A DNA stretch of 64,000 bases from the NCBI RefSeq assembly GCF_025685395.1, contig NZ_JAGSYA010000003.1, positions 992,001 to 1,056,000 of the forward strand, read 5' to 3'. Made by a program: the position numbers and the translations under genes. The notes below the pieces were generated by a model that saw only the letters and a list, made by a program, of their open reading frames with translations, did not search any database and had not been told where the DNA came from. How positions within the stretch are numbered: the first letter of the stretch is position 1; every line of letters starts with the position of its first letter. This DNA comes from Terriglobus tenax. GTDB lineage: Bacteria > Acidobacteriota > Terriglobia > Terriglobales > Acidobacteriaceae. Below are positions 1 through 64,000 of this stretch, in pieces.

Positions 1-463
1 ACCATAGAACTCGGTGAGGTAACTGCTGGTAGTAGAGCGTTCTGCTTCCTGCGTGGTCTCGCGCAAGAAAGAGTCTCTGATCTCTCGTGGACCACAGCGC
101 CATGGCCCAATCGCCGGTGAAGCGCTGGAAACAGTTTTCTCCCCAGTGCTCGAAGGCTGCCAGCACGATCTCGGAATCGGAACGATCGACAGAATTGATT
201 CCAAGCTCACGCGCAAGTTCTTGGTAGTTGTCCAAACGTCCATCAAAGCCGAGGATGTTCCCGCGGATGTCGGCGGAAGGGCCAGCATCCATCGCGGAAC
301 GTTCATGACTGATATAGGGCTGAACGCACATGGCCAACCGGCCGCTCATATAGACCTTGCCCGTGGCCGTGGCGAACCGCTCGGTCGAAAGCGAGAGATG
401 GCGTAACTCGGACTCGGAGGCGAACGCTTCCGGATCATGCAACAACCCCAGCAGAATGCTCAT
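1..463 (-). CDS. Lasso peptide cyclase / asparagine synthase-like protein (partial, 5' part only)
   Basis: Reading leftward from the ATG at 463, about 154 residues match the class II glutamine amidotransferase half of asparagine synthetase B. Recognisable pieces are GRLDNYQELARELG, SDSEIVLAAFEHWG and LFLARDHAGSRTLYY. The gene leaves the window before the AMP-forming synthetase half. The N terminus is MSILLG, so the catalytic Cys2 of true glutamine-hydrolysing enzymes is absent. That loss is known for lasso peptide C proteins, which activate an Asp/Glu side chain and close the macrolactam instead of making asparagine. It starts 12 nt after the B2 gene, so the two are surely co-transcribed. Assignment as lasso cyclase rests on the B1/B2 neighbours; the synthetase half is not visible. 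Confidence 0.85.
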   Translation of the reverse strand, partial: MSILLGLLHDPEAFASESELRHLSLSTERFATATGKVYMSGRLAMCVQPYISHERSAMDAGPSADIRGNILGFDGRLDNYQELARELGINSVDRSDSEIVLAAFEHWGENCFQRFTGDWAMALWSTRDQRLFLARDHAGSRTLYYQQLPHRVLW

Positions 464-474
464 GGCGACCTCGC

Positions 475-849
475 TTAGCAGCGCTCCAGCACTTCAAACA
501 TCTCCGTGATGTAAGGCCTATCGTTGACGACTCGACCCTCAACTTCCACCCAGGCATGGGATTGGAATGGAAGGAGCTGTGCGCCGATGACCAACTCTGC
601 GTCCCAGCTATAGCGGCGCAGAAGGACAGCCAGGGCAGCCGAACGTTGCAGGCACAGCACACGTTTGAAATAGAAGACACAGGCAAGATCCATCGCATGG
701 GATAACATGCTGTCGTTCTGTAGTGCCCTGGATGTGTGCCGTATCGTCTGCGCCCGAACGACGGTGTGAACTCTCTGAAATCCGCGGGCGCGCATGAGCC
801 AATCGAAATAGGCCAACAGCAGCCAGCTCTCAACAACCCGTCGTCTCAT
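475..849 (-). CDS. Lasso peptide biosynthesis B2 protein (transglutaminase-like leader peptidase)
   Basis: This 124-residue protein matches the B2 family, a transglutaminase-like cysteine protease that removes the leader from a lasso precursor. A Cys-His-Asp triad can be read as Cys66 in VLCLQRSAAL, His98 in QSHAWVEVEG and Asp110 in VVNDRP, the usual order and spacing. The ATG at 849 was chosen over a longer reading from 885 because AGGAGG lies 6 nt upstream. It is separate from the PqqD-like recognition domain, the split B1/B2 arrangement common outside classical proteobacterial clusters. It sits between the kinase-like gene (stop at 926) and the cyclase (start at 463), all on the same strand. 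Confidence 0.85.
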   Translation of the reverse strand: MRRRVVESWLLLAYFDWLMRARGFQRVHTVVRAQTIRHTSRALQNDSMLSHAMDLACVFYFKRVLCLQRSAALAVLLRRYSWDAELVIGAQLLPFQSHAWVEVEGRVVNDRPYITEMFEVLERC

Positions 850-925
850 GACTCGCCTCCTGATGTTCTCGCACAGTGCATGCATAGAACTCGTGTACGA
901 CCTTGCCGACGAAGACCCTTCGCAA

Positions 926-2296
926 CTAACAGCGCAAGCGCCTTAACAACGCAGGTTCCCGAGCCGCTCGATCCATATGCCGCGCAATCGCGCGCACGTA
1001 GGCCTGGCGTCTTGGATCGTCCCGCAAATGCGTCCGGAGCCAGTCTCCCCGGCCCAGGATGGATGATGCAGCGGCAATCATGGGCGCACACGCGAAGCCT
1101 TCATCGACTGCTCTTACGTCGAGTATTTTGCCTAAAGCTCCCCGATACACCTGTCGAAGGCATGCATCACGAGACGACTTTAGGGAGGGACAGTCGACTT
1201 GGTTCAGAAGCAAGATGTGTTCAAAGGTCACGAGCGGACTGCCCACGTAGGCTTCACTCCAGTCGATAAACACGCAACGGCCATCCGCGACGAGGATATT
1301 GCCGAGATTCATATCGCCGTGAAGAACCGTTGGCGGAAGGCCGAGCTGCTCCATGTGACCGCAAACGTCTTCGAAGATTCTCCGGAGTTCACAAAGCCTG
1401 CTTGCCCCAAGACGCGGCACCTTGGTTGAGGTTTGCAAAGACATTGCTTCGTCGATGTAGGCGAAGAGCGTTTCTGCTTTCGCTCGCAGGACATGCGTTC
1501 CGTGGTCGCATGCACCGACGGCAAATAACGCCTGCTCCGATCCCACCGTGTTCATCTGGAGCGCGGCCAGAGACTTCACCGCTCCCCGCAGTACATGCCA
1601 GATACCGGTCGCCTCGGTCGGCAGAGCCCTGCGAACACTGCCCTGACCGCGCATCATCCAGGCATTCCACTCTGGGATCTCCGCCACGACTTCAGGAACA
1701 TGGCCCGCGCAAAGCCTAGACAATAGTGACGTGATGTTGCGCTCATGAAGGTTGGGCGCTCCGGTCGCTTTTAGCCAATAGTCGCAACCATCCTGCGTCC
1801 GAAATCGGAGCAGCGTGAAAGCTCCTCCAGCGTTGTGCTGCTCGATATCAGCCTTCGACGACAGTCTTCTCCCCGTCGCAGTCTCCAGCCACGCAATGGC
1901 TCTATCAATCCAACCGATCTCAGTGAAAGGGCTTCGTACAGTACCGCGGAGCATGTCCTGGAACAAACTGCGCCCCTCTTCGGATAGCTCGTCACGCCGA
2001 ATCTGTTCGGGGAGGACGGCCCTGAACTCCGCAGGGACCTCACCGGCAAGAAGTTCAGCGACAGCGCATGGGGACATATTGTCGTGTACGGCGAGGAGAT
2101 CCAAGATGAGGATCGTTACGCCCCATGACGTGCGAAATGTCTCCTGCAACTGGCGTGCGGGACGCGTCCCGAGAGGCACTGCAACGCGGGCCAGACAATA
2201 CTCTCCGCATCGCTCCTGGGCGAGCAAGGTGTGCGACTTCGGATCTACAAGGAGCACTCGATACTCGTTGGTGATGACAGGGAGCGTGGTTGCCAT
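926..2296 (-). CDS. Aminoglycoside-phosphotransferase-like kinase in the lasso locus
   Basis: The 456-residue product has a protein-kinase-like APH fold in its C-terminal two thirds. A candidate lysine is in YWLKA (near 176), the catalytic loop is HGDMNLGNIL (His326, Asp328, Asn333) and the metal-binding Asp is in FIDWSEA (near 345). The first ~95 residues (YRVLLVDPKSHTLLAQ... onward) resemble a degenerate Nudix-like domain, which is a guess. It should phosphorylate a small molecule or peptide; the substrate is unknown. Lying between B1 and B2 it may tailor the lasso peptide, analogous to but unrelated in sequence to the HPr-kinase-like lasso kinases. The ATG at 2296 has AGAGG 6 nt upstream; a GTG at 2317 would overlap the upstream stop. 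Confidence 0.75.
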   Translation of the reverse strand: MATTLPVITNEYRVLLVDPKSHTLLAQERCGEYCLARVAVPLGTRPARQLQETFRTSWGVTILILDLLAVHDNMSPCAVAELLAGEVPAEFRAVLPEQIRRDELSEEGRSLFQDMLRGTVRSPFTEIGWIDRAIAWLETATGRRLSSKADIEQHNAGGAFTLLRFRTQDGCDYWLKATGAPNLHERNITSLLSRLCAGHVPEVVAEIPEWNAWMMRGQGSVRRALPTEATGIWHVLRGAVKSLAALQMNTVGSEQALFAVGACDHGTHVLRAKAETLFAYIDEAMSLQTSTKVPRLGASRLCELRRIFEDVCGHMEQLGLPPTVLHGDMNLGNILVADGRCVFIDWSEAYVGSPLVTFEHILLLNQVDCPSLKSSRDACLRQVYRGALGKILDVRAVDEGFACAPMIAAASSILGRGDWLRTHLRDDPRRQAYVRAIARHMDRAAREPALLRRLRC

Positions 2297-2313
2297 AGCG
2301 GGCCTCTGTATCG

Positions 2314-2568
2314 TCACTGGGATAGCAGCTGCTGCGTCTTGAGGCTTGCGATGAACTCTCTGACGTCGCGTCCTACGACTTCGGAGGATTCACCCGTCTC
2401 GCGGGCGAGGTTCGCGACGATGCTTTCCTCACTCTCGCCCCGCTCCAACGCCTGCCAGACATAGCCGCCCGTAACGTTGAAAGTCGAGATGACGCCTCGC
2501 TCGGTATCAAGGACCGCCGCACCATCCTCATTCACAATCGTCCGAAGGGAAGCCTTGTCGGTGGCCAT
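2314..2568 (-). CDS. PqqD-like lasso peptide B1 / RiPP recognition element protein
   Basis: This 84-residue protein has the PqqD-family pattern: a beta hairpin with VLDTERGVISTFNVTG, a tryptophan-bearing helix (GGYVWQALERGES) and C-terminal helices (VVGRDVREFIASL). PqqD-like domains bind the leader of a ribosomal peptide and present it to the processing enzymes. As a free-standing protein beside B2 it is best read as lasso B1. The ATG at 2568 follows GGAGA by about 7 nt; an upstream TTG at 2649 in the same frame has no ribosome-binding site and would add an unrelated extension. Its stop lies 17 nt before the kinase-like gene. Confidence 0.85.
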   Translation of the reverse strand: MATDKASLRTIVNEDGAAVLDTERGVISTFNVTGGYVWQALERGESEESIVANLARETGESSEVVGRDVREFIASLKTQQLLSQ

Positions 2569-2663
2569 GCACACTCTCCGCGGCCAAGCGCGATTGGATC
2601 CGCAGCTGGCGGTGAAAGTGAGCTTCAACCTGTCTCCCGTCTCTTGCAAGCAGAAAACAGCAG

Positions 2664-2762
2664 TTGGCCAAACTTACTCCCGCGTGGCAGGAGCAGCAGT
2701 TATGGACAAAGCATGTTGCATGATTGGTGCGTGCCGAGAGCTATTTTGGCCAAAGTTACTCC
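2664..2762. repeat. Pair of 17-bp direct repeats in the gap before the B1 gene
   Basis: TTGGCCAAACTTACTCC at 2664-2680 recurs at 2746-2762 with one change (C to G). On the minus strand each copy reads as a GGAG-like ribosome-binding site followed by a possible TTG start. The implied peptides (17 and about 55 residues) do not look like lasso precursors, having no plausible ring-forming core. The rest of 2569-2772 holds no recognisable gene. A duplicated translation-initiation region or an operator are both possible. Confidence 0.5.
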
Positions 2763-2772
2763 TGTTCGATTT

Positions 2773-4335
2773 CTAAACCGGGATCACCACACCGCAGACA
2801 CGGCGAAGCTGCAACAACTCGCTTGGGCCGAAGAGCGCTTTGGGGTGATTTGCCTCGCGACCGTTCAGCAGAGCAAAGCCGTTGCCGTCCCGGTCCAGGT
2901 ATCCCAACACATGCTCCACTCCGCGACGCATCACGTAGAGAGGCCGGGCCCAGCCCCGTTTGCTCGTATCGATCCGTGCGTCCGGCAGCATCGAGAGATC
3001 TTCGAGAAGCACCCACGAACCTGGACGGAGAGGGGGTTGCATCCCGACCAACCCGGTCTCCTCCCCGATACGCAACACCCGCTCTCCTAGAAGGCTCGGC
3101 CGCGGAAACTTTCGCGCGAACAGTGCGGCATACTCTACCATCTCTTCGCGCCTCGCATCCCAGACCTCGGAAGGCATGGGAACCGCCGCCCTTGCCCGTG
3201 TCACGAACAGGTCGGTCGCATCGTTTGCGTGGAGCATCGTTTCAAGCGAAAACCTGTCGGCGTCCCGAATCGCATGCCCTCCCATCCGTAACGAGTCGGT
3301 GTATCGCGCGAAGTGCTCCACAGTGATCTGCATGAGAGCATCAGCATGGGGATTCGAATCCGTTTCACTGCGATACCGCCGCCGCGTTCTCTCGCTGACC
3401 TTTGAGTGCAAGTTCTCCTGAAGGAACTGCTGCACATAGCGTTCCTCGTCCGGGGATCGTACGAATCGCTTGTGCTTGTTCGCTAGCATCTGCCACCGGT
3501 GAGCGTGCTCCCAGGGCAAGAGGAGGTCCGCGTTGCCGTCATAAGACCAGAGCCCCCGCGGGGATGCATGGTGCTGCAACGGAAGTCCAAGGGCGAAGGC
3601 GCGGACGCGGCCCACGATCCGCACCCCACCACCGGGATACGAAAATTCCTCCTGCCCGAAGTAGGAGCGGTCGACGGTAAGCAACTGCAACTTGCCCCGC
3701 GTGGCGACACAGCGACTGCACCGATACCCGTTGCGGAATTGAAGCAGATAGATCGAACGCAGGTCCGGACGCATCTCCTCTTCTTTGTCGATCAGTTCCA
3801 CCAGTGCCATGGACCCCGGAGGAATGCTCGATCCCAGACTGTCTTCCGTTCCTACATGCACGTAGAAGGCACCCGGATGGTGCCACTCGGAACGACTCAA
3901 AGCACGGATCGGAATGTCGCCTTGCCAGCTTCGCACCAGCGTGTCGAGCGAGGCCGTCCGTGAGAAGGCTTCTGCAGGAGCCAGTTCCAACGGCAGTTCC
4001 ACGAGGTAATCCCGTTCGAAAACGTAAGACTCAACGACATGGGTCCGTCCACCGTTGAGAAAGAGGTCGTACTCACGCAAGGCATCGAGTGAATACCCAA
4101 AGAGACGGTAACCGCCATCCTTTGTCAGCAGGCAGTGCGTTCCCAGATCATCCACCATCTGGACCATCGCGCGGCTCTGCGTACGTCGCAGATTCGTAAT
4201 GAAGTCTTTGAGCCGCTGTTCACGCCGTTCAAAGGCAAGGTGCTCGTGCTCATTCCTTGGTCGGATCTGCCGTAGCAGACCTCGGATATGCTCCACGCGT
4301 TCGATAATTTCATTGCTCGTGACAGGTCGATACAC
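2773..4335 (-). CDS. Uncharacterised 520-residue protein with two S24/LexA-like beta regions
   Basis: No named family was recognised with certainty. The N-terminal ~165 residues are charged and helical. Residues ~165-260 resemble an S24/LexA-type beta domain (IPPGSMALVELIDKEEE, then YLLQFRNGYRCSRCV and VRIVGRVRAFALG). A second similar region ends the protein (RPGSWVLLEDLS, then VEHVLGYLDRDGNGFALL). In the first region the usual SMxP...GD pattern is altered to IPPGSM, so peptidase activity is doubtful. It starts with GTG at 4335 behind GAGGAG (about 11 nt). It lies 204 nt upstream of the B1 gene on the same strand, so a regulatory or processing role in the lasso locus is possible but unproven. 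Confidence 0.55.
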   Translation of the reverse strand: MYRPVTSNEIIERVEHIRGLLRQIRPRNEHEHLAFERREQRLKDFITNLRRTQSRAMVQMVDDLGTHCLLTKDGGYRLFGYSLDALREYDLFLNGGRTHVVESYVFERDYLVELPLELAPAEAFSRTASLDTLVRSWQGDIPIRALSRSEWHHPGAFYVHVGTEDSLGSSIPPGSMALVELIDKEEEMRPDLRSIYLLQFRNGYRCSRCVATRGKLQLLTVDRSYFGQEEFSYPGGGVRIVGRVRAFALGLPLQHHASPRGLWSYDGNADLLLPWEHAHRWQMLANKHKRFVRSPDEERYVQQFLQENLHSKVSERTRRRYRSETDSNPHADALMQITVEHFARYTDSLRMGGHAIRDADRFSLETMLHANDATDLFVTRARAAVPMPSEVWDARREEMVEYAALFARKFPRPSLLGERVLRIGEETGLVGMQPPLRPGSWVLLEDLSMLPDARIDTSKRGWARPLYVMRRGVEHVLGYLDRDGNGFALLNGREANHPKALFGPSELLQLRRVCGVVIPV

Positions 4336-4916
4336 AGCGAAGGCGTCTCCTCTTGATTCACTGCAGCGGAGTAGCTACATCGCACAAAGCCGGGGGACAA
4401 GCGATACAACATCGAACACTGATAGAGCCTCAACCTTTGCTGAGATGTGCAGCATAGGTTTGAGAACCTGCAACTCGCCTGCGAGATCGATGCAGATTGA
4501 ATCTGCGTGCTGGGTCTGATGCGCCCTCGTGTTCGGAATGTCTAGCAAGTGTGCCCGTGTCGTGCTCAATCCGCAAGCGTGAAGAAGCGAGCGTAGCGTG
4601 TCTAAGAGTCTTGTTACATCTCGTCGACCCTGAAGAAGGTTAGATAGATATGACTAAGTAAGACAGAGCAGACTTCTTGCGGAATCATTCCCTACGCATA
4701 TAGCGTAGGAACATCTCTTCATCAGTTCGCAGTTAGGGTTTAGCGAGTGCATCGAGAGGGTACGACGATCCATCTCGATCTCTTGGTCTGCAATCACCCC
4801 TCCGTGAAGTTTCTTCAACCGATACGTCATTGCATGTATCCGACCGATCCACTTCAGATTCCGAGTGCAACTTTGCGAGGACGATCGCACGGCTCACTTG
4901 GGGAGGAAAGCGAGCG
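4336..4916. other. Intergenic region with a diverged copy of an HxlR upstream sequence
   Basis: No gene is supported here. Positions 4651-4690 closely resemble 11661-11700 upstream of the second HxlR gene, sharing TGACTAAGTAAGAC versus TGACTTAGGAAGAC and the exact block CAGACTTCTTG. This is either a third regulator-binding site or the scar of a duplicated segment. The region also separates the divergently oriented lasso-side genes from the HD-GYP gene, so promoters for both should lie here, though no clear -10/-35 was picked. Confidence 0.45.
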
Positions 4917-5540
4917 ATGCTCATAGACCGGAGTGTGGTCCGAAGGGTTGGAAGAGAGCGAGAGATCGCTCCTTGGATGAAATTGTTGGCGCTGCACGAT
5001 AAACAGGCTTACCGGCATAGCCTCCTCGTAGCCGAGATCACTGGAGCATTTGCAGCCACCATTGGCCTCAGTAGCAGAGCTCAGAAACATCTTGTCAGAG
5101 CGGCTTTACTGCATGATGTCGGAAAGATGGAAGTCCCCGTCGACCTGCTCAATAAGCCGGGCCGCCTCACCGAAGGGGAACTGCGGATCGTGCATTCCCA
5201 CGCCGAGCGTGGTTACAGGATGCTATTGGAAACGGAAATGTTCTCGCCTGACATCCTCGACATCGTGTTGCACCACCATGAGAAATTGGATGGCTCAGGT
5301 TACCCGGCGGGGCTGCGCGGTCGATCCGTCCGCAACGTCGTGCGCATGGTCACAATCTGCGATATCTATGCAGCCCTCATCGAGCCGCGTGCATATAGAG
5401 CGTCCCTAAGTTCCCAGAAGGCGTTAGAGATCATGGTCGGGATGAGCGATGGACTGGATCGCGATCTTTTCGACATATTTCGGCTTCTTGCGCCGAGGTG
5501 GACCAACATCCCCATTGGTCTTCTATTTCTCCTTGCCTAG
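4917..5540 (+). CDS. Short HD-GYP domain phosphodiesterase
   Basis: The 207-residue product is almost only an HD-GYP domain. Visible signatures are YRHSLLVAE, the HD pair in LLHDVGK, HSHAERGY, the family-defining HHHEKLDGSGYP and ICDIYAAL. All metal-binding His/Asp positions appear intact, so it may hydrolyse cyclic di-GMP, the usual substrate. There is no receiver or other sensory domain, unusual for the family, so an input would come from a partner or from expression. The ATG at 4917 follows GGAGG by about 10 nt; a TTG at 4830 in the same frame is less likely. It converges with the HxlR gene at 5636. Confidence 0.85.
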   Translation: MLIDRSVVRRVGREREIAPWMKLLALHDKQAYRHSLLVAEITGAFAATIGLSSRAQKHLVRAALLHDVGKMEVPVDLLNKPGRLTEGELRIVHSHAERGYRMLLETEMFSPDILDIVLHHHEKLDGSGYPAGLRGRSVRNVVRMVTICDIYAALIEPRAYRASLSSQKALEIMVGMSDGLDRDLFDIFRLLAPRWTNIPIGLLFLLA

Positions 5541-5635
5541 ATCAGACCGCATCCTAGAGATCTTTCATTTCTTACAGTCGAGACGATTGGGATCGGCTAA
5601 ACAGCGAGCAGCAAGTCGAAGCGGCACGAGAAAAA

Positions 5636-6058
5636 TCATCTCCTCTCTGGTGCCTCAGCTTGTGCTGAGGCTTTCAAACCCTCTTGTCCCTCTCGATAGA
5701 TCTTCCGTGCCGATTGGATCGACATATGGTTCTCGTTGGCCCAGGTGATCAGCATGAGGAGTGGCTCCAGAAATGATTTGCCCAAGGGTGTCAGAGCATA
5801 GTCGACTCGGGGCGGAATCACCGGAAAGACCGTCCGCGACACAAACCCGTCTTGTTCAAGCTGTTTCAGTGTCCGCGACAGCATATGCTGCGACACATCC
5901 CCGATCTCCCGTCTCAACTCGTTAAAGCGCATGGTGCCGTTGGATAAGGCACCGAGCACTAAACCACTCCATTGGTCGCCGACGCGGTCGAGGACATCGC
6001 GGATGGGGCAGGCCTCGCCCTTTGCTAGATCCGGTTGCTTGCTGAAATCGCCCTTCAA
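5636..6058 (-). CDS. HxlR-family transcriptional regulator (copy 1)
   Basis: This is a 140-residue HxlR/DUF24 winged-helix protein. It has the conserved CPIRDVLDRVGDQW start, with one Cys at about position 17, then TMRFNELRREIGDVSQHMLSRTLKQLEQDGFVSR and RVDYALTPLG. HxlR proteins are small dimeric regulators, many of which sense electrophiles or oxidants through that N-terminal Cys. It is a close paralogue of the protein at 11234-11617. Both appear to use a TTG start behind a GGAG/GAGG site, with matching sequence across the start. It lies downstream of the copper operon in the same orientation, separated by a hairpin at 6269-6296, so it is probably a separate unit. Confidence 0.9.
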   Translation of the reverse strand: MKGDFSKQPDLAKGEACPIRDVLDRVGDQWSGLVLGALSNGTMRFNELRREIGDVSQHMLSRTLKQLEQDGFVSRTVFPVIPPRVDYALTPLGKSFLEPLLMLITWANENHMSIQSARKIYREGQEGLKASAQAEAPERR

Positions 6059-6086
6059 TCTGCTTCCTCTCCTTCACTCCCCATGA

Positions 6087-6111
6087 GTCACATTGAGTCG
6101 ACTTCGGAAGA
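6087..6111. promoter_or_regulatory. Candidate HxlR operator (site 1)
   Basis: A 25-bp element starting GTCACAT and ending GGAAGA lies 29 nt upstream of the first HxlR start. It matches the element at 11649-11673 upstream of the paralogous gene at about 19 of 25 positions. Position and conservation suggest autoregulation; binding is inferred. Confidence 0.45.
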
Positions 6112-6268
6112 TAGGTTCAACTGACGATCACGACGGAATCGCACCGAACGAAGAATCATCGACCCGCTCGCCGACAGAGCGCGATGACTTCTCAGAACGC
6201 GACATCGGTTACCGAAGCACACCGCAGGTGGCTGCGAGCATCAGTTCTCGATCGAGATCGATGCACGT

Positions 6269-6296
6269 GAGTGAGGCGAATTGAATCGCCTCACTC
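6269..6296 (-). terminator. Hairpin downstream of the copper operon
   Basis: Perfect 11-bp inverted repeat GAGTGAGGCGA / TCGCCTCACTC around the 6-nt loop ATTGAA. It lies 22 nt after the last gene of the copper operon on the minus strand. There is no clear U-run, so it may act as a weak or factor-assisted terminator or a 3'-end stabiliser. Confidence 0.55.
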
Positions 6297-6318
6297 CCAC
6301 ACACAATCTGTCGCGCTC

Positions 6319-6681
6319 TCAGTGAGGGGTGGTCGTCGCAGGATGGTCCATCTTCATCCCGTTCATGCCACCGGAGTCGCCCGTCATGCCCATGGTTCCA
6401 ACCTTGACCTCAGCAGCAATCAACTGGTCAGCCTTTTTTGTGGCGTGAATGACGATAGGGTCCCCAACTCGGATGTCGCGAAGGGTGGCAACCTTGTCCC
6501 CCTTGGTAAACTTCGTCGTTGCCACCAGCACAACCGTTTGGGTCTTGCCGTCCGTCCCTTTGACGCTGAGGCTGGTATCCGCAATCGCGGTGACAGTCCC
6601 CATCATGTGGATCATGCCGTTGTGAGCAAATGCCGCGGTTGCAAATAGGCCGAATAGGACCGCCAGAAGAAGTCGTTTCAT
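6319..6681 (-). CDS. Secreted DUF5666-like protein with Met/His-rich tail
   Basis: The 120-residue product starts with a clear signal peptide (MKRLLLAVLFGLFATAAFA). A small beta domain of DUF5666 type follows (MGTVTAIADTSLSVKGTDGK, then VGDPIVIHATKK). The tail is rich in Met, Gly and His (MGMTGDSGGMNGMKMDH) and could bind Cu(I) in the periplasm in the manner of CusF, though it is not a CusF homologue by obvious motif. Its ATG overlaps the stop of the upstream cytochrome gene (ATGA), so the two are translationally coupled. It is the last gene of the copper-associated operon. Confidence 0.75.
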   Translation of the reverse strand: MKRLLLAVLFGLFATAAFAHNGMIHMMGTVTAIADTSLSVKGTDGKTQTVVLVATTKFTKGDKVATLRDIRVGDPIVIHATKKADQLIAAEVKVGTMGMTGDSGGMNGMKMDHPATTTPH

Positions 6682-7307
6682 TTTGTGTGTCCTTTCATGT
6701 GATTCATCGTTTTGGTTGGGACGGACGGGAATCCGCCATTCAGGAACTGCTCTTCTGCTTTGTCCTCTTCGGACTCTTCAGAGGTCTTCGGATTAAGGGC
6801 TTCCATCTCTGTCTCTTCTGCAGCGGTCAGTTGCGGAAGGTGACGAATGAAATACACAAGCTTCCAACTGTCATCGCTCGAATCGTCCCCGCCGAAAGCG
6901 GGCATTCCTGACATCCGAATCCCGTTCTCCACGATGAAGAAGATCTCCCCATCGCTGAGACTTTGGGTGCGAGCGAGTCGGAGATCGGGAGGCTTTGGAT
7001 AAAGGCCACTGCCGAACATCGTCTTGCCGCTCCCGTTGTTCGCGTGGCAAACCGCACAGTGATCCGCGAAGTGGCCTAAGGATTCGTGAAGAATCGAGGG
7101 AGTCATCGGCACCGGATTCTTCATTGCCTTTGCAGACGACGGCATAGCGGTTGCCCGCGCGTAGGTCGCGAGCAATCTCTCGATGCTGCTGGGGTCCTTC
7201 CTCGCACTGAATCCATGCATCGCCGTCCGAACATAGAAGAGAGCCCCGAAGAGAGCAGCGACAAACGCCAGGATCGCAACGATTCCAAGGACAGACCGGC
7301 GCCTCAT
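6678..7307 (-). CDS. Membrane-anchored cytochrome c (single haem)
   Basis: The 209-residue protein has an N-terminal membrane anchor (SVLGIVAILAFVAALFGALF), a haem-attachment motif CAVCH in GHFADHCAVCHANNGSG and a likely axial Met in RMSGMPAFGG. This is the class I cytochrome c pattern. It would face the periplasm and pass electrons to or from the neighbouring multicopper oxidase or the respiratory chain. The acidic C terminus (EESEEDKAEE) is unusual. The ATG at 7307 overlaps the stop of the TolC-like gene by ATGA; longer readings add residues that do not fit the family. Confidence 0.85.
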   Translation of the reverse strand: MRRRSVLGIVAILAFVAALFGALFYVRTAMHGFSARKDPSSIERLLATYARATAMPSSAKAMKNPVPMTPSILHESLGHFADHCAVCHANNGSGKTMFGSGLYPKPPDLRLARTQSLSDGEIFFIVENGIRMSGMPAFGGDDSSDDSWKLVYFIRHLPQLTAAEETEMEALNPKTSEESEEDKAEEQFLNGGFPSVPTKTMNHMKGHTK

Positions 7308-8968
7308 TCCGCCCCCCCGCCGGATCCAGGTAAGTTGATCGAGGTGTTGGAGGTGCCGCGGGACTGGGGCTGATTCAACCCGCCCGTGAGCGCAAAGTTC
7401 TGGAGTGCAATCGCGCTCTGCCACGTCTCATGAAGGGACTGCAGATAGCTCACTTGAAGCTGAAACAGAGTTCTTTGTGAGACAAGAACCTGTGGGTAGG
7501 CTTGAGCCATGTTCTCGTACTTCGTGAGATAGAGCTCATAGGCTCTCTGAGCGCGAGGGATGAGTTGGTTTCTAAATCGTTCTGACTCGAAGCGCGCCGT
7601 CTCGTAGGACTGAGCAAGCGGTGCGGCTTCGCGTTGCAGATTGAGTTGTGTTCGTTGGACGTCTTGACGGGCGCGTTCCACTTCGACGCCGGCAGCGCGC
7701 TTGTTCCCTTGATTGCGATTCCAAAGCGGAATGTTCATCGCAGCGGTCGCAAAACTCTGCGCCCCTGTGGGTCGATTTGGGTTATCGCTGACCAGTTGTC
7801 CGTTGTACTGTTCGCCTACTTTCAGTTGAAGATCCGGGATCGACTCGCGCCGAGCGTTCTTCAATCGCGCCTCCGCAACGGTTACCTCCTGCTGGGCGCG
7901 GCGCACCTCGGGACTGTTCGCAACCAGCATGGTGACTTGCTGTTCAGCATCGATGATGGGAGGGTGTTCGAGATCGCCTTCGAGCGGCGAAACCACCATG
8001 TCTTTCTGACCGGCCAGCGCCGCGAGCATCCGGTACTCCTGCAAGAATGCTCTCTGGGCCCTAACGAAATCGACTTTGGCCTGTTCCGATTCAACTTCCG
8101 TTTGAAGGATGTCCGGTGCGTCGGCTTGGCCCACGTTCGCGAGCTGATGGACGGTCTCCACCGCATCAAGCGTCAGGCCGAGCAATCGTCGCCTGACATT
8201 CACGAGGGCCTGGGCTGTGAGCGCAGAGTAGAAAGCCTGGGTCACATCGCTGTGCACGCGAAGAGTCTGCTCCTCGACGTTGATTTCATCCGAGCGTTTT
8301 TGTTGCTCATAGATATCGCGGCGAAGAGCCAGTTTTCCTCCAAGGACGACCGTCTGCTGGACGAATCCTCCGCTCTGGCCTCCTCCGTAACTACCGCCAC
8401 GGATCTGTTCTCCCTGATACCCCACGGTCGGGTTGGGGTAGAGTCCAGCCTGCGTTGCTTGAGCGGCGGAACGTCGGACAAGCGAGGTCGCTTGTGCGAT
8501 CGTAGGGTTCGTTCTGTCTGCCATCCCCAGAAAATCCGCCAGAGATTTCGCCGGACGACCAGCTACATCCTTCAGGAGCTCAGGGGCCGGATGATTGCTT
8601 CCGGTCCTGCGCGAAGGATCTTCCGGTTCCTGAAGCGTCATCGTTGAATGTGTGACCGAAGGCTTCACAGGAGCTTGTGCATCGGAATCATCCATATGCA
8701 TACCCGGCATAGGCTCCATCTGCATCCCGTTCATCTTGTCCATCGGTGCATTCTTGTCGTGAGCATGATCATGGTCTTTCATGTCCATCCCGGACATGTC
8801 CTCCGTCTTGGGAGCCGTCTCCGTGGTCTTCTTGGCCGGCGTCCCATGCTGGTGGGGTGGGGTTACGGGCTTCTGTTGTGCCGGCATCGGCATACCCGGC
8901 ATCGTTGGATCTTGAGCGGCCGCGCCCGTCGCTATCAACAAGGCAGCGGCAAGAACTAAAGTCTTCAT
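7304..8968 (-). CDS. TolC/CusC-family outer membrane efflux protein with Met/His-rich N-terminal extension
   Basis: The 554-residue product has a signal peptide (MKTLVLAAALLIATGAAA) and two outer-membrane-efflux-protein repeats, typical of CusC/CzcC channels that export metals through a tripartite pump. Markers are LGMADRTNPTIAQATSL, VVLGGKLALRRDI, PDLQLKVGEQYNG and MNIPLWNRNQG. Residues ~20-130 form an unusual extension packed with Met, His, Asp and Pro (DMSGMDMKDHDHAHDK, MNGMQMEPMPGMHMDD), suited to binding copper or silver. No RND pump or membrane-fusion gene is adjacent, so partners must be encoded elsewhere. AGGAG lies 7 nt before the ATG. It sits 22 nt after the oxidase gene. Confidence 0.85.
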   Translation of the reverse strand: MKTLVLAAALLIATGAAAQDPTMPGMPMPAQQKPVTPPHQHGTPAKKTTETAPKTEDMSGMDMKDHDHAHDKNAPMDKMNGMQMEPMPGMHMDDSDAQAPVKPSVTHSTMTLQEPEDPSRRTGSNHPAPELLKDVAGRPAKSLADFLGMADRTNPTIAQATSLVRRSAAQATQAGLYPNPTVGYQGEQIRGGSYGGGQSGGFVQQTVVLGGKLALRRDIYEQQKRSDEINVEEQTLRVHSDVTQAFYSALTAQALVNVRRRLLGLTLDAVETVHQLANVGQADAPDILQTEVESEQAKVDFVRAQRAFLQEYRMLAALAGQKDMVVSPLEGDLEHPPIIDAEQQVTMLVANSPEVRRAQQEVTVAEARLKNARRESIPDLQLKVGEQYNGQLVSDNPNRPTGAQSFATAAMNIPLWNRNQGNKRAAGVEVERARQDVQRTQLNLQREAAPLAQSYETARFESERFRNQLIPRAQRAYELYLTKYENMAQAYPQVLVSQRTLFQLQVSYLQSLHETWQSAIALQNFALTGGLNQPQSRGTSNTSINLPGSGGGAE

Positions 8969-8990
8969 CGTGAATCTCCTCTGGATTGGC

Positions 8991-10478
8991 TTAGGCGCGG
9001 GTAAGGATGGAGGAATAGGGATCGTTCGGGCGATTGGCCTGCTTCATCCGCGCGATGACCTCGTCGTACTCATCCGGTGGCAATACGCGAACGAAGTTCA
9101 TCATGCCTTGCATGAATTGGCTCCATCCCGGCTTCAGACCATAGTTCTCTGGTCGATCCACCCTCTTGTCCATCGCCATCATCGGCCCCTCCATGTACGC
9201 GTCTTGAGGGAAGTTCGGAACGTCGTTGGCATTCGGCGCGATATCAGGTTTCATGTCGCCCATGTCCATTCCGGACATCTCACCCGGGGTATGCTGCATG
9301 CCTTTCGTTGCCGCCTGCGCCTTGGCCTCCGAGAGGGGACCGTTCGTCGTAGCCGTCTCAGAGGTTCCACCGACCCCCATGCCACGACCAAGGATGGGTC
9401 CATAGTCCTCGCCCAAAGGCGCACCGGGTGCGCCTTGAAGCATCCCCATACCGGTATTCATTCCCCCACCCGCAGGCATTCCCGACATGCGGGTCATCCT
9501 TCCAACAGTCGAGGACATTTGGTTCATCATGTGGTGGGGGAGATGGCAATGCAGCATCCAATCACCGGGGTTGTTTGCAACGAACTCAACTGTCCGGCTC
9601 TGCGCTACGCCGACCAGAACGGTATTGCCCGGCCACCATGCAACCTCTGGGATCCTTCCGCCTTCTGTGCCGGTCGTATAGAAGGTGTGACCATGGATAT
9701 GCATCGGGTGATGATCCATGCCGAGATTTACGAATCGGACCCGCACTCGATCGCCCAGGCGAACGATGAGAGGAGTCGCCGCTGGCCCGGCTTTGCCATT
9801 CAAAAGCAGCCAGTTATATTCCATGCTCATCGTGTTGGGAACGCTGTTGTTGGGGAGAACGGCGTACTCCTGCAAGTTGATTGCAAAGTCCTTTTCGCAA
9901 TGCGGTTGGTACGGCTCCTTTGGGTGCATGATGAAGATCCCGAGCATCCCGGCCATCTCTTGCATCGCCATGTGAGCGTGATAAAAATAGGTGCCCTCTT
10001 GGTGGATGTTGAACTCATACACGAAACGTCCACCTGGCTTGACGGGCGGTTGACTGATTCCGGGTTGACCGTCGTACTGGATACGGTCTTCGAATCCGTG
10101 CCAGTGCAATGAGGTCGGTTCAGGCAGTTGGTTGTCGAAGATCACGCGAACACGGTCTCCCTGTGTCACCTGAATCGTCGGACCCGGCGCTGAGCCGTTA
10201 AAGCCCCAGGCGTAGATCTTCTTGTCGGGGGAGATTTGTTGTTCCACCACTTGTGCGATCAAGTGGAAGACTTTGACATCGCCGTCCATCGTGTACGGCA
10301 AGTCTCCAATGTCCGGCGTTACGACGGGAATATTGAAGGCCGTGCGAGCATCACGCGTGCGATGTTGTCTCAGCTTTTCCGCAGCGCTTTGCGTGACCTT
10401 AGCTTGCAACGTTTCCGTGGCAAATAGCCCTGCGGTGATACCGAGGGCACTTTGAAGAAATGAGCGACGATTCGACAT
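8991..10478 (-). CDS. Tat-exported multicopper oxidase
   Basis: A 495-residue laccase-type multicopper oxidase. It has a twin-arginine signal (NRRSFLQSALGITAG) and all four copper-site clusters: LHWHG, YFYHAHM, HPMHIHGHTF and WMLHCHLPHHMM. It likely oxidises Cu(I) to Cu(II) in the periplasm, as CueO/CopA do. After the last copper motif comes a ~150-residue Met/Gly-rich tail (RMSGMPAGGGMNTGMGM, MSGMDMGDM) that may supply substrate copper. The ATG at 10478 follows AGGAG by 6 nt and is preferred over a TTG two codons earlier. It is in the same operon as the TolC-like protein and cytochrome c. Confidence 0.92.
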   Translation of the reverse strand: MSNRRSFLQSALGITAGLFATETLQAKVTQSAAEKLRQHRTRDARTAFNIPVVTPDIGDLPYTMDGDVKVFHLIAQVVEQQISPDKKIYAWGFNGSAPGPTIQVTQGDRVRVIFDNQLPEPTSLHWHGFEDRIQYDGQPGISQPPVKPGGRFVYEFNIHQEGTYFYHAHMAMQEMAGMLGIFIMHPKEPYQPHCEKDFAINLQEYAVLPNNSVPNTMSMEYNWLLLNGKAGPAATPLIVRLGDRVRVRFVNLGMDHHPMHIHGHTFYTTGTEGGRIPEVAWWPGNTVLVGVAQSRTVEFVANNPGDWMLHCHLPHHMMNQMSSTVGRMTRMSGMPAGGGMNTGMGMLQGAPGAPLGEDYGPILGRGMGVGGTSETATTNGPLSEAKAQAATKGMQHTPGEMSGMDMGDMKPDIAPNANDVPNFPQDAYMEGPMMAMDKRVDRPENYGLKPGWSQFMQGMMNFVRVLPPDEYDEVIARMKQANRPNDPYSSILTRA

Positions 10479-10629
10479 GGACAACTCCTGGGACAGTGGG
10501 GGCTTGATAGGGGCGCACTGGCACAGGACGTCTCAGAGGTGCTTTCGCCCGCAAACGATCGCGGGTGCGCACACGCAGTGACATAATCCGGCCAGGACGA
10601 AATACGTCTGACAGGCGGGAAATGCCGAA

Positions 10630-11064
10630 CTAGATGCGGAGGGAGGTAATTGAGGAAGGAGGGGAACTTGGAGGCGACCGGTACGCGAGAGTGCTCGACA
10701 CGAATGTGTCCAACCGCTCTACCTTTGTCAAAAGAACAGTCGCAATCACATAGACGTGATCGAGGCGAACTGCCGGATCAGTGTTGGCAGCCGCTTCATC
10801 ATGGCTGCACACGACATGAGGGCAAGTGGAATTGACCTTCATGTGTGCCAGGTCGTCTTTCCCGCCCTGCTCGTCTTCGCTATCTGTCATGCCAACGCAA
10901 TCGCTGGACATAGAAGCAGTGTCGAATGATGTTGACTGAGACGGAGCGATACGGGAAGAGTCGTGAGATGAAAGAGCCTTGGCATCGCACTTGGCCGCAC
11001 AAAGCGATGAGGCACACGTCATCAGCATCAAGATCATTGTGAAAAATGACGTCGCTGTTTTCAT
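10630..11064 (-). CDS. Small secreted Cys-containing protein of the copper operon
   Basis: No family was recognised. The ~144-residue product has a signal peptide (MKTATSFFTMILMLMTCASSLC). A Ser/Asp/Met-rich middle follows, with a few Cys/His (CPHVVCSHDE), and a Ser/Pro-rich C terminus (YRSPPSSPPSSITSL). Short proteins of this kind commonly head copper-resistance operons. It is the first gene of the minus-strand group, 150 nt upstream of the oxidase. The start is uncertain: an ATG at 11064 is used here, while a GTG at 11073 and a rather distant AGGAG are also present. Confidence 0.6.
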   Translation of the reverse strand: MKTATSFFTMILMLMTCASSLCAAKCDAKALSSHDSSRIAPSQSTSFDTASMSSDCVGMTDSEDEQGGKDDLAHMKVNSTCPHVVCSHDEAAANTDPAVRLDHVYVIATVLLTKVERLDTFVSSTLAYRSPPSSPPSSITSLRI

Positions 11065-11233
11065 CTGCCGCACGTTTTCACTTTACTCCTACTGTGTGAA
11101 TATGCAAGCAGTTTGCGCTTGAAGTAATCGGATGGATAGATTCGCTCAGTCCCGCCGTGACCCAGATGACATTGAAGGGCCACCACAGAGAAGAGAGACG
11201 TAGGAAGTGCGGTCGGTGCTTCCGCGATCCCGG

Positions 11234-11617
11234 TCAATCCGTTGATGCAGCCCGATAGGCTTTTCGGGCCGATTGAATCGAAACGTGATTTTGCTCGGCC
11301 CATCCGATGAGGACCCGCATTGGTTTGAGGAAAGACTCACCTAACGGGGTCAAGGCATAGTCGACTCGAGGTGGGATCACCGCAAAGGGTGTCCGCGACA
11401 CGAGCCCGTCTTCCTCAAGGCGTTTCAAGGTTCGCGACAGCATCTGCTGGGACACGTCGCCGATCTCCTGTCTTAGTTCGTTGAAGCGCATCGTCCCCTT
11501 GGATAACGCACCGAGCGCCAATAGGCTCCATTGATCGCCGATGCGGTCAAGTACGTCACGGATGGGGCAAGCCTCTCCCTTTGCCATGTCCTGTTGCTGA
11601 GTGAAGTCGTCTTTCAA
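11234..11617 (-). CDS. HxlR-family transcriptional regulator (copy 2)
   Basis: A 127-residue HxlR/DUF24 winged-helix regulator, closely similar to the protein at 5636-6058. Shared segments include KGEACPIRDVLDR, GTMRFNELR, EIGDVSQ, MLSRTLK and PPRVDYALTPLG. The TTG at 11617 is favoured because sequence and reading frame around it match the paralogue and AAGGAG lies upstream; a GTG at 11653 would add 12 residues. It is divergent from the DsbA-like operon at 11783, the usual arrangement for an HxlR regulator and its target, so it probably represses that operon. The N-terminal Cys in GEACPIRD could sense electrophiles. Confidence 0.9.
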   Translation of the reverse strand: MKDDFTQQQDMAKGEACPIRDVLDRIGDQWSLLALGALSKGTMRFNELRQEIGDVSQQMLSRTLKRLEEDGLVSRTPFAVIPPRVDYALTPLGESFLKPMRVLIGWAEQNHVSIQSARKAYRAASTD

Positions 11618-11648
11618 TTTGCTTCTTATCTCCTTTGTTTCACCAAAG

Positions 11649-11673
11649 GTCACATCGATGTGACTTAGGAAGA
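11649..11673. promoter_or_regulatory. Candidate HxlR operator (site 2) with perfect palindrome
   Basis: GTCACATCGATGTGAC at 11649-11664 is a perfect 16-bp palindrome. It lies in a 25-bp block shared with 6087-6111 upstream of the other HxlR gene. It sits between the divergent HxlR and DsbA-like genes and so could control both. Confidence 0.5.
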
Positions 11674-11782
11674 CTCAACAGACTTCTTGTGGAATGTCGT
11701 TCAATGGGTAATAGTCTTACATGAATTACAAGACCACCTACGAATTTCGGACTAAGTAGAAATTCTGATATTGCAGACCGAC

Positions 11783-12421
11783 ATGCCAGAGAAATCCATC
11801 ACCTATCTCTTCGATCCGCTTTGTGGTTGGTGCTACGGCGCGTCCTCCGCGCTCCACGCATTGAGGGATGCAGGCGTCTCCATCGCACTCAATCCGACTG
11901 GGCTGTTTGCTGGAGCGAATGCACGAGCTGTGGACGCCACCTTCGCTGCCTTCGCCTGGAGCCAAGACCAGCGGATCGCGGAGTTATCCGGACAGAGCTT
12001 CACGCAAGCGTACCGGGATCAAGTCCTCGGTGCCGCGAATACCCGGCTCGATTCGAGCGCCGCTACACTTGCGCTGACGGCTATCTCCCAGGACGAGCCT
12101 GATCGCGAACTGGACGCCCTCAGCCTCATTCAGTCTGCTCGTTACCGCGAGGGAAGAGACATCATCCAGGCAGCAAGCCTGTCACAGATTCTGGCGGAGG
12201 CAGGCTTCGTCCGAGCGGCGGAGCAATTGGCGACACCAACTCCAGCGCTCCAGATAGCCAACCAGGAGCGGATCGCCCGTGGTCGAGCTTTATTGGTTTC
12301 GGTCGGCGCACGAGGGGTTCCCACCCTGGTTGTTACCGATAGGGATGGGGTTCGCGTTGTTGGAGCGGATGTTCTTTTTGGAGGAGTGGACCGGCTCCTG
12401 CCCCAACTCGAAATGGCCTAA
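11783..12421 (+). CDS. DsbA-family thioredoxin-fold protein
   Basis: The 212-residue product has the redox motif CGWC in YLFDPLCGWCYGASSALHAL and the cis-Pro segment SVGARGVPTLVV near the C terminus, the DsbA/FrnE-like oxidoreductase layout. No signal peptide is present, so it is probably cytosolic, as in FrnE-like and HCCA-isomerase-like members. It may reduce or isomerise thiol adducts formed by electrophiles. The ATG at 11783 is used; a TTG at 11771 is possible, and neither has a strong ribosome-binding site. It heads an operon with the MBL-like and SnoaL-like genes. Confidence 0.85.
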   Translation: MPEKSITYLFDPLCGWCYGASSALHALRDAGVSIALNPTGLFAGANARAVDATFAAFAWSQDQRIAELSGQSFTQAYRDQVLGAANTRLDSSAATLALTAISQDEPDRELDALSLIQSARYREGRDIIQAASLSQILAEAGFVRAAEQLATPTPALQIANQERIARGRALLVSVGARGVPTLVVTDRDGVRVVGADVLFGGVDRLLPQLEMA

Positions 12422-12486
12422 CGCCGGAACCAGAAGCCTGCCCTCACTGGAGGAGATTCCACATCGATGCGACAAGGAGAGAAAAC

Positions 12487-13362
12487 ATGAAACCGACGCT
12501 TGCTGTTGGAGCAATGGACCCCGCTCCGTCCGGGATTGCCAACGTTGCCGTCACACCCCTGACATGGAAACATTTTCCTGCAGGGCCGAATGGATTCTTT
12601 CGCGCACCAGTGCTCGTGACTGGTCCGACCGAAGCTCTGCTGATCGACGGTGGTTTCACCCTGCCCGACGGCCGTACGGTCGCGGAGGCAATGAAAGCCA
12701 CAGGGAAACGACTGACGACGATCTATGTCAGCCAGAGTGACCCCGACTACTATTTCAGCTTGCAATCAATCAAGGATGCCTTCCCGGAGGCACGTGTGAT
12801 CGCGGCGTCGGAGACTGTGTCCGCCATACGCGCGAGCGTGGAGAAGAAGCTTGCCACCTGGGGGCCGCAGCTCAAGGAGAACGGCCCCCAGACGCTCGGC
12901 GACGTTGTGATCCCCGACACCTTTGACGGCAAGACGCTCACAGTCGATGGACAGACGATCGAGATCGTGGACGCCGCCGGACTTACCAATCGCCGCTTTC
13001 TCTGGGTTCCTTCACTCCATGCCGTCTTCGGCGGTGTGCTGATCTTCGCAGGCGTACATGTCTGGACTGCTGATACCGCAACCAAGGAACAGCGCGCGGC
13101 CTGGATCGCCAACCTTGATGCGATCACCGCACGCAAGCCTCTGATTATCGTGCCTGGCCATATGGTGTCGGATGCCGCAACCAATCTGGCCGGCGTCGAG
13201 CACACCAAGGGCTATCTCATCGCCTTCGAGGAGGAGTTGGCCAAAGCCAAAGATTCGACCGCGCTCATCGCGGCGATGAAAGCCCGCTACCCCGGCCTCG
13301 GGATGGAGGTGGCTCTCGACATCGGGGCGAAGGTGGCTACGGGCGAAATGAAGTGGGGCTGA
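12487..13362 (+). CDS. MBL-fold hydrolase-like protein with altered metal motif
   Basis: The 291-residue protein follows the metallo-beta-lactamase-fold outline: ALLIDGGFTLPDGRTV, a middle motif, VPSLHAVFGGVLIF and IIVPGHM. However, the metal-binding HxHxDH motif is replaced by VSQSDPDYYF, so both leading His are missing. Related proteins with similar DPDxYF motifs exist in databases under MBL-fold names, as far as I recall. The enzyme may bind metal differently or act without it. AAGGAG lies 7 nt before the ATG. It is the second gene of the HxlR-linked operon, 65 nt after the DsbA-like gene. Confidence 0.75.
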   Translation: MKPTLAVGAMDPAPSGIANVAVTPLTWKHFPAGPNGFFRAPVLVTGPTEALLIDGGFTLPDGRTVAEAMKATGKRLTTIYVSQSDPDYYFSLQSIKDAFPEARVIAASETVSAIRASVEKKLATWGPQLKENGPQTLGDVVIPDTFDGKTLTVDGQTIEIVDAAGLTNRRFLWVPSLHAVFGGVLIFAGVHVWTADTATKEQRAAWIANLDAITARKPLIIVPGHMVSDAATNLAGVEHTKGYLIAFEEELAKAKDSTALIAAMKARYPGLGMEVALDIGAKVATGEMKWG

Positions 13363-13364
13363 TC

Positions 13365-13757
13365 ATGGGCGCTCATCTCGACCTCATCCGTTCCACCTAC
13401 GACGGCTCTTCTGAAGAAAACGGTCGCAATCTCCTGGCGGCGCTTGCTCCCGATGCTGAGTGGACGGAAGCCGAAGGCTTTCCGTACGCCGGCACCTATG
13501 TGGGCGCAGAAGCGATTCTTGCCGGCGTCTTTCATCGTCTGGGCACCGAGTGGGTCGGCTACCGTGCAGAGGTTCACACCTACCTGGAAGACGGCGACCG
13601 AGTCGCCGCCTTCGGAGTCTACTCCGGAACCTACAAAGCCACCGGGCAATCCATGCGTGCGGCATTCGCGCATCTCTGGGAACTGCGAGACGGCAAGATT
13701 ACGCGCATGACGCAGTATGTCGATACCGTGATGGTGCGAAAGGCACTCGGCTATTAA
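13365..13757 (+). CDS. SnoaL-like / NTF2-fold protein
   Basis: The 130-residue product has the SnoaL-like polyketide-cyclase fold pattern: DLIRSTYDGSSEENGRNLL at the N terminus, LAPDAEWTEAEGFPYAGTYVG in the middle and FAHLWELRDGKITRMTQYVD at the C terminus. Such proteins are small enzymes or ligand binders, and function cannot be told from sequence. The ATG at 13365 begins two bases after the upstream stop, so it is tightly coupled. It ends the operon before a bidirectional hairpin at 13822-13854. Confidence 0.8.
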   Translation: MGAHLDLIRSTYDGSSEENGRNLLAALAPDAEWTEAEGFPYAGTYVGAEAILAGVFHRLGTEWVGYRAEVHTYLEDGDRVAAFGVYSGTYKATGQSMRAAFAHLWELRDGKITRMTQYVDTVMVRKALGY

Positions 13758-13821
13758 ACGTATTCATTGAGGTGGGTTTGAAGCGCGGCGGCGTCGCAGC
13801 GCTTGCTGCCGAACGATTGAA

Positions 13822-13854
13822 TGCCGACCGCTCCAGAAGAAGATGCGGTCGGCA
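13822..13854. terminator. Bidirectional hairpin between convergent genes
   Basis: Perfect 10-bp inverted repeat TGCCGACCGC / GCGGTCGGCA with a 13-nt loop, located between the stops of the SnoaL-like gene (plus) and the quinone oxidoreductase gene (minus). Position and symmetry suggest a shared terminator. Confidence 0.65.
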
Positions 13855-13865
13855 CGTTGTGACGT

Positions 13866-14825
13866 CTATGGGATCAGCACGACTTTTCCTGTGGTCTTGC
13901 GTTCTCCGAAGAGAGTGTGGACCTTGGCCGCATCTGCCAGTGGGTAGTTCGTGATCTCGATCTTGAGGGTCCCGTCGGCGAAGAACTTGAAGAGATCACC
14001 CAGCGCGCGAGGGATATGTTGGAGGCTGGCTCCAAGGTTGTAGCCACGCAAGGTGATGTTCTCCTCAATCATTCTGCCAATAGCTTCGGGAGGAAGCGGC
14101 TTGCCGGCAGATCGGGCGCCGAAGACAATCCAATGGCCGAACGTACTGAGAAGGGAGAACGCTTCGGTGGAGGGGTCGCCAATGGAGTCGAGATAGACCT
14201 GTACGCCCTGACTTCCCACAGCCTCGCGCACCGAAGCAGCCCATTGAGCGTCGTTGTAGTCCACGACAAAATCTGCGCCGAGCTGCTTCACGGTGCCGAA
14301 CTTTGACTTCGAAGCAAGGCCAATGACCGTCGCGCCTTTTGCTTTCGCCAGCTGAACCGCGATACTTCCCAGACCTCCCGCGGCAGCCGAGATCAGGACG
14401 GCGTCGCCCGCTTTGACTTTGGTTTCTTCAAGAAGCATGTATGCTGTGAGGCCCTGGACCAGGAGTGCAGCCACATTCGCGGGATCGAGTCCGGGAGGAA
14501 GAGGAATCGTTGCTGCGGCAGGAATCACAATATGAGTGGCATATCCTCCGCCCTCCATCGTGATTGCGGCAACGGAATCGCCTTCCTTGAAGCCCTCCAC
14601 GCCATTGCCAACGCTCTTGACCACACCGACGATCTCAAACCCTGGAGAAAACGGGGCTGCGGGTATTTGCGGATAGAAGCCGGAGCGAGCCGCCAGATCC
14701 AGATAGTTGACGCCTGCGGCCTTCACTTCGACCAACAGCATTCCGTCGCCTGGGGTAGGGGTTTGTGTCTCAAGAAGCGTGAGGACCTCTGGCCCACCGA
14801 ACTTTGTAGCTTGGATATATTTCAC
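13866..14825 (-). CDS. Zeta-crystallin-type NADPH:quinone oxidoreductase
   Basis: The 319-residue protein is a medium-chain dehydrogenase of the zinc-free quinone oxidoreductase branch. It has VKAAGVNYLDLAARSGFYP at the substrate side and the NADPH-binding stretch ISAAAGGLGSIAVQLAKAKG. The C terminus IEITNYPLADAAKVHTLF and TGKVVLIP fits the family. It probably reduces quinones or enones. The GTG at 14825 follows AGGAG and is where family similarity begins; the reading upstream to 14918 crosses a palindrome and is not coding. The divergently spaced Rrf2 gene lies behind it on the same strand, with a perfect palindrome between. Confidence 0.9.
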   Translation of the reverse strand: MKYIQATKFGGPEVLTLLETQTPTPGDGMLLVEVKAAGVNYLDLAARSGFYPQIPAAPFSPGFEIVGVVKSVGNGVEGFKEGDSVAAITMEGGGYATHIVIPAAATIPLPPGLDPANVAALLVQGLTAYMLLEETKVKAGDAVLISAAAGGLGSIAVQLAKAKGATVIGLASKSKFGTVKQLGADFVVDYNDAQWAASVREAVGSQGVQVYLDSIGDPSTEAFSLLSTFGHWIVFGARSAGKPLPPEAIGRMIEENITLRGYNLGASLQHIPRALGDLFKFFADGTLKIEITNYPLADAAKVHTLFGERKTTGKVVLIP

Positions 14826-14876
14826 GTTTGTTTTCTCCTGTTTCAAACCCGGCAGAACCGAGTTGGACGATTCATG

Positions 14877-14907
14877 TATGTACGTATGTAGAGTACATAC
14901 GTACATA
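14877..14907. promoter_or_regulatory. Perfect 31-bp palindromic operator upstream of the quinone oxidoreductase
   Basis: Arms TATGTACGTATGTA (14877-14890) and TACATACGTACATA (14894-14907) are perfect reverse complements around GAG. It sits 52 nt before the oxidoreductase start and just after the Rrf2 stop. A second AT-rich palindrome precedes the Rrf2 gene, so both are probably Rrf2 targets. Confidence 0.65.
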
Positions 14908-14927
14908 TTGCGATGCAAAAAAATGCA

Positions 14928-15377
14928 TTAGCAGCCGTTCCAGGGAATCGTGAATTTGCCGAGCCGCGCCACTTCCTGTGCGATATCGGCAACGGTTACT
15001 GAGGCAAGTTGACGTTCAAGAGCCGCAGTCGCCTGGTCCAAGGAAGGCCGAATGGCTGCCTGAATGTTCTTTCCGACGACACAGGATTCGTTCGGGCCCT
15101 GCCGGTGAAAAGCAAAGACTTCGGAGTCTTCGACCGCGCGGTAGACATCGAGTAGACGGATTTTCTCAGCGGGCTTTGCGAGTAAGGCTCCTCCACCTGT
15201 TCCCATCTGCGAGGTCGTCAGGCCTGCTTCCTGGAGTCGGGAAAGCAAGGATCGGATAAAGGCAGCGTTGGTGTTGACACTGAAGGCCAAGTCCTCCGAG
15301 CGCATAGGTCCCCCTCCCGTTACCGCCAAGGATGCCAAGACGTGAATGGCCAGAACGAAACGCGTACTCGTGGGCAA
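14928..15377 (-). CDS. Rrf2-family transcriptional regulator
   Basis: The 149-residue product has the Rrf2 winged-helix start (TSTRFVLAIHVLASL), MRSEDLAFSVNTNAAFIRSL, LLSRLQEAGLTTS and the wing GTGGGALLAKPAEKIRLLDVYRAVE. Only a single Cys (NESCVVGKN) lies where IscR/NsrR have three, so a [2Fe-2S] cluster is unlikely. It may be a thiol or ligand sensor like other cluster-free Rrf2 proteins. The TTG at 15377 follows GAGAGG and starts where family similarity starts. It is expected to control the adjacent quinone oxidoreductase. Confidence 0.85.
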   Translation of the reverse strand: MPTSTRFVLAIHVLASLAVTGGGPMRSEDLAFSVNTNAAFIRSLLSRLQEAGLTTSQMGTGGGALLAKPAEKIRLLDVYRAVEDSEVFAFHRQGPNESCVVGKNIQAAIRPSLDQATAALERQLASVTVADIAQEVARLGKFTIPWNGC

Positions 15378-15391
15378 CGGGCACCTCTCAA

Positions 15392-15418
15392 AGTGTGTAC
15401 ATGTATATATTACACACT
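15392..15418. promoter_or_regulatory. Palindromic site upstream of the Rrf2 gene
   Basis: Arms AGTGTGTA (15392-15399) and TACACACT (15411-15418) are perfect reverse complements around an 11-nt AT-rich spacer, 15 nt before the Rrf2 start. It resembles the oxidoreductase palindrome in TGTA/TACA content, so it is a candidate autoregulatory operator. Confidence 0.5.
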
Positions 15419-15676
15419 GGACGCGGCGCATCTTCCCTGGAAAAAGCATCGGCAAACTCATTCCCAAAACGTGGCGGAGACGACCGATAGAGGAGGCGAA
15501 AACGATACAAAAATGGATTAGAGAAGTGCCTTACCGCTCCGGAATGGTTCCAACCTGCGAGGGCACAAAACCGACACAGAGAGGGCACAGAATTCAACAG
15601 CTTACGCGGTTTACAAGGATTTAGGGGGCGGCCAGGGCCTTGTAAGTCGTTTTATTTCATAAAGTTAGGCTCTTCA

Positions 15677-15717
15677 CACGGTGGAAGTCGTAGGTTCGAA
15701 TCCTGCTGTGCCCACCA
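15677..15717 (+). repeat. Left att-like repeat: tRNA 3' fragment
   Basis: Contains a T-arm (GTAGGTTCGAATCCTGC), acceptor strand TGTGCCC, discriminator A and an encoded CCA. The 5' half of a tRNA, expected to begin GGGCACA, is not found at the right distance upstream, so this is a fragment, not a gene. It is identical to 17508-17548. Confidence 0.8.
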
Positions 15718-15744
15718 TCAAATCAACAACTTAGCTTGTGAATC

Positions 15745-15782
15745 TGGGAACACGGTGAAAAGCGTGGGAACAGATGGGAACA
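15745..15782 (+). promoter_or_regulatory. Three TGGGAACA repeats beside the left att copy
   Basis: TGGGAACA occurs at 15745-15752, 15765-15772 and 15775-15782. The same octamer occurs three times beside the right copy. The arrangement fits arm-type integrase or accessory protein sites; binding is inferred. Confidence 0.45.
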
Positions 15783-15978
15783 CTAGCGGCACACTTGTGC
15801 GGCAATGAGGTCTTGGGCCTCTCGCTTTGCCGGTGTAGGCAAACGGGCTGCCCTGTTCGGCCCGGCGAACGACGAACTTGGGGAAGTCGCCGAACGCGAC
15901 CGGATTGCGGGCCGCGAACGTGCCGTCAGCATCGACGGAGTCCATATCGTTGTTCAAGACGATTGGGTAGGCGCGTGG

Positions 15979-16605
15979 CTAAACGGGCATTTGAGGGGGA
16001 AATGAGATACCGAGGCCTTTCCGAGCGGCGTCGATAATCGGGTCTAGTTTTAGCTCTACGTCGGCAACAACTTCGCCATAGTCCCTTGTAGACAGTGTCG
16101 CGGCGCGGGAAAAGGCATCGGCAACGGACTTGCGATATTCCATCGTAGCGACGCTCAGGGGGTACATGCCGAGAAACTGGCAGCGCACCTGTTCATGCTC
16201 CAAAGTATCGATTTCAGACCATAGGGCGTTATTTGCCTCTAACTTCTTTTCCTGGAAAACTGCGATATCTTCCCCTGTGCTTTTGGCGAGTGCTCGAACA
16301 ACGGCGTCGAATTGCATCAACCTGTGGTTGATCGCATGAACTGTTTCTATTATTTGGAACGCAACATCGCGCTTCATCTCCCACAGCCGCTGTCTATTCC
16401 AGACGTCATCTGAGATCCGTGCCTCAATGGCTTTGGTAGCTTCCGTGGTGGCCCTCACCTGGTCAACTAGGATCGCTATGTCTTCGTGAGTCGCGAGGTC
16501 TTCACCCTTTTTCTTCATATACGAAGAGAGGTAGCCGCGTACAAAAAGCCGATCTACGATCACTCCAAGTAGGAAGAGAGCTACAGCAAACAATGTCTCA
16601 AGCAT
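15979..16605 (-). CDS. Membrane-anchored coiled-coil protein of the mini-element
   Basis: The 208-residue product begins with one membrane helix (MLETLFAVALFLLGVIVDRLF) followed by YMKKKGEDLATHEDIAILVDQV. That matches the recurrent pattern YLxxKGxNLATxEDI seen in many uncharacterised small membrane proteins of mobile and defence islands. The rest is helical and probably coiled coil, ending in LGISFPPQMPV. No enzyme motif is visible. It is divergent from the SieB-like gene with 144 nt between, so a shared control region is likely. Function in phage exclusion is possible by context only. Confidence 0.7.
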   Translation of the reverse strand: MLETLFAVALFLLGVIVDRLFVRGYLSSYMKKKGEDLATHEDIAILVDQVRATTEATKAIEARISDDVWNRQRLWEMKRDVAFQIIETVHAINHRLMQFDAVVRALAKSTGEDIAVFQEKKLEANNALWSEIDTLEHEQVRCQFLGMYPLSVATMEYRKSVADAFSRAATLSTRDYGEVVADVELKLDPIIDAARKGLGISFPPQMPV

Positions 16606-16749
16606 GGTTCAAATGATTGTAGGACGGGAGACGCGATGCTGGCACGATGAGTTCCTCACTATGCGAGATCCATTGAGGCTTTATCATCTCTACGAATCTG
16701 GAGTCGAGAATATTTTTGCCGCGCATATATGACAGAAGGACAACCCGAA

Positions 16750-17301
16750 ATGCCTACCTGGATAACAACACTGTGGAACTGGCTCACCGGCAAACTATCG
16801 TTAGTCGCTCTTGCCATGTGGATTTTTCTTCTCGCGCTGCTACTCACGACGCTGCCAGCCCATTACCTTCAAGTGCTCCAAATAGATGCGCTTGTGCATC
16901 TATACCGTCCTTGGATATCGGGGGCATTGCTGCTTACTCTGACGCTGCTTATTGTCATCGGTGTGCGCAGTCTATCAGCATGGATAAAGGGCAAATGGCA
17001 TGACAAAAAACATCTCCGAGAAATGAAAGCGCACCTCACCGCTTTGCCTCCCGATCAGCAATACATACTTGCGACCTATTTCCACAGAAAGTTCAATTCG
17101 CAAAAATGGAGCATAGAGGACGGGGCTGTTCTCGAATTACAGGCTCGTGGGTTTATCTATCAATCGAGCCGGTTGGGTAATTTCGCGGAAGGTTGGGCGT
17201 TCAACTTATCGAGGAAGGGTGCTGAACTACTACGAAACCCGGAGTATCGAAATCTGTGGGGTGAAGAAGCTCCATTGCCGCGCAGTTGGTGGGCACGCTA
17301 G
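16750..17301 (+). CDS. SieB-like superinfection exclusion protein
   Basis: The 183-residue protein has two membrane helices (ALAMWIFLLALLLTTLPA and WISGALLLTLTLLIVIGV). A cytosolic part follows, with the SieB-family pattern of LTALPPDQQYILATYFHRK and VLELQARGFIYQSSRLGN. SieB proteins are carried by temperate phages and related elements and abort infection by other phages. The start is uncertain: ATG 16750 has AAGGA about 9 nt upstream, ATG 16729 lies seven codons earlier without a clear site. It ends 200 nt before the right att copy. Family assignment is by topology and motif memory. Confidence 0.65.
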   Translation: MPTWITTLWNWLTGKLSLVALAMWIFLLALLLTTLPAHYLQVLQIDALVHLYRPWISGALLLTLTLLIVIGVRSLSAWIKGKWHDKKHLREMKAHLTALPPDQQYILATYFHRKFNSQKWSIEDGAVLELQARGFIYQSSRLGNFAEGWAFNLSRKGAELLRNPEYRNLWGEEAPLPRSWWAR

Positions 17302-17378
17302 GATGCTCGTATTCGGAACGTGCCTTCCGGTGGTTGGTATTCGAGTCCGATGAGGGTAGGTGCTCCAATCCGTCCGCG

Positions 17379-17419
17379 TGGGAACAATAAGAAAATGATC
17401 TGGGAACAATCTGGGAACA
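17379..17419 (+). promoter_or_regulatory. Three TGGGAACA repeats beside the right att copy
   Basis: TGGGAACA occurs at 17379-17386, 17401-17408 and 17412-17419, with the longer unit TGGGAACAATAAGAA partly repeated. Placement mirrors the left-hand set, supporting an integrase arm-site reading. Confidence 0.45.
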
Positions 17420-17507
17420 ATAAGAATTCCCTGGTGTTCCTTTTCAAGGATTTAGCGGGTGTGGTGTTGCTCGTAAGTCGTTGAAAATGCGTGAATCGCA
17501 GATTTCG

Positions 17508-17548
17508 CACGGTGGAAGTCGTAGGTTCGAATCCTGCTGTGCCCACCA
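17508..17548 (+). repeat. Right att-like repeat: tRNA 3' fragment
   Basis: Exact second copy of the 41-bp tRNA 3' end with T-arm, acceptor strand and CCA. It also lies within the 3' part of the truncated integrase frame on the other strand, the usual position of attP next to an integrase gene. Confidence 0.8.
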
Positions 17549-18216
17549 ATCCTTTCAACAACTTAGGCGGCGTGACGGTCGAGGCATTTGCAGCTTTTTG
17601 TGGCAAATCGTCGGAAGACCGATCTTCTCCTCCTTTCATCAGCATTGCGTACACCGATCCGACCATCTCCTGCACGCTCTCAGGCAGTTCCTGCATGTAC
17701 TCGTGGGCCGTCGTGTCCGGCCTTGAGTGTCTGAGATGCGTCTGGATGTCTTTCACCGATCCCATCTTCTGGGCCTGGGTCGCCATCGTCCGTCGCATCA
17801 CCTGGAAGTTCAGCTTCGGAACGCCCAAGGCTTCCGCCAGCGGCTTTAAGACCCGGAAACGGTAGTTGTCCGCGTCCATGAATCCGCCATCCGCGTTCGG
17901 GAAGATGAACTCGTCCGGAGAGGCCTTTCGGTGTTCCGGTTTCGTGCAACCAACCTTCTTGCAGGAGGTCTTCTTGCACTCCATCTTCCAGAGCAACAGC
18001 TCCTCGGCGAGGCCGTCCGGCAGATGGACCTTAGTGAGGCTACCGGGAGTCTTGCCAAACGGCCTGAGGGTTCTCCGGTAGACAGTTTCGGTGAGGGTTA
18101 GCGTGTTCTGGTCGTCGAAGGATCGCCACCTCAGAGCGAATAGCTCGCTCGGCCGGAGCGCCTCCGTCACCATCGTAGCGTCAGATGCAGATGCCTCGTC
18201 TGCGATGATGCCACCG

Positions 18217-18240
18217 GCCCTCCACTTTTGGGGTCAAAGG
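18217..18240 (-). other. Possible IS3-family terminal sequence at the integrase break
   Basis: Read on the minus strand, TGTACCTTTGACCCCAAAAG resembles the ends of IS150-like IS3-family elements (TGTAC...ACCCCAAAA). It lies exactly where the integrase frame stops and the next gene begins. No transposase gene or matching second end is visible, so at most a solo end remains. Confidence 0.25.
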
Positions 18241-21137
18241 TACACTGGATTTGCCAATATTCCATTTCTTCGTGGAATGGGGAGTCCTCGATTCGAGTTG
18301 GTTTTCATTCTTACGAGCTAGACCTCGAGAGCGGAGAGCTCTGGAAGGAAGGCTCGCTGGTCCGACTGCCTCCGCAGCCTGCAAAGGTCCTGTGCCTTTT
18401 AGTAGAGCAAGCGGGCGAACTCGTGACTCGTGAAGAAATTCAGAAAAGACTTTGGCTGAGTGAGACCTTCGTCGACTTCGATCAAGGGTTGAACTACTGT
18501 ATCCGTCAGATCCGCGTGGCGCTTGAGGACAGCGCAGATCAACCGAAGTTTATCGCGACCTCTCCCAGGCGAGGCTATCGGTTCATTGCCGAAGTAGGCG
18601 AAGTTTCGAACTCGCGTCGTCCGCCTCTCGTACCTCGTGTTGCCCCATCCACACCTGAGAGTCCAAAGACCGAAGACGTGCAGCCGCAGATCTTGGCTGA
18701 AGAGCCCCAAAGATGGCTAGGGAAACTACAAGGCATTTATGTGGTTGCAGGGATAATCAGCATCCTGATTCTGGGAGGACTGATCTACCAAGCTGGATGG
18801 CACAGAAATGTGATCCGGGCTGTCGTGTCGGCAGGTGGCGTCAGCACTCCCCGGAGAGCGTCTGGGATTTCCCCACGGACTTCGGTGGCCGTGCTGCGCT
18901 TTGCCAATCTCGATGGGAAGCAGGAAGATGCGTGGCTCTCGACGGCCTTGTCGGAGATGCTGTCCACAGAGCTGTCAGAAGGTGGGAAACTGCGCCTGGT
19001 TTCCGGTGAAGAAATTGCTCGCGCCCAGCCCCCAATCCAACTGTCCGAGAGCCTCTCCATCAATACACTGAGCAGCCTACGCCGGCAGCTTGGAGCGGAC
19101 CTGATCGTCCTGGGCTCTTATGCCGTTCTCCCACAAAGCGGCGGGAAGAAGATTCGTCTCGACCTGCGCCTCGAGAATGCTCAAAATGGGCAAACCTTGG
19201 CGGCGCTTGTCCAAATCGGGGATGAGGCTGAACTGTTCGACTTGATTTCGAGCGCCGGAACCAAGCTGCGACACATACTCGGCGCAGGAGCCCTCTCACC
19301 ACTTCAAGAAGCCAGTTTTGATCGTTCGTTCCCATCTGACGCGGATGCGAGGCGGCTTTACGCGGTGGGGCTGGATCACTTGAGGCATTTCGACGCCTTA
19401 GGCGCCCAGGTGCCATTCGAGCAGGTTATTGAGCTTGAGCCACGATTTGCTCCTGCACATTCATCGCTGGCTTCCGTATGGTCGGCCCTTGGATATGATC
19501 TCAGGGCCAAGGAAGAAGCGAAGAAGGCGACGGACTTGGCTTCAGGCCTTTCACGAGAAGAACAGCTCTCGATTGAGGCGCAATATTACGAGATGACACT
19601 AGATCGCCCGAAGGCGGTGGAAGCCCTGCGGGCGCTTGTATCGTTCTTCCCGGACGATATCGATTACGGGATTCGCCTGGCGAATGTACAGTCCCAGGCG
19701 GATCAAAATCGAGATGCATTGGCCACCCTGGCGAGGCTCCGTACATTGCCTGAGCCGCTCGGCAACAGCCCAAGGCTGGACATACTTGAGGCGCAGATTT
19801 TGAACCATCAGGGAGATTTCAAAAAGGCCCTGAATCTGTCGGAGGACGCTGTTCGAAAAAGCAAGGCCATAGATGCCCGGTTCATGCTTGCCCAGGGGCT
19901 GATGACGAAGGCGGCAACGCTGGAGCGTTTGAGCTCTTTCGATGCGGCCCTTGTAACAGCCAGCGAAGCCAAGCAGGTGGCAACCGACGCGGCCTTCTAT
20001 CGAGGAGTTGCCATTTCCTTGTTGACGAGCGGAGGTGCTCTCAATGGCAAGGGGGACTACGACACAGCAAGACAGCGGCTTGAAAGTGCGCTCTCTATAT
20101 TTAGAGAGATCGGCGACAAGAAAAACCAGGGGCTGGCGCTGGAACAAATCGGGAACAGCTTCCACGACCAGGGAAAGTTCGCTGAGAGCCAAAGCGAATA
20201 TCTTCGGGCGATCGAGATATATCGCGAAATCCAGTGGCCCAACGGCATTTCGAGCGCTACCGGAAACCTTGCCAACACCCTTGATGCGCTCGGTGATCTC
20301 AAAGGCTCTCTCAAGATGCACCAGGAGACCCTGCAAGCTCTCGAGCAAATTGGGAACAAACGAGCCATTGCTTCGGAAATCAATAATATTGCCTTTGTTC
20401 AGCAAGAGATCGGTGATCTACCGGCGGCGGCAGAAGGACATCGGAAAGCCCTTGAATTGCATCGGCAGACCGGACATCAACGAGGCGAAATGTATGCCCT
20501 GGGCGGACTAGGAGATGTGCTCCTCCTGCAGGGGAACCTCGACGCCGCCAGAAAACAATATGAAGCAGCGCGAGCTATCGGTGAAAAGACAAAGGAAGAT
20601 GACAATGTTGCCCTGTTCGATATTGAGCTGGCGACAGTCGATCTACTCGAGCAGCGCGTACCGGAGGCGGAAGCACGCGTCCGCCACTCGTTAGCCCAGT
20701 TCCAGAAGAGCAACGATCCGGAAGGAAGCGCCGAGGGGTATGCCGTCCTGGTCGGCGTTCTGTTGGCCGAGAAGAAAATCGCCGCAGCCAGCGATGCAGG
20801 AAAACAGGCAGCGACCTGCTCGGGACAGATTACCTCACTGCCACCACAGTTCGAGGTGGAGCTTGCCCTTGCCGATATCGAAGTGGCTGCAGGGAAAAAA
20901 GACGCTGCCCGGGGGAGACTCATCGGGCTGTTGGAGCGAGCTCGCCGAGGCGGCTACATGCAGTATGTATTGGAAGCACGACGCGAATTGATTGGTCTCG
21001 AGACCGGGAAATCGCGTAACAGTCATCTTTCCGACTTGTCTGACGAAGCCAGACAGCAGGGCTTTGGTCTCGTTCTGGCTGAAATCGCGACGATGCCGGA
21101 TCTAGGATCTGGTAGTCGCGACGCTGCAAAGCGCTGA
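18228..21137 (+). CDS. Winged-helix (OmpR/CadC-type) membrane regulator with TPR repeats
   Basis: Domains in order are: an OmpR/CadC-type DNA-binding winged helix (~25-122; PQPAKVLCLLVEQAGELVTR to RRGYRFIAEV), a membrane helix (~168-190; YVVAGIISILILGGLIYQAG), an extracytoplasmic alpha/beta region starting TSVAVLRFANLDGKQEDAW, and a long TPR array (~380-930) with YDTARQRLESALSIFREIG-type repeats. This architecture is typical and numerous in Acidobacteria; signals sensed by the TPR part would control transcription at the membrane. The start is unclear: no ATG is available, a TTG at 18228 lies inside the IS-like end, and the frame stays open upstream. The native 5' end may have been replaced. 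Confidence 0.8.
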   Translation: MGSKVHWICQYSISSWNGESSIRVGFHSYELDLESGELWKEGSLVRLPPQPAKVLCLLVEQAGELVTREEIQKRLWLSETFVDFDQGLNYCIRQIRVALEDSADQPKFIATSPRRGYRFIAEVGEVSNSRRPPLVPRVAPSTPESPKTEDVQPQILAEEPQRWLGKLQGIYVVAGIISILILGGLIYQAGWHRNVIRAVVSAGGVSTPRRASGISPRTSVAVLRFANLDGKQEDAWLSTALSEMLSTELSEGGKLRLVSGEEIARAQPPIQLSESLSINTLSSLRRQLGADLIVLGSYAVLPQSGGKKIRLDLRLENAQNGQTLAALVQIGDEAELFDLISSAGTKLRHILGAGALSPLQEASFDRSFPSDADARRLYAVGLDHLRHFDALGAQVPFEQVIELEPRFAPAHSSLASVWSALGYDLRAKEEAKKATDLASGLSREEQLSIEAQYYEMTLDRPKAVEALRALVSFFPDDIDYGIRLANVQSQADQNRDALATLARLRTLPEPLGNSPRLDILEAQILNHQGDFKKALNLSEDAVRKSKAIDARFMLAQGLMTKAATLERLSSFDAALVTASEAKQVATDAAFYRGVAISLLTSGGALNGKGDYDTARQRLESALSIFREIGDKKNQGLALEQIGNSFHDQGKFAESQSEYLRAIEIYREIQWPNGISSATGNLANTLDALGDLKGSLKMHQETLQALEQIGNKRAIASEINNIAFVQQEIGDLPAAAEGHRKALELHRQTGHQRGEMYALGGLGDVLLLQGNLDAARKQYEAARAIGEKTKEDDNVALFDIELATVDLLEQRVPEAEARVRHSLAQFQKSNDPEGSAEGYAVLVGVLLAEKKIAAASDAGKQAATCSGQITSLPPQFEVELALADIEVAAGKKDAARGRLIGLLERARRGGYMQYVLEARRELIGLETGKSRNSHLSDLSDEARQQGFGLVLAEIATMPDLGSGSRDAAKR

Positions 21138-21283
21138 TTCTAAGCAACGTCAGTTCACTCATAAAAAACTCATCGGTTCTCACTTGACGGCAAATGGCTT
21201 TCGGGCCGACTTGCGGGCAAGATCAACCCGTCTCTGAATGGAATTCCATGTTTGATCCTCTTCAGTGCGGGGTTCACGCTCAC

Positions 21284-21403
21284 ATGGCTCTGAGAATCAG
21301 ATGGATTCGTCTTCTGGCCATTCTGATTGGCGTGCTCGTGGTGCTGGCGGTAGCTTGCTTTGCCGCCCCGCTCACTTCGTCACGACCAATCGGAGATTGG
21401 TGA
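21284..21403 (+). CDS. Possible small membrane protein or broken secreted-protein start
   Basis: A 39-codon frame begins MALRIRWIRL and continues as a clear hydrophobic helix (LLAILIGVLVVLAVACFAA) before ending at SRPIGDW. It could be a small membrane protein or the signal-peptide remnant of a lost gene, since codons remain open after the stop for another ~16 residues. The surrounding 21138-21718 otherwise holds no recognisable gene. Confidence 0.25.
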   Translation: MALRIRWIRLLAILIGVLVVLAVACFAAPLTSSRPIGDW

Positions 21404-21718
21404 GGGAGCGAACTTGCGGCTTCGGTTGCGACCGGGGCCGCGGGATTTAGATGAGGAAAGGTTTCTTACATCGCTCCAACTGGAAACACGGCGGCAGCCG
21501 CACGATGCGGCGAGAGATAACGGTCGCGCGGGAAGAACGAACGCTTCTGGTTTTACACGACTTGGATGGTTGTCCCCTCTGTGGCCGGAAACCCCAAAAC
21601 CGCCGAGGGCAACGAAGGAAATGACGATGGTGTACATATCGATTCTCTGTGAGCGCAGCTGCAGGCAGTTCGCTCTTAATTTTTCACGGGTTCGACTTGA
21701 GGTCTGCCAGGAGGCCCT

Positions 21719-24496
21719 ATGCAGCTGAAAAAATTGCTTCTTGCTTTCTATTCTGTTTCAGTCCTCTTCACGTTCGCGCTCATAGGCTGCGCAGATAGTT
21801 CGCCCACGCCGACAATCACCTCTCTGTCTCCAGCCAGCGCCAATGCCGGATCGTCAGCGTTCACCCTGACTGTGACCGGAACGGGGTTCTCCAGCGGAGC
21901 AGCGGTTCAGTGGAACGGAAGCTCCCGCAGCACGACAGTGGTAAGCGCGACGCAGTTGACAGCCAGCATTCCGGCGGCCGATGTAGCAAGCGCAGGCACA
22001 GCCCAGGTAACGGTATTGAGTAAGGGCAGGACCTCGACGGCATCGTCCTTCACGATCAACGCGCCCGTTAATCCAAATCCGGCGCCAACGGTTTCCTCAC
22101 TGAGCCCGGCAACTACAGTAGCGGGTGGGGCGGCGTTCAATCTTACGGTGAACGGCAGCAACTTCGTCTCCGGTGCGACAGTGCAATGGGATGGCGCCGC
22201 CCGGCCAACCTCATTTGTAAGTTCGACCCAGTTGACGGCGAACCTCACGGCAGCGGATATCGCGTCTGCTGGCTCCAAAGCAGTTACCGTAGTTAACCCT
22301 TCACCCGGTGGAGGCGCATCGAACGCGGTCGCCTTCACCATCACCAGCCCTCCCCCAACGCTGTCATCGCTGTTGCCTGCAACAGCGACAGCGGGTGGAG
22401 CAGCTTTCACGCTCACGGTGAACGGTTCAGGTTTTCTTACAGGAGCTGCCGTTGCCTGGAACGGATCGACAAGACCTACGACCGTCGTCAGCGTAACCCA
22501 ACTCACTTCTTCCATTACCGCTGCGGACATTGCCACGGCCGGAACCGCTCAGGTGGACGTCGTACAGGGCAGTCTGCGCTCGACAAATCAGTTGAGCTTT
22601 ACGATCAACGCCGCGCCGCCGACGCTTACATCTATCTCACCCAGCACCACCGGAGCGGGCAGTGCGGGCTTTGACCTCACGGTGAATGGAACTGGATTCA
22701 CCAACTCCGCGCAGGTGGCCTGGAACGGCACACCTCTTACGACAACCTTTGTCAGCGCTACACAGTTGAAGGCTGCGGTGCCGGCTGTCAACGTGGCCTC
22801 GACTGGAAGCGTGAAGGTCGATGTGGTGCAAGGCGGTATCCACACATCCAGCCAACAGACCTTTACGGTGACAGCAGCTCGGCCTGTAATCTCAAGCATC
22901 TCTCCGACAAGTGTGCTGGTGAATGCGGCGGCCTTCACGATGACGGTCAATGGGACAGGCTTTACGTCGAACTCCGTTTTGCAATGGGGCGGTTCAGCGT
23001 TGGTGACCCATGTGCAAAGTAGCGCGGTGTTGACTGCGGACATTCCCGCAGCCGATCTCACCACGGCTGGTACCTTCCAGATCACCGTGTCGAATCCCGC
23101 AGCCGACGGAGGTACGTCGCAGCCGGTGAACTTCACCGTGGCACAACCGGTAACCGGCAAGATCGTGCAGCTCGTCTCTACGAGTTATCTCTCTGGAGGA
23201 GTCGCAAACAATAGCAGCTACGGCCAGACAGTAAGCCAGGATGGGCGGTATGTAGGATTCGCTTCAGCAGCAACCGACATCGTCGCCAACGATATAGACG
23301 GTAACAACAGCGGCTTTTTGCGCGATACCTGTGTGGGCCCCACGGCGCCGGCCGGATGCACGCCGGGCACCATCATGGTGTCTCAACCTGGCGCATTTAC
23401 GACCGGAAGCGGAGTAGGGCCCCTTGTGATGGTCAGCAACAGCGGGCGGTATGTAGGTTTTGACACAGCAGGCCAGGACAAGATCGACGTGTACGATAGC
23501 TGCCTCGGCGCCACGACGTCCTGCACCTCCGGGATCACGCAGGTTCAGGAGCCATTTCCGGGCGTGTCCGGTTCGTATAGATACAACAACGGTTCGTCCT
23601 CGCGCATGAGCCCTGATGGGCGATATCTGTTCTACACCGTGCTGTATACTGAGACGGATAACACCGGAGCCACGGCACTGGTCGTAAAGGACACCTGCTT
23701 TGGTGCTTCCGCAGGTTGCACTCCCACTGTCAGGCGAGTAGCGACAGGCAAAGGAATCACTCCGCCCAAACAATCATTCCAGTCGGACGTCAGCGAAGGG
23801 GGGCGTTATGTGCTTTTCCGCGCCTACCTCACTGCCGTGGATCCGGCACTGACATCCGACGGTACTGTGCTCCATATCTGGCTCGAGGACACCTGCATCG
23901 GCGCACCGGCAGGATGCACGGAGAGCTATACCTTAATCGATATACGTGCCGACGGTACGCCCAGCGAGGGTAACCAGGCCAATGATTCGATCGCGGATGA
24001 GGAGCCTTCCTTCAGCCGGGACGGCAGATATGTAGTGTTCAGCACAACAGACAAGAACATGATTGCAGGACGGACCATCAACAACGGATCGCAGGTATAC
24101 CTCCGCGACACCTGCATCGGAGCGCCTGCGGGCTGTACTTCCTCCACCATCCTGATTTCAGAATGGCCCGACATGGCTACTGCCGCCAGCAGGGCATATG
24201 TGGGCTGGCGCAGCGTGAGCGAACATGGCCGCTATGTTGCTTTCATGCACCAGGGAGATCAGGTCGGGAACTTCTATGCCCCCAATATCTTCGTGCGCGA
24301 TACCTGCAACGGGGCGCCTGCGGGCTGTACTCCCTCTACCAGCATGGCTAGCAGCGACCCGGATGGCATCAATCCGGCCACAAATAAGGACTACAGAAAC
24401 CCATCCATCAGCTCGGATGGCCACTATGTAGTAGTCCGTACCCCTGAGGGTGTCGTAAATGGCGGACACATTTTCCTGGCGTTGACGGGGTACTAA
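21719..24496 (+). CDS. IPT/TIG-repeat lipoprotein with Cys-paired beta-propeller domain
   Basis: The 925-residue product has a lipoprotein signal (lipobox LIGC near residue 22). About five IPT/TIG immunoglobulin-like repeats of ~90 residues follow (each with SPxxxxAGxxxFxLTVxGxxF and VQWNG), covering roughly residues 30-475. The C-terminal half has PD40-like propeller units marked by GRYVxF. Six of these end in a Cys-bearing loop of the type RDTCIGAPAGCT. It is probably surface-exposed and structural or carbohydrate-binding. The ATG follows AGGAGGCCCT. It is a separate unit between the TPR regulator and the cupins, with nothing to indicate a specific ligand. Confidence 0.85.
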   Translation: MQLKKLLLAFYSVSVLFTFALIGCADSSPTPTITSLSPASANAGSSAFTLTVTGTGFSSGAAVQWNGSSRSTTVVSATQLTASIPAADVASAGTAQVTVLSKGRTSTASSFTINAPVNPNPAPTVSSLSPATTVAGGAAFNLTVNGSNFVSGATVQWDGAARPTSFVSSTQLTANLTAADIASAGSKAVTVVNPSPGGGASNAVAFTITSPPPTLSSLLPATATAGGAAFTLTVNGSGFLTGAAVAWNGSTRPTTVVSVTQLTSSITAADIATAGTAQVDVVQGSLRSTNQLSFTINAAPPTLTSISPSTTGAGSAGFDLTVNGTGFTNSAQVAWNGTPLTTTFVSATQLKAAVPAVNVASTGSVKVDVVQGGIHTSSQQTFTVTAARPVISSISPTSVLVNAAAFTMTVNGTGFTSNSVLQWGGSALVTHVQSSAVLTADIPAADLTTAGTFQITVSNPAADGGTSQPVNFTVAQPVTGKIVQLVSTSYLSGGVANNSSYGQTVSQDGRYVGFASAATDIVANDIDGNNSGFLRDTCVGPTAPAGCTPGTIMVSQPGAFTTGSGVGPLVMVSNSGRYVGFDTAGQDKIDVYDSCLGATTSCTSGITQVQEPFPGVSGSYRYNNGSSSRMSPDGRYLFYTVLYTETDNTGATALVVKDTCFGASAGCTPTVRRVATGKGITPPKQSFQSDVSEGGRYVLFRAYLTAVDPALTSDGTVLHIWLEDTCIGAPAGCTESYTLIDIRADGTPSEGNQANDSIADEEPSFSRDGRYVVFSTTDKNMIAGRTINNGSQVYLRDTCIGAPAGCTSSTILISEWPDMATAASRAYVGWRSVSEHGRYVAFMHQGDQVGNFYAPNIFVRDTCNGAPAGCTPSTSMASSDPDGINPATNKDYRNPSISSDGHYVVVRTPEGVVNGGHIFLALTGY

Positions 24497-24641
24497 GCCG
24501 CATGGAGACACGTAACAAAATATTTTTAACGGTAAGTCCAGATGGTTAGAGTAATTACGATATCGCACGCCATATGTAGATCCGGATATTCAACCCTCTC
24601 GGACTGCTTGGGTGAATTCAGATGATGCTTGAGGAGACAAC

Positions 24642-25172
24642 ATGAAACGACGGGATTTCGTGAAGATGGGCTTGCTCTCGGCACCTGGCCTCGTACTCGC
24701 CCAATCGAAACAAGACCAACCAAGAGTGAAGACGGTACCGGCCGGTGCAGATCGCTTAGGCGAGACGCACTCACTTGGTTTCAGCAAGATCGCCTTCAAA
24801 GTCTCGCCTGCGGAAACAGAAGGGAACCTCTTCATGATGGAGCATTCCAATCTTGGCAAGGGTGGGCCGTTCCGCCACGTGCATCCTGCTCAAGATGAAT
24901 GGCTGTATGCCATGGAAGGAGAATTCCGGGTTGAGATCGGCGACCAGAAATTGATATTGAAATCCGGCGATTCCGTGCTCATGCCAAGGAAGGTTCCCCA
25001 TGTCTGGGCTCAGGTAGGCGATACTCCCGGCAAGTTATTGATTGCCTTCACGCCTGCTGGACGGATGGAGGAGTTCTTCCGAGAATTTGGGAAGACAGGC
25101 AAAATGCCTACGGATTCCGAAGTCGTGAAAGCCTACGGCCTCGAACGGGTTGGCCCTCCGCTCAGCATTTGA
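24642..25172 (+). CDS. Tat-exported cupin-domain protein
   Basis: The 176-residue protein has an N-terminal signal with RR (MKRRDFVKMGLLSAPGLVLA). A single cupin follows: FRHVHPAQDEWLYAMEGEFRVEIGD for motif 1 and GDSVLMPRKVPHVWAQVGD for motif 2. His/Glu/His metal-ligand positions are present, so it may bind a divalent metal. AGGAG lies about 8 nt before the ATG. It is 52 nt upstream of a second secreted cupin, suggesting a two-gene unit. The substrate is unknown; similar proteins are dioxygenase-like or sensors. Confidence 0.8.
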   Translation: MKRRDFVKMGLLSAPGLVLAQSKQDQPRVKTVPAGADRLGETHSLGFSKIAFKVSPAETEGNLFMMEHSNLGKGGPFRHVHPAQDEWLYAMEGEFRVEIGDQKLILKSGDSVLMPRKVPHVWAQVGDTPGKLLIAFTPAGRMEEFFREFGKTGKMPTDSEVVKAYGLERVGPPLSI

Positions 25173-25224
25173 GCGTGCTCGGCCCTGTCATCCTTCCAAC
25201 GTAATTCGAATCGGGGTAAACACT

Positions 25225-25908
25225 ATGGTACACAACACATCTGGGATGCGACTCTCCTGGAAGGTTTCTGTTTTCCTATCATTGTTGATCTGTACTTTGA
25301 GTGCAGCTCATGCACAACAGCCACGCGATCTTGTGAGTTGTAAGCCTGTGAGCCAGAAGACGGGTGAGACCGGGTGCTGGATTCTTACAAGTCACCCACT
25401 TGGTATTCCCGATGGCCTTGTTTACTGGACGATTGATCTGTTCCCGACGAGGGATCTCGCGGAACAGGCGAAGGGAAAACATGGAACGGTTGTCGAATCG
25501 CTGGGCAAGGTATGGCTGCTCACTATCGGCGAAAAACCGAAGCCCTCTCCCCGTGGTACACGAGTAACCCAAATTGGGCCTTTGGCCGTGGAACCGGAGC
25601 GCAGCTACACCGCTCAATATATGGAAGCGAGTCTGCAACCTGGGATGGTGAGCAAGACTCATCTGCATTCAGGAGTTGAGGCGTTTTTCACCGACAGCGG
25701 TGAGACCTGCTTAGAGACCCCAAGCGGTATGCAGCTAGGAAAGAAAGGGAGCGACATCATTGTTCCTGAAGGCGTTCCCATGGAACTGACGGCCGTCGGA
25801 CCAGAACCTCGTCGTGGCCTGATCCTTGTACTTCACGACACCTCTAAGCCTCCAACAACCTTAGTGGACACTTGGCAGTCAAAGCACCTTTGCTCGACTG
25901 CGCATTGA
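25225..25908 (+). CDS. Secreted cupin-like protein
   Basis: The 227-residue protein carries a signal peptide (WKVSVFLSLLICTLSAAHA). A C-terminal cupin-type beta barrel has MVSKTHLHSGVEAFFTDSGE and KGSDIIVPEGVPMELTAVG. The N-terminal part (CKPVSQKTGETGCWILTSHPLG) has two Cys that could form a disulfide. The ATG at 25225 was chosen over a longer reading because it begins just before the signal peptide; a Met at 25246 is also possible. It follows the first cupin by 52 nt. The role is not evident. Confidence 0.75.
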   Translation: MVHNTSGMRLSWKVSVFLSLLICTLSAAHAQQPRDLVSCKPVSQKTGETGCWILTSHPLGIPDGLVYWTIDLFPTRDLAEQAKGKHGTVVESLGKVWLLTIGEKPKPSPRGTRVTQIGPLAVEPERSYTAQYMEASLQPGMVSKTHLHSGVEAFFTDSGETCLETPSGMQLGKKGSDIIVPEGVPMELTAVGPEPRRGLILVLHDTSKPPTTLVDTWQSKHLCSTAH

Positions 25909-26117
25909 GAGACTGGCGGCGCGGACCAGGGAATCGTGAATTTATCGAGAATGAGGCAAATGTTTCAAGACAAAGACACGACAATCACCGCCGACGCAGC
26001 CCGCATTCGGTCCGTCGCGCTCTTTAGTCAGCTGGTTGGCAGTGTTTTGCTCTTCCGAGCCACGCCGTTGGGGTCGCTGCCCGTGACATCTTGAAAGACG
26101 GTAAGACTGACCGTAGT

Positions 26118-26153
26118 GAATGCCGGGCGCAACCCTATCCGGCCCCGGCATTC
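26118..26153 (-). terminator. Hairpin downstream of the penicillin acylase gene
   Basis: Perfect 10-bp arms GAATGCCGGG / CCCGGCATTC with a 16-nt loop, 8 nt past the acylase stop on the minus strand. The rest of 25909-26160 shows no gene. Confidence 0.6.
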
Positions 26154-26160
26154 AATGTGG

Positions 26161-28320
26161 CTAAAACGACCAGCTTGATTCTTTATGCGTCTTGACTTCA
26201 GCCAACGTTCTCCAAAATGGACGGAACTTCTTTTCCGACAGGAACTGCAGCTGGTCTCCCTGGTGCGGTGATCCCGGCTGGCTCGACTCCCCATAGGCGG
26301 TGATGCCAACGGCCTTTGCTTTGTTGCCAAACTCCACCAATGCAATGAACGTCTCACCGTGAATGGGGGTGCGTTCGCCGTGCGACAGCGCGCTCCAGGT
26401 AATGACGCGAAAGATGCCCGTGTTGCCGAAGCCACCATTCCCCGGGAGGTTGACATTACCGAGATGGAAGCGGGAGACATCGCCGAAGGGACGATCGATT
26501 GCCCCATATTTGGCAATGGTCTCGCGGGCTGCGTCAGCCAGCATGCTTACGGCCTGCTGGGGATCTTTGATCCCGTTCGGCGTCCCCAATGGATCGCTCA
26601 TAGTCCAGGGATGAAGATAGTTCTTATTGCTGCTGAACTGTGCGCCGGCAAATTTCGCAGCCCAGATTTCAAACAGCAGTGCTCCCCGTGCATCGTTGTC
26701 GTCGGAGTGGTTCCATGCGGCCAGCACGGATGCCGCCTGCTTGACCAGCGGATCGGTGTTGGAAGCGGCGGCGCGCAAGAGATCTGGCAGCAGGCGGTCT
26801 GCCATGAGGGAACGGGTGGAGAGCTTGAGGCTGACAAAGTCCTCAAAGGTCAGCTTTCCCTTGCTCTCCAGCAGCAGGGCAGACTGTTCGGAACGCAGCG
26901 ACAAAGAGATGGGAGACATGTACGGCGGATACTTCGAGGGGTCCAGCAAAGGCAAAGCCGTGTTCAGCCAGGGAGGATTGTTGGTGTTCTGGATCCACCC
27001 GGCCGGCGGGTCCAGAACACGGGGCAGGTCTTCGTAGGGATGGACCTTGGTCCAGAGATTCTCAGACGTGTCACCCGGCACAAGTCCCGACCAGTAGGCG
27101 AAGTCTCCATGCGTCCTTACCGGCGAGACGCCATTGAACTGGTAGAGGATGTGTCCATCCTTACCGGCGTAAAGGATGTTGAACGTGGGGACCTGCAGCC
27201 GCTTGAGCTGAGCCTCCACCGCGGTGAAGCCCTCAGCCCGATCTATATTCCAGTACTCTTCAATACCGAAGGGACGATCGAGCCCGGCGACACGAATGGC
27301 CACCGTGGAGCCGTCTTTACGGGTGAACACCGGGCCGTGCACCGATGTGCGCACCTCGAAGTTCTCTTCCTTCAGAGAACCATCCGGTTGTCTGATCTTG
27401 ATGGACCTGCTCTTGATCTCGAAGGGGTGGGTTGAGCCGTCAAAAACGTATCCATTACCGCTCAGCGTGAGTTTGTAGATCGTTCCGGCAGAGATGGTAT
27501 TGACGGTGTTGGTGATGCCGTGATCATCCGTAAAGCAGAAACGCAAAACAGGGAAGCCCACCTGGGTAGCACCGTACATATCAATCCCAGGCGCGCTAAG
27601 CTGCGCTTCAAAATAGGTCTGGTACGAGGGTGCCCAGCCAAGATGGGGATTCATCAGCAACATGGGGTGGCCGTTTGCTGACTTGACCGGGGCAATGGCC
27701 CAGCCGTTTGATCCGTCCTCGTCGCGCGGAGACTCCAGTACATTGGGCATGTGCAGCTCCGCTTCATTGGTGGGCGTATTGGCGGGAAGCGCCCTTTGCT
27801 CCGGCATGATGTAGTTGAACTCCATGACGCGCTCCCAGTGAGTCATCACGTCGATGCCAGTGACGGGGAGTACACGTTTTGCCTCGCTGCTCAACTCATC
27901 GGGATGCTGTGCTGCAAAGTCATTGATGCCTTTCGCAAAGGCGTCCAGATACAACTTCATCTCCGCACTTTGCTGGCCGAACCACTCTGCACCGCGCTCG
28001 GCGACATTATTCGCTGCATAATAGCGGTCCGTGGCCGCGTACTCAGGCCCCCAGTATTCCGCTGCGCGACCGCGCGACTCGCCATACAGATGGAGCAGGA
28101 GGCTTCCATGTCCCTTGGCCTGCGCGTATCCAAAGCCATAGAAAAGCCCGGCCGTGTTCTTTGCGAAGATGTGCGGCACACCGTAGGTGTCCCATACGAT
28201 CTGTCCATGCGGGCTGGATTCCGATAACTTCCGGCTGCTTTGGGCAAGGGTGGTTGTCCCAACAAAGATGGATGCTGCGAGGGCCGCAAGCGCCCCGCAG
28301 ATTCGATGCCGTAGTTTCAT
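26161..28320 (-). CDS. Secreted penicillin acylase-family amidohydrolase
   Basis: The 719-residue precursor has a signal peptide (RHRICGALAALAASIFVG). It also has the Ntn-hydrolase layout of the penicillin acylase family: an alpha subunit beginning IVWDTYGVPHIFAKN, then the autocatalytic cleavage site with nucleophile Ser about 204 in DGSNGWAI, then the beta subunit with MLLMNPHLGW and FTDDHGITNTVN. Such enzymes hydrolyse amide bonds to acyl groups (beta-lactams, homoserine lactones, lipopeptides, siderophore precursors). The ATG at 28320 follows GGAAGGA. It is divergent from an Oar-like receptor and paired with a second acylase downstream of it. Confidence 0.88.
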   Translation of the reverse strand: MKLRHRICGALAALAASIFVGTTTLAQSSRKLSESSPHGQIVWDTYGVPHIFAKNTAGLFYGFGYAQAKGHGSLLLHLYGESRGRAAEYWGPEYAATDRYYAANNVAERGAEWFGQQSAEMKLYLDAFAKGINDFAAQHPDELSSEAKRVLPVTGIDVMTHWERVMEFNYIMPEQRALPANTPTNEAELHMPNVLESPRDEDGSNGWAIAPVKSANGHPMLLMNPHLGWAPSYQTYFEAQLSAPGIDMYGATQVGFPVLRFCFTDDHGITNTVNTISAGTIYKLTLSGNGYVFDGSTHPFEIKSRSIKIRQPDGSLKEENFEVRTSVHGPVFTRKDGSTVAIRVAGLDRPFGIEEYWNIDRAEGFTAVEAQLKRLQVPTFNILYAGKDGHILYQFNGVSPVRTHGDFAYWSGLVPGDTSENLWTKVHPYEDLPRVLDPPAGWIQNTNNPPWLNTALPLLDPSKYPPYMSPISLSLRSEQSALLLESKGKLTFEDFVSLKLSTRSLMADRLLPDLLRAAASNTDPLVKQAASVLAAWNHSDDNDARGALLFEIWAAKFAGAQFSSNKNYLHPWTMSDPLGTPNGIKDPQQAVSMLADAARETIAKYGAIDRPFGDVSRFHLGNVNLPGNGGFGNTGIFRVITWSALSHGERTPIHGETFIALVEFGNKAKAVGITAYGESSQPGSPHQGDQLQFLSEKKFRPFWRTLAEVKTHKESSWSF

Positions 28321-28400
28321 GACAAATTTCCTTCCGGGGCAGATGACTTTCATCATGCCGGCTATGCGCAGAATCCCATGAAGACAAGAGAAGTTGGCGT

Positions 28401-28422
28401 ACGTAGGTTCACTATCCTACGT
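28401..28422. promoter_or_regulatory. Inverted repeat in the acylase/receptor divergent promoter region
   Basis: Arms ACGTAGG (28401-28407) and CCTACGT (28416-28422) flank an 8-nt spacer in the middle of the 280-nt gap between the divergent genes. Spacing suits a dimeric regulator; which one is unknown. Confidence 0.35.
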
Positions 28423-28600
28423 CGGCCAATCCAGCGGTAATCGTTTGTTTCTATCGAAGGGAAGGAAGCTTCTATCAGTGAGTTTGTGAAAGCCCGCTTA
28501 CACTCCGGCTTACAGATATCAATATGTGCGACGCCAGGCGGCCTTTAGGGAAGCGTGTGCCTCGCTCTCTTCAGGTATCGGAAATCTGGAGGTTATGGTG

Positions 28601-31465
28601 ATGTTGAAGCGTCTTCTGGTCTTGTTTGGTCTTGTCCTGCTGCCGTTGACGGTGCGCGCTCAGACGGCGGAAATCCGTGTGGATGTCTCCGATGCGACAG
28701 GCTCCCTAATTGTGGGCGCGAAGGTCACGGTGACCAACACGGACACAGGTTTGACCCAAGTGCTTACAACGGATCAGGCGGGTATCTCCCGTGCTGCCGC
28801 ACTCCCGCCCGGACCTTACCAGGTAGTCAGCAGTATGAGCGGCTTCAGCAATGACCGCAGCACCATCAACCTGACTGTAGGACAGGTCGGGGAACTGCAT
28901 GTTCGCCTGGCCACAGGCAGCGACACGCAAACCGTTTCTGTTGAGGCGGCTCCCGCGGGCTTGGCGGTCGAGACCTCGACCACGACAGTCTCCGGCGTGA
29001 TCACGCGGCAGCAGCTCTTCGACCTTCCCGTCATCAACCGCAGCTTTATCGCGCTGGCGCAATTGCTTCCAGGGGGCGCTCCATCGCTTTCGGGCGACGC
29101 GCGTTTTGGTACGCAAACCACAGTAGGCGGCAGCAACGTGCGCAGCGGCTACTCCACTCTGGTGGATGGAGCATCTCTGGACCATCCCATCTACGGCTTT
29201 TCCATCGTCGATGTGAACCAGGATTCCGTCCGCGAATTCCGCGTTCTGCGCAACCAGTTTGACGCTGAATATGGACGCGCCGGAACAGCGGTAGTGGATG
29301 TTGTCACCCGCTCCGGGACCAACAAATACGACGCACTCTTCAACTACTTCGGACGCCGCGATCCCCTGAACGCGCGCAACTACTTCAATAACGGAAACCA
29401 ACCTCCGTTTTCGCTTAATCGCTACAGTACCGCGCTAGGTGGCCCTGTCGTTCATGACCGGACGCACTTTTTCGTTGCTGACGAGTACATCAAGCAGACG
29501 TCCGCCTATTATCAGTCACTGGCAGCTAGCAACCCGTTCGCCTCGCAGGTGAACGGGACCTATCCAAATAACACAACTGAGAAGACGCTGCAGGCGAAGC
29601 TGGATCATCAGATCAACAGCAAGAACTCCGGGTATTTGCGCTATCTGTGGGAGCAGCAGAACATCAATGAAACCTATGCGTACAACGACAATTACTCCAT
29701 TACGTTTCACGATGTCCTTGGACAGTGGAGTCATATCTTTACGCCGTCCATGTTGAACAGCTTTCAACTGGAGTTTCTTGACCAGAACACATACCGATTC
29801 ATCCTTGCGCAGGGGGCACAGCAGGTGCGTCCATCGTTCACGTTGGGAGCGCAACCGAACAAGCCACAGGGCTACCCGCGTAAGCGGGTTGGTTTGAACG
29901 ATACTTTTTACCTGACCAAAGGACGCAACACGATCAAGTTTGGGACTCGCCTGACGTACGAGGTGCTTCACTTCGACTCGAACTATTATGGGCAGGGTGT
30001 CTGGAACTTTAATACGGATGCCGCGTTTGATATCAATAATTCTGCTACCTGGCCAACCCGGCTCACCATCGGTTCAGGCTTCTCCAGCAAGGTCTACAAG
30101 AATTCAGAGCAGAGCTATTTTGTACAGGATGACGTCAAACTGTCGCCACGGCTGACATTGAATGCCGGTCTGCGGTATGACATCGAAACCGACCTTCGTA
30201 GCCAGCGGTACGTCGACCATCTGCTGACGAATCCTGCCTATACGGGGCTCTCGAACTATGTCTCCGCCAATCGGGGAAACGACTGGAACAATATCCAGCC
30301 GCGTGTTGGACTGGCATACGACCTGATGGGCAAGGGAACCACCGTGCTGCGAGCGGCCTATGGCGCGTATTCAGTCCGGAACCGGCCGTTCTTCAACATG
30401 CAGGGGCAGACAGTGACCGACAACTTTACGGTGCAGATCAGCGATCCGAACCTGCTTAAATATTATCCGGATACCACGGCAGTGCTGGGTGGACTGACGT
30501 TGCAGCAATATGTGGCGCAACAGGGCGGTCGACTTATCTATCTGCCTGGCGATCATCTCAATATTCCATACGTGCATGAGTTGACCGCCGGCGTACAGCA
30601 AGGGTTTGGCCGCAATTCGGTGCTGGTTGTCGATTTTGTCCGCCAAATTCAAACGGGATTGCAGACAGGCCATGATGCCAACCTTCCCACGGTGGGCCCG
30701 TTGAACTCAACTCATCCCCGTCCGCTCAAGCAGTTCAGTACGGTGACCCTCTTCGACAGTACAACGACCTCCTGGAACACTGCGCTGCAGGTGCAGTTTC
30801 GCACGCGCTACCGTCGGGCCAGCGTGCAGACATCGTATGCCTTGGACAAGGTTGTCTCCGATGGTTTGAACGACAACACCAGCGCGCCTTCTGACCCATT
30901 TCACATCATGGGCAATACAGACCGTGGGCTGGACGAACTGGATCGCCGGCAGGTGCTCACCGTGGCGCCCATGATCTATTTTCCCTGGGGCATACAGATC
31001 TCTGGTGTCGCGGCTGTGCTGACGACGACTCCCTTCAATATCACCTATGGCCGTGATCTGGATGGTGATGGAAATACAAGCGATCGTCCTGCGGGTTTGA
31101 CCAAGTTTGCAGGAGGACATGCAAACCAGCACAATCTCGACCTGATCAATGCGGCGCGCACGTTGAAGACGGCCACATCGTTCAATGGAGTGACATTGCC
31201 GGCCCTGAATCTTGCCGCGGTGACGATGAAGCAGCTTGCGCAGGGCTCGGGCGGGTCGCGCGTGGATGTTCGCGGAGGGAAAGAGTTCAGTTTCCACGAG
31301 GCGTTCAAGGTAAACCTCTTTGCCGAGGCCTACAACATCTTCAACACTCCTGTCTTCAACGCGCCTACCGCCACCATTTCCTCCTCGGCATTTCTTACTC
31401 GCAGCTCTGCGGGCGATCCCCGTCAGCTTCAGTTCGGGGTCCGTGTGACCTGGAACAACCGCTAA
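28601..31465 (+). CDS. Oar-like TonB-dependent receptor
   Basis: The 954-residue protein has a signal peptide (LKRLLVLFGLVLLPLTVRA), then an N-terminal carboxypeptidase-regulatory-like domain (EIRVDVSDATGSLIVGAKVTV...). A plug domain follows (LFDLPVINRSFIALAQLLPG; DQDSVREFRVLRNQFDAEYG), then a long beta barrel ending FGVRVTWNNR. This is the large Oar-type receptor class expanded in Acidobacteria, thought to import or bind bulky ligands. The ATG at 28601 follows GGAGG by 8 nt. It lies between two penicillin acylases, and its stop is 22 nt before the second one, so uptake of an acylated ligand and its cleavage may be linked. Confidence 0.9.
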   Translation: MLKRLLVLFGLVLLPLTVRAQTAEIRVDVSDATGSLIVGAKVTVTNTDTGLTQVLTTDQAGISRAAALPPGPYQVVSSMSGFSNDRSTINLTVGQVGELHVRLATGSDTQTVSVEAAPAGLAVETSTTTVSGVITRQQLFDLPVINRSFIALAQLLPGGAPSLSGDARFGTQTTVGGSNVRSGYSTLVDGASLDHPIYGFSIVDVNQDSVREFRVLRNQFDAEYGRAGTAVVDVVTRSGTNKYDALFNYFGRRDPLNARNYFNNGNQPPFSLNRYSTALGGPVVHDRTHFFVADEYIKQTSAYYQSLAASNPFASQVNGTYPNNTTEKTLQAKLDHQINSKNSGYLRYLWEQQNINETYAYNDNYSITFHDVLGQWSHIFTPSMLNSFQLEFLDQNTYRFILAQGAQQVRPSFTLGAQPNKPQGYPRKRVGLNDTFYLTKGRNTIKFGTRLTYEVLHFDSNYYGQGVWNFNTDAAFDINNSATWPTRLTIGSGFSSKVYKNSEQSYFVQDDVKLSPRLTLNAGLRYDIETDLRSQRYVDHLLTNPAYTGLSNYVSANRGNDWNNIQPRVGLAYDLMGKGTTVLRAAYGAYSVRNRPFFNMQGQTVTDNFTVQISDPNLLKYYPDTTAVLGGLTLQQYVAQQGGRLIYLPGDHLNIPYVHELTAGVQQGFGRNSVLVVDFVRQIQTGLQTGHDANLPTVGPLNSTHPRPLKQFSTVTLFDSTTTSWNTALQVQFRTRYRRASVQTSYALDKVVSDGLNDNTSAPSDPFHIMGNTDRGLDELDRRQVLTVAPMIYFPWGIQISGVAAVLTTTPFNITYGRDLDGDGNTSDRPAGLTKFAGGHANQHNLDLINAARTLKTATSFNGVTLPALNLAAVTMKQLAQGSGGSRVDVRGGKEFSFHEAFKVNLFAEAYNIFNTPVFNAPTATISSSAFLTRSSAGDPRQLQFGVRVTWNNR

Positions 31466-31486
31466 CACCGTTGGTACGAGGAGTGG

Positions 31487-34400
31487 ATGATGAGTGTTCG
31501 CAGCGCTGCTAAGAGATGGGTTGCAGGTATAGGTCTGTTGATGAGTGCAACTGCGTGGGCGCAGTACCCGCAACCGGTCCCAATCAATCTGCAGCAGACG
31601 ACACCACAGAAGGTGTTGACGGTGGCGAGGGAGAACCTTCCCGAAACCAGCGGAATGCTCCTGGTAAAGGGCGTGAAGCAATCGGTGCGGGTTGCACGAG
31701 ACCAATACGGCGTTGCCCACATCTATGCACAGAACACGGCGGACCTGTTCTTTGCGCAGGGGTATACGGCGGCACAGGACCGCATGTGGCAACTGGAAAT
31801 GTGGCGTCGTATTGGTGAGGGAAGGCTCGCCGAAGTGCTTGGATCGCAGTATGCGGAGCGGGATCGCTTCGCGCGCACGCTACAGTTCCGCGGTGACTTG
31901 CAAAAGGAGATGACGAAGTACCACCCCGAAGGGCAACTTATCTTCGAGTCCTTCGCGCGCGGGGTGAATGCTGCCATCATCGACATGTTGGAGTCGGGTA
32001 AACTTCCCGTCGAGTTTCGGCTCATGGGCTTCAACCCGGAGCCTGTCTGGACGGCCACCACGCTCTTGAATCGCATGGTCGCATGGAACCTGACTCGCAA
32101 TGTTTCCAGCGAGGTAGCTCGCGCCCTTGCACTCAAAAAAGGCTCTCCGGCTGATGTTGGCAGCGCTTTTGTGACTGAGCCCAGCCACAAGATTGTGGTG
32201 CCCGAGGGGCTTGACCTGAATGACATCACGCCGGAGATACTGAACATCGCACGCAATGCCAGTGATCTTCACTGGAAGCTTCAGAGTGACCCTGCAAAAC
32301 CAGTGGCTCCGGCTATGGGAGCGTTGACGAGCGATCAGCAAAAGCTGGTAGATCAAACCCTGGCTGCGCTGACAGAGCAGATAGCCAACAACAGCGACCT
32401 TGGCAGCAATAACTGGGTGATCGGCGGTGCCAAGTCGACAACGGGCATGCCGCTTCTGGCCAACGACCCGCACCGCGAAGTGGTGAATCCCTCTCTGAGA
32501 AGTTTTGTCCATCTGGTTGCACCTGGATGGAATGTTATTGGCGCTACCGAGCCAGGCCTTCCAGGGGTCTCTGTTGGCCACAATGAAAACATTGCATGGG
32601 GTTTCACCATTCTTGGAGTAGACCAGGAAGATCTCTATGTTGAGGAGACCAATCCGAAAAACACGGCCTATCTTTACCGGGGCAAATGGGTCCCGTTTAC
32701 CGTGGACCGGCAACTGATCCGTGTAAAAGGCAAGTTGTTCCCGGAGATCTATGACGTCAAGTCAACCCAGCACGGACCCCTGCTTTATCTGGACACGCAA
32801 CGTCACCGTGCCTATGCACTCAAGTGGGTCGGCTCCATGCCGGGTGGGGCAGGATATTTGGGAAGCCTAAATGTGATGCAGGCCAGGAACTGGGATGAGT
32901 TCACAAAGGCCGTGGCGAAGTCATGGTATCTGCCCTCTCACAGTCTGGTATATGCAGACGTGCAGGGCAACTATGGGTACATTGCCGCGGCGGCTTCGCC
33001 GGTGCGTACAGGCTGGGATGGCTTGCTGCCCGTCCCTGGTAAAGATGGAAAGTACGAGTGGCAGGGAATTGAACCGCTGGAGTCCTTGCCGCGGGAACTT
33101 AACGGCAAGCTTGGATATTATGCATCGGCCAACAACGACGTTGTCAGCAGGTACTTCCCCGCTTCCCGCAGTTCGCTCGGGTACGAGTACAGCGCTCCCT
33201 ATCGCTTTGATCGCATCACTGAAGTCCTAAGCCAGAAGCGCAAATTCAGCCTGGAAGAGATGGAGCACCTGCAGTTCGACCATAAGTCAATGGTGGCCGC
33301 GAAACTGGTTCCCATGCTGCGAGGTGTGCGCGGTACAACAGCCGCTGAGCAGGACGCTTTGGAAACGATGCTGCGATGGAACAACGACGTCGCCATGGAC
33401 TCGGTGGCGGCCACCCTCTACGAATTCTGGTACTACAAACTCGCGGACATGGTGTATGGGGACAAGTTGCCAGCGGCCCTGAAATCTGAAATTCGTGGCA
33501 CGGACCCAAGGAGAGTGATTGTCTGGCTTTCGCAGGAAAAGGATACGGTAAAGCGCAACAGGCTGCTGCTAGAGGCGCTGGATGCTGCGCTTGCCGAGAT
33601 ACATAAGCGGTTTGGTGCCGACCGTACCGCATGGACATGGGGTAAGGTACACAAGGCCGAGCTGAGGCACCCGTTACAAAATGATAAGACGGGTCTCGTT
33701 TTCTATGTCGATCCAGTGCCGCGCGGGGGAGATGCCTTTACTGTGCAGGCGACGAGTAATGTTTCTGCGGATGGCTCAGACGAGCAGCACGGAGCCTCCG
33801 CGATGTTCGTGCTTGACCCCCAGGACTGGGACCGTTCGGTGGCACTGAACACGCCCGGCAACACCGCCAATGGCGGATCAGTGCATTCGTCTGATTTAGC
33901 TGAGCGGTGGGGTATCGGGGCGTATTTCCCGTTGGCATTCACCAGGGCCAGGGTCGATGCCATAACGGAAGAGACCATGACGCTGACACCTTATAGCGAA
34001 GCAGAGAGCAAGGAAAAAGGTGCGGCGTTCGAGCGGGTGCAGACGGAGACGCTCAATATCCCTGCTGCCGTCACCATCGTCTTCGGGGATTATGACGGCG
34101 ATGGGTGGCCAGACATGTATGTCGGCTATCGTAGCGAGATGAATCGCTTGTACCACAATGATCACGGTAAGTTCGTCGATGTGACTCTATCGAGCGGCAT
34201 TATCGATACAAACGAAGTACGCTCGGCCGCGTGGGGCGATTACAACGGAGACGGGTTGCTTGATCTGTATGTTGGCTTTGGCATGAACTCCACCGTGCCC
34301 AACCGCCTGTATCGCAATGATGGCAACGGACACTTTACCGAGGTCGCGCTGGAGAGCGGTCTTTACGATACCGGCGAGTCGCGGCAGGTCAGCTTTGTAG

Positions 34401-35425
34401 ACTACGACAACGATGGGCTGGTTGACCTGGCCGTTGCGTTCCGCGAAAAGGCAAACAAGGTTTATCACAACGATGGCAATGGCCACTTCCGTGATGCGAC
34501 GGAGAATACCGGCCTTGGCGATCCACGGAAGACCATCGCAGGGGTGTGGTTTGACTACAACCAGAGCGGTTTCCTAAGCCTATTTGAGGCAAACCAGAAT
34601 GGAGACGCGAACGGGTTTTATGTCAACGATGGGAAGGGCCACTTTGCAGACAAGGCGAAGGAGCTGGGCGTTGCGGCAGAGAACCGCGGAAGCAACTTCG
34701 GCAGCGTGGGCCTTGGCGTCATTGATGTGAATAATGATGGGAAACTGGATGTCTTCGCCGCCAATTATGGACCTGCATGGCTTCTGATGAATGACGGAAC
34801 CAAGTTTCATGATGTGGCTCCTTCGGTTGGTCTGGGCATCAGTGCGCATCTGGTAGCCACGGGATGGGGCGACTACGACAATGACGGCAAGCCTGATCTG
34901 TATGCGGATGGATACTTGAGCGGTCATGAAAATATCCGTGACTACCTGTGGCACAACGACGGAGGCATCTTCACGGACGTGACACCCGGTTACATGCTGA
35001 AGCATGATGCGGACCACGCAGTCGTGTGGGTTGATTTTGATAACGATGGTGCGCTTGACCTCGCACTTGCCGATCATGAACGCGAAGGCGGAGTTAATCT
35101 CTACCGGAACCTGCTGCCGGTAGCTGCGCCTGGCCGATCACTCGCGGTCCTGGTCCTGGATGCCCAGGGGCACTATACGCGTCCGGGCGCCGAGGTGAAG
35201 GTCTATCGCGCTGGCAGTCAGGAACTGCTTGGCTATCAGCTTGTTGATACCGGGAGTTCGTACAGTTCGCAGAGCGCGCTACCGCTTTACTTCGGCTTCC
35301 CGCAACCTGTGCTGGTGGACGTTGAGGTCATCAACCTGACCGGGGAAGGTCGGCGGTCCACCTGGATACGGAATGTGAATCCGGCCGACTATAAGGGCAA
35401 GTGGTTGCGCGTAAAGGCGCAGTAG
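31487..35425 (+). CDS. Penicillin acylase fused to FG-GAP/VCBS repeat domain
   Basis: The 1312-residue secreted protein has a signal peptide and a complete acylase: GVAHIYAQNTADLFFAQGY, nucleophile Ser about 307 in DLGSNNWVIGG, then HDEQHGASAMFVLD and a normal acylase C terminus near 830. From about residue 868 it continues without a break into FG-GAP repeats with calcium-type motifs (DYDGDGWPD, DYNGDGLLD, DYDNDGLVD, DVNNDGKLD, DYDNDGKPD, DFDNDGALD). A C-terminal ASPIC/UnbV-like beta domain completes it. The family is usually 700-850 residues, so this is a real fusion. GAGGAG precedes the ATG. It probably forms one transcription unit with the Oar-like receptor. Confidence 0.88.
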   Translation: MMSVRSAAKRWVAGIGLLMSATAWAQYPQPVPINLQQTTPQKVLTVARENLPETSGMLLVKGVKQSVRVARDQYGVAHIYAQNTADLFFAQGYTAAQDRMWQLEMWRRIGEGRLAEVLGSQYAERDRFARTLQFRGDLQKEMTKYHPEGQLIFESFARGVNAAIIDMLESGKLPVEFRLMGFNPEPVWTATTLLNRMVAWNLTRNVSSEVARALALKKGSPADVGSAFVTEPSHKIVVPEGLDLNDITPEILNIARNASDLHWKLQSDPAKPVAPAMGALTSDQQKLVDQTLAALTEQIANNSDLGSNNWVIGGAKSTTGMPLLANDPHREVVNPSLRSFVHLVAPGWNVIGATEPGLPGVSVGHNENIAWGFTILGVDQEDLYVEETNPKNTAYLYRGKWVPFTVDRQLIRVKGKLFPEIYDVKSTQHGPLLYLDTQRHRAYALKWVGSMPGGAGYLGSLNVMQARNWDEFTKAVAKSWYLPSHSLVYADVQGNYGYIAAAASPVRTGWDGLLPVPGKDGKYEWQGIEPLESLPRELNGKLGYYASANNDVVSRYFPASRSSLGYEYSAPYRFDRITEVLSQKRKFSLEEMEHLQFDHKSMVAAKLVPMLRGVRGTTAAEQDALETMLRWNNDVAMDSVAATLYEFWYYKLADMVYGDKLPAALKSEIRGTDPRRVIVWLSQEKDTVKRNRLLLEALDAALAEIHKRFGADRTAWTWGKVHKAELRHPLQNDKTGLVFYVDPVPRGGDAFTVQATSNVSADGSDEQHGASAMFVLDPQDWDRSVALNTPGNTANGGSVHSSDLAERWGIGAYFPLAFTRARVDAITEETMTLTPYSEAESKEKGAAFERVQTETLNIPAAVTIVFGDYDGDGWPDMYVGYRSEMNRLYHNDHGKFVDVTLSSGIIDTNEVRSAAWGDYNGDGLLDLYVGFGMNSTVPNRLYRNDGNGHFTEVALESGLYDTGESRQVSFVDYDNDGLVDLAVAFREKANKVYHNDGNGHFRDATENTGLGDPRKTIAGVWFDYNQSGFLSLFEANQNGDANGFYVNDGKGHFADKAKELGVAAENRGSNFGSVGLGVIDVNNDGKLDVFAANYGPAWLLMNDGTKFHDVAPSVGLGISAHLVATGWGDYDNDGKPDLYADGYLSGHENIRDYLWHNDGGIFTDVTPGYMLKHDADHAVVWVDFDNDGALDLALADHEREGGVNLYRNLLPVAAPGRSLAVLVLDAQGHYTRPGAEVKVYRAGSQELLGYQLVDTGSSYSSQSALPLYFGFPQPVLVDVEVINLTGEGRRSTWIRNVNPADYKGKWLRVKAQ

Positions 35426-35435
35426 CCTTGATGGG

Positions 35436-35462
35436 AGCAGCTACGTGGCTTGCGTAGCTGCT
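35436..35462 (+). terminator. Hairpin downstream of the acylase fusion gene
   Basis: Perfect 10-bp arms AGCAGCTACG / CGTAGCTGCT with a 7-nt loop, 10 nt past the stop codon, followed by TTCCTGTGT. It is a likely intrinsic terminator, with a weak U-run. Confidence 0.6.
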
Positions 35463-35685
35463 TCCTGTGTCATCATGCGATGGCGCGTTCTGCAGGCGCG
35501 CTCCATGTGCATCATCCTTGTGTTGAATTTCCTTGAAGCTCATGTTAAAATTGCGTGCAATAGTTTCAATTCAGCGTAATTCCGACAGAAATCTTCATCA
35601 CCGTAGCTGATTGGTTGAACGGGTAACTTGCATCGTTTGCCCATGTCATCGGCGGAGCTGTATCTCGCGACAGAGGAGGCTTCGA

Positions 35686-36633
35686 ATGGATTTCAGGATT
35701 GGCCAGTTCCGATCATTTCTTGTGCTCGCGAATACGCTCAACTATGCCAAGGCCGCGCGCATGCTGTACATGTCGCAGCCGACACTTACGGCCCAGATCA
35801 AGTCGCTGGAAGAAAACTTTCAAGTGCGCCTGTTTGAGCGATCGCGGAAAGGTGTTGCCATTACGGCTGCGGGGAAAGAACTGGCGACAACCGCACGGGC
35901 CTTACTGGACCAGTTAGAGCAGGCCGGAACTCGCATGAAACAAGCGGAAATGTCCCGTCCTGTCCGCATCTGTTGCAGCCAGGCGGGCCAGTTTGAAGTG
36001 CTACCGCAGCTCTTGCGGAGCATGGCGGAGAATCATCCTGAAATACCGATCGAGATCCTCGCCATGGTTCCCGGGGAAAGGCTGGAGGCGTTGCGTTCAC
36101 GGCGTGTCGACCTTCTCATGATGACGCTGCCGGTTTATAACGATGACGTCGTGTTCGAACCGCTTTGCTCCGAAGCGATGATCGCCGTGGTCCCGGACCG
36201 CCAGCCGTTTTCCTCCATGAAGGACATCTCCGTGGCGGAGTTTGCGCGCGCTCCACTACTGACGGTCAGCGAGAAGGAGTGTTCCCGTTGTACAGCGAAT
36301 GCTCTTGCGGCGTTGGATCGGCATGGCGTTACGCCCGTGCACTTGGTGGAGGGTCCTATCGACCACAACGCAAGGATGGCGATGGTAGCCGGCGGCAGGG
36401 CTGTCGCCATGGCAGGAGAATCGTCGTCCTTGGCAGGATTCCCCGGCGTCCGGCAGTTGCCATTTCGTGAACAGGTCCAGGGCTCTCAGCTCGGAATGGG
36501 ATGGAGAAATGAAACGGTGTCAGAAAATCTCCAGGTGGTCTTGGAAGAACTTCGACGGCTGACCGTGTCACGGCGCGAGATTCCCATTCCAATCTTTCGC
36601 CCAGACAATTTTCTGGAACGTATCAGTGCTTAG
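35686..36633 (+). CDS. LysR-family transcriptional regulator
   Basis: The 315-residue product has the LysR N-terminal helix-turn-helix (FRSFLVLANTLNYAKAARMLYMSQPTLT, then IKSLEENFQVRLFERSRKGV). A periplasmic-binding-type effector domain follows (MVPGERLEALRSRRVDLLMM). The ATG at 35686 has GAGGAGG 6 nt upstream; a reading from 35611 is not supported. It is followed by an EamA-family transporter 48 nt downstream in the same direction, so it may regulate or be co-expressed with it. No specific effector can be named. Confidence 0.9.
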   Translation: MDFRIGQFRSFLVLANTLNYAKAARMLYMSQPTLTAQIKSLEENFQVRLFERSRKGVAITAAGKELATTARALLDQLEQAGTRMKQAEMSRPVRICCSQAGQFEVLPQLLRSMAENHPEIPIEILAMVPGERLEALRSRRVDLLMMTLPVYNDDVVFEPLCSEAMIAVVPDRQPFSSMKDISVAEFARAPLLTVSEKECSRCTANALAALDRHGVTPVHLVEGPIDHNARMAMVAGGRAVAMAGESSSLAGFPGVRQLPFREQVQGSQLGMGWRNETVSENLQVVLEELRRLTVSRREIPIPIFRPDNFLERISA

Positions 36634-36681
36634 GGATTCGCGGACGGCAATTCCTTGCCGCCAAGCAGATGGTCATAACGT

Positions 36682-37638
36682 ATGAACCTCGTGACGTTGC
36701 GCTCATTCCGGCAACTTGGGGGACTGCTGCTGCTCTCGCTTATTTGGGGAAGTACATGGGCGGCCATCCGTATTTCAGTGCAATGTATGCCCGTGCTGCG
36801 CTCGGTTGCCCTGCGCTTTCTTATCGCAAGCGTTGTCCTGGTGCTCGTGATGAAGTTACGCAGGGAAGCATTTCCACCGCTGCGTGATCTGCCCATGTTG
36901 ATCGGCTTCAGCCTGGTGACCATCGTTGTGCCGTTCAACATCATCGCATGGTCTTCGAAGCGTGTCTCGTCCGGATTGACCTCTGTCTTGTTTTCCGCCT
37001 CTCCACTAATAGTGCTCCTGATCGAGTTTGTCAGCTTCTCGCCTCCGCAACGTCCTCGCTTCAACGCGCGTCTGATATTTGGACTGGTAGCTGGTTTGTC
37101 GGGCATTGCGCTCATTATGCATTCGGCGAGCTCAACGACCTCCCAGGGGAGCGGCGTCGTGGGGATTGTGCTGGTTGTTGTGATGGGGTCGTGGTCAAGT
37201 GTTTTGGCGCAAAGAAAACTTCGACATTTATCTCCGCTCACGGTCAGCGCCTGTCTTTCAACCTGCGCGAGTGTGATTGTGGGAGCCGCCAGTTTGTTCA
37301 TGGACCGGGGACGTCCATCCACATGGACCATTCATGCTGTTAGTGCACTTTTATTTCTCGGGCTGGTCAGCAGCGCCCTGGGCTTCTTTCTCTTCTACTG
37401 GCTTTTGCGTGATGTCCGGCCATATCAGTTGGCATCTCGTTACCTGCTTATGCCTGTGATTGCAGTATCAGAGGGGGTGCTGTTCCTGGGCGAGACAATT
37501 TCTTTCGCGTTTGTGGCCGGAGCAGTCTGTATTCTCGTGTCACTTGTGCCGATTCTTTCCGAAGTAACGCCGAAAATTCTGCCTCGACCGAACAGCAGAA
37601 CTGGCGCCATAGGGGGAACATTGTCCGGTGTTGACTAG
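36682..37638 (+). CDS. EamA/DMT-family transporter
   Basis: The 318-residue membrane protein has ten predicted helices in two EamA repeats: LLLLSLIWGSTWAAIRISV, VPFNIIAWSSKRVSSGLTSVL, then SALGFFLFYWLLRDVRP and PVIAVSEGVLFLGETIS. This is the drug/metabolite transporter superfamily (10-TMS, RhaT/YdcZ-like), mostly exporters of amino acids or metabolites. It follows the LysR gene and may be its target. Near its end it overlaps a remnant of a TetR gene on the other strand by 4 nt. Confidence 0.88.
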   Translation: MNLVTLRSFRQLGGLLLLSLIWGSTWAAIRISVQCMPVLRSVALRFLIASVVLVLVMKLRREAFPPLRDLPMLIGFSLVTIVVPFNIIAWSSKRVSSGLTSVLFSASPLIVLLIEFVSFSPPQRPRFNARLIFGLVAGLSGIALIMHSASSTTSQGSGVVGIVLVVVMGSWSSVLAQRKLRHLSPLTVSACLSTCASVIVGAASLFMDRGRPSTWTIHAVSALLFLGLVSSALGFFLFYWLLRDVRPYQLASRYLLMPVIAVSEGVLFLGETISFAFVAGAVCILVSLVPILSEVTPKILPRPNSRTGAIGGTLSGVD

Positions 37639-37904
37639 GGGCACAGTAGTTCTGACCGGATCGCGAAATCCGAAGGCAGCAGGCAGCTATCTTGCATTGC
37701 TGGGAATGCCATAGAAGCGAGCTTGAGTCTATCTGATGCCGGAAGCTTGTCGAAATCGGCGGTAGCCCGCTGCATTTCGCATATCAGGGGCTCAGACATG
37801 AGTGCTTCTTTTGAGGAAAAGTGGTTGTAGAACGGACCATGGGGTAACCCGGCTGTCTTCATCACCTCGCTGGCCTCGACAACGGCGAGGCGGTCACATT
37901 GCCT
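37635..37904 (-). pseudogene. TetR-family regulator fragment
   Basis: A ~90-residue frame retains the TetR helix-turn-helix core AGLPHGPFYNHFSSKEAL but has no start codon in place. An in-frame stop lies ~30 codons before that core, and the ligand-binding domain ends after ~55 residues (normal length about 190). It is therefore a two-ended fragment. Its 5' part overlaps the antisense of an SDR fragment, so the true junction is probably near 37865-37880. Confidence 0.6.
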
Positions 37905-38012
37905 TCAGTTGAAGACGCTTCGTTGATGGAGAGCTTCGATGCCGCACGTATCAAGATGATGCAAGCATCGCAAACAAAGCATGCAGCTTCGCGCTACGGG
38001 TTGCACAAGTAA
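37863..38012 (+). pseudogene. Short-chain dehydrogenase C-terminal fragment
   Basis: The 49-codon frame (HLAGLDNGEAVTLPSVED..., then FDAARIKMMQAS and AASRYG) resembles the last ~50 residues of SDR-family oxidoreductases (pattern xGLxxGExVTxPSLxD...FxAAR...AARYG). The catalytic part is missing. It abuts the TetR fragment, giving a scar where two genes have lost their facing ends. The rest of 38013-38111 shows nothing. Confidence 0.35.
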
Positions 38013-38111
38013 AAGCCAAGTGGGTTGCGGACTTTGTTCACAGCCACGTCCCTTTGAGGTCGGGTGGGCACCCGCTTATCCCGGCCTCACCACTGCCACG
38101 GCGTTATGGAG

Positions 38112-39581
38112 CTATCCCTTTGCCAGAACGAGGGGATGTGATTCTGCGTCGGGGGCCGCCTTCCACAAGGGGAGCGTGATGGAGAGCCGAGCACCACCTT
38201 CGTCACAATTGTCTGCCGTGACGCTCCCTCCATGAACGCGGACGACGGCCTCAACGAAAGCAAGACCGAGTCCGTGTCCGCGCGACTCGCGCCCTCTGAC
38301 CCTTCGCTCGAAGAGATGGCGTCGAACGTCGATATCAAACCCAGGCCCATCATCCTCTACGATCAATATCGCCATGTCTTCGTTCGCGTGGAGCAACAGG
38401 CTGACCGTGCAAGCTGCGGGCAGGTGCTTGAGTTCGTTGTCAAGCAGGTTGGAGATGACACGATGAAGAAGTGCAGCGTCGGCCAGCACTTTGACTGAAC
38501 CCGCACTGCGGACCTGGACACCGAGGCCCTTGTCGCTCATAGACGGTTCGTAAAGGCCAACCATACCTCTCACAAGTTCATCCAGGTCGATCTCGGTACG
38601 CGAAAGTCTGAGGGCATCTGCCTTTGCCTCAGCCACATCAAGCGAAGTGTTGAGGAAATCGGTGAGCCGGTCCAGTTCATCGATCGCCGAAACAATCGGT
38701 TCGGCTTGATCGGCTCTCACATCGTTGGACAAGGTTGTTTCCAACTTGCCGCGGATCGCGGTAAGAGGGCTCCTCAGGTCATGTGCGAGAGCGTCCGTAA
38801 TGGTGTGCAACTGATGGACGGTGTTCTCGATTCTGTCGAGCATATGATTCAGGGTGCGAGCCAGGTGTCCGACTTCATCGTTCCGTTTGCTGGTCGGAAC
38901 TCTGCTGCTCAAATCAGATTGCCCAATCCGGGAGGCTGCTTCGGTCATATCGCGAACATGGCCCAGCATGCGTCTGGTTACGAAGAAGACAATTGCGGCG
39001 CCGAACGACACGATGAGTAGCCAGAGGCAGACAAAGCGGATGCGGAGATTTCTAAGGACACGCAACTCATCGCGTTCTGAAAGTCCGAGGTAGATGTGGC
39101 TTCCATCATCGAGCCGTACCGATGCGACTCGAAAGGGGTAATTGAATCCTTTGACATTCAAGTCGTAGGGAACGTCGGAAGCGAACTTGCGCGCGCGAAT
39201 TGCGGCTAAGTTTGGCATCCCGTCACCGGTGCCTACCCAGAGTTTCAAAGGTCCATCGTCCCCGGCCTGCAGAAAGAAGACGGAGTCATTCTCATTGCTG
39301 CTGGAGCGGGTTTTATCAGGCACCTCTCTGCTTGCAAGTTCCGCGACTTCTCTTACGACTCTTCCGTAGAGGCGGTCTTTCGGCGTTCGAGCAGCAACGT
39401 CGCCGAGGACCGCAACCTCTCCAGAAAGCCAAGCGTCACTCCGCTGCTGGATATCGTTCGCGACAAAGCGATGAAGCATCGCAAAGACCAACATGGTTCC
39501 AATCGCAAATGCCAGAGTTGCCCACAGAGAAATACGCCATGCGGCGCTATGCAGGATTGGATCAGGTACCTTTGAGGACAT
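38112..39581 (-). CDS. Sensor histidine kinase (HAMP, HisKA, HATPase)
   Basis: The 489-residue kinase has two membrane helices (~13-37 and ~181-205) with a periplasmic sensor loop between. A HAMP linker follows, then the H-box DALAHDLRSPL (His about 267), N-box NLLDNELKH, G1 DDGPGFD and G2 GHGLGLAFVEAV. This is an OmpR-type partner kinase. It overlaps the response regulator stop by 20 nt, so the pair is a two-component system. With a PepSY-like membrane protein upstream on the same strand, it may sense metal or envelope state, but the ligand is unknown. Confidence 0.93.
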   Translation of the reverse strand: MSSKVPDPILHSAAWRISLWATLAFAIGTMLVFAMLHRFVANDIQQRSDAWLSGEVAVLGDVAARTPKDRLYGRVVREVAELASREVPDKTRSSSNENDSVFFLQAGDDGPLKLWVGTGDGMPNLAAIRARKFASDVPYDLNVKGFNYPFRVASVRLDDGSHIYLGLSERDELRVLRNLRIRFVCLWLLIVSFGAAIVFFVTRRMLGHVRDMTEAASRIGQSDLSSRVPTSKRNDEVGHLARTLNHMLDRIENTVHQLHTITDALAHDLRSPLTAIRGKLETTLSNDVRADQAEPIVSAIDELDRLTDFLNTSLDVAEAKADALRLSRTEIDLDELVRGMVGLYEPSMSDKGLGVQVRSAGSVKVLADAALLHRVISNLLDNELKHLPAACTVSLLLHANEDMAILIVEDDGPGFDIDVRRHLFERRVRGRESRGHGLGLAFVEAVVRVHGGSVTADNCDEGGARLSITLPLWKAAPDAESHPLVLAKG

Positions 39582-40239
39582 ATCCGATACCTCGCAGTGT
39601 CTTGATCAATGGCTCACGTCCGACCGTATCGATCTTGCCGCGCAAACGGTAGATATGAACATCGACCACATTCGTGTCTGGTTGAATCCGCATTCCCCAG
39701 ACCTCTTTCAAAAGCATGGAACGGGTTACAACTCTGCCTGCGTGCCGGCAGAGGTACTCAAGAAGCACGAACTCCTGCGGGCTCAGGTTTAGAACTTCAT
39801 CGCCCCGGGTAGCCCTGCGCTTGAGCATATCCAGTTCCAGGTCGCAGATTCTGAGCCGCGTCGGGTCTTCTGGTGGAGAGGAGTTGCGGCGAAGGAGGTT
39901 CCGCATGCGCGCGAGCAATTCTGCGAGGGCAAACGGCTTGGTGAGGTAGTCATCACCGCCGAGCTCCAGGCCTTTCACGCGGTCGTCTACTGACCGTCGC
40001 GCCGAAAGGATGAGTACGGGACTCGTGACTCCCGATCGGCGCAATTGCAGGATGAGTTCGATACCATCCTGGTCTGGGAGTCCTAAGTCGACAATAAGGC
40101 CGTGGTAGACGTGTTTGGACGCCAATTGAATCGCGGTAGTTCCGTCTTCCGCCGTGTGCACTTCGTATCCCGCCTCGACCAAGGATTGCTTGACGAAGCT
40201 CTGAATCTCGGGTTCATCCTCGACCAGCAGAAGTCGCAT
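39562..40239 (-). CDS. OmpR-family response regulator
   Basis: The 225-residue protein has a receiver domain (RLLLVEDEPEIQ; phosphoacceptor Asp about 51 in IVDLGLPDQDG; SARRSVDDRVKGLELGGDDYLTKPF). A C-terminal winged helix follows (LNLSPQEFVLLEYLCRHAGRV to KIDTVGREPLIKTLRGIGYVLKG). The ATG at 40239 begins the conserved receiver strand. It is the cognate partner of the kinase whose gene overlaps its 3' end. Confidence 0.93.
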   Translation of the reverse strand: MRLLLVEDEPEIQSFVKQSLVEAGYEVHTAEDGTTAIQLASKHVYHGLIVDLGLPDQDGIELILQLRRSGVTSPVLILSARRSVDDRVKGLELGGDDYLTKPFALAELLARMRNLLRRNSSPPEDPTRLRICDLELDMLKRRATRGDEVLNLSPQEFVLLEYLCRHAGRVVTRSMLLKEVWGMRIQPDTNVVDVHIYRLRGKIDTVGREPLIKTLRGIGYVLKGT

Positions 40240-40343
40240 AGATCATGGTATGACAATTTCAATTGCGGGTTACAGACTTCGAGAGGCGGCAAGATGACGA
40301 TTGTGTCATCTACCTATCCCACCAGGGAAAGAACCGGAAAAGG

Positions 40344-40811
40344 CTATACAAGGAGCAGGATGACCGGAATAAAAACTCCTGCCGCAAGTACGAGCAGGAC
40401 GGTCAATTTCCGACGCGCATACTTCCATCCCATCATGATGCCCGTGCACGTCGATATGGCAAGTGCAAGCGCCGTAGCGGCAAAGAATACCTTCGTGGGG
40501 AGCGAGTTGGGTTGCGGTGTGGCTGGAGATGCTTGCGGTAGCTTTGCGGCTTCAGGCTTTGGCCCATCCGGCTTGGCAGAATTGGGCGCAGTAATCTTTC
40601 GGGGAGGAAGGTAAAGTGTACCCTTCTTATGCAATTGCGCAAGATGAACAAGGATGTTGGGAGGCACGTAGGAACTGCCGCGGGTAGTCTCGTGCAAACT
40701 GAACATCTGTAGACCACCTGTGATGGCAAAGAAGAGAATGGTGGGCGAGAAGAAGAGCCCCAGATAGCGGTGTGTCAGGCGGACAGATTTGAGCAAAGCT
40801 GCAGATGTCAT
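40344..40811 (-). CDS. PepSY-associated membrane protein
   Basis: The 155-residue product has two membrane segments: HRYLGLFFSPTILFFAITGGLQMF, a PepSY-associated TM pattern, and VFFAATALALAISTCTGIMMGW, plus a final one (KLTVLLVLAAGVFIPVILLLV). The Pro/Lys-rich loop between is cytoplasmic or periplasmic. It is shorter than typical PepSY-TM iron-uptake proteins (350+ residues), so it is a reduced member. It lies 104 nt upstream of the two-component genes on the same strand. The start at 40811 is preferred over one at 40874 because the conserved region begins there. Confidence 0.7.
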   Translation of the reverse strand: MTSAALLKSVRLTHRYLGLFFSPTILFFAITGGLQMFSLHETTRGSSYVPPNILVHLAQLHKKGTLYLPPRKITAPNSAKPDGPKPEAAKLPQASPATPQPNSLPTKVFFAATALALAISTCTGIMMGWKYARRKLTVLLVLAAGVFIPVILLLV

Positions 40812-41174
40812 CTTGGAGTATCGACCTCTTAAAACGTAGGCATTGGCAGTGGGCCGAATGCTGACCACAATCAAGACTCGAGGTCATGCACGTTGCCTTA
40901 CTGCTCCGTAACGTAGCATTTCGACGGAGGAATTTCTGTGATCACTTCGCTAAAAGCGGCTCCATGAACGAATCGTCATCCTTTATTCCTTCTGCAAAGT
41001 GCTATCAAAGGAATAAAGGTTTCGTCTCAACAAGTAGTGATTGTATTGAGAATCCGGAACCTGTTTTCTTAAATAGTCGACTGTCGCCGGATCGTTGTCT
41101 CTTCGTGGTCCAGCTTTCCCGAGACACCCACGCGACATCCAATCCGAATCATCCGGGCTGGGGGCCCATTGTGC
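40812..41174. other. Intergenic region before the type III PKS gene
   Basis: 363 nt between divergent transcription units (PepSY-like gene on minus, polyketide synthase on plus). No open frame with family similarity is seen on either strand. It must carry promoters for both directions, none of which I could assign with confidence. The synthase ATG has only a weak purine-rich stretch upstream (GGGGGCCCAT). Confidence 0.4.
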
Positions 41175-42236
41175 ATGACTACGGCTTACCTGAACCGCAT
41201 TGCCACTGCCGTGCCAGAGCACGATGTGCATGACGCCTTTGTCATCTTCGCTGAGAAGATGCTTGACGATCCTCGGCTCCGCACGGTCTTTCGCCGCATG
41301 GTGAGCCGCGCGGACATTGCACATCGTTATTCATTCCTCGATCCGCAGCACGGCTCCAGCCAATTCTCATCGCATGACGCGAACGAGTTTTATCGGCTAG
41401 GCGACTTTCCTAATACAGCGCGGCGTATGCAGCTGTTCGAACAGACGGCTCCAGTGTTGATGAAGAGGGCGGTGGATCGGCTTGCGTTGAGCGAAGAAGA
41501 GCGCTCCGGTATTTCGCACGTATTGGTGACCTGCTGTACGGGACTCTATGCTCCTGGACTGGACTTTGAAATTGTCGACCACCTCGGGCTCTCAGAGGGG
41601 GTGGAACGCACGATGGTTGGATTCATGGGGTGCTATGCCGCGATCAACGCGCTGAAGCTGGCACGGCACATTGTGCGCTCGGATCCGAAGGCGGGTGTCT
41701 TGATGGTCAATCTGGAACTGTGCACGCTGCACTTCCAGGAGACACAGGATCTGGAGCAGGTGCTTTCCTTCCTGGTCTTTGCCGATGGCGCGGCGGCGAG
41801 CCTGATTACGGCTCGCGAGCAGGGGTTAGCGCTGGATAGCTTCAAGGCTGTGATGGTGCCGGAGACACGTGGGCTGATTACCTGGAAGATTCGCGAGCTA
41901 GGTTTCGACATGCTGCTCTCCGGACAGGTGCCGGGGGAACTGGGCCGCGCATTGCATGAGGGCGGACTGATGGCGGAGCGCGACGGCGTCGATCTATGGG
42001 CGGTGCATCCCGGCGGACGGTCGATTCTGGATGCGGTAGAGAAGGGACTGGAACTACCGGCGGATGCACTGGCAGCATCGCGCGAAGTGCTATCGCGCTT
42101 CGGCAATATGTCGTCGGCGACGGTGATGTTTGTGTTGCAGCAAATCATGCAGCAGGCACGCCCGGGGCAGCGTGGATGTGCGATGTCATTCGGGCCAGGG
42201 TTAACCGCGGAGACGATGCGCTTCTATGCTATCTAA
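41175..42236 (+). CDS. Type III polyketide synthase
   Basis: The 353-residue enzyme is a chalcone/stilbene-synthase-like type III PKS. The Cys-His-Asn triad is visible: Cys about 153 in GFMGCYAAINALK, His about 278 in AVHPGGRSILDAV and Asn about 311 in RFGNMSSATVMFV. Such enzymes extend an acyl starter with malonyl-CoA and cyclise it to resorcinols, pyrones or naphthol precursors. The ATG at 41175 is used; a TTG two codons earlier is possible. Its 3' end overlaps the methyltransferase start by 11 nt. With that gene and the flavoprotein it mirrors bacterial phenolic-lipid operons such as srsABC in composition. Confidence 0.93.
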   Translation: MTTAYLNRIATAVPEHDVHDAFVIFAEKMLDDPRLRTVFRRMVSRADIAHRYSFLDPQHGSSQFSSHDANEFYRLGDFPNTARRMQLFEQTAPVLMKRAVDRLALSEEERSGISHVLVTCCTGLYAPGLDFEIVDHLGLSEGVERTMVGFMGCYAAINALKLARHIVRSDPKAGVLMVNLELCTLHFQETQDLEQVLSFLVFADGAAASLITAREQGLALDSFKAVMVPETRGLITWKIRELGFDMLLSGQVPGELGRALHEGGLMAERDGVDLWAVHPGGRSILDAVEKGLELPADALAASREVLSRFGNMSSATVMFVLQQIMQQARPGQRGCAMSFGPGLTAETMRFYAI

Positions 42237-42939
42237 AGTACAGACCGACTTCAGTCGACGGGTCTCTCCGCGTGAGTTGCCGGAGCTGATGGATGGTGAC
42301 TGTAGTTATGAGGATTTCCGTGACTGTTTGCGCAGTCTGGAAAAAGTCAATCGCTGGCTGCTGGGCTATCGGCCAACGCTTGCGTGGCTGGAGCGGCTAC
42401 CGCGCGGGCCGCGTGAGCCTCTGCACATCGTCGATGTGGGGTTTGGCGGTGGTGATCTGTTGCGGCGAATTGCAGCCTGGGCACGAAGACGGAGCATTGC
42501 TGTGCAGTTAACAGGGATCGACTTGAATCCCTATGCTGCGCGCGCAGCAGCGGAGTCAACGCCAAGGGAACTCGGAATCGAATGGGTGACCGGAGATGCT
42601 CTGGAGTATCGGCCGAAGAAGCCGGTCGATATCGTCGTAAGCTCGCTGCTGACACATCACCTGGAGGACGAGGAGATCGTCGCTCTGCTGAGGTGGATGG
42701 AAACAACCGTCCGGTTAGGGTGGTTTATCAATGATCTGGAGCGGTCGGAGCGGAGCAGCCGGATGTTTGGGTGGGTGCGTTGGCACAGGATTGTGCGGCA
42801 TGATGGGCCGGTGTCGTTTCGTCGGGCTTTCCGGACGGAAGATTGGGTGAACCTGCTGGCTGCGGCTGAGATCCCACGAGAAGCGGTAACAGTGGAGAAG
42901 TGGCGGCCAGGGCGGTTGTGCGTGGGGCGGTGGAAGTGA
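42226..42939 (+). CDS. Class I SAM-dependent methyltransferase of the type III PKS operon
   Basis: The 237-residue protein has a Rossmann methyltransferase core: motif I IVDVGFGGGDLLRRIA, acidic motif II LTGIDLNPYAARAA and DIVVSSLLTHHLEDEEIVALL. Its start lies inside the end of the synthase gene, so translation is coupled. It probably O- or C-methylates the polyketide product. This family is often found beside bacterial type III PKS genes with a flavin oxidoreductase, which is consistent here, although the flavin gene lies 1.7 kb further on. Confidence 0.88.
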   Translation: MLSKVQTDFSRRVSPRELPELMDGDCSYEDFRDCLRSLEKVNRWLLGYRPTLAWLERLPRGPREPLHIVDVGFGGGDLLRRIAAWARRRSIAVQLTGIDLNPYAARAAAESTPRELGIEWVTGDALEYRPKKPVDIVVSSLLTHHLEDEEIVALLRWMETTVRLGWFINDLERSERSSRMFGWVRWHRIVRHDGPVSFRRAFRTEDWVNLLAAAEIPREAVTVEKWRPGRLCVGRWK

Positions 42940-43039
42940 GGTTGGAGACTCTCAAGCACCGTGTGAGACGCAAGGACATGAAGCAGCCATTTGCCTTCAT
43001 GGCGTACCTCATCATGTCTAACTCCTTGGGATACGAATC

Positions 43040-43675
43040 ATGCCAGAACCCACTCTACTAGCGCCCAGCACCGCCGGGACCAGATTCAAGACGATTCTCT
43101 GGATTTCGCTTGGTCTGACGGTAGTCTTTGTCTTCATCACTTCAGAACTGCTCCTCATCACCGACTATCCGATGTACCACGCTTATCGTCTCCAGGTGAT
43201 CGCGGACCGTCATCTCCTCATCCCGCATACACTCGCCGGGATCTTCGCTCTTTTGATCGGCCCCATTAATTTTTCCTCGAGGATCCGTCAGCGTTATCTC
43301 CGGCTCCATCGCATCCTCGGCTATGTCTATGTCATCGCAGTGTTTGTTGGTTCCTTCACGGGGATCGCTCTCGCAGCTGGCCGGCCGGGGCTTCCAGGAA
43401 CCTCCATGCAGGCCGCCGCATGGATGGTTTGCACTGCCGCTGCCTTCATCACCGCGCGCAACCGCCAAATCATCCAGCATCGCCAATGGATGGCGCGCTC
43501 GTATGCCGTCACTTTTACCTTTGTCTCCAGTCGTGTGCTCAACCTGTGGCCGCGTTACTGGAGCCACCTGGGTGACGTCTTATCCGCTGTCGGGGTGATC
43601 GCTTTCACGCTTGCCTCGCTGCTGATCGTGGACCTCGGGCTCAACTGGCGTGAACTCACGAATCGTCGTAATTAA
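43040..43675 (+). CDS. DUF2306 membrane protein
   Basis: The 211-residue protein has five to six membrane helices and the DUF2306 signatures: LLIPHTLAGIFALLIGPINF, RLHRILGYVYVIAVFVGS and QHRQWMARSYAVTFTFV with its paired His/Arg. DUF2306 is related in pattern to cytochrome-b561/COX15-like proteins, and conserved His may bind haem. It lies in the PKS region in the same direction, 100 nt after the methyltransferase, but its role there is unproven. Confidence 0.8.
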   Translation: MPEPTLLAPSTAGTRFKTILWISLGLTVVFVFITSELLLITDYPMYHAYRLQVIADRHLLIPHTLAGIFALLIGPINFSSRIRQRYLRLHRILGYVYVIAVFVGSFTGIALAAGRPGLPGTSMQAAAWMVCTAAAFITARNRQIIQHRQWMARSYAVTFTFVSSRVLNLWPRYWSHLGDVLSAVGVIAFTLASLLIVDLGLNWRELTNRRN

Positions 43676-43715
43676 TCGCCGGTCCCCAGTACGAAGGGTG
43701 TGGGTCTGCAAGTGC

Positions 43716-44495
43716 CTATTTCTCTAAGCTGCTCTCCACCAGGTCGGAACTGATGACAGGCCCGTAACCACCGAGTTGTCCGACAATTACCGCCACCGCG
43801 GGCTCCTCACCCTGTAGTACCCACACCATTACATCTTTCGGCTGAAGGCCGATCAGTCGAGCAAGGATACTGACCATGCGGCCCAGTTCCGGATGAACGC
43901 GAAACACTGTCGCCTTGTATGTCCGCCCTGCCAGGTGAACCGTCTGCTCGTCCTCCGGAGAGACCAGGAGCCGAATCAGCCGTCCGCCGCCAACTGGTGC
44001 CAGCATTCCTACCCGAAACGGCTTCGTATTGTGTGGCACGTTCAGCAGCAATGTCCCAACCAAGCCATTCGCAAGGTCATCCGGCAGGTCCATGTGCTTG
44101 CTTTCAAGGTGCATCCTGCCATTCTTGTCTGTTGTGCGGCTGATGACTGTGCCGGTAGCGGCTTCTATCGAAAAGTCGATGGGCTTTGTAAAAAATGGTC
44201 CTTTCTGGATGTGATGGTTGCGCACTAACCGAAACGTACCTTGCTGCCGGTACGTTGTCGTTTCATCGTCAATCGATCCATCCACAAATTTGTAGGTCAG
44301 GCGCATCGTGACTTCATCGCCCTGCGCAATTTGCGAAAATTCGCCACTGGCAATGGTTTTTCCATCTTCGGAACGGGCCACCATAAACCGATGCATGGGC
44401 CGTTGAATATGTCTCACTGAAATGGGTTCAGCAAGCGCGGCGGTGCCTACCGTCGTCGTCCATAAAACGGCGACCAGGAAGTCGCTTCGCCTCAT
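43716..44495 (-). CDS. Secreted protein of unknown function between PKS-locus genes
   Basis: The 259-residue product has a signal peptide (RSDFLVAVLWTTTVGTAALA). A beta-rich body includes SGEFSQIAQGDEVTMRLTYKFVDG, and the C terminus is AVIVGQLGGYGPVISSDLVE. I recognise no family; a DUF3108-like or lipid-binding barrel is possible. It is on the strand opposite to the PKS genes, convergent with the DUF2306 gene and with its start facing the flavoprotein gene. The intergenic space at 44496-44662 therefore serves as a divergent promoter region. Confidence 0.65.
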   Translation of the reverse strand: MRRSDFLVAVLWTTTVGTAALAEPISVRHIQRPMHRFMVARSEDGKTIASGEFSQIAQGDEVTMRLTYKFVDGSIDDETTTYRQQGTFRLVRNHHIQKGPFFTKPIDFSIEAATGTVISRTTDKNGRMHLESKHMDLPDDLANGLVGTLLLNVPHNTKPFRVGMLAPVGGGRLIRLLVSPEDEQTVHLAGRTYKATVFRVHPELGRMVSILARLIGLQPKDVMVWVLQGEEPAVAVIVGQLGGYGPVISSDLVESSLEK

Positions 44496-44662
44496 CGAAT
44501 ACCTCGCTCTAACACCTTAGACGTCTTCCGGTTCCAGCTTTACCTGATTCAAAATGACGATTTGTACAGAATGGCGCTCCGAACCGTTTTTTGGCCGTCT
44601 ACTAGAGAGATGGAATCCCATTGCAAATCGCTGGAAGATTGAGTGGATCAGGAGCAATTGCT

Positions 44663-45793
44663 TTGCAAGACGAAGTTCTCGTTCTCGGTGGAGGAGTGGC
44701 AGGCTGTGCCGCTTCGATCGCGCTCGCTCGAAAAGGACGGAGTGTCACGCTAATCGAGCGGGAGCTTATGCCTCGCCATAAGGTCTGTGGAGAATTCCTA
44801 AGCGGTGAAGCGCTTGAAGACTTGCACGCACTTGGTATCGATGTGGCCTCTCTTGGCGCGGTACCCATTGAGTATGTTCGTCTTGCCGCAGCCAGGCGCG
44901 CCGCGGAGGCTCCGTTGCCGTTTCCCGCGGCCTCGCTCACGCGCAAGGCGCTCGATACAGCACTTATCGCCGCAGCCCTCGCCGCAGGGGTCCGCATTAA
45001 GCGTGGCCGCGGTGTACAGTCGCTCAGCCGCACGAGCTCCAACCTTTGGCAGGCTACGCTCGACGACGGCTCCACATACGAAGCGGCAACCGCCTTTCTC
45101 GCTACGGGCAAGCACGACTTGCGCGGCCATAGTCGCCCGAAAGATCCTCACCAATGGGTCGCCTTCAAGATGTATTACCGGCTGTCTGCCGCGCAGACAG
45201 CCGACCTGGAGGACGCGTCCGAGTTGACACTTTACGACGGAGGCTACGGTGGTATTCAACCGGTGGAGGACGGCATTACGAATTTCTGTTGTGTCGTGCA
45301 ACGGCGGTATTTTGCACGTGCGGGGCTTCGCTGGGAACGCCTTCTTGCGAAGATGCAACAGGACTGTCCTCACCTCGCGATGCGGCTTGAGGGTGCGGAG
45401 CCGCTGCTTGATAAACCGATCACCGTCACTCATATCCCGTACGGTTACCTCCGACGCGCAACCGAGGAGGGGCTCTACTGTATCGGCGATCAGGCAGCCG
45501 TAATCCCATCGTTTACCGGTGATGGTATATCCATCGCCCTGCATACTGCCCGCCGTGCTGCTGCTGCCTATCTTGGTGCGGAACCGGCGCAGGTCTTTCA
45601 GCCGAAACTGCGCTCCGCAATGCTGCCGCAGATGCGCCTTGCCGAGCTCGCCGCCGACGGTTTGAACAACGCATTTGCACGCGCTGTGCTGCCATTCTGC
45701 CTCAGGGTCTGGCCCGGCGCGATGCGCGTAACGGCCAGACTCACACGTGTCACGCAACCCGGGGCTACCGCTCCTCAGACAGTCGCCGGCTGA
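44663..45793 (+). CDS. FAD-dependent oxidoreductase (geranylgeranyl-reductase-like) of the PKS locus
   Basis: The 376-residue flavoprotein has a Rossmann FAD motif VLVLGGGVAGCAASIALARKG, then RHKVCGEFLSGEALEDL and the C-terminal flavin segment GLYCIGDQAAVIPSFTGDGIS. It resembles the geranylgeranyl-reductase/halogenase-like oxidoreductases that accompany type III PKS genes, where they hydroxylate or oxidise the aromatic product. The TTG at 44663 with AGGAG 7 nt upstream is the best start; TTG at 44621 would add 14 residues. It is followed 32 nt later by a YceI gene. Confidence 0.88.
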   Translation: MQDEVLVLGGGVAGCAASIALARKGRSVTLIERELMPRHKVCGEFLSGEALEDLHALGIDVASLGAVPIEYVRLAAARRAAEAPLPFPAASLTRKALDTALIAAALAAGVRIKRGRGVQSLSRTSSNLWQATLDDGSTYEAATAFLATGKHDLRGHSRPKDPHQWVAFKMYYRLSAAQTADLEDASELTLYDGGYGGIQPVEDGITNFCCVVQRRYFARAGLRWERLLAKMQQDCPHLAMRLEGAEPLLDKPITVTHIPYGYLRRATEEGLYCIGDQAAVIPSFTGDGISIALHTARRAAAAYLGAEPAQVFQPKLRSAMLPQMRLAELAADGLNNAFARAVLPFCLRVWPGAMRVTARLTRVTQPGATAPQTVAG

Positions 45794-45825
45794 AATCGGT
45801 AGTCGAGACTCTACAGGGAGATGAA

Positions 45826-46389
45826 ATGAGATGCTTCGCAGTCTTAGCCCTCGCTGTCCTACTCGGCCCAGCCGCACTCGCCCAGCATCAGACCTTCACA
45901 GTCAACCCTGATGCCAGCGAGGTCAAAATAAAGCTCAACACGACCCATGAGGTTGTCGAAGGCATGTTTCACCTTCAATCCGGATCGATTGAGTTTGACC
46001 GCAGCAATCCTAAGATGTCGGGTGTGGTGGCCGTACTGGCCGGCAGCGGAAAGACGGGTAACGACAGCCGCGATAAGAAGATGAACAGGGATATTCTCAA
46101 AGTGAGCCAGTACAAGATTGTCTCTTTCATGCCCAACAACTACACCGGGACAATCGCCACCTCTGGCGACTCAACCATTCAGGTAAGCGGTGTGTTCGCC
46201 CTGCTCGGCAATCCTCACGATCTGACGATTCCTATGCAGGTCCACATGGATGGATCGAAGGCAACGGTGAAGGCGCATTTCGTTATTCCTTATGTACAGT
46301 GGGGTCTCAAGAATCCGAGCTTCCTGTTCTGGAAAGCCGAGAATGACGTCGCGATCGATCTTAATCTTGTTGGCCAGATTTCTAACTAG
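45826..46389 (+). CDS. Secreted YceI-family lipocalin-like protein
   Basis: The 187-residue product has a signal peptide (MRCFAVLALAVLLGPAALA). The YceI pattern follows: TFTVNPDASEVKIKLNTT, VEGMFHLQSGSIEFD, MNRDILKVSQYKIVSFMPNN and the C-terminal VPYVQWGLKNPS-like region. YceI proteins bind isoprenoids or other hydrophobic chains in the periplasm. Next to a type III PKS and a geranylgeranyl-reductase-like enzyme it could carry the lipophilic product. GGGAG lies 5 nt before the ATG. Confidence 0.9.
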   Translation: MRCFAVLALAVLLGPAALAQHQTFTVNPDASEVKIKLNTTHEVVEGMFHLQSGSIEFDRSNPKMSGVVAVLAGSGKTGNDSRDKKMNRDILKVSQYKIVSFMPNNYTGTIATSGDSTIQVSGVFALLGNPHDLTIPMQVHMDGSKATVKAHFVIPYVQWGLKNPSFLFWKAENDVAIDLNLVGQISN

Positions 46390-46597
46390 CGGACCAGGTT
46401 GTCTTCCGGTGTCATAGAGCCACTAGAAGCGCCTACGATAAAAATCCAGTATTTCAGAGTGAGGACAAGCACCGTGGTGAATGTGCGATAGAGGCTCCTT
46501 TACAAGACCGGGGTAAGCACATAATAATTGTTGTCTTCCTGTTCCATCCTGTTATGCATGTGGCGCTCTAGAAGCTGCGCTTATTTGATCGAGGCCT

Positions 46598-48274
46598 ATG
46601 AAGATCTTTCCCCTTCCCGCGGTTCTTCTTATTGCTCACCCTTGCATCCTTCTCGCACAGACAGCATCTCCTGCAAAATATCAGGCTGCTGGATCTCCAG
46701 AAGCACCTCTCATCGTTGATGTACATGCGTCGCCGTATCGTGCTTCGATCAATTACACGGTGAATATAAGCAAGCGACGCTTCGATATGCACAATGCAAC
46801 GATCGTGAATATGATCGACTTCGTGTATGGCCGTGAGGATGATGATGGCCGTGAGAATGAAGCCGTCTCGGGCGGTCCTACCTGGATCGACCTCGATCGC
46901 TTTGATGTGGTTGCGGTGATCCCCGCAGACAGGCCGGCTTTGCCAGGGGCAGGCCCGGATAACAATGTCCGCTACGGAGCAAATGCTTACGACAAAATGA
47001 GGCTTGTCATGAGGCGCGTGCTCACGGAGCGCTTTCGTCTGAAATACCACACGGCGGACCGCGTGCTGCCGGGCTACGTTGCAACCGTAGCGAAGGAGGG
47101 CTCGAAGCTGGTTGAGGCGAAGGACGCGGCTGCTCCGAGTGATTGCCGCCGCGCCCAGGAGAAGACTGATACGGAGCAAACCGTTATCACTTGTACCTCT
47201 GAGACGATGGAACATTTTCTTCAATCGTTTGGAGGCGTATTTCCTCATCCCATCATCAATCGCACAGGGCTTACGAAGCCCTATAACTTTACTTTGAAGC
47301 TTTCCTCGCAAGAGATGCAGACTCGGGCGGGATACATCCATGCCCTGACAGATGCATTCAGAAAGCAACTTGGCATCGTCATCGCACTTGGTGGAGCGCC
47401 GCAACCTGCAATCGTCATTGATAGGGTAGAACAGCCGACGGCGAACCCTGCGCAGATTGAGACGCAGATCGGCGCTCTTCCGGATCTTGAGTTTGAGGTT
47501 GCGAGTGTTCGGCCTGTCTCAGATCAGGAGCCGCAATCGCAGTCGCAGATCCGCCATGTCGGCTCACAGATCGACTTTATCAATATGACCATGCAGGAAC
47601 TGCTGACGCAGGCATGGTCGTTGCCCACGGGAGCGATGCTGGGCAACGTTCCGCCATGGCTTGGCCGGGCGCGATATACCATTCGCGCGAAGCTTCCGCA
47701 GGAACTGGATGCCCGTGCAGCATTTCAGGACCAGGACACACTGGCCAGCATGCTGCAGAAACTTCTGGTCGACCGCTTTCAGATCAAGTACCACTGGGGC
47801 GAGCAGGAGCAGGATGGCTGGGAACTGGCATCGGATAACCCGAAGATGAAGAAGGCCAACCCTGGCTCGCGAAGCTTTTGTAAATACGGGCCGCCGGAAG
47901 GCGAAAAAGATATCCGTACGGTCGACTCGGCGTTCAACGCGCAGTTTCATTGTCAGAATGTGACGATGGGGCAGTTTGCCGACCTATTGCAGCCCATGGC
48001 ACGGTCTGAGATCAAGAACCGCGTATCGGACGTGACTGGATTGACGGGATCCTACGATTTCTCCCTTTATTACACAACAGGGCGCAAGATGAGAGTAGAT
48101 GCTGCTGCTGCCCAGGCAGCGGCGAAGCAAAACGCCTCGTTGCCTGATCCAGTTACTGGCCTAAGCGTGGAGGATGCTTTTCGCCGGGAACTCGGGCTCA
48201 GGCTGAAGAAGCGCCGGGGAACCTACCCCGCTCTCATCCTGGACCACATTGAACAGGTCCCCACTGAGAATTAG
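46598..48274 (+). CDS. TIGR03435-family soil-associated secreted protein (tandem domain)
   Basis: The 558-residue protein has a signal peptide (KIFPLPAVLLIAHPCILLAQ) and two copies of the TIGR03435 module. In each a core phrase recurs: LVMRRVLTERFRLKYH / MLQKLLVDRFQIKYHWG, then RTGLTKPYNFTLKL / DVTGLTGSYDFSLYY, then FRKQLGIVIAL / FRRELGLRLKK. The family is expanded in Acidobacteria and has no known function. Normal members have one module of ~250 residues, so this one is a duplication. The sequence around LFR...YH repeats suggests an ancestral internal duplication. It is followed 90 nt later by the ABC exporter. Confidence 0.88.
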   Translation: MKIFPLPAVLLIAHPCILLAQTASPAKYQAAGSPEAPLIVDVHASPYRASINYTVNISKRRFDMHNATIVNMIDFVYGREDDDGRENEAVSGGPTWIDLDRFDVVAVIPADRPALPGAGPDNNVRYGANAYDKMRLVMRRVLTERFRLKYHTADRVLPGYVATVAKEGSKLVEAKDAAAPSDCRRAQEKTDTEQTVITCTSETMEHFLQSFGGVFPHPIINRTGLTKPYNFTLKLSSQEMQTRAGYIHALTDAFRKQLGIVIALGGAPQPAIVIDRVEQPTANPAQIETQIGALPDLEFEVASVRPVSDQEPQSQSQIRHVGSQIDFINMTMQELLTQAWSLPTGAMLGNVPPWLGRARYTIRAKLPQELDARAAFQDQDTLASMLQKLLVDRFQIKYHWGEQEQDGWELASDNPKMKKANPGSRSFCKYGPPEGEKDIRTVDSAFNAQFHCQNVTMGQFADLLQPMARSEIKNRVSDVTGLTGSYDFSLYYTTGRKMRVDAAAAQAAAKQNASLPDPVTGLSVEDAFRRELGLRLKKRRGTYPALILDHIEQVPTEN

Positions 48275-48364
48275 TGATTTGTTGCCCGTGAGCGGCCTGG
48301 GAAAGCAGAGACCATATTTACTGCGCGTGGATGATCGAATGAAGTAAATTGGAAGCAATTTTGC

Positions 48365-50173
48365 ATGCTTAAGAAACCTTCGAAGCTATCCGACCTTCTG
48401 GATTCCACTCGAAATATCCCCCTGTTGCTGCGCGAAATATGGCAGACGGCACCTGCGGTGTGTACTGCAATGGTGTTGCTTCGCACGGTTTCTGCCGTTC
48501 TTCCGATGATGGCTCTGGCGGTTGGGGGGCTATTGATCGATGCCATCAACATGGCGCAACGCACCCATGTTTTCCCCGTGAGGGTATGGTGGCTTCTGCT
48601 GGCGGAGGGGCTGCTGACGCTGGCGAGTAATGCAGCGTCGCGAATGGTGGCCCATTACGATCTTGTTCTGGGCGACAAGTTCAACCTGAGAATGAGCCTT
48701 AAGCTCATCACCCACTGCAACAATCTTGATTTGGAAACATTCGAGAACTCGGAGTTTCAGGACAGGCTGCAGCGTGCCAGGTCGCAGATTACCTCCCAGG
48801 TTTCTCTCATGAGAAACCTGCTGCAGGCGCTGCAGCAGTTTATCGGGGTTGGCGTCGTGCTTTTCGGTTCGCTGCTCGTCGCTCCGGGACTTATCGCCGT
48901 GCAGTTTCTGGGTGTTTTGCCTATTGTGGTGGCGGAAAGCTACTACACGCGTCTTCGGTACAAGCTGTACAGAAACAGGACGCCGCTAAAGCGCTATCTG
49001 GACTACATTATCGGCCTGGTACTCAGCGTAAATGCTGTAAAAGAGGCCAAGCTTTTTGCGATAGGCGATTACATCTATGGCGAATATAAAGGGGTAGCGG
49101 AGAAGCACAATACGGAAGACGCCGTGTTGTCAAAACGCGCCATGAATGCGGCACTTCTTTTAGTGGCGCTGGGAACGCTTGTCTACTACGGGACGTACAT
49201 CGTTCTTATCTTCAGCGCCATCGCAGGTGCGTTCAGCATCGGTCGCCTGGTGTTTTTCGCCGGGATTCTGATGCGCTTCCGAAACCAGCTGAGCGCCCTG
49301 TTTACGAATCTTTCGCAGGGTATGGACCAGCTGCTATATATCGGCGATGTGTTGGAGTTCTTCTCTTATCAACCCCGCCTTGAAGCGGCCGCATCTGGAC
49401 GCTCAGTCGCTGAGACGATCTCTACTGGAATAGAGTTCAGAAATGTTTCTTTCTCGTACCAGGGGGCTGCGAAGCCCGCACTCAAGAATGTGTCGTTCCA
49501 TATCGCTCCGGGAGAAGCGATTGCTCTGGTGGGAGAAAACGGGGCGGGCAAGTCGACGATCGTCAAGCTGATTACCCGGCTCTACGACCCGAGTGAGGGA
49601 CAGATTTTGCTGGATGGGATCGACCTGCGTGAATACTCTTCCAGCTCGCTGCGCAATGCTATGTCAGCCGTATTTCAGGACTATGTAAAGTACGACCTGA
49701 GCGCATCCCTGAATATCGCAATCGGAAACCTTGAGGCAAAAGAGGATGGCGACCGGATTATGAAGGCCGCGAAAGGAGCGCGTGTCGCGGCGCTTATCGA
49801 AGGCTTTCCGCGGCAGTACGAGCAGATTCTTGGGCGCCGGTTTGACGATGGAATCGACCTTTCGGGTGGACAGTGGCAAAGGCTGGCACTGGCCAGGGCG
49901 TATATGCGGGATGCCAAGGTCCTGATTCTTGATGAGCCTACCGCCACCATCGATGCCCGCGCAGAAGAAGCCGTGTATCAGGATGTAATGGGAGTGATTG
50001 CCGGCAAGATGACTGTTCTCGTATCTCATCGTCTGTCCACGGTACGTTTTGCGGACAAGATACTGGTTCTAAAAAACGGATCTATCTGCGAGCAGGGAAC
50101 TCATGCCGAACTGATGGAAGCCGGTGGCGAATATGCTGATCTGTTTACGTTGCAGGCAAGAGCGTACGCCTGA
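48365..50173 (+). CDS. ABC exporter, fused permease and ATPase
   Basis: The 602-residue half-transporter has an N-terminal type I ABC membrane domain (six helices; e.g. MALAVGGLLIDAINM and VGVVLFGSLLVAPGLIAV). The nucleotide-binding domain has Walker A GENGAGKST, Q-loop AVFQDYVKYDLSA, signature LSGGQWQR, Walker B VLILDEPTATID and switch His LVSHRLS. It likely exports a lipid, peptide or natural product as a homodimer. It stands at the left end of the biosynthetic region and is its most obvious exporter. There is no peptidase domain, so it is not a leader-processing exporter. Confidence 0.9.
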   Translation: MLKKPSKLSDLLDSTRNIPLLLREIWQTAPAVCTAMVLLRTVSAVLPMMALAVGGLLIDAINMAQRTHVFPVRVWWLLLAEGLLTLASNAASRMVAHYDLVLGDKFNLRMSLKLITHCNNLDLETFENSEFQDRLQRARSQITSQVSLMRNLLQALQQFIGVGVVLFGSLLVAPGLIAVQFLGVLPIVVAESYYTRLRYKLYRNRTPLKRYLDYIIGLVLSVNAVKEAKLFAIGDYIYGEYKGVAEKHNTEDAVLSKRAMNAALLLVALGTLVYYGTYIVLIFSAIAGAFSIGRLVFFAGILMRFRNQLSALFTNLSQGMDQLLYIGDVLEFFSYQPRLEAAASGRSVAETISTGIEFRNVSFSYQGAAKPALKNVSFHIAPGEAIALVGENGAGKSTIVKLITRLYDPSEGQILLDGIDLREYSSSSLRNAMSAVFQDYVKYDLSASLNIAIGNLEAKEDGDRIMKAAKGARVAALIEGFPRQYEQILGRRFDDGIDLSGGQWQRLALARAYMRDAKVLILDEPTATIDARAEEAVYQDVMGVIAGKMTVLVSHRLSTVRFADKILVLKNGSICEQGTHAELMEAGGEYADLFTLQARAYA

Positions 50174-50213
50174 GGGTTGTATGCAGGCGTGACGGGAGGA
50201 TAGGCAAATCTCT

Positions 50214-50996
50214 TTAAGCTTCTTCGCGGCGAAGTGCGGTATTGAACTCTGAGACTGCCTGGAGGAATTCGATCTGACCGCCGGACTCAAGCGTTCTGGC
50301 GATAATTGCAGAGAGATCTTTGGGCAGGCATTTGCCTCCAAACCCGAGCTTGCCGGTGACCGTGCTATGGGAACGTCCAACGCGTGTATCAGCGGTCCAG
50401 ATCTCTCTCATCTGTGTAAAGTCGGCTCCAAAGTGCGAGGCGAGAAGATAGAACTGTGCAACAAAGGCGACCTTCGTCGCGAAAAAGCAGTTCTCCATAT
50501 ACTTCGATAGTTCCGCCGTAATGGCGTCGGTGACGAAATAGTGGGGCTCAGGGCCAAGGACATCGCGATAGGCCGAGATGAAGCGCTCGCACAGACAGCG
50601 CTCTCCTCCAACTGCTACCAGGTCAGGTACACGGGTTACCAGCGATTTGTGAAAAGGCGTTTCGCCAATATATTCCGGGCTGAAGACGATCTGCTTGCCG
50701 AACTCTTCGGTGAGTGCCTGCACCGTTCCTGGAGGGATGGTGGACTTGATACACATTGGAGGAAGAATCCACGCGACAACCTCGCGGACGGCCGAGATAT
50801 CGCAACTGCCATCTTCGGAGGCAGGCGTGGGGACAGAGATAAAAACGAGATCGCAATTGTTGATGTCACGTTGGCGGCTCTCGCTCCCCATCTCCGGATC
50901 AAACTTGTCATAGATGACGACTTCACGATGTCCATCAAGGAACAGTTGAGCCAGATGTTTGCCGACAACGCCATACCCCACCACACCTACTTTCAC
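50214..50996 (-). CDS. UDP-glucose/GDP-mannose dehydrogenase-like protein, short form
   Basis: The 260-residue product has the NAD-binding domain (MKVGVVGYGVVGKHLAQLF), the central helix and the catalytic Cys motif GFGGKCLPKD of nucleotide-sugar 6-dehydrogenases, with FSPEYIGETPFHKS typical of the family. It ends at RREEA without the C-terminal UDP-binding domain (normal length about 430). It may be a substrate-restricted variant acting on another sugar or activated acid, or a remnant that kept catalysis. It is 4 nt from, and overlaps, the adjacent glycosyltransferase-like gene on the same strand. Confidence 0.8.
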   Translation of the reverse strand: MKVGVVGYGVVGKHLAQLFLDGHREVVIYDKFDPEMGSESRQRDINNCDLVFISVPTPASEDGSCDISAVREVVAWILPPMCIKSTIPPGTVQALTEEFGKQIVFSPEYIGETPFHKSLVTRVPDLVAVGGERCLCERFISAYRDVLGPEPHYFVTDAITAELSKYMENCFFATKVAFVAQFYLLASHFGADFTQMREIWTADTRVGRSHSTVTGKLGFGGKCLPKDLSAIIARTLESGGQIEFLQAVSEFNTALRREEA

Positions 50997-52153
50997 CCGC
51001 GGTCTCCTCTTTTTCGTGTACTCGGACGTGACGACAGTAGAAACAGACGTTTGTATACATTTGGCCGATAGCGCTTTTGTAAACGGACGTTGGATCGCAT
51101 ACTTGTGGCGATGTTCTGCATTCCTTCCACCTGTATTCCCGCCAGCAGCGCACGTTCCTTCAACTTATCAATCGGCCGCGATACCGGTAGGCGTCGATGG
51201 CCAATCGATTGGAATAAGTTCATCCAATCCTGGCTCACCTGTTCCAGTCCAAAATAGCGTTTCGCATAACGATACCCAGTCCAGGCAAGGCGCTTTCGGA
51301 TCTCGGCCCTGGAGATTGCTCGAAGTGCATCTATCCATTCCTGCTCGTTGCCAGCCAGCAGACCGTTGCGGCCATGACGGATGATAGGTTTGTACGCCGG
51401 AAGCGGATACGCGATGACCGGAAGCCCGAGAACCATGGCCTGAATAAGTCGGTTGGACGATTTGCAGAAGCTCGTCAGGCACTCGGTGCCGGTAATGACA
51501 GCGAAATCGCATCTCTTGATCTCATCCCATGAGAAATCCCAATTGATGGTTGCATGGCGTGTGTTGGAGATAATCTCCAGGGTCATCTCCGGAAACTCGC
51601 GCTGGATGAGCTTCTTCAGGGCATAGAGTTCCATCTGCTTGATGTTGTCCATGGCTCCGAACCAAACGCATCTCAGTTTTTTTGATTCGAACTTGCGACG
51701 AGGACGCTGGCTTGCTTCAAAAGCTTCGCCGATGACCCTGACATTCGAAATTCCTTCATCTCGATACAGCTCTGCAAGAAATTCTGAAGAAACAACGGTT
51801 AATGTGGCGAGGCTGGCCTCCGGGATCTTAGGAGGAAAATCGCAATCGATGTAGATCGTTGCGATACCTCGATCCCGCAATTGTTGGAGCGCTTCCAATG
51901 TAGCGACTCCGACGAGTTTTTGGAAGACCACAATATCACCTTTGCGAAAAAGCAGAGGTGACTGGAACCAGCTTGCCGGCAAGGGTAAATCATCGATTCT
52001 GTGTTTCAGTTGGAATAAAAGGTGACTTTCCCATCCCTGGGACTGCAATGACTCGTGGATGCTGTATCCGTGCAGGCGCGAACTCGCCATCTTCATGGGG
52101 CCGGATAGCGCCCAGTACACTCTGGGGCTGTCGTCCGGAACACGGTCTTTCAT
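50993..52153 (-). CDS. Glycosyltransferase (GT4-like)
   Basis: The 386-residue protein has a GT-B layout. The C-terminal half has the family-4-type pocket CDFAVITGTECLTSFCKSSNRLIQAMVLGLPVIAYPLPAY with E/R positions for a nucleotide-sugar donor; the N terminus (YWALSGPMKMASSRLHGYSI) is less conserved. Specificity is unknown. The ATG at 52153 follows AAGGAG by 6 nt. It is coupled to the dehydrogenase-like gene by an overlap (TGA/ATG) and probably supplies sugar for the same product. The sequence of the C terminus (KRYRPNVYKRLFLLSSRP) is basic. Confidence 0.75.
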   Translation of the reverse strand: MKDRVPDDSPRVYWALSGPMKMASSRLHGYSIHESLQSQGWESHLLFQLKHRIDDLPLPASWFQSPLLFRKGDIVVFQKLVGVATLEALQQLRDRGIATIYIDCDFPPKIPEASLATLTVVSSEFLAELYRDEGISNVRVIGEAFEASQRPRRKFESKKLRCVWFGAMDNIKQMELYALKKLIQREFPEMTLEIISNTRHATINWDFSWDEIKRCDFAVITGTECLTSFCKSSNRLIQAMVLGLPVIAYPLPAYKPIIRHGRNGLLAGNEQEWIDALRAISRAEIRKRLAWTGYRYAKRYFGLEQVSQDWMNLFQSIGHRRLPVSRPIDKLKERALLAGIQVEGMQNIATSMRSNVRLQKRYRPNVYKRLFLLSSRPSTRKRGDRG

Positions 52154-52378
52154 CGTGAACTCCTTCATGAGTTGGAACCACAATACTATGACAGCCGATA
52201 CAGAGGTCGCGAAGCATTAAGCTTCTTGGCGAAGACACGCATTTACTTTTTTGAGATGGATGAACTGCGCCGTAACCACCTCGTTGATTCACGTGGATGG
52301 TAGCGCAGATCAATAGAGAAATAGTTTTTGACTTCGCGTTCTTTGAGATGCTATAAGGCTTCTACTGTTGAGATCCCT

Positions 52379-52954
52379 ATGTTTACCTACAAAGACATCC
52401 CGAATCATTTTTCATTTGAAGACGTCTATGACCTGGTTCTTAACGAGGCGCCAGATGGTGCTGTGTTCGTGGAGATTGGAACATGGCTGGGGGCATCTTC
52501 TGCCTACATGGCGTCTAAGATTCGGCAAGGTAACAGGGATGTGACCATGTACGCGATTGACAACTTCACCGCGGAAGGGTCGAATGCTCCGCTGCCTCAA
52601 CAGGCCATGGAATTCGGCGGAAGCTTCTTTCACGTATTCCGTGAAAACCTCGCGAAGTGCGGTGTTGCAGACATGGTGAAGCCGATCGTCGGAGATTCAA
52701 CCGATACGGCAAAGCAGTTCGAGGATGGATCGCTCGATTTTGTGTACATCGATGCGTGCCACCAATACAAAAAGGTCAAACAGGATATTGAAGCATGGTT
52801 GCCGAAGGTGAAGCCCGGTGGAACCATTGCAGGCCATGACTATGACGATCATCACCCGGGCGTGATCAAGGCAGTCGACGAGATCTTCGGGAAAGATGGT
52901 ATCCGTGTGATGACGCATTCCTGGGTTCGTAAGATGCCGGTTGCTGCATCGTAG
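52379..52954 (+). CDS. Class I methyltransferase (Methyltransf_24-like)
   Basis: The 191-residue protein has the pattern VFVEIGTWLGASSAYMASKI, VTMYAIDNFTAEGS, VGDSTDTAKQFEDGSLDFVYIDACHQYKKVKQDIEAWLPKVKPGG, as in Methyltransf_24/TylF-like O-methyltransferases, and GHDYDDHHPGVIKAVDEIF near the end. Acidic residue pair and HDYDDHH suggest a metal-assisted O-methyl transfer, which is known for the relatives. It stands first of three plus-strand genes with two glycosyltransferases. The start at 52379 was chosen where family similarity begins; 52328 would add 17 residues. Confidence 0.8.
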   Translation: MFTYKDIPNHFSFEDVYDLVLNEAPDGAVFVEIGTWLGASSAYMASKIRQGNRDVTMYAIDNFTAEGSNAPLPQQAMEFGGSFFHVFRENLAKCGVADMVKPIVGDSTDTAKQFEDGSLDFVYIDACHQYKKVKQDIEAWLPKVKPGGTIAGHDYDDHHPGVIKAVDEIFGKDGIRVMTHSWVRKMPVAAS

Positions 52955-53022
52955 CCAGCAAAGGCTATGCCTTGGTTCACGCATTTCCACGAAACCGCAA
53001 AGGACCCCCGGAAAGCGAGTCA

Positions 53023-53949
53023 ATGGGACGAATTCTGTACGAGTGCCTCGATTTAGAGATTCCTGCCGGCGGTATGCGGCGCCTTTACAGGCATGTTGAA
53101 GTGCTTCGCAAGCATGGGTTCGATGCGCGCATGCTGCATCATAATCCCACCTATAAAAATCCCTGGTTCTCGTCGACAGCTCTTGTCGATTATTGGACTG
53201 AGGACTACGAGTTCTTCGCAGACGATGTCCTGGTAATTCCTGAAGGACATGTCAAAACCATGCGAGCTTCGATGACTCTACCGTGCCGAAGGCTGGTGAT
53301 TGCTCTTAACTGGGCAAACATCTTTCGCAATGCGCGTGTGGGTGAAGATTGGCGGACGTTCGGCATTACACACGCCATCGCGGGAAGCGTCTATGAACAT
53401 GACTTCATTCTTTCGACCATGGGGATTGAAAGTACGACGATCGTGTCTGGGATTGATACGGAGCTATTTGCGCCAGCCAAAGAAAAGCGCTGCATGATTA
53501 CGTACATGCCGCGGAAGAATCCTGATTACGTTCACTTGATCATGGCAGTCTTCCGAGCTAAGTTTCCGCAATATTCGTCTATTCCATTTGTTCCCATGGA
53601 GATGCTTCCACATGCGGAAGTAAGCGCAATTTTCGCCGAGAGTGCGATCTTCCTGGCGCACACCTTTCCCGAAGGTCTGTCGCGAAAGACCCTGGAGGCC
53701 ATGGCCTGCGGCAATATTGTGGTGGGTTTTGCCGGACATGGATCGCTGGAGTGTATGGACCATGGAAAGAACTGCTATCTTGCCGATGACGGTGACGTTC
53801 TGCGTGCGGCTGAGCTTCTGAGCGTTGCAGTGCAGGACTTTCTAGAGCATCGATCTGGCGCAATGCAGCAAGAGGCGATCGCAACAGCGCATCGCTATTC
53901 GCTGGAAAGAGAAGAAGAGACGGTGGTCAGGTTCTGGTCGAATTTCTAG
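53023..53949 (+). CDS. Glycosyltransferase, paralogue A
   Basis: The 308-residue protein resembles GT-B glycosyltransferases of family 4 in its C-terminal half (LAHTFPEGLSRKTLEAMACGNIVVGFAGHGS). The N-terminal motif GGMRRLYRHVEVLRKHGFDAR and the shared phrase ALNWANIF mark a close relationship to the product of 54701-55648. Length is shorter than normal GT4 enzymes (350-400), so it is a compact type. The ATG at 53023 follows GGAAAGCGA. Acceptor and donor are unknown. Confidence 0.8.
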   Translation: MGRILYECLDLEIPAGGMRRLYRHVEVLRKHGFDARMLHHNPTYKNPWFSSTALVDYWTEDYEFFADDVLVIPEGHVKTMRASMTLPCRRLVIALNWANIFRNARVGEDWRTFGITHAIAGSVYEHDFILSTMGIESTTIVSGIDTELFAPAKEKRCMITYMPRKNPDYVHLIMAVFRAKFPQYSSIPFVPMEMLPHAEVSAIFAESAIFLAHTFPEGLSRKTLEAMACGNIVVGFAGHGSLECMDHGKNCYLADDGDVLRAAELLSVAVQDFLEHRSGAMQQEAIATAHRYSLEREEETVVRFWSNF

Positions 53950-54020
53950 ATCTCAGCGGCAACGGTCCGGGCCGATTTTTTCTGGAACAAGCGAAGGCGC
54001 AGCTATGAAGAGGAGAGTGT

Positions 54021-54704
54021 ATGGTTGCGGACGAAATGGTGCCGAATGAAGATCGTCTTCAGAGTGTGAAGGAATACTACGCAGGGGTGGCCGACATCCT
54101 GTTGCCCATTCTTGCGCTGCCGCACGGGCCTGAGAAGTCTGCGACCTGTCGTGCCAATCAGATCGACCCCGGCATTATCAGGACAATGCTCGACTACTCC
54201 CGCTACCATGAGGCCAGGTATGTTGAGAAGGCCTTGTCCTCTATCGATGTCTCCATCCAGGGATTGAGGATGCTCGACTTCGGGTGTCTTGTCTCGGACT
54301 ATGGTCTTTACTTTGCAAGGCGGGGAGCCTCCGTTGCGATCTACGATAACGAGAGCGCAATCAACTTTGCGGAGTTCCGGTATACCCGTGAAGGTCTCCA
54401 GCCGCTAGCCTACCGCATGCCCACATCCTACGACGAGCTGTTTCGCGGCCGCGAGTTGGTGGTGTTCGGCGAAGTGCTGGAACACGTGAATGATCCAGTC
54501 GACATTGCGAAAGCCTGCATCGATAACGGGGTGCAATACATCTTCACCTCCTGTTATCCGTATGGAGATGATCGGTACTTTGCGCTCCCTGGCCACTCGA
54601 AGAAAGCGCAACAGCAGCAGGGAGAGTTCATTGAGTTGATGGAAACGTACTATCAGCCAACCATCACTCACGATAAAGCACGGTTCTGGCGCCGAATTCG
54701 TTAG
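54021..54704 (+). CDS. SAM-dependent methyltransferase-like protein
   Basis: The 227-residue protein has a shortened methyltransferase core: LRMLDFGCLVSDYGLYFARRGASVAIYDN as motif I/II, and VVFGEVLEHVNDPVDIAKAC as the motif III region. It appears related to class I methyltransferases acting on sugars or small molecules. GAGGAG lies 5 nt before the ATG. Its stop overlaps the stop of the convergent glycosyltransferase by 4 nt. Function in the pathway is inferred only. Confidence 0.75.
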   Translation: MVADEMVPNEDRLQSVKEYYAGVADILLPILALPHGPEKSATCRANQIDPGIIRTMLDYSRYHEARYVEKALSSIDVSIQGLRMLDFGCLVSDYGLYFARRGASVAIYDNESAINFAEFRYTREGLQPLAYRMPTSYDELFRGRELVVFGEVLEHVNDPVDIAKACIDNGVQYIFTSCYPYGDDRYFALPGHSKKAQQQQGEFIELMETYYQPTITHDKARFWRRIR

Positions 54705-55648
54705 CCCACAAGCGACAACCGGCGTTCCCAGTAACTCAGCACACGTTTTTCTTCGGTAGCAAGGTCATACTGCAGAGCGGTTGCCCTGGCTGCCGCCGCC
54801 ATGGGTTGAGCGGCACCCGTTTGGATCTCTTCTACAGCTCGTTTCAATCCATGGACCGCGCCAAGAATGTCACCATCTTCGGCAACATAGCAGTTATAGC
54901 CATGCTTCATGTACTCCGCCGCGCCGCGTCCGTTGAAGCCAACGACGATGCAGCCGCTTGCCATCGCTTCCAGTGGTGGTCGGGCGAGACCCTCGGGAAA
55001 GGTAGCGGACAGGAAGATGGCTGCCTTCGTGAGGTATTTTGCGACTTCCTTATGGGAGGCGCTTCCGATCTCGACAAAGGGGACCATGCAATGCTCGGGA
55101 CACATGGAGCGAAAGGTGCCTAAAATCGCCGGCGCCAGCCACTCCTTGCGCGGCATGTAGGCGATCTGGAGGTGCTTTTCCGGGGCGGGGCTGAACAACG
55201 TTGAGTCAGTGCCGGAGGCGATAACAGGGGCGTCGATCCCCATCGACTCCAGGATGAAATGTCGTTCGTACTGGCTGCCGGCGATGGCTTCTGTGATGCC
55301 AAGCTTGGGCCAGTTGATGCCGATGGGCATGTATTTGAAGATGTTGGCCCAGTTCAGGGCATACACGATCCTTTTCGCAACAGAGGAGCGCAAATCGATC
55401 ATCAGGCGTGTCATCACCTCGGAGATGACGATCGTGTCTGTTGGTAGAAATTCAGGGCGGTCGTCGAGGTAGAGGATCTTTGCGTCCGTCTCGAACCAGG
55501 TGATTGCGAATGCCCGCGACTGATGCATCACGTAGGCTTCTACCCCATTGCGCGTCAGAATCTCCACATGCCGGTAGAGTCTGCGTACACCTCCTGACGG
55601 ATTGGGGTTGTCCGGGCAGGCATAGATGATGCGTCCTTTGTTCGGCAT
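54701..55648 (-). CDS. Glycosyltransferase, paralogue B
   Basis: The 315-residue protein is similar to the product of 53023-53949 throughout (GGVRRLYRHVEIL, YALNWANIFKYMPIG, ITEAIAGSQYERHFILESMG, ATFPEGLARPPLEAMASGCIVVGFNGRG). The two probably came from one duplication, with the copy now inverted. The start is set at the Met of MPNKGRI (55648); the AAGGA upstream is about 13 nt away, so the exact start is uncertain. Donor and acceptor are unknown. Confidence 0.78.
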   Translation of the reverse strand: MPNKGRIIYACPDNPNPSGGVRRLYRHVEILTRNGVEAYVMHQSRAFAITWFETDAKILYLDDRPEFLPTDTIVISEVMTRLMIDLRSSVAKRIVYALNWANIFKYMPIGINWPKLGITEAIAGSQYERHFILESMGIDAPVIASGTDSTLFSPAPEKHLQIAYMPRKEWLAPAILGTFRSMCPEHCMVPFVEIGSASHKEVAKYLTKAAIFLSATFPEGLARPPLEAMASGCIVVGFNGRGAAEYMKHGYNCYVAEDGDILGAVHGLKRAVEEIQTGAAQPMAAAARATALQYDLATEEKRVLSYWERRLSLVG

Positions 55649-55688
55649 ACGAATGTCGCTTTCCTTTTGGAGAATGGGTGTTCCTACG

Positions 55689-56603
55689 CTAGGCGACAAG
55701 GTACTCTTCGCATGCATATTCGTAGGTAAGCCGTGCCGCTACCTGCCTGCCGGCCATCGCGATTCTGCTTGCTTCTGCATCGTTGTTTCTGAGCCAGTCA
55801 TAGGTGGTCTCGAGATCGAGATCGGTGAAGATGACGTTCTCACGATCACGAAGAGAAGGGTAGTACCACTGCTCCCAATGGGATCTGAATTTCACAGGGA
55901 CCGAGTTCGCATAGAGCTTCCAGAAGCATCCGCTCCAGGCATTCACAAAACCATCGGCGTCCAGAATGTATTTACAGCCGAGCTGCTCGGAGATCGGTAT
56001 GTCCTTCGAGTAGCAGGCGTCCACGAACGGCCAATGGCCCGATGTGATGTATTCCCTGGGGTGTGGATCAATCTGTTGCGGGTAGTTGGTGATATGTTTG
56101 CGACCCCGCCAGAAAAGTATCTCGGCTTTGGCCTCCCAGGGCAGGTCATGCAGGTCAATCTGCTGCCGGTAGTTCTGGAACCTGGTATTCAAGAAATGCG
56201 GATCAGGAATCAGGAGTGTATTCGTATCACCCCTGTGCCTGCAGAATGCCAGCACGGGCAGAGGAAGCACTGGGAAAATCCCGTTTGAATCCAGATGCAT
56301 GAAGCGGGGCTCCCCCATGGATCCAAGGCCTGTAAACCGGGCAGGATCCACGTCGCTCCATGGAACAAAGGTGGGATTCGCGAAGGGCGTGGAGTATTCT
56401 CGCCAGCCATCGTACAGGCACACGAAGAACTCTCCCTGAAGCCGTTTCAGGGCCCCTTGCTGGGTGAGGAATTTCAGAACAAAGCGAGATCGTGCCTTGC
56501 ACAAATTGTAGCGAGGGGGGATGTATTCAACCCCGTGTGCGTCTACCTGGACCCAGGCTAATTCTGGAATGGTATGTAGAATCCGTGAGACATCAGCCTT
56601 CAT
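55689..56603 (-). CDS. GT90-like (CAP10-type) glycosyltransferase
   Basis: The 304-residue protein has the CAP10/LpsA family marks: KAEILFWRGRKHITNYP, then CKYILDADGFVNAWSGCFWKLYANSVPVKFRSHWEQWYYPSL, with the metal-free donor pocket and the glycine-rich KY-DG-W motif. Family 90 enzymes add xylose or glucose to surface glycans. It starts at an ATG at 56603. It is transcribed on the minus strand behind paralogue B, whose start at 55648 lies 41 nt past this stop, so the two form a unit. The 299 nt between this start and 56903 hold no gene. Confidence 0.85.
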   Translation of the reverse strand: MKADVSRILHTIPELAWVQVDAHGVEYIPPRYNLCKARSRFVLKFLTQQGALKRLQGEFFVCLYDGWREYSTPFANPTFVPWSDVDPARFTGLGSMGEPRFMHLDSNGIFPVLPLPVLAFCRHRGDTNTLLIPDPHFLNTRFQNYRQQIDLHDLPWEAKAEILFWRGRKHITNYPQQIDPHPREYITSGHWPFVDACYSKDIPISEQLGCKYILDADGFVNAWSGCFWKLYANSVPVKFRSHWEQWYYPSLRDRENVIFTDLDLETTYDWLRNNDAEASRIAMAGRQVAARLTYEYACEEYLVA

Positions 56604-56902
56604 GCCTTGCAGTAACTGCCTCCTTGCAGGTGTGGTTCAGATTTCGCATGGAAACTTCCAGATCATCCTACGCGATTCTCAGTGAACGATAGAAGGCAAT
56701 CGTTCGCCAATAGGAGTTCTTCAGATAGCAAGAATCCTCTATTTCTCAGACGCGTTGTGCAGGAATGAAATGTTAGAGTTGACCTGCTGCAAAAGGGCCG
56801 GCTTAGCAGACTTGCTTATCCAGTAGTCCCACCCTCTCCAGCGTATTCAGGTTTCCAGAAACGATATCGGTCAAACTTCAGAGCAGAGAAGAAGGGGGAC
56901 GA

Positions 56903-57964
56903 GTGATACCAGAGTTGAGCCTGTTCTTTTTCAGCGCCGACGCTTCAGAGCAGCCGGATGAGAAATATCGCATGCTGCTGGAGACCTCGAAGTTTGCTGA
57001 TGAACACGGGTTTACAGCTATCTGGACACCCGAACGGCACTTTCAACGGTTTGGCGGGCTTTACGGAAATCCTTCGGTCACAGGCGCAGCCCTGGCGATG
57101 GTGACCAAGCGGATATCGATACGAGCCGGAAGTGTCGTGCTTCCTTTGCAGGACGTCCTCCGCGTTGCAGAGGAGTGGTCCATGGTGGATAACCTTTCTC
57201 AGGGGCGAGTTGCGATTGCCGCTGCATCCGGGTGGCATGTGAACGACTTTGTCCTGAATCCCGGATGCTACCAGGATCGCAACGAGGAGCTCTACACGAA
57301 GATCGCTCTCGTAAAAAGCCTTTGGCGAGGGGAGAAGATCTGCCGTCCAAATGGTGCTGGCGTGATGACGGAGGTGGGCATTCTGCCCAGGCCTATTCAG
57401 GCTGAACTTCCGGTCTGGGTGACGGGCCGCTCCGACGATACGTTTCTGCAGGCTGGAAGGATGGGCTTGAACATCCTTACCGGGAGCTATGCGGTCAATC
57501 ACAATCTTCCGGAGTTCATTCGCAAGGTAAAGCTGTACCGCGCCACGATGCAGGAGCACCACAACCGGCGAGGCCATGTTACGTTGATGGCCCATACGTT
57601 TGTGGGAGAAGACTGGGATGCTATCTCTGCGATTGCTGAGCCAGCTTTGCTGCGCTACCTCTCGATCAATCTGCAGTTACAGAAAGACAACTCGGCTGGT
57701 CTGCAGGACGAACGAGGATTTTCGCAGCTCGGAGATCGAGAAAGCCGTTTCATCATCAGGGCACAGGCCAGGAGCGACCTAGCAAGTCCGTTGAGTTTTA
57801 TCGGACCTCTCGAGCACTGCAGGACGCGCGCGGCAGAGCTGCACGAGTACGGGGTGGATGAAATCGCCTGCCTTATCGATTTCGGCGTTTGCCTGGACGA
57901 GGTAATAGCGAGTCTTCAGCGGCTCTCCCTTTTATTGAAGGATCGCACACCAGGCAGTTTGTAG
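56903..57964 (+). CDS. Luciferase-like monooxygenase, natural-product type
   Basis: The 353-residue flavin enzyme has the natural-product luciferase-like monooxygenase pattern (MupA/Atu3671-type): GFTAIWTPERHFQRFGGLYGNPSV, SIRAGSVVLPLQDVLRVAEEW and VAIAAASGWHVNDF. Such domains are usually embedded in NRPS/PKS assembly lines and hydroxylate a carrier-bound acyl or aminoacyl substrate; here it is a free-standing protein. It starts at a GTG behind GGGGGACGA. It leads a plus-strand series that includes an acyl carrier protein 2.2 kb downstream, a plausible partner. Confidence 0.9.
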   Translation: MIPELSLFFFSADASEQPDEKYRMLLETSKFADEHGFTAIWTPERHFQRFGGLYGNPSVTGAALAMVTKRISIRAGSVVLPLQDVLRVAEEWSMVDNLSQGRVAIAAASGWHVNDFVLNPGCYQDRNEELYTKIALVKSLWRGEKICRPNGAGVMTEVGILPRPIQAELPVWVTGRSDDTFLQAGRMGLNILTGSYAVNHNLPEFIRKVKLYRATMQEHHNRRGHVTLMAHTFVGEDWDAISAIAEPALLRYLSINLQLQKDNSAGLQDERGFSQLGDRESRFIIRAQARSDLASPLSFIGPLEHCRTRAAELHEYGVDEIACLIDFGVCLDEVIASLQRLSLLLKDRTPGSL

Positions 57965-58024
57965 AAGGTACGCGGTAGACTTGGTACGCATTTGTATCTG
58001 ACAGGACAGGCTAAGGAGAGCAAC

Positions 58025-58948
58025 GTGAAAATAGCCGTGATCTGCAGCCATTTCAACTCGGCGGGATTCCATGTTCCGCGCCGCAACCTGCTTCGTTTTC
58101 TTCGCCAGCTTGAGGCGAAGAAGATACCGGTGTTCGTCGCTGAACTTGCCTACGAGGACCAGGAGTTTTTCCTGCCGGCCGGCCCTGCCGTTTTCCAGTT
58201 TCGGACGGATAAGCGCAATGTGTTGTGGCACAAGGAAAACCTTCTGAACCTGGCGGCCGGGCTGGTTCCTCCTGAATACGACTGCCTGGCATGGATTGAC
58301 CCGGATGTGTTCTTTATGTCGGAAGATTGGGTCGAACAAGCACAAAGACAGTTGGAGTTCTATCCAGTTGTGCAGTTATTTTCAGAAGCCTGGTGGACGG
58401 ATGAGGATGGCCGCTGCATCCGCTGCTCCAGAAGCACAATGGCCGACGGAACGTTGAAGATGGGCATAAATCATCCTGGGTTTGCATGGGCGGCGCGCAG
58501 AAGCATGTGGCGTGAGGCAGGGGGCTTGTGTGAGTTGGCCATCCTTGGCAGCGGGGACGCCCTCTTCGCCGCGGCCTGCTTGGGGGAAGAGATTCCGAAG
58601 TGGGTGCATTATCCGCAATGGAAAACCTGGACGAAGCATCTTACCGAATGGGTACGTAGCAACGGCGGGGCAAGCGTGATTCCAGGGGCGGTCGTCCATG
58701 AATGGCATGGTGCAGAGAGAGACCGTGCGTATGTTCCCCGAAATTTACTGCTGAAGGATGTCGATATACCTAAGACCGTGCTGAGAAGAGAAGATGGTCT
58801 TCTGCAGTTTGCGCAGGGTGTTCCCAGCCGGCTCCGTGAAGCCTTCCTGGACTATTTCATCTGCCGGCGGGAAGACGGAAGAGTCTCGCCACCCGCGATA
58901 ACTTCGCAGAGTGAGAGTGGGTCGCCGATCCTTAAGGCATTGAGTTGA
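58025..58948 (+). CDS. GT-A-type glycosyltransferase-like protein
   Basis: The 307-residue protein has a nucleotide-sugar-type acidic motif WIDPDVFFMSEDW and a downstream GINHPGFAWAARRSMW acceptor-side motif. These are seen in GT-A-fold glycosyltransferases (family 8/32/other) of capsule loci. No exact family could be named. The GTG at 58025 follows AAGGAG by 7 nt and starts the core VKIAVICSHFNSAGF. Its role in the pathway is inferred from neighbours. Confidence 0.65.
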   Translation: MKIAVICSHFNSAGFHVPRRNLLRFLRQLEAKKIPVFVAELAYEDQEFFLPAGPAVFQFRTDKRNVLWHKENLLNLAAGLVPPEYDCLAWIDPDVFFMSEDWVEQAQRQLEFYPVVQLFSEAWWTDEDGRCIRCSRSTMADGTLKMGINHPGFAWAARRSMWREAGGLCELAILGSGDALFAAACLGEEIPKWVHYPQWKTWTKHLTEWVRSNGGASVIPGAVVHEWHGAERDRAYVPRNLLLKDVDIPKTVLRREDGLLQFAQGVPSRLREAFLDYFICRREDGRVSPPAITSQSESGSPILKALS

Positions 58949-59085
58949 AAAGAGTCCGGATGATTGCGCCAGGTCTATGTGCCGGTGATATGCTCGTGTA
59001 TCAATTTTTTTTGCGGTTCAGATGTTTTGATCCAAAAGTAGGAGATAGCCTGACAAGGTTTTCTCTCTCAGGTGGAGGAACTTGA

Positions 59086-59865
59086 TTGCCTGCTTCTGAC
59101 ATTTTGGTGATTGTGCCTTCGTGTGGGCAGTTTGATTTTGTTTATCGAACTGTGGCATCGCTGGAAGGGGCCAAGAAAAACGCACCTGTTGACTACGTTG
59201 TGATTGACGATGCGAGTGAAGAATGGGATGCGGTGGATTGGGATTGCTTTCCAGATCCTGATTGCCGCAAGCATCACTTCGAAACGCGTGAAGGCCTGAC
59301 TCGATCTTGGAATAAAGGACTTTCAATCGCGCGGGAAGAGGGCTATCAGTACGCGGTCTGCGCAAACAGCGATCTTGTGTTCTCTCCTGGATCTCTGACG
59401 CATTTGATATCTGCCTTAGATGCCGGTGCATCGCTGGTAGGACCGATGACAAATGCTCCCGGGCATTGTCCATGGCAGAATGTGCGGCCTTTCCTTGCTG
59501 GGGAAGAATGTCCGATTGATGATTCAGTGGAAAGCATCTCGGCGATTTCAAGCCTGTTAGCGCTGTGCAGGATCGGGCCTATTGAATGCTCTCTGAATGG
59601 GTTCTGCCTGGCTGCACAAACGCAGACATGGTGGGCCGGGGCTTTTGACCAGACCGCCGTCTTCAATCCGGCTTTCCCTTTGAAACACAACGAAGTTGAA
59701 CTGCAAAGACGCTGGTATGCCCTGGGACTGGAAGCGGTGATGGTTCCGCAAAGCTACGTGTTCCATTACAGAAGCGTATCGCGCCCGGAAGGTTTGAAAG
59801 GCCGTGTTTCCAAGGGAGCGTTTCGCCCGATTGCGGAGAAGAGCATCAAGGTATTGAAAGACTGA
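59086..59865 (+). CDS. Family 2 glycosyltransferase
   Basis: The 259-residue protein has the GT2 fold: ILVIVPSCGQFDFVYRTVASL, VVIDDASEEWD, TREGLTRSWNKGLSIAREEG and the metal-binding ANSDLVFSPGSL (DxD-like as NSD). The acceptor-side aspartate pair and C-terminal WYALGLEAVMVPQSYVFHYRS fit the family. The TTG at 59086 lies 6 nt after GGAGGAA. It probably transfers a sugar to a polymer or natural product. Sugar and acceptor are unknown. Confidence 0.85.
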   Translation: MPASDILVIVPSCGQFDFVYRTVASLEGAKKNAPVDYVVIDDASEEWDAVDWDCFPDPDCRKHHFETREGLTRSWNKGLSIAREEGYQYAVCANSDLVFSPGSLTHLISALDAGASLVGPMTNAPGHCPWQNVRPFLAGEECPIDDSVESISAISSLLALCRIGPIECSLNGFCLAAQTQTWWAGAFDQTAVFNPAFPLKHNEVELQRRWYALGLEAVMVPQSYVFHYRSVSRPEGLKGRVSKGAFRPIAEKSIKVLKD

Positions 59866-60144
59866 TGTGCCGGGACGAGGAGTGTGCTTCGCGGGGCTCA
59901 TCCCAGCCCATAACTGATTCGGAGCCGCGCGAAATGCCTGTGTAAGACAAGGTGTGACAAGACCGCAGGAGAGCAGATATTATCCTCCTGACTTTCTTCA
60001 TCGTTCTTTGTGTGCTGGGTTTTCATTCATATTTTCGAAACGTTTTGTTTGGATGTGGCGCACGAAGAAATAGCATGATCCTGATCAGAATCACCCGGAA
60101 CGTAGTCGATCTGCCATAAAGAGAATTGAGTTTCACCACTCCGA

Positions 60145-60402
60145 ATGAAAGGGCTTTCTGTGGAAGAGAAAATCTCTGCGTTGATTGCACAAGTGAAGGG
60201 AGATAGCACACTCCCAACAAGACTGAAGAGCTCCAGCAATCTACTGGAGGAGGTCGGTCTGGATTCGCTGCAGACGATCAACCTGATCCTGCTGGTCGAA
60301 GGTGAGTTTGGAGTCGAAGTCGACTTTGACACATTCGATATGGATCACTTGAGCACACTGGGTAGCTTTGCAAGCTATATCAAGGGCCTGGAGACGGTGT
60401 GA
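60145..60402 (+). CDS. Free-standing acyl carrier protein
   Basis: The 85-residue protein is an acyl/peptidyl carrier protein: VGLDSLQTINLILLVEGEFG carries the phosphopantetheine Ser (about 41) in the DSL motif, followed by the acidic helix III. It would be pantetheinylated and hold an acyl or aminoacyl group as a thioester. The start may also be the GTG five codons on. Its stop overlaps the ATP-grasp start by GTGA, so the two are translationally coupled and very likely partners. Its sequence (LLEEVGLDSL) is of the stand-alone type found in hybrid and non-canonical pathways. Confidence 0.9.
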   Translation: MKGLSVEEKISALIAQVKGDSTLPTRLKSSSNLLEEVGLDSLQTINLILLVEGEFGVEVDFDTFDMDHLSTLGSFASYIKGLETV

Positions 60403-61718
60403 GTTCTCGCGTCTTCTGCGGACCTTTTGAGGCAGAGACATTCTGGCGGCCATCCTGTCTTGCTGTGCTTCCGTCTTTGCCGGATCCCGCGGCATCGCAT
60501 GTCATTCAGGCGATGGATGAACTCCTTTTTGCTCTGTGCTCCCCCCAGGATCGTGTGCTGACCACGCGCCGCATGAATGATTCGCACGTGGAGTATCTCA
60601 ATGCAATCGGATTTCAGTTCGAGCGAAACCGCTTCGATCTCGTCCCTGCATTGCGCGCGCGCGGCCGTTCGAATCCGTATGAGTCCCTTGAGGAGCGTGA
60701 CATCGATGGGCAACTTACGGATTTCCTGTCGGTGGCCGATGAACTTGAGCCTTTTGCCGTAGTATCGGGGATTGCCGGTGTGGCGCAGCGCTATGGTCTG
60801 TGTTCCACGTTTCCTGCGGAGGATGCCGTACAGCGCATCAATACGAAGAGCTATTGCCTGGAAGTGAGAGAGGTCGTTGGTATCGGGAATGTCGGACTGC
60901 TTGTCGACAGTGTCGAGGCCCTGCTACGTGAGGGAACAGCACTGCTGGTCAGCGGGCCATTCCTTATCAAGGATGACTACGGCGTATCGGGCAAAGGAAA
61001 CCAGATCATCACCCAGCAAGGCTCGTTGGAACGTATTGCGCAGTATCTCTCCGGACAGGTCCAGCAGGGGAAGCACGTTCGCTTCGTTCTTGAACCATAC
61101 CTTGCAAAGAAACTGGATTTCTCCTGCCAGTTCCAGGTGGGCAAGGATGGCTCGTTTCACCTGATATCCGTTCAGCATCTCGTCAACGATGGGCTCGCCT
61201 TTGGGATGTCGACATCTCCTGGCGCCGATCTCTTGGCCAAGCTGGAAAGCGAAGAATACTTCCGTCAGATGGAGGAAATCGGGAAAAAACTCTATGCGGA
61301 CGGCTACTTCGGGCATGTTTGCGTCGACTCAATGTGGCTGCAGGATGGAAGCTTGATACCGCTCGTTGAGATCAACGCCCGGCGATCCATGAGTCTGATC
61401 AAACATGCCATGGATCAGCATCTTGCGCGGGAAGGGAAGACAGGCTCGTTAACTTCGATTGCGGCGGCCCATGATGGGAGCATCGGGTTCACGGACTTGC
61501 TTCATGCGTTGCGGCAGAGTGGATTGCTTTTTGAAGCGGGACAAGGGGCTGGAATCATCCCTCTTACCAGCGGAACGCTTTTCCCGGAATCTTCCCAGGG
61601 AAAAGTAAGAGGCCGTCTTTACGTGGAGGTCGTTTACGAAGCGGTGGAGCAGCGTTCCGCTTTATTGGCAGACCTCACCACCGCGATGCAGCAATCCGGC
61701 TTCCAGGTAAGAGTTTAA
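60399..61718 (+). CDS. ATP-grasp ligase coupled to the acyl carrier protein
   Basis: The 439-residue protein has an ATP-grasp domain from about residue 190: LLVSGPFLIKDDYGVSGKGNQII with the glycine-rich ATP loop, then LDFSCQFQVGKDGSF and the metal/ATP motif LIPLVEINARRSMSL near 330. ATP-grasp enzymes form an acyl phosphate and then an amide or thioester bond. Translation starts at a GTG overlapping the carrier-protein stop, the strongest functional link in the cluster: it may load the carrier or ligate an amino group to a carrier-bound acid. N- and C-terminal domains are unassigned. Confidence 0.85.
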   Translation: MSSRVFCGPFEAETFWRPSCLAVLPSLPDPAASHVIQAMDELLFALCSPQDRVLTTRRMNDSHVEYLNAIGFQFERNRFDLVPALRARGRSNPYESLEERDIDGQLTDFLSVADELEPFAVVSGIAGVAQRYGLCSTFPAEDAVQRINTKSYCLEVREVVGIGNVGLLVDSVEALLREGTALLVSGPFLIKDDYGVSGKGNQIITQQGSLERIAQYLSGQVQQGKHVRFVLEPYLAKKLDFSCQFQVGKDGSFHLISVQHLVNDGLAFGMSTSPGADLLAKLESEEYFRQMEEIGKKLYADGYFGHVCVDSMWLQDGSLIPLVEINARRSMSLIKHAMDQHLAREGKTGSLTSIAAAHDGSIGFTDLLHALRQSGLLFEAGQGAGIIPLTSGTLFPESSQGKVRGRLYVEVVYEAVEQRSALLADLTTAMQQSGFQVRV

Positions 61719-61746
61719 ACAGAGATAGACAAGCACTTCCCGCTCG

Positions 61747-62616
61747 ATGAGAGGAACATTGCAAACTATGTCTCATGTCAGTAACCAGAGTGAACAGTCT
61801 CTTGAGATTCTCTCCACGGCCAGGATGCCTGATGTGACGCCAAATCGTTTCAGTGTTTTCCTGCTTTACGCATCCTTTGCTGTTCTATTCGGCTTGCTAA
61901 GCCCCATTTATTACCTGAACCGGTGGGACTTCAAGCGTAAAACCAGGAAGAATCCTTTCTACACAAGTGTGATCGTCAGGCTGCTCGAGCGGTATCCCAT
62001 CCTGTATGAAGTGGCGATGTTTGCGCAGAATTTCCCCATTCCACATCACGTATATAAGGCATTGCCGAATTTTTCCGGCGATGTGCTGCAGGTGGGTTGC
62101 GGAACAGGTTTGTTGAACAAGCAATTGCGTAGCCGCACCGATATCAGGTTCACGAACTTCGATCCAAATGGTCATTCTTTGAAAACCGGCATGAGGTTGA
62201 AGAGGTTTTCGACATGCGTGCAAGGCTATATCGACAAAGGAACCCCGTTTCCGGACGAGTCATTTGACGTGGTTCTTTTTGCGAGGAGCTTTCATCACGT
62301 ACGCCAGCATCGCAAGGCATTTCAGGAATGCTCCCGGGTCTTGAGACCCGGAGGGGTGATTCTTGTTGTAGACCCGGTGATCCTGGAGAGTCGAGCCGAG
62401 GAGTTCTCAAACGGATACATGGCGAATTCCTCGATTGATGGAGTGATCTGGCGATTTACGCAGAGATCGTTTGAGAAGCATGTATCCCAGGTTCTTCCGG
62501 ATTCGCTGAAACTGGTATCTGTGAATTGTGTCCGGCAGTTGCACGTGACGAACTACAATCTCTTCGTGCCGCAGACCGATGTCATCGCGGTTATAGAGAA
62601 ACAAAGGGTTCCATGA
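61747..62616 (+). CDS. Membrane-associated class I methyltransferase
   Basis: The 289-residue protein has an N-terminal hydrophobic segment (FSVFLLYASFAVLFGLLSPIYY). A methyltransferase core follows: VLQVGCGTGLLNKQL as motif I, DIRFTNFDPNG as motif II, FDVVLFARSFHHVRQHRKAFQECSRVLRPGGVIL. This SAM-binding sequence is intact. The hydrophobic N terminus suggests a membrane-bound enzyme or a lipid-linked substrate. The start is uncertain: ATG at 61747 lacks a clear site and a later ATG (61768) is also possible. It lies 28 nt after the ATP-grasp gene. Confidence 0.8.
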   Translation: MRGTLQTMSHVSNQSEQSLEILSTARMPDVTPNRFSVFLLYASFAVLFGLLSPIYYLNRWDFKRKTRKNPFYTSVIVRLLERYPILYEVAMFAQNFPIPHHVYKALPNFSGDVLQVGCGTGLLNKQLRSRTDIRFTNFDPNGHSLKTGMRLKRFSTCVQGYIDKGTPFPDESFDVVLFARSFHHVRQHRKAFQECSRVLRPGGVILVVDPVILESRAEEFSNGYMANSSIDGVIWRFTQRSFEKHVSQVLPDSLKLVSVNCVRQLHVTNYNLFVPQTDVIAVIEKQRVP

Positions 62617-62716
62617 TCTTCTTCGATCCAGGCCTTGCTGGACCAAAGGTTATTGAGCAGGCAGCTTTAGAAATCATCTCCGTTCTATTGGAAGGGGGCT
62701 AGAGATCGAGCATTCT

Positions 62717-63853
62717 TTGCACACCCGGACCTCTTCAGGCCCTGTTACCGTGCTCTGTTCCGGGTTCGGACTGGGGTTCTATATTCCTGGGATTCTGATC
62801 CGCAACCATCTCCGCAGCCTGGATGTTCCGGCTCGGTCGGAGGTCTTCGAGAGCCTGATCGAAGAGTCGAAGCTGAGCGCGGTTGATAGAACCCGGGATG
62901 CGTATGCGAAAGACTTCAAAGTCGCGCTTGCTTCGCAACGCATCCCCAACGATATCCGCAATAACATTGATTCGGAACGTTTGCGTTCGACACTTGCGCG
63001 ATGGCATGCGGAAGATCGACGGAGCTTTATATGCCTGTCGGGACACTGGGTACATGTTCTGGACATTTATCGCCAGCAACGCCCGGATGTCGAGCTGTTA
63101 GTCGATCTGCTGCATCTGGATGCGGATGACTCCCCCTCGTGGAAGCAGGTGCGAAAGCTTGTGCCGAACTATGAAGCTCCTTACCGGGTGGTGCAGCTAT
63201 ACGACGTGGGCGCAATGCAGATCAATTACAGGGTCAATACCAGCACGGTTCCTGCACTGCCGTTTGACAAGCGAAATCGCAGGCTGGTTGTTCACGGTGG
63301 CGGATGGGGCATTGGCACCTACAGGGATCGCGTTGCAGAATTGGAGTCCGCGGGTTTTGCGCTGGACATGGTGAGCTACGGACCGCAAGTGCCAGATCCG
63401 GATGCCACGAGCCGCCGCCGCTACTTCTCCGAAGATCCGTTTTGGAGACCCTGGCATCTGGAAACTGGTGGTGACTGCGGATTCCCTCCGCCCGGAATAC
63501 TTAGCACCGGCCTGGACGAGACACGTATTTCGGTTCAAAGTGGTTCGCATGGCCTGTACGAACTGATTCGAAGTGCATCTGCCATTGTCAGTAAGCCGGG
63601 AGCTGGAACGTTGATTGACTCTCTGGGTTCATGTACCCCGCTGGTGATGCTGGAGCCTTTTGGTGCGCACGAAGAAGCCAATGCAAACGTGTGGTCTGCA
63701 CAGGGATTTGGTATTTCTTACCGCGATTGGGCTGCTGCCGGCTATGCGAACTCCATTCTGGAGACGATGCATTCCCGGTTGATGGAGCGTAAAGAGCGTA
63801 TCGCGGAGTACGTATCAACATTGATCGAAGATATGCAGGAGGTCGCGCAATGA
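62717..63853 (+). CDS. GT28-like (MurG/UGT-type) glycosyltransferase
   Basis: The 378-residue protein has a GT-B fold with N-terminal glycine-rich loop VLCSGFGLGFYIPGILIR. The C-terminal donor motif is VSKPGAGTLIDSLGSCTPLVMLEPFGAHEEANANVW, as in UDP-glycosyltransferases. A second phrase LVVHGGGWGIGTYRDRV also fits GT28. It starts at a TTG with a weak site; the stop overlaps the start of the radical SAM gene by ATGA, so the two are coupled. Donor and acceptor are unknown. Confidence 0.75.
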   Translation: MHTRTSSGPVTVLCSGFGLGFYIPGILIRNHLRSLDVPARSEVFESLIEESKLSAVDRTRDAYAKDFKVALASQRIPNDIRNNIDSERLRSTLARWHAEDRRSFICLSGHWVHVLDIYRQQRPDVELLVDLLHLDADDSPSWKQVRKLVPNYEAPYRVVQLYDVGAMQINYRVNTSTVPALPFDKRNRRLVVHGGGWGIGTYRDRVAELESAGFALDMVSYGPQVPDPDATSRRRYFSEDPFWRPWHLETGGDCGFPPPGILSTGLDETRISVQSGSHGLYELIRSASAIVSKPGAGTLIDSLGSCTPLVMLEPFGAHEEANANVWSAQGFGISYRDWAAAGYANSILETMHSRLMERKERIAEYVSTLIEDMQEVAQ

Positions 63854-64000
63854 GCGATGGAGTCGTTTCGTCGAGTGCCCTGAACTCTCCACTTCCTCGC
63901 TGGATCTTTCTTCAGCTGCTGGAGCACTGCAACCTGCGGTGCCACATGTGCTACGAATGGGGCGATTCGGGAGCTTACAGGGAAAAGACGTCGCTGAAGA
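63850..64000 (+). CDS. Radical SAM enzyme (5' part, cut by the window edge)
   Basis: The 50 visible residues show the radical SAM motif CxxxCxxC as CNLRCHMC (Cys 27, 31, 34) in LQLLEHCNLRCHMCYEW, where the Fe-S cluster binds S-adenosylmethionine. The style of the motif and the Trp following resemble SPASM/twitch enzymes of RiPP and sugar-modification pathways, but the rest is outside the window, so subfamily cannot be assigned. The ATG overlaps the previous stop (ATGA), indicating coupled translation with the GT28-like gene. Confidence 0.8.
   Translation, partial: MSDGVVSSSALNSPLPRWIFLQLLEHCNLRCHMCYEWGDSGAYREKTSLK

Follow-up and report, generated by a model that had tools for sequence, protein, structure and literature searches.

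Related systems

In D-alanylation (DltA/DltC) and in standalone adenylation/carrier pairs, one ligase loads a small carrier, and in butirosin biosynthesis BtrJ loads BtrI. BtrI is described as the carrier and BtrK as a decarboxylase (PMC7857480), BtrO as a monooxygenase (PMC2922099) and BtrJ as an ATP-grasp enzyme (PMC4431377); PMC11405602 gives AB097196 as the accession of the butirosin cluster. The scleric acid cluster holds an ACP and an ATP-grasp enzyme plus an NRPS module, the ATP-grasp enzyme being proposed to join free acids (PMC6335953).

The operon considered here begins near the end of the window (the whole 64,000-nucleotide stretch analysed) and continues into the adjoining stretch L002. 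The original prediction knew of no described pathway with such a combination of enzymes, but butirosin had been overlooked (BtrI, BtrJ, BtrK, BtrO). The AHBA side-chain pathway of butirosin shares with this locus a free carrier, an ATP-grasp enzyme, a luciferase-like monooxygenase (LLM) and a radical SAM enzyme with four auxiliary cysteines. Searched as a single sequence against solved structures, radical SAM 2 has its top match in BtrN from the butirosin cluster (C-terminal part, 2.4e-6), and BtrK- and BtrH-like genes are found in the operon of the window copy's nearest relative. However, the whole source genome has no match to BtrH (BtrH_N, PF14399), no BtrK-like gene is found in the window, L002 or L003, and the cassette further includes a methyltransferase, a GT28-like enzyme and a pair of radical SAM proteins of larger size. 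The likeness of the ATP-grasp protein to BtrJ is drawn from gene context, a homologue adjoining BtrK- and BtrH-like genes; that of the LLM, a TIGR04020 protein, to BtrO is by description only.

Other comparisons are also partial. The presumed loader differs from that of DltA/DltC and of adenylation/carrier pairs in being an ATP-grasp enzyme, accompanied by a conserved radical SAM 2 and GT28-like protein. It shares remote sequence similarity (to 8ynd and 8yi6) with ATP-grasp peptide ligases of the PGM1/BesA type, but unlike them it accompanies a carrier in 73 of 80 relatives. The LLM scores above the TIGR04020 cut-off and is close to PuwE, as in MupA/PuwE-type enzymes, whereas the source genome has neither an assembly-line carrier nor a condensation domain.

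Organization of the operon

The genes follow the order ACP, ATP-grasp, methyltransferase, GT28-like, radical SAM 1, radical SAM 2, from 60145 to L002:3267 (Table 1). The radical SAM enzyme that had been predicted is real, but the window holds only its first 151 bases, most of it and the whole of a second radical SAM protein lying beyond. A 279-base gap separates the ACP from the GT2 gene, the last one upstream.

Table 1. Position and assignment of the genes discussed
Feature	Position	Strand	Family or remark
ABC transporter	48365-50173		ends 6.7 kb before LLM
Short nucleotide-sugar dehydrogenase	50214..50996	-	TIGR03026, below cut-off
Free-standing luciferase-like monooxygenase (LLM)	56903..57964	+	TIGR04020
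Glycosyltransferase-like protein (by eye only)	57992..58948	+	no family match
Family 2 glycosyltransferase (GT2)	59086..59865	+	PF00535
Free-standing ACP, 85 aa	60145..60402	+	PF00550; motif GLDSL
ATP-grasp ligase, 439 aa	60399..61718	+	profile match to solved ATP-grasps
Class I methyltransferase	61747..62616	+	PF08241
GT28-like glycosyltransferase (cassette core gene)	62717..63853	+	family-profile match to solved GT28 enzymes
Radical SAM 1, 387 aa in all	63850..64000, continues L002:850-2013	+	PF04055 + PF13186
Radical SAM 2	L002:2017-3267, beyond window		PF04055 + PF13186

Two of the three glycosyltransferases previously proposed stand, GT2 by its Pfam match (1.1e-12) and the GT28-like protein by its family profile, whereas the third, judged by eye only, has no match in domain and family searches. 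The methyltransferase is borne out (PF08241, 2.5e-20), the hydrophobic N-terminus that would place it at the membrane being judged by eye; it is 58% identical over 254 columns to an enzyme of the Paenibacillus prosopidis cassette, and 5 of the 80 cassette loci have such a protein with a score of more than 100 bits. The nucleotide-sugar dehydrogenase (136 bits to TIGR03026, cut-off 189.8) reaches 43.9 bits against a P. prosopidis cassette enzyme and has relatives in 5 cassette loci, and its tie to the operon is uncertain. The GC profile dips slightly toward the operon (about 0.53 vs about 0.56), which is not decisive, and a promoter/terminator scan gave about as many sites as shuffled sequence.

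The carrier and its ligase

The predicted coupling of a free-standing ACP to an ATP-grasp enzyme through overlapping GTGA holds. The ACP matches PF00550 with 37.3 bits (cut-off 20.8), and its D/N-S-L/I/M motif is kept in all 79 scored relatives (70 by pattern, 9 with ALDSL by eye). The ATP-grasp protein has no Pfam match at 0.001 as a single sequence, and matches the solved ATP-grasp peptide ligase 8ynd with 2.7e-6 alone and 3.7e-13 as profile A4, which also finds 8yi6 (9.1e-7). Residues K150, K191, D240, D310, E324 and N326 are invariant across 38 rows. In P. prosopidis a homologous ATP-grasp enzyme is encoded next to an ACP and to BtrK-like and BtrH-like proteins, and in S. decoyicus next to an ACP and a BtrK-like protein; the window protein is 26% identical over 408 columns to an ATP-grasp enzyme adjoining a BtrK-like gene.

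As had been noted from the letters of the window, inspection by eye of the ORFs listed for 44-64 kb and for L002 showed neither ketosynthase, condensation nor adenylation genes. The source genome contains no PF00668 match and two PF00550 matches, the cassette ACP and AcpP (G000:C4:1860134), the latter with a ketosynthase ORF, FabF by eye, 13 bases downstream. Two readings that would make the locus ordinary, NRPS/PKS modules outside the window and a carrier of primary fatty-acid synthesis, were both checked and both rejected, the one because the genome is without a condensation domain and without carrier-bearing modules, the other because the AcpP beside the ketosynthase lies elsewhere. By the PF00550 search, the cassette ACP is the only specialised carrier of this genome.

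The GT28-like and radical SAM enzymes

The GT28-like protein alone stays under the cut-off of PF04101 (14.2 bits, cut-off 22), and its profile A5 matches the diacylglycerol beta-glucosyltransferase 9wde with 3.9e-10. Both radical SAM proteins match PF04055 and PF13186, the latter above cut-off in each, and radical SAM 1 is 65% identical over 362 columns to its P. prosopidis counterpart. As a profile, radical SAM 2 finds the peptide maturase SkfB first (1.2e-14) and BtrN sixth. Its cysteines C72, C76, C79, C341, C359, C399 and C402 are invariant in 20 rows, and the CxxxCxxC motif and auxiliary-cluster cysteines by which SPASM/twitch enzymes are recognised are both present in the sequence.

A cassette found in several phyla

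With the GT28-like protein as sole query, 80 cassette loci were collected. GC-rich Streptomyces loci were scored by all-ORF searches. The ACP, ATP-grasp, GT28-like and radical SAM 2 genes are all present in 73 of the 80, and the four lie within 10 kb of each other in these loci as they do in the window and L002; this grouping exceeds chance. Where both are found, the ACP immediately precedes the ATP-grasp gene in 63 of 73 loci, and comparison of neighbourhoods, which had been suggested earlier, reveals a pair conserved across phyla together with offloading enzymes (see below). The hosts are Bacillota, Actinomycetota and Bacteroidota, with many Paenibacillus and actinomycetes among them, and two Streptomyces plasmids hold the cassette in addition to the 80 loci. 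The fourth of the plasmid matches to the ATP-grasp protein is from S. microflavus. In the Paenibacillaceae, ATP-grasp relatives at E<=1e-20 occur in 92 of 295 genomes. A Gfo/Idh gene accompanies 45 of 83 loci listed, and none is found in the window, L002 or L003.

The source genome is the only one of 396 genomes of its phylum with a GT28-like match at E<=1e-15, and in the phylogenetic tree the window copy, on a long end branch (0.69), and 10 Paenibacillus rows together form a starred set (99/91). As the copy branches with Paenibacillus and is the sole one found in the phylum, the sequences suggest that the operon was probably acquired horizontally. Remote ATP-grasp relatives of the same phylum served as a control; 16 were found and the two weakest (G394, G645) left out. 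None of the other eight query genes lies near any in the remaining 14 neighbourhoods, and these relatives were rejected as a source of context.

The combination of genes, an orphan until now, becomes a defined gene family, with the GT28-like protein and radical SAM 2 as its marker and dozens of species in which to work; since many of the hosts are named strains, its substrate and product are within reach. An open-access literature search, in which subscription papers are mostly absent, found no paper on the cassette.

Offloading enzymes and possible exchange of the loader

One of three unrelated kinds of acyl-offloading enzyme is carried by 67 of 82 loci, and two kinds are together in none: BtrH-like proteins in 35 loci, condensation domains in 28 and thioesterases in 4, with none of the three in 15 (queries were taken from the cassette loci themselves). 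All 28 condensation domains and all 4 thioesterases lie <=1.5 kb from a core gene, as do 27 of the 35 BtrH-like genes, the full 35 being found <=6 kb away. Representatives of the condensation domains and thioesterases score above their cut-offs (PF00668, 75.8 and 119.5 bits; PF00975, 83 to 103 bits). The BtrH-like scores are mostly under the Pfam cut-off of 29.7 (26.5, 22, 19.8, 19.4, 17.6 and 17.4 bits), the protein of P. oralis (32.1 bits) being the only one above it among those scanned singly. No offloader of the three kinds is present in the window or in the 39 kb beyond it (L002 and L003).

Six loci have the other three core genes and no ATP-grasp match above 100 bits. Replacement by an AMP-binding enzyme is clean in only two of them, L075, where its gene lies between those of radical SAM 2 and the ACP, and L109, where it comes immediately after radical SAM 2; both are without an ATP-grasp gene. 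Locus L104 retains a weak ATP-grasp match (50 bits), and L059, L060 and L114 were dropped as candidates because their AMP-binding gene is also found in relatives with an ATP-grasp gene.

Proposed chemistry and alternative explanations

Gene content and order, their conservation, the mutual exclusion of offloaders among relatives and the branching with Paenibacillus are established at the level of sequence. The operon is a copy of a widespread cassette in which, we think it rather probable, the ACP receives an acid from the ATP-grasp enzyme, and the resulting thioester is modified and then offloaded, as in the making of the butirosin side chain; this thioester logic is suggested by the mutually exclusive acyl-offloading enzymes near the core genes of relatives, and the AMP-binding enzymes of L075 and L109, the kinship with solved peptide or amino-acid ligases and the single specialised carrier of the genome also favour this reading. 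Against it count the missing offloader and Gfo/Idh gene at this locus, the mostly sub-cut-off scores of the BtrH-like proteins and a radical SAM 2 profile closer to SkfB than to BtrN. The acid activated by the ATP-grasp enzyme would be a carboxylic acid, and an amino acid is the likeliest one; it would become an acyl phosphate and be transferred to the phosphopantetheine arm of the ACP, as BtrI is loaded by BtrJ. Both radical SAM enzymes, of the SPASM/twitch type, would alter the tethered acyl group, which the LLM may also hydroxylate; methylation and, still on the carrier, glycosylation by the GT28-like enzyme would presumably follow in that order, before transfer to an acceptor. The non-modular pathway originally predicted, with a ligase loading a carrier, gains support from a pair conserved with offloaders across phyla and from the lack of condensation domains in the source genome. 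To our knowledge, the use of a standalone aminoacyl-carrier for radical SAM chemistry and for glycosylation would be new; should the tethered steps proceed as proposed, both reactions would join those performed on standalone carriers. That the cassette stands for an undescribed, multi-phylum class free of assembly lines, with an ATP-grasp-loaded amino acid on one small carrier, radical SAM rebuilding, GT28 glycosylation and swappable offloading, is put forward tentatively, as a broader proposal that we are inclined to doubt.

The GT28-like protein resembles lipid glucosyltransferases, so that its sugar may go to an acceptor other than the group held on the carrier. Its profile also matches MGDG synthase (0.0016), and the cassette could, with a Dlt-like logic, (amino)acylate a glycolipid or polysaccharide made by this enzyme and the surrounding glycosyltransferases, with no small molecule secreted. 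The abundance of glycosyltransferases and the nucleotide-sugar dehydrogenase nearby fit such an envelope function, as do the matches of the ACP to DltC, all under their cut-offs, and the apparently hydrophobic methyltransferase N-terminus. We nevertheless consider it unlikely, since the cassette is patchily distributed (none in the 395 other genomes sampled in the phylum) and carried by Streptomyces plasmids, and since the BtrK-like, BtrH-like and condensation-domain partners of relatives fit specialised metabolites better. Even less probable is an ATP-grasp enzyme acting as a free peptide ligase on released small molecules, with the ACP used in another step: the nearest solved ATP-grasps by profile comparison are indeed peptide or amino-acid ligases, and there is a sub-cut-off match to PGM1_C (E=0.015, 15.3 bits, cut-off 22.5), but such independence accords poorly with two genes found together in 73 of 80 loci, mostly adjacent, and overlapping in the window. 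Loading of the carrier by the ATP-grasp enzyme remains our preferred reading.

The monooxygenase and the transporter

A free-standing LLM is present as predicted, belonging to TIGR04020 (seco_metab_LLM, the MupA/Atu3671 family) with 389 bits against a cut-off of 244.45, and matching PuwE (6ket) with 8.5e-82. Its assignment to the carrier/ATP-grasp pathway fared less well, as none of the 80 relatives has an LLM above 100 bits; GT2 and the 57992 protein are likewise each found in 0 of 80 loci. Together with the gap ahead of the ACP, this suggests that the LLM gene and its two downstream neighbours could form a separate glycosylation locus unrelated to the cassette, which we regard as a serious possibility, if not quite an even one, and which is otherwise compatible with carrier loading by the ATP-grasp enzyme. 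Against such a separation stand the secondary-metabolite name of the LLM family, the annotation of 3 of the 40 plasmid relatives listed as polyketide or adenylation-domain proteins (26 being annotated simply as LLM), the lack of another specialised carrier in the source genome and an LLM of a different kind adjoining the cassette in L109. The nearness of the gene and the single specialised carrier are consistent with an LLM that possibly acts on the cassette ACP.

Export by the ABC transporter at 48365, also part of the original prediction, is not upheld, as nothing ties this transporter to the operon and relatives have ABC-2 permease pairs or, in one Streptomyces locus, MFS genes. An exception is the Clostridia locus L091, in which two ABC proteins (599 and 618 aa) are encoded directly upstream of the ACP.

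Operon layout and protein identities

The genes considered here run from the LLM (luciferase-like monooxygenase) gene past the end of the window and into L002, the first piece of the DNA directly beyond it. The ACP and ATP-grasp genes overlap by GTGA and the GT28-like and radical SAM 1 genes by ATGA, and a phosphoglucomutase gene follows radical SAM 2 on the opposite strand. Upstream, a methyltransferase-like protein (54021-54704; Pfam matches all sub-threshold) is flanked by two glycosyltransferase genes; downstream, inspection by eye shows a 1126-aa ORF with collagen-like repeats (L002:4984-8364) and a repetitive ORF of 2593 aa (L002:9793-17574).

Genes from the LLM to radical SAM 2 and a further gene of the window (window positions unless prefixed)
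Feature	Position	Strand	Basis
TIGR03435 protein	46598-48274		294 bits; suggestive of Acidobacteriota
LLM	56903-57964	+	TIGR04020
Protein without family assignment	57992-58948	+	ORF list
GT2	59086-59865	+	279 bases upstream of ACP
ACP	60145-60402	+	PF00550
ATP-grasp	60399-61718	+	profile match to solved ATP-grasp ligases
Methyltransferase	61747-62616	+	ORF list
GT28-like	62717-63853	+	profile match to solved GT28-type enzymes
Radical SAM 1	from 63850, past window end	+	PF04055, PF13186
Radical SAM 2	L002:2017-3267, outside window	+	PF04055, PF13186

The LLM scores 389 bits against its family, PuwE being its closest solved sequence (8.5e-82). Every NCBIfam match of the ACP is under cut-off, the top one being the cispentacin carrier AmcB (32.9 bits). 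The ATP-grasp protein has no Pfam family at 0.001 (PGM1_C appears only at E=0.015), and its 38-row profile finds the ATP-grasp peptide ligase 8ynd (3.7e-13) and the L-propargylglycine-L-glutamate ligase 8yi6 (9.1e-7). The GT28-like profile finds 9wde (3.9e-10) and MGDG synthase 4wyi (0.0016). Among solved structures, radical SAM 1 is matched best by cytosylglucuronate decarboxylase (5.9e-10) and radical SAM 2, as a single sequence, by BtrN in the C-terminal part (2.4e-6); a 20-row profile ranks SkfB first (1.2e-14) and BtrN sixth (6.6e-10). Across those 20 rows C341, C359, C399 and C402 are invariant, as are the three cluster cysteines; the former make a four-cysteine pattern that we take to be twitch-like. 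NF033640 (twitch) ranks high in the NCBIfam matches, scoring under its cut-off.

A carrier outside assembly lines and fatty-acid synthesis

The original prediction was of a non-modular pathway in which a ligase loads a carrier protein, and it has to be weighed against an ordinary NRPS/PKS cluster with modules nearby and against the carrier being the primary fatty-acid ACP. In the whole genome (4.36 Mb, 98.4% completeness) PF00550 occurs at two places, the operon ACP and an AcpP at C4:1860134 adjoined by a ketosynthase ORF (by eye), and PF00668 has no match; inspection by eye of the ORFs listed for L002 revealed no assembly-line gene. Both alternatives are rejected, the first by the PF00550 and PF00668 results and the second by the separate AcpP with its neighbouring ketosynthase. 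The core of the prediction stands, and the observation behind it was mostly right.

Distribution of the cassette

A scan of the GT28-like alignment against 84,980 species genomes gave 81 relatives, 80 of which were kept and scored within 10-kb flanks where the contig allowed (25 bits for ACP, 100 bits for the others). All four core genes (ACP, ATP-grasp, GT28-like and radical SAM 2) are present in 73 of the 80 loci, with ATP-grasp immediately after ACP in 63 of these; six loci lack only an ATP-grasp above threshold, and one, on a 13-kb contig (L098), has the GT28-like gene alone. Radical SAM 1 accompanies them in 21/80 and the methyltransferase in 5/80, while the window-type LLM, the 57992 protein and GT2 each occur in none of the 80; another kind of LLM adjoins the cassette of a Cytophagales MAG (L109). 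Gfo/Idh is found in at least 45 of 83 loci (47 by count), and its counterpart is absent at the window operon, as searched in the window, L002 and L003. As a control, 14 of 16 neighbourhoods of remote ATP-grasp relatives from the same phylum were fetched, and they held no other query gene. No description of the cassette was found in searches of an open-access library. The finding, a widely distributed cassette that probably follows a butirosin-like carrier/ATP-grasp principle, is larger than originally seen and less unprecedented in its logic.

Offloading enzymes and the proposed pathway

Ten queries drawn from the same loci (E up to 1e-6) were used to search 82 loci, the 80 plus two on Streptomyces plasmids, for three unrelated kinds of acyl-offloading enzyme. 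A BtrH-like protein was found in 35, a standalone condensation domain in 28, a thioesterase in four and none in 15; two kinds never occur in one of these loci. Every condensation domain, every thioesterase and 27 of the 35 BtrH-like genes have a core gene within 1.5 kb, and in L112 a carrier is fused to the thioesterase. Representatives of the condensation domains (75.8 and 119.5 bits) and of the thioesterases exceed the Pfam cut-offs. For most BtrH-like proteins the assignment is weak: six scanned singly score between 17.4 and 26.5 bits, below the cut-off of 29.7, and the P. oralis protein alone passes (32.1 bits). In genome searches the match adjoining the P. oralis cassette is likewise over cut-off (34 bits), those adjoining the Paenibacillus prosopidis and PCH8 cassettes are under it (28.4, 21.9 and 22.5 bits), and the over-cut-off matches of the latter two genomes sit away from the cassette. 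No offloader was found in the window genome, searched for all three kinds in the window, L002 and L003 and for BtrH throughout.

Two loci, L075 and L109, have no ATP-grasp gene, and an AMP-binding enzyme adjoins radical SAM 2. Because the relatives with an offloader have a single kind each, and because an AMP-binding enzyme seems to take the place of ATP-grasp in these two loci, we infer a carrier-bound acyl group. The ATP-grasp enzyme would load an acid, probably an amino acid, onto the ACP; the loaded group may then be modified by radical SAM chemistry, the LLM, and methyl and glycosyl transfer, in that putative order and with glycosylation presumably on the tethered group, and would finally be passed to an acceptor. 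The LLM is placed in this pathway only because it is nearby and no other specialised carrier was found in the genome. The L109 cassette (L109:1407-10885) also includes a phosphopantetheinyl transferase; a ketosynthase and a further ACP were recognised there by eye.

Relationship to butirosin and other ATP-grasp modules

Butirosin follows a carrier/ATP-grasp principle like that proposed for the cassette; BtrJ is described as an ATP-grasp enzyme (excerpt of PMC4431377), and the likeness to it drawn here is one of description. According to excerpts, BtrK acts on glutamyl-BtrI (PMC7857480), and BtrO is described in PMC2922099. The P. prosopidis order is methyltransferase, ACP, ATP-grasp, GT28-like, radical SAM 1, radical SAM 2, Gfo/Idh, NTP-transferase, epimerase, UDP-glucose-dehydrogenase-like, BtrH-like, BtrK-like PLP decarboxylase, second ATP-grasp, second ACP and second BtrH-like (both BtrH-like labels under cut-off). 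The second module, from the first BtrH-like gene onward, adjoins the cassette at L126:1117-6152, which continues locus L038. Its ATP-grasp protein is 26% identical to that of the window (408 columns, 1e-30); of 295 Paenibacillaceae genomes, 92 contain relatives of it at E<=1e-20.

On an S. decoyicus plasmid (L036:8951-12973), ATP-grasp, BtrK-like decarboxylase (TIGR03099, 377 bits against a cut-off of 478) and ACP genes adjoin a KASIII-like gene and an NRPS. In G029, a genome of the same family as the window's, an ATP-grasp gene lies, by eye, with cysteine-synthase-like, ornithine-cyclodeaminase-like, lysine-monooxygenase-like, cupin-like and methionyl-tRNA-synthetase-like genes (L033:1534-10345), a set resembling the system predicted in PMC2922099, as excerpted.

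Origin of the operon

Among 396 sampled genomes of the phylum, only that of the window has the GT28-like protein at E<=1e-15. A maximum-likelihood tree of radical SAM 2 (80 rows) groups the window with ten Paenibacillus rows in a starred set of 11 (99/91); the window's end branch is long (0.69), and the tree program warns that the placement of such rows is unsure. The nearest row is P. prosopidis, at 63% identity; the radical SAM 1 of this species shares 65% identity, and its methyltransferase 58%, with the protein of the window operon. Horizontal transfer of the operon is the simplest reading of these comparisons. ATP-grasp relatives occur in four plasmid records, all from Streptomyces; among the three examined, two plasmids carry orthologues of radical SAM 2, ACP, ATP-grasp and GT28-like together, and in the third an ACP accompanies a more distant ATP-grasp. 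One of these plasmids has an IS630 transposase gene (L034:479-1612) some 12 kb away from its cassette, which hints at mobility.
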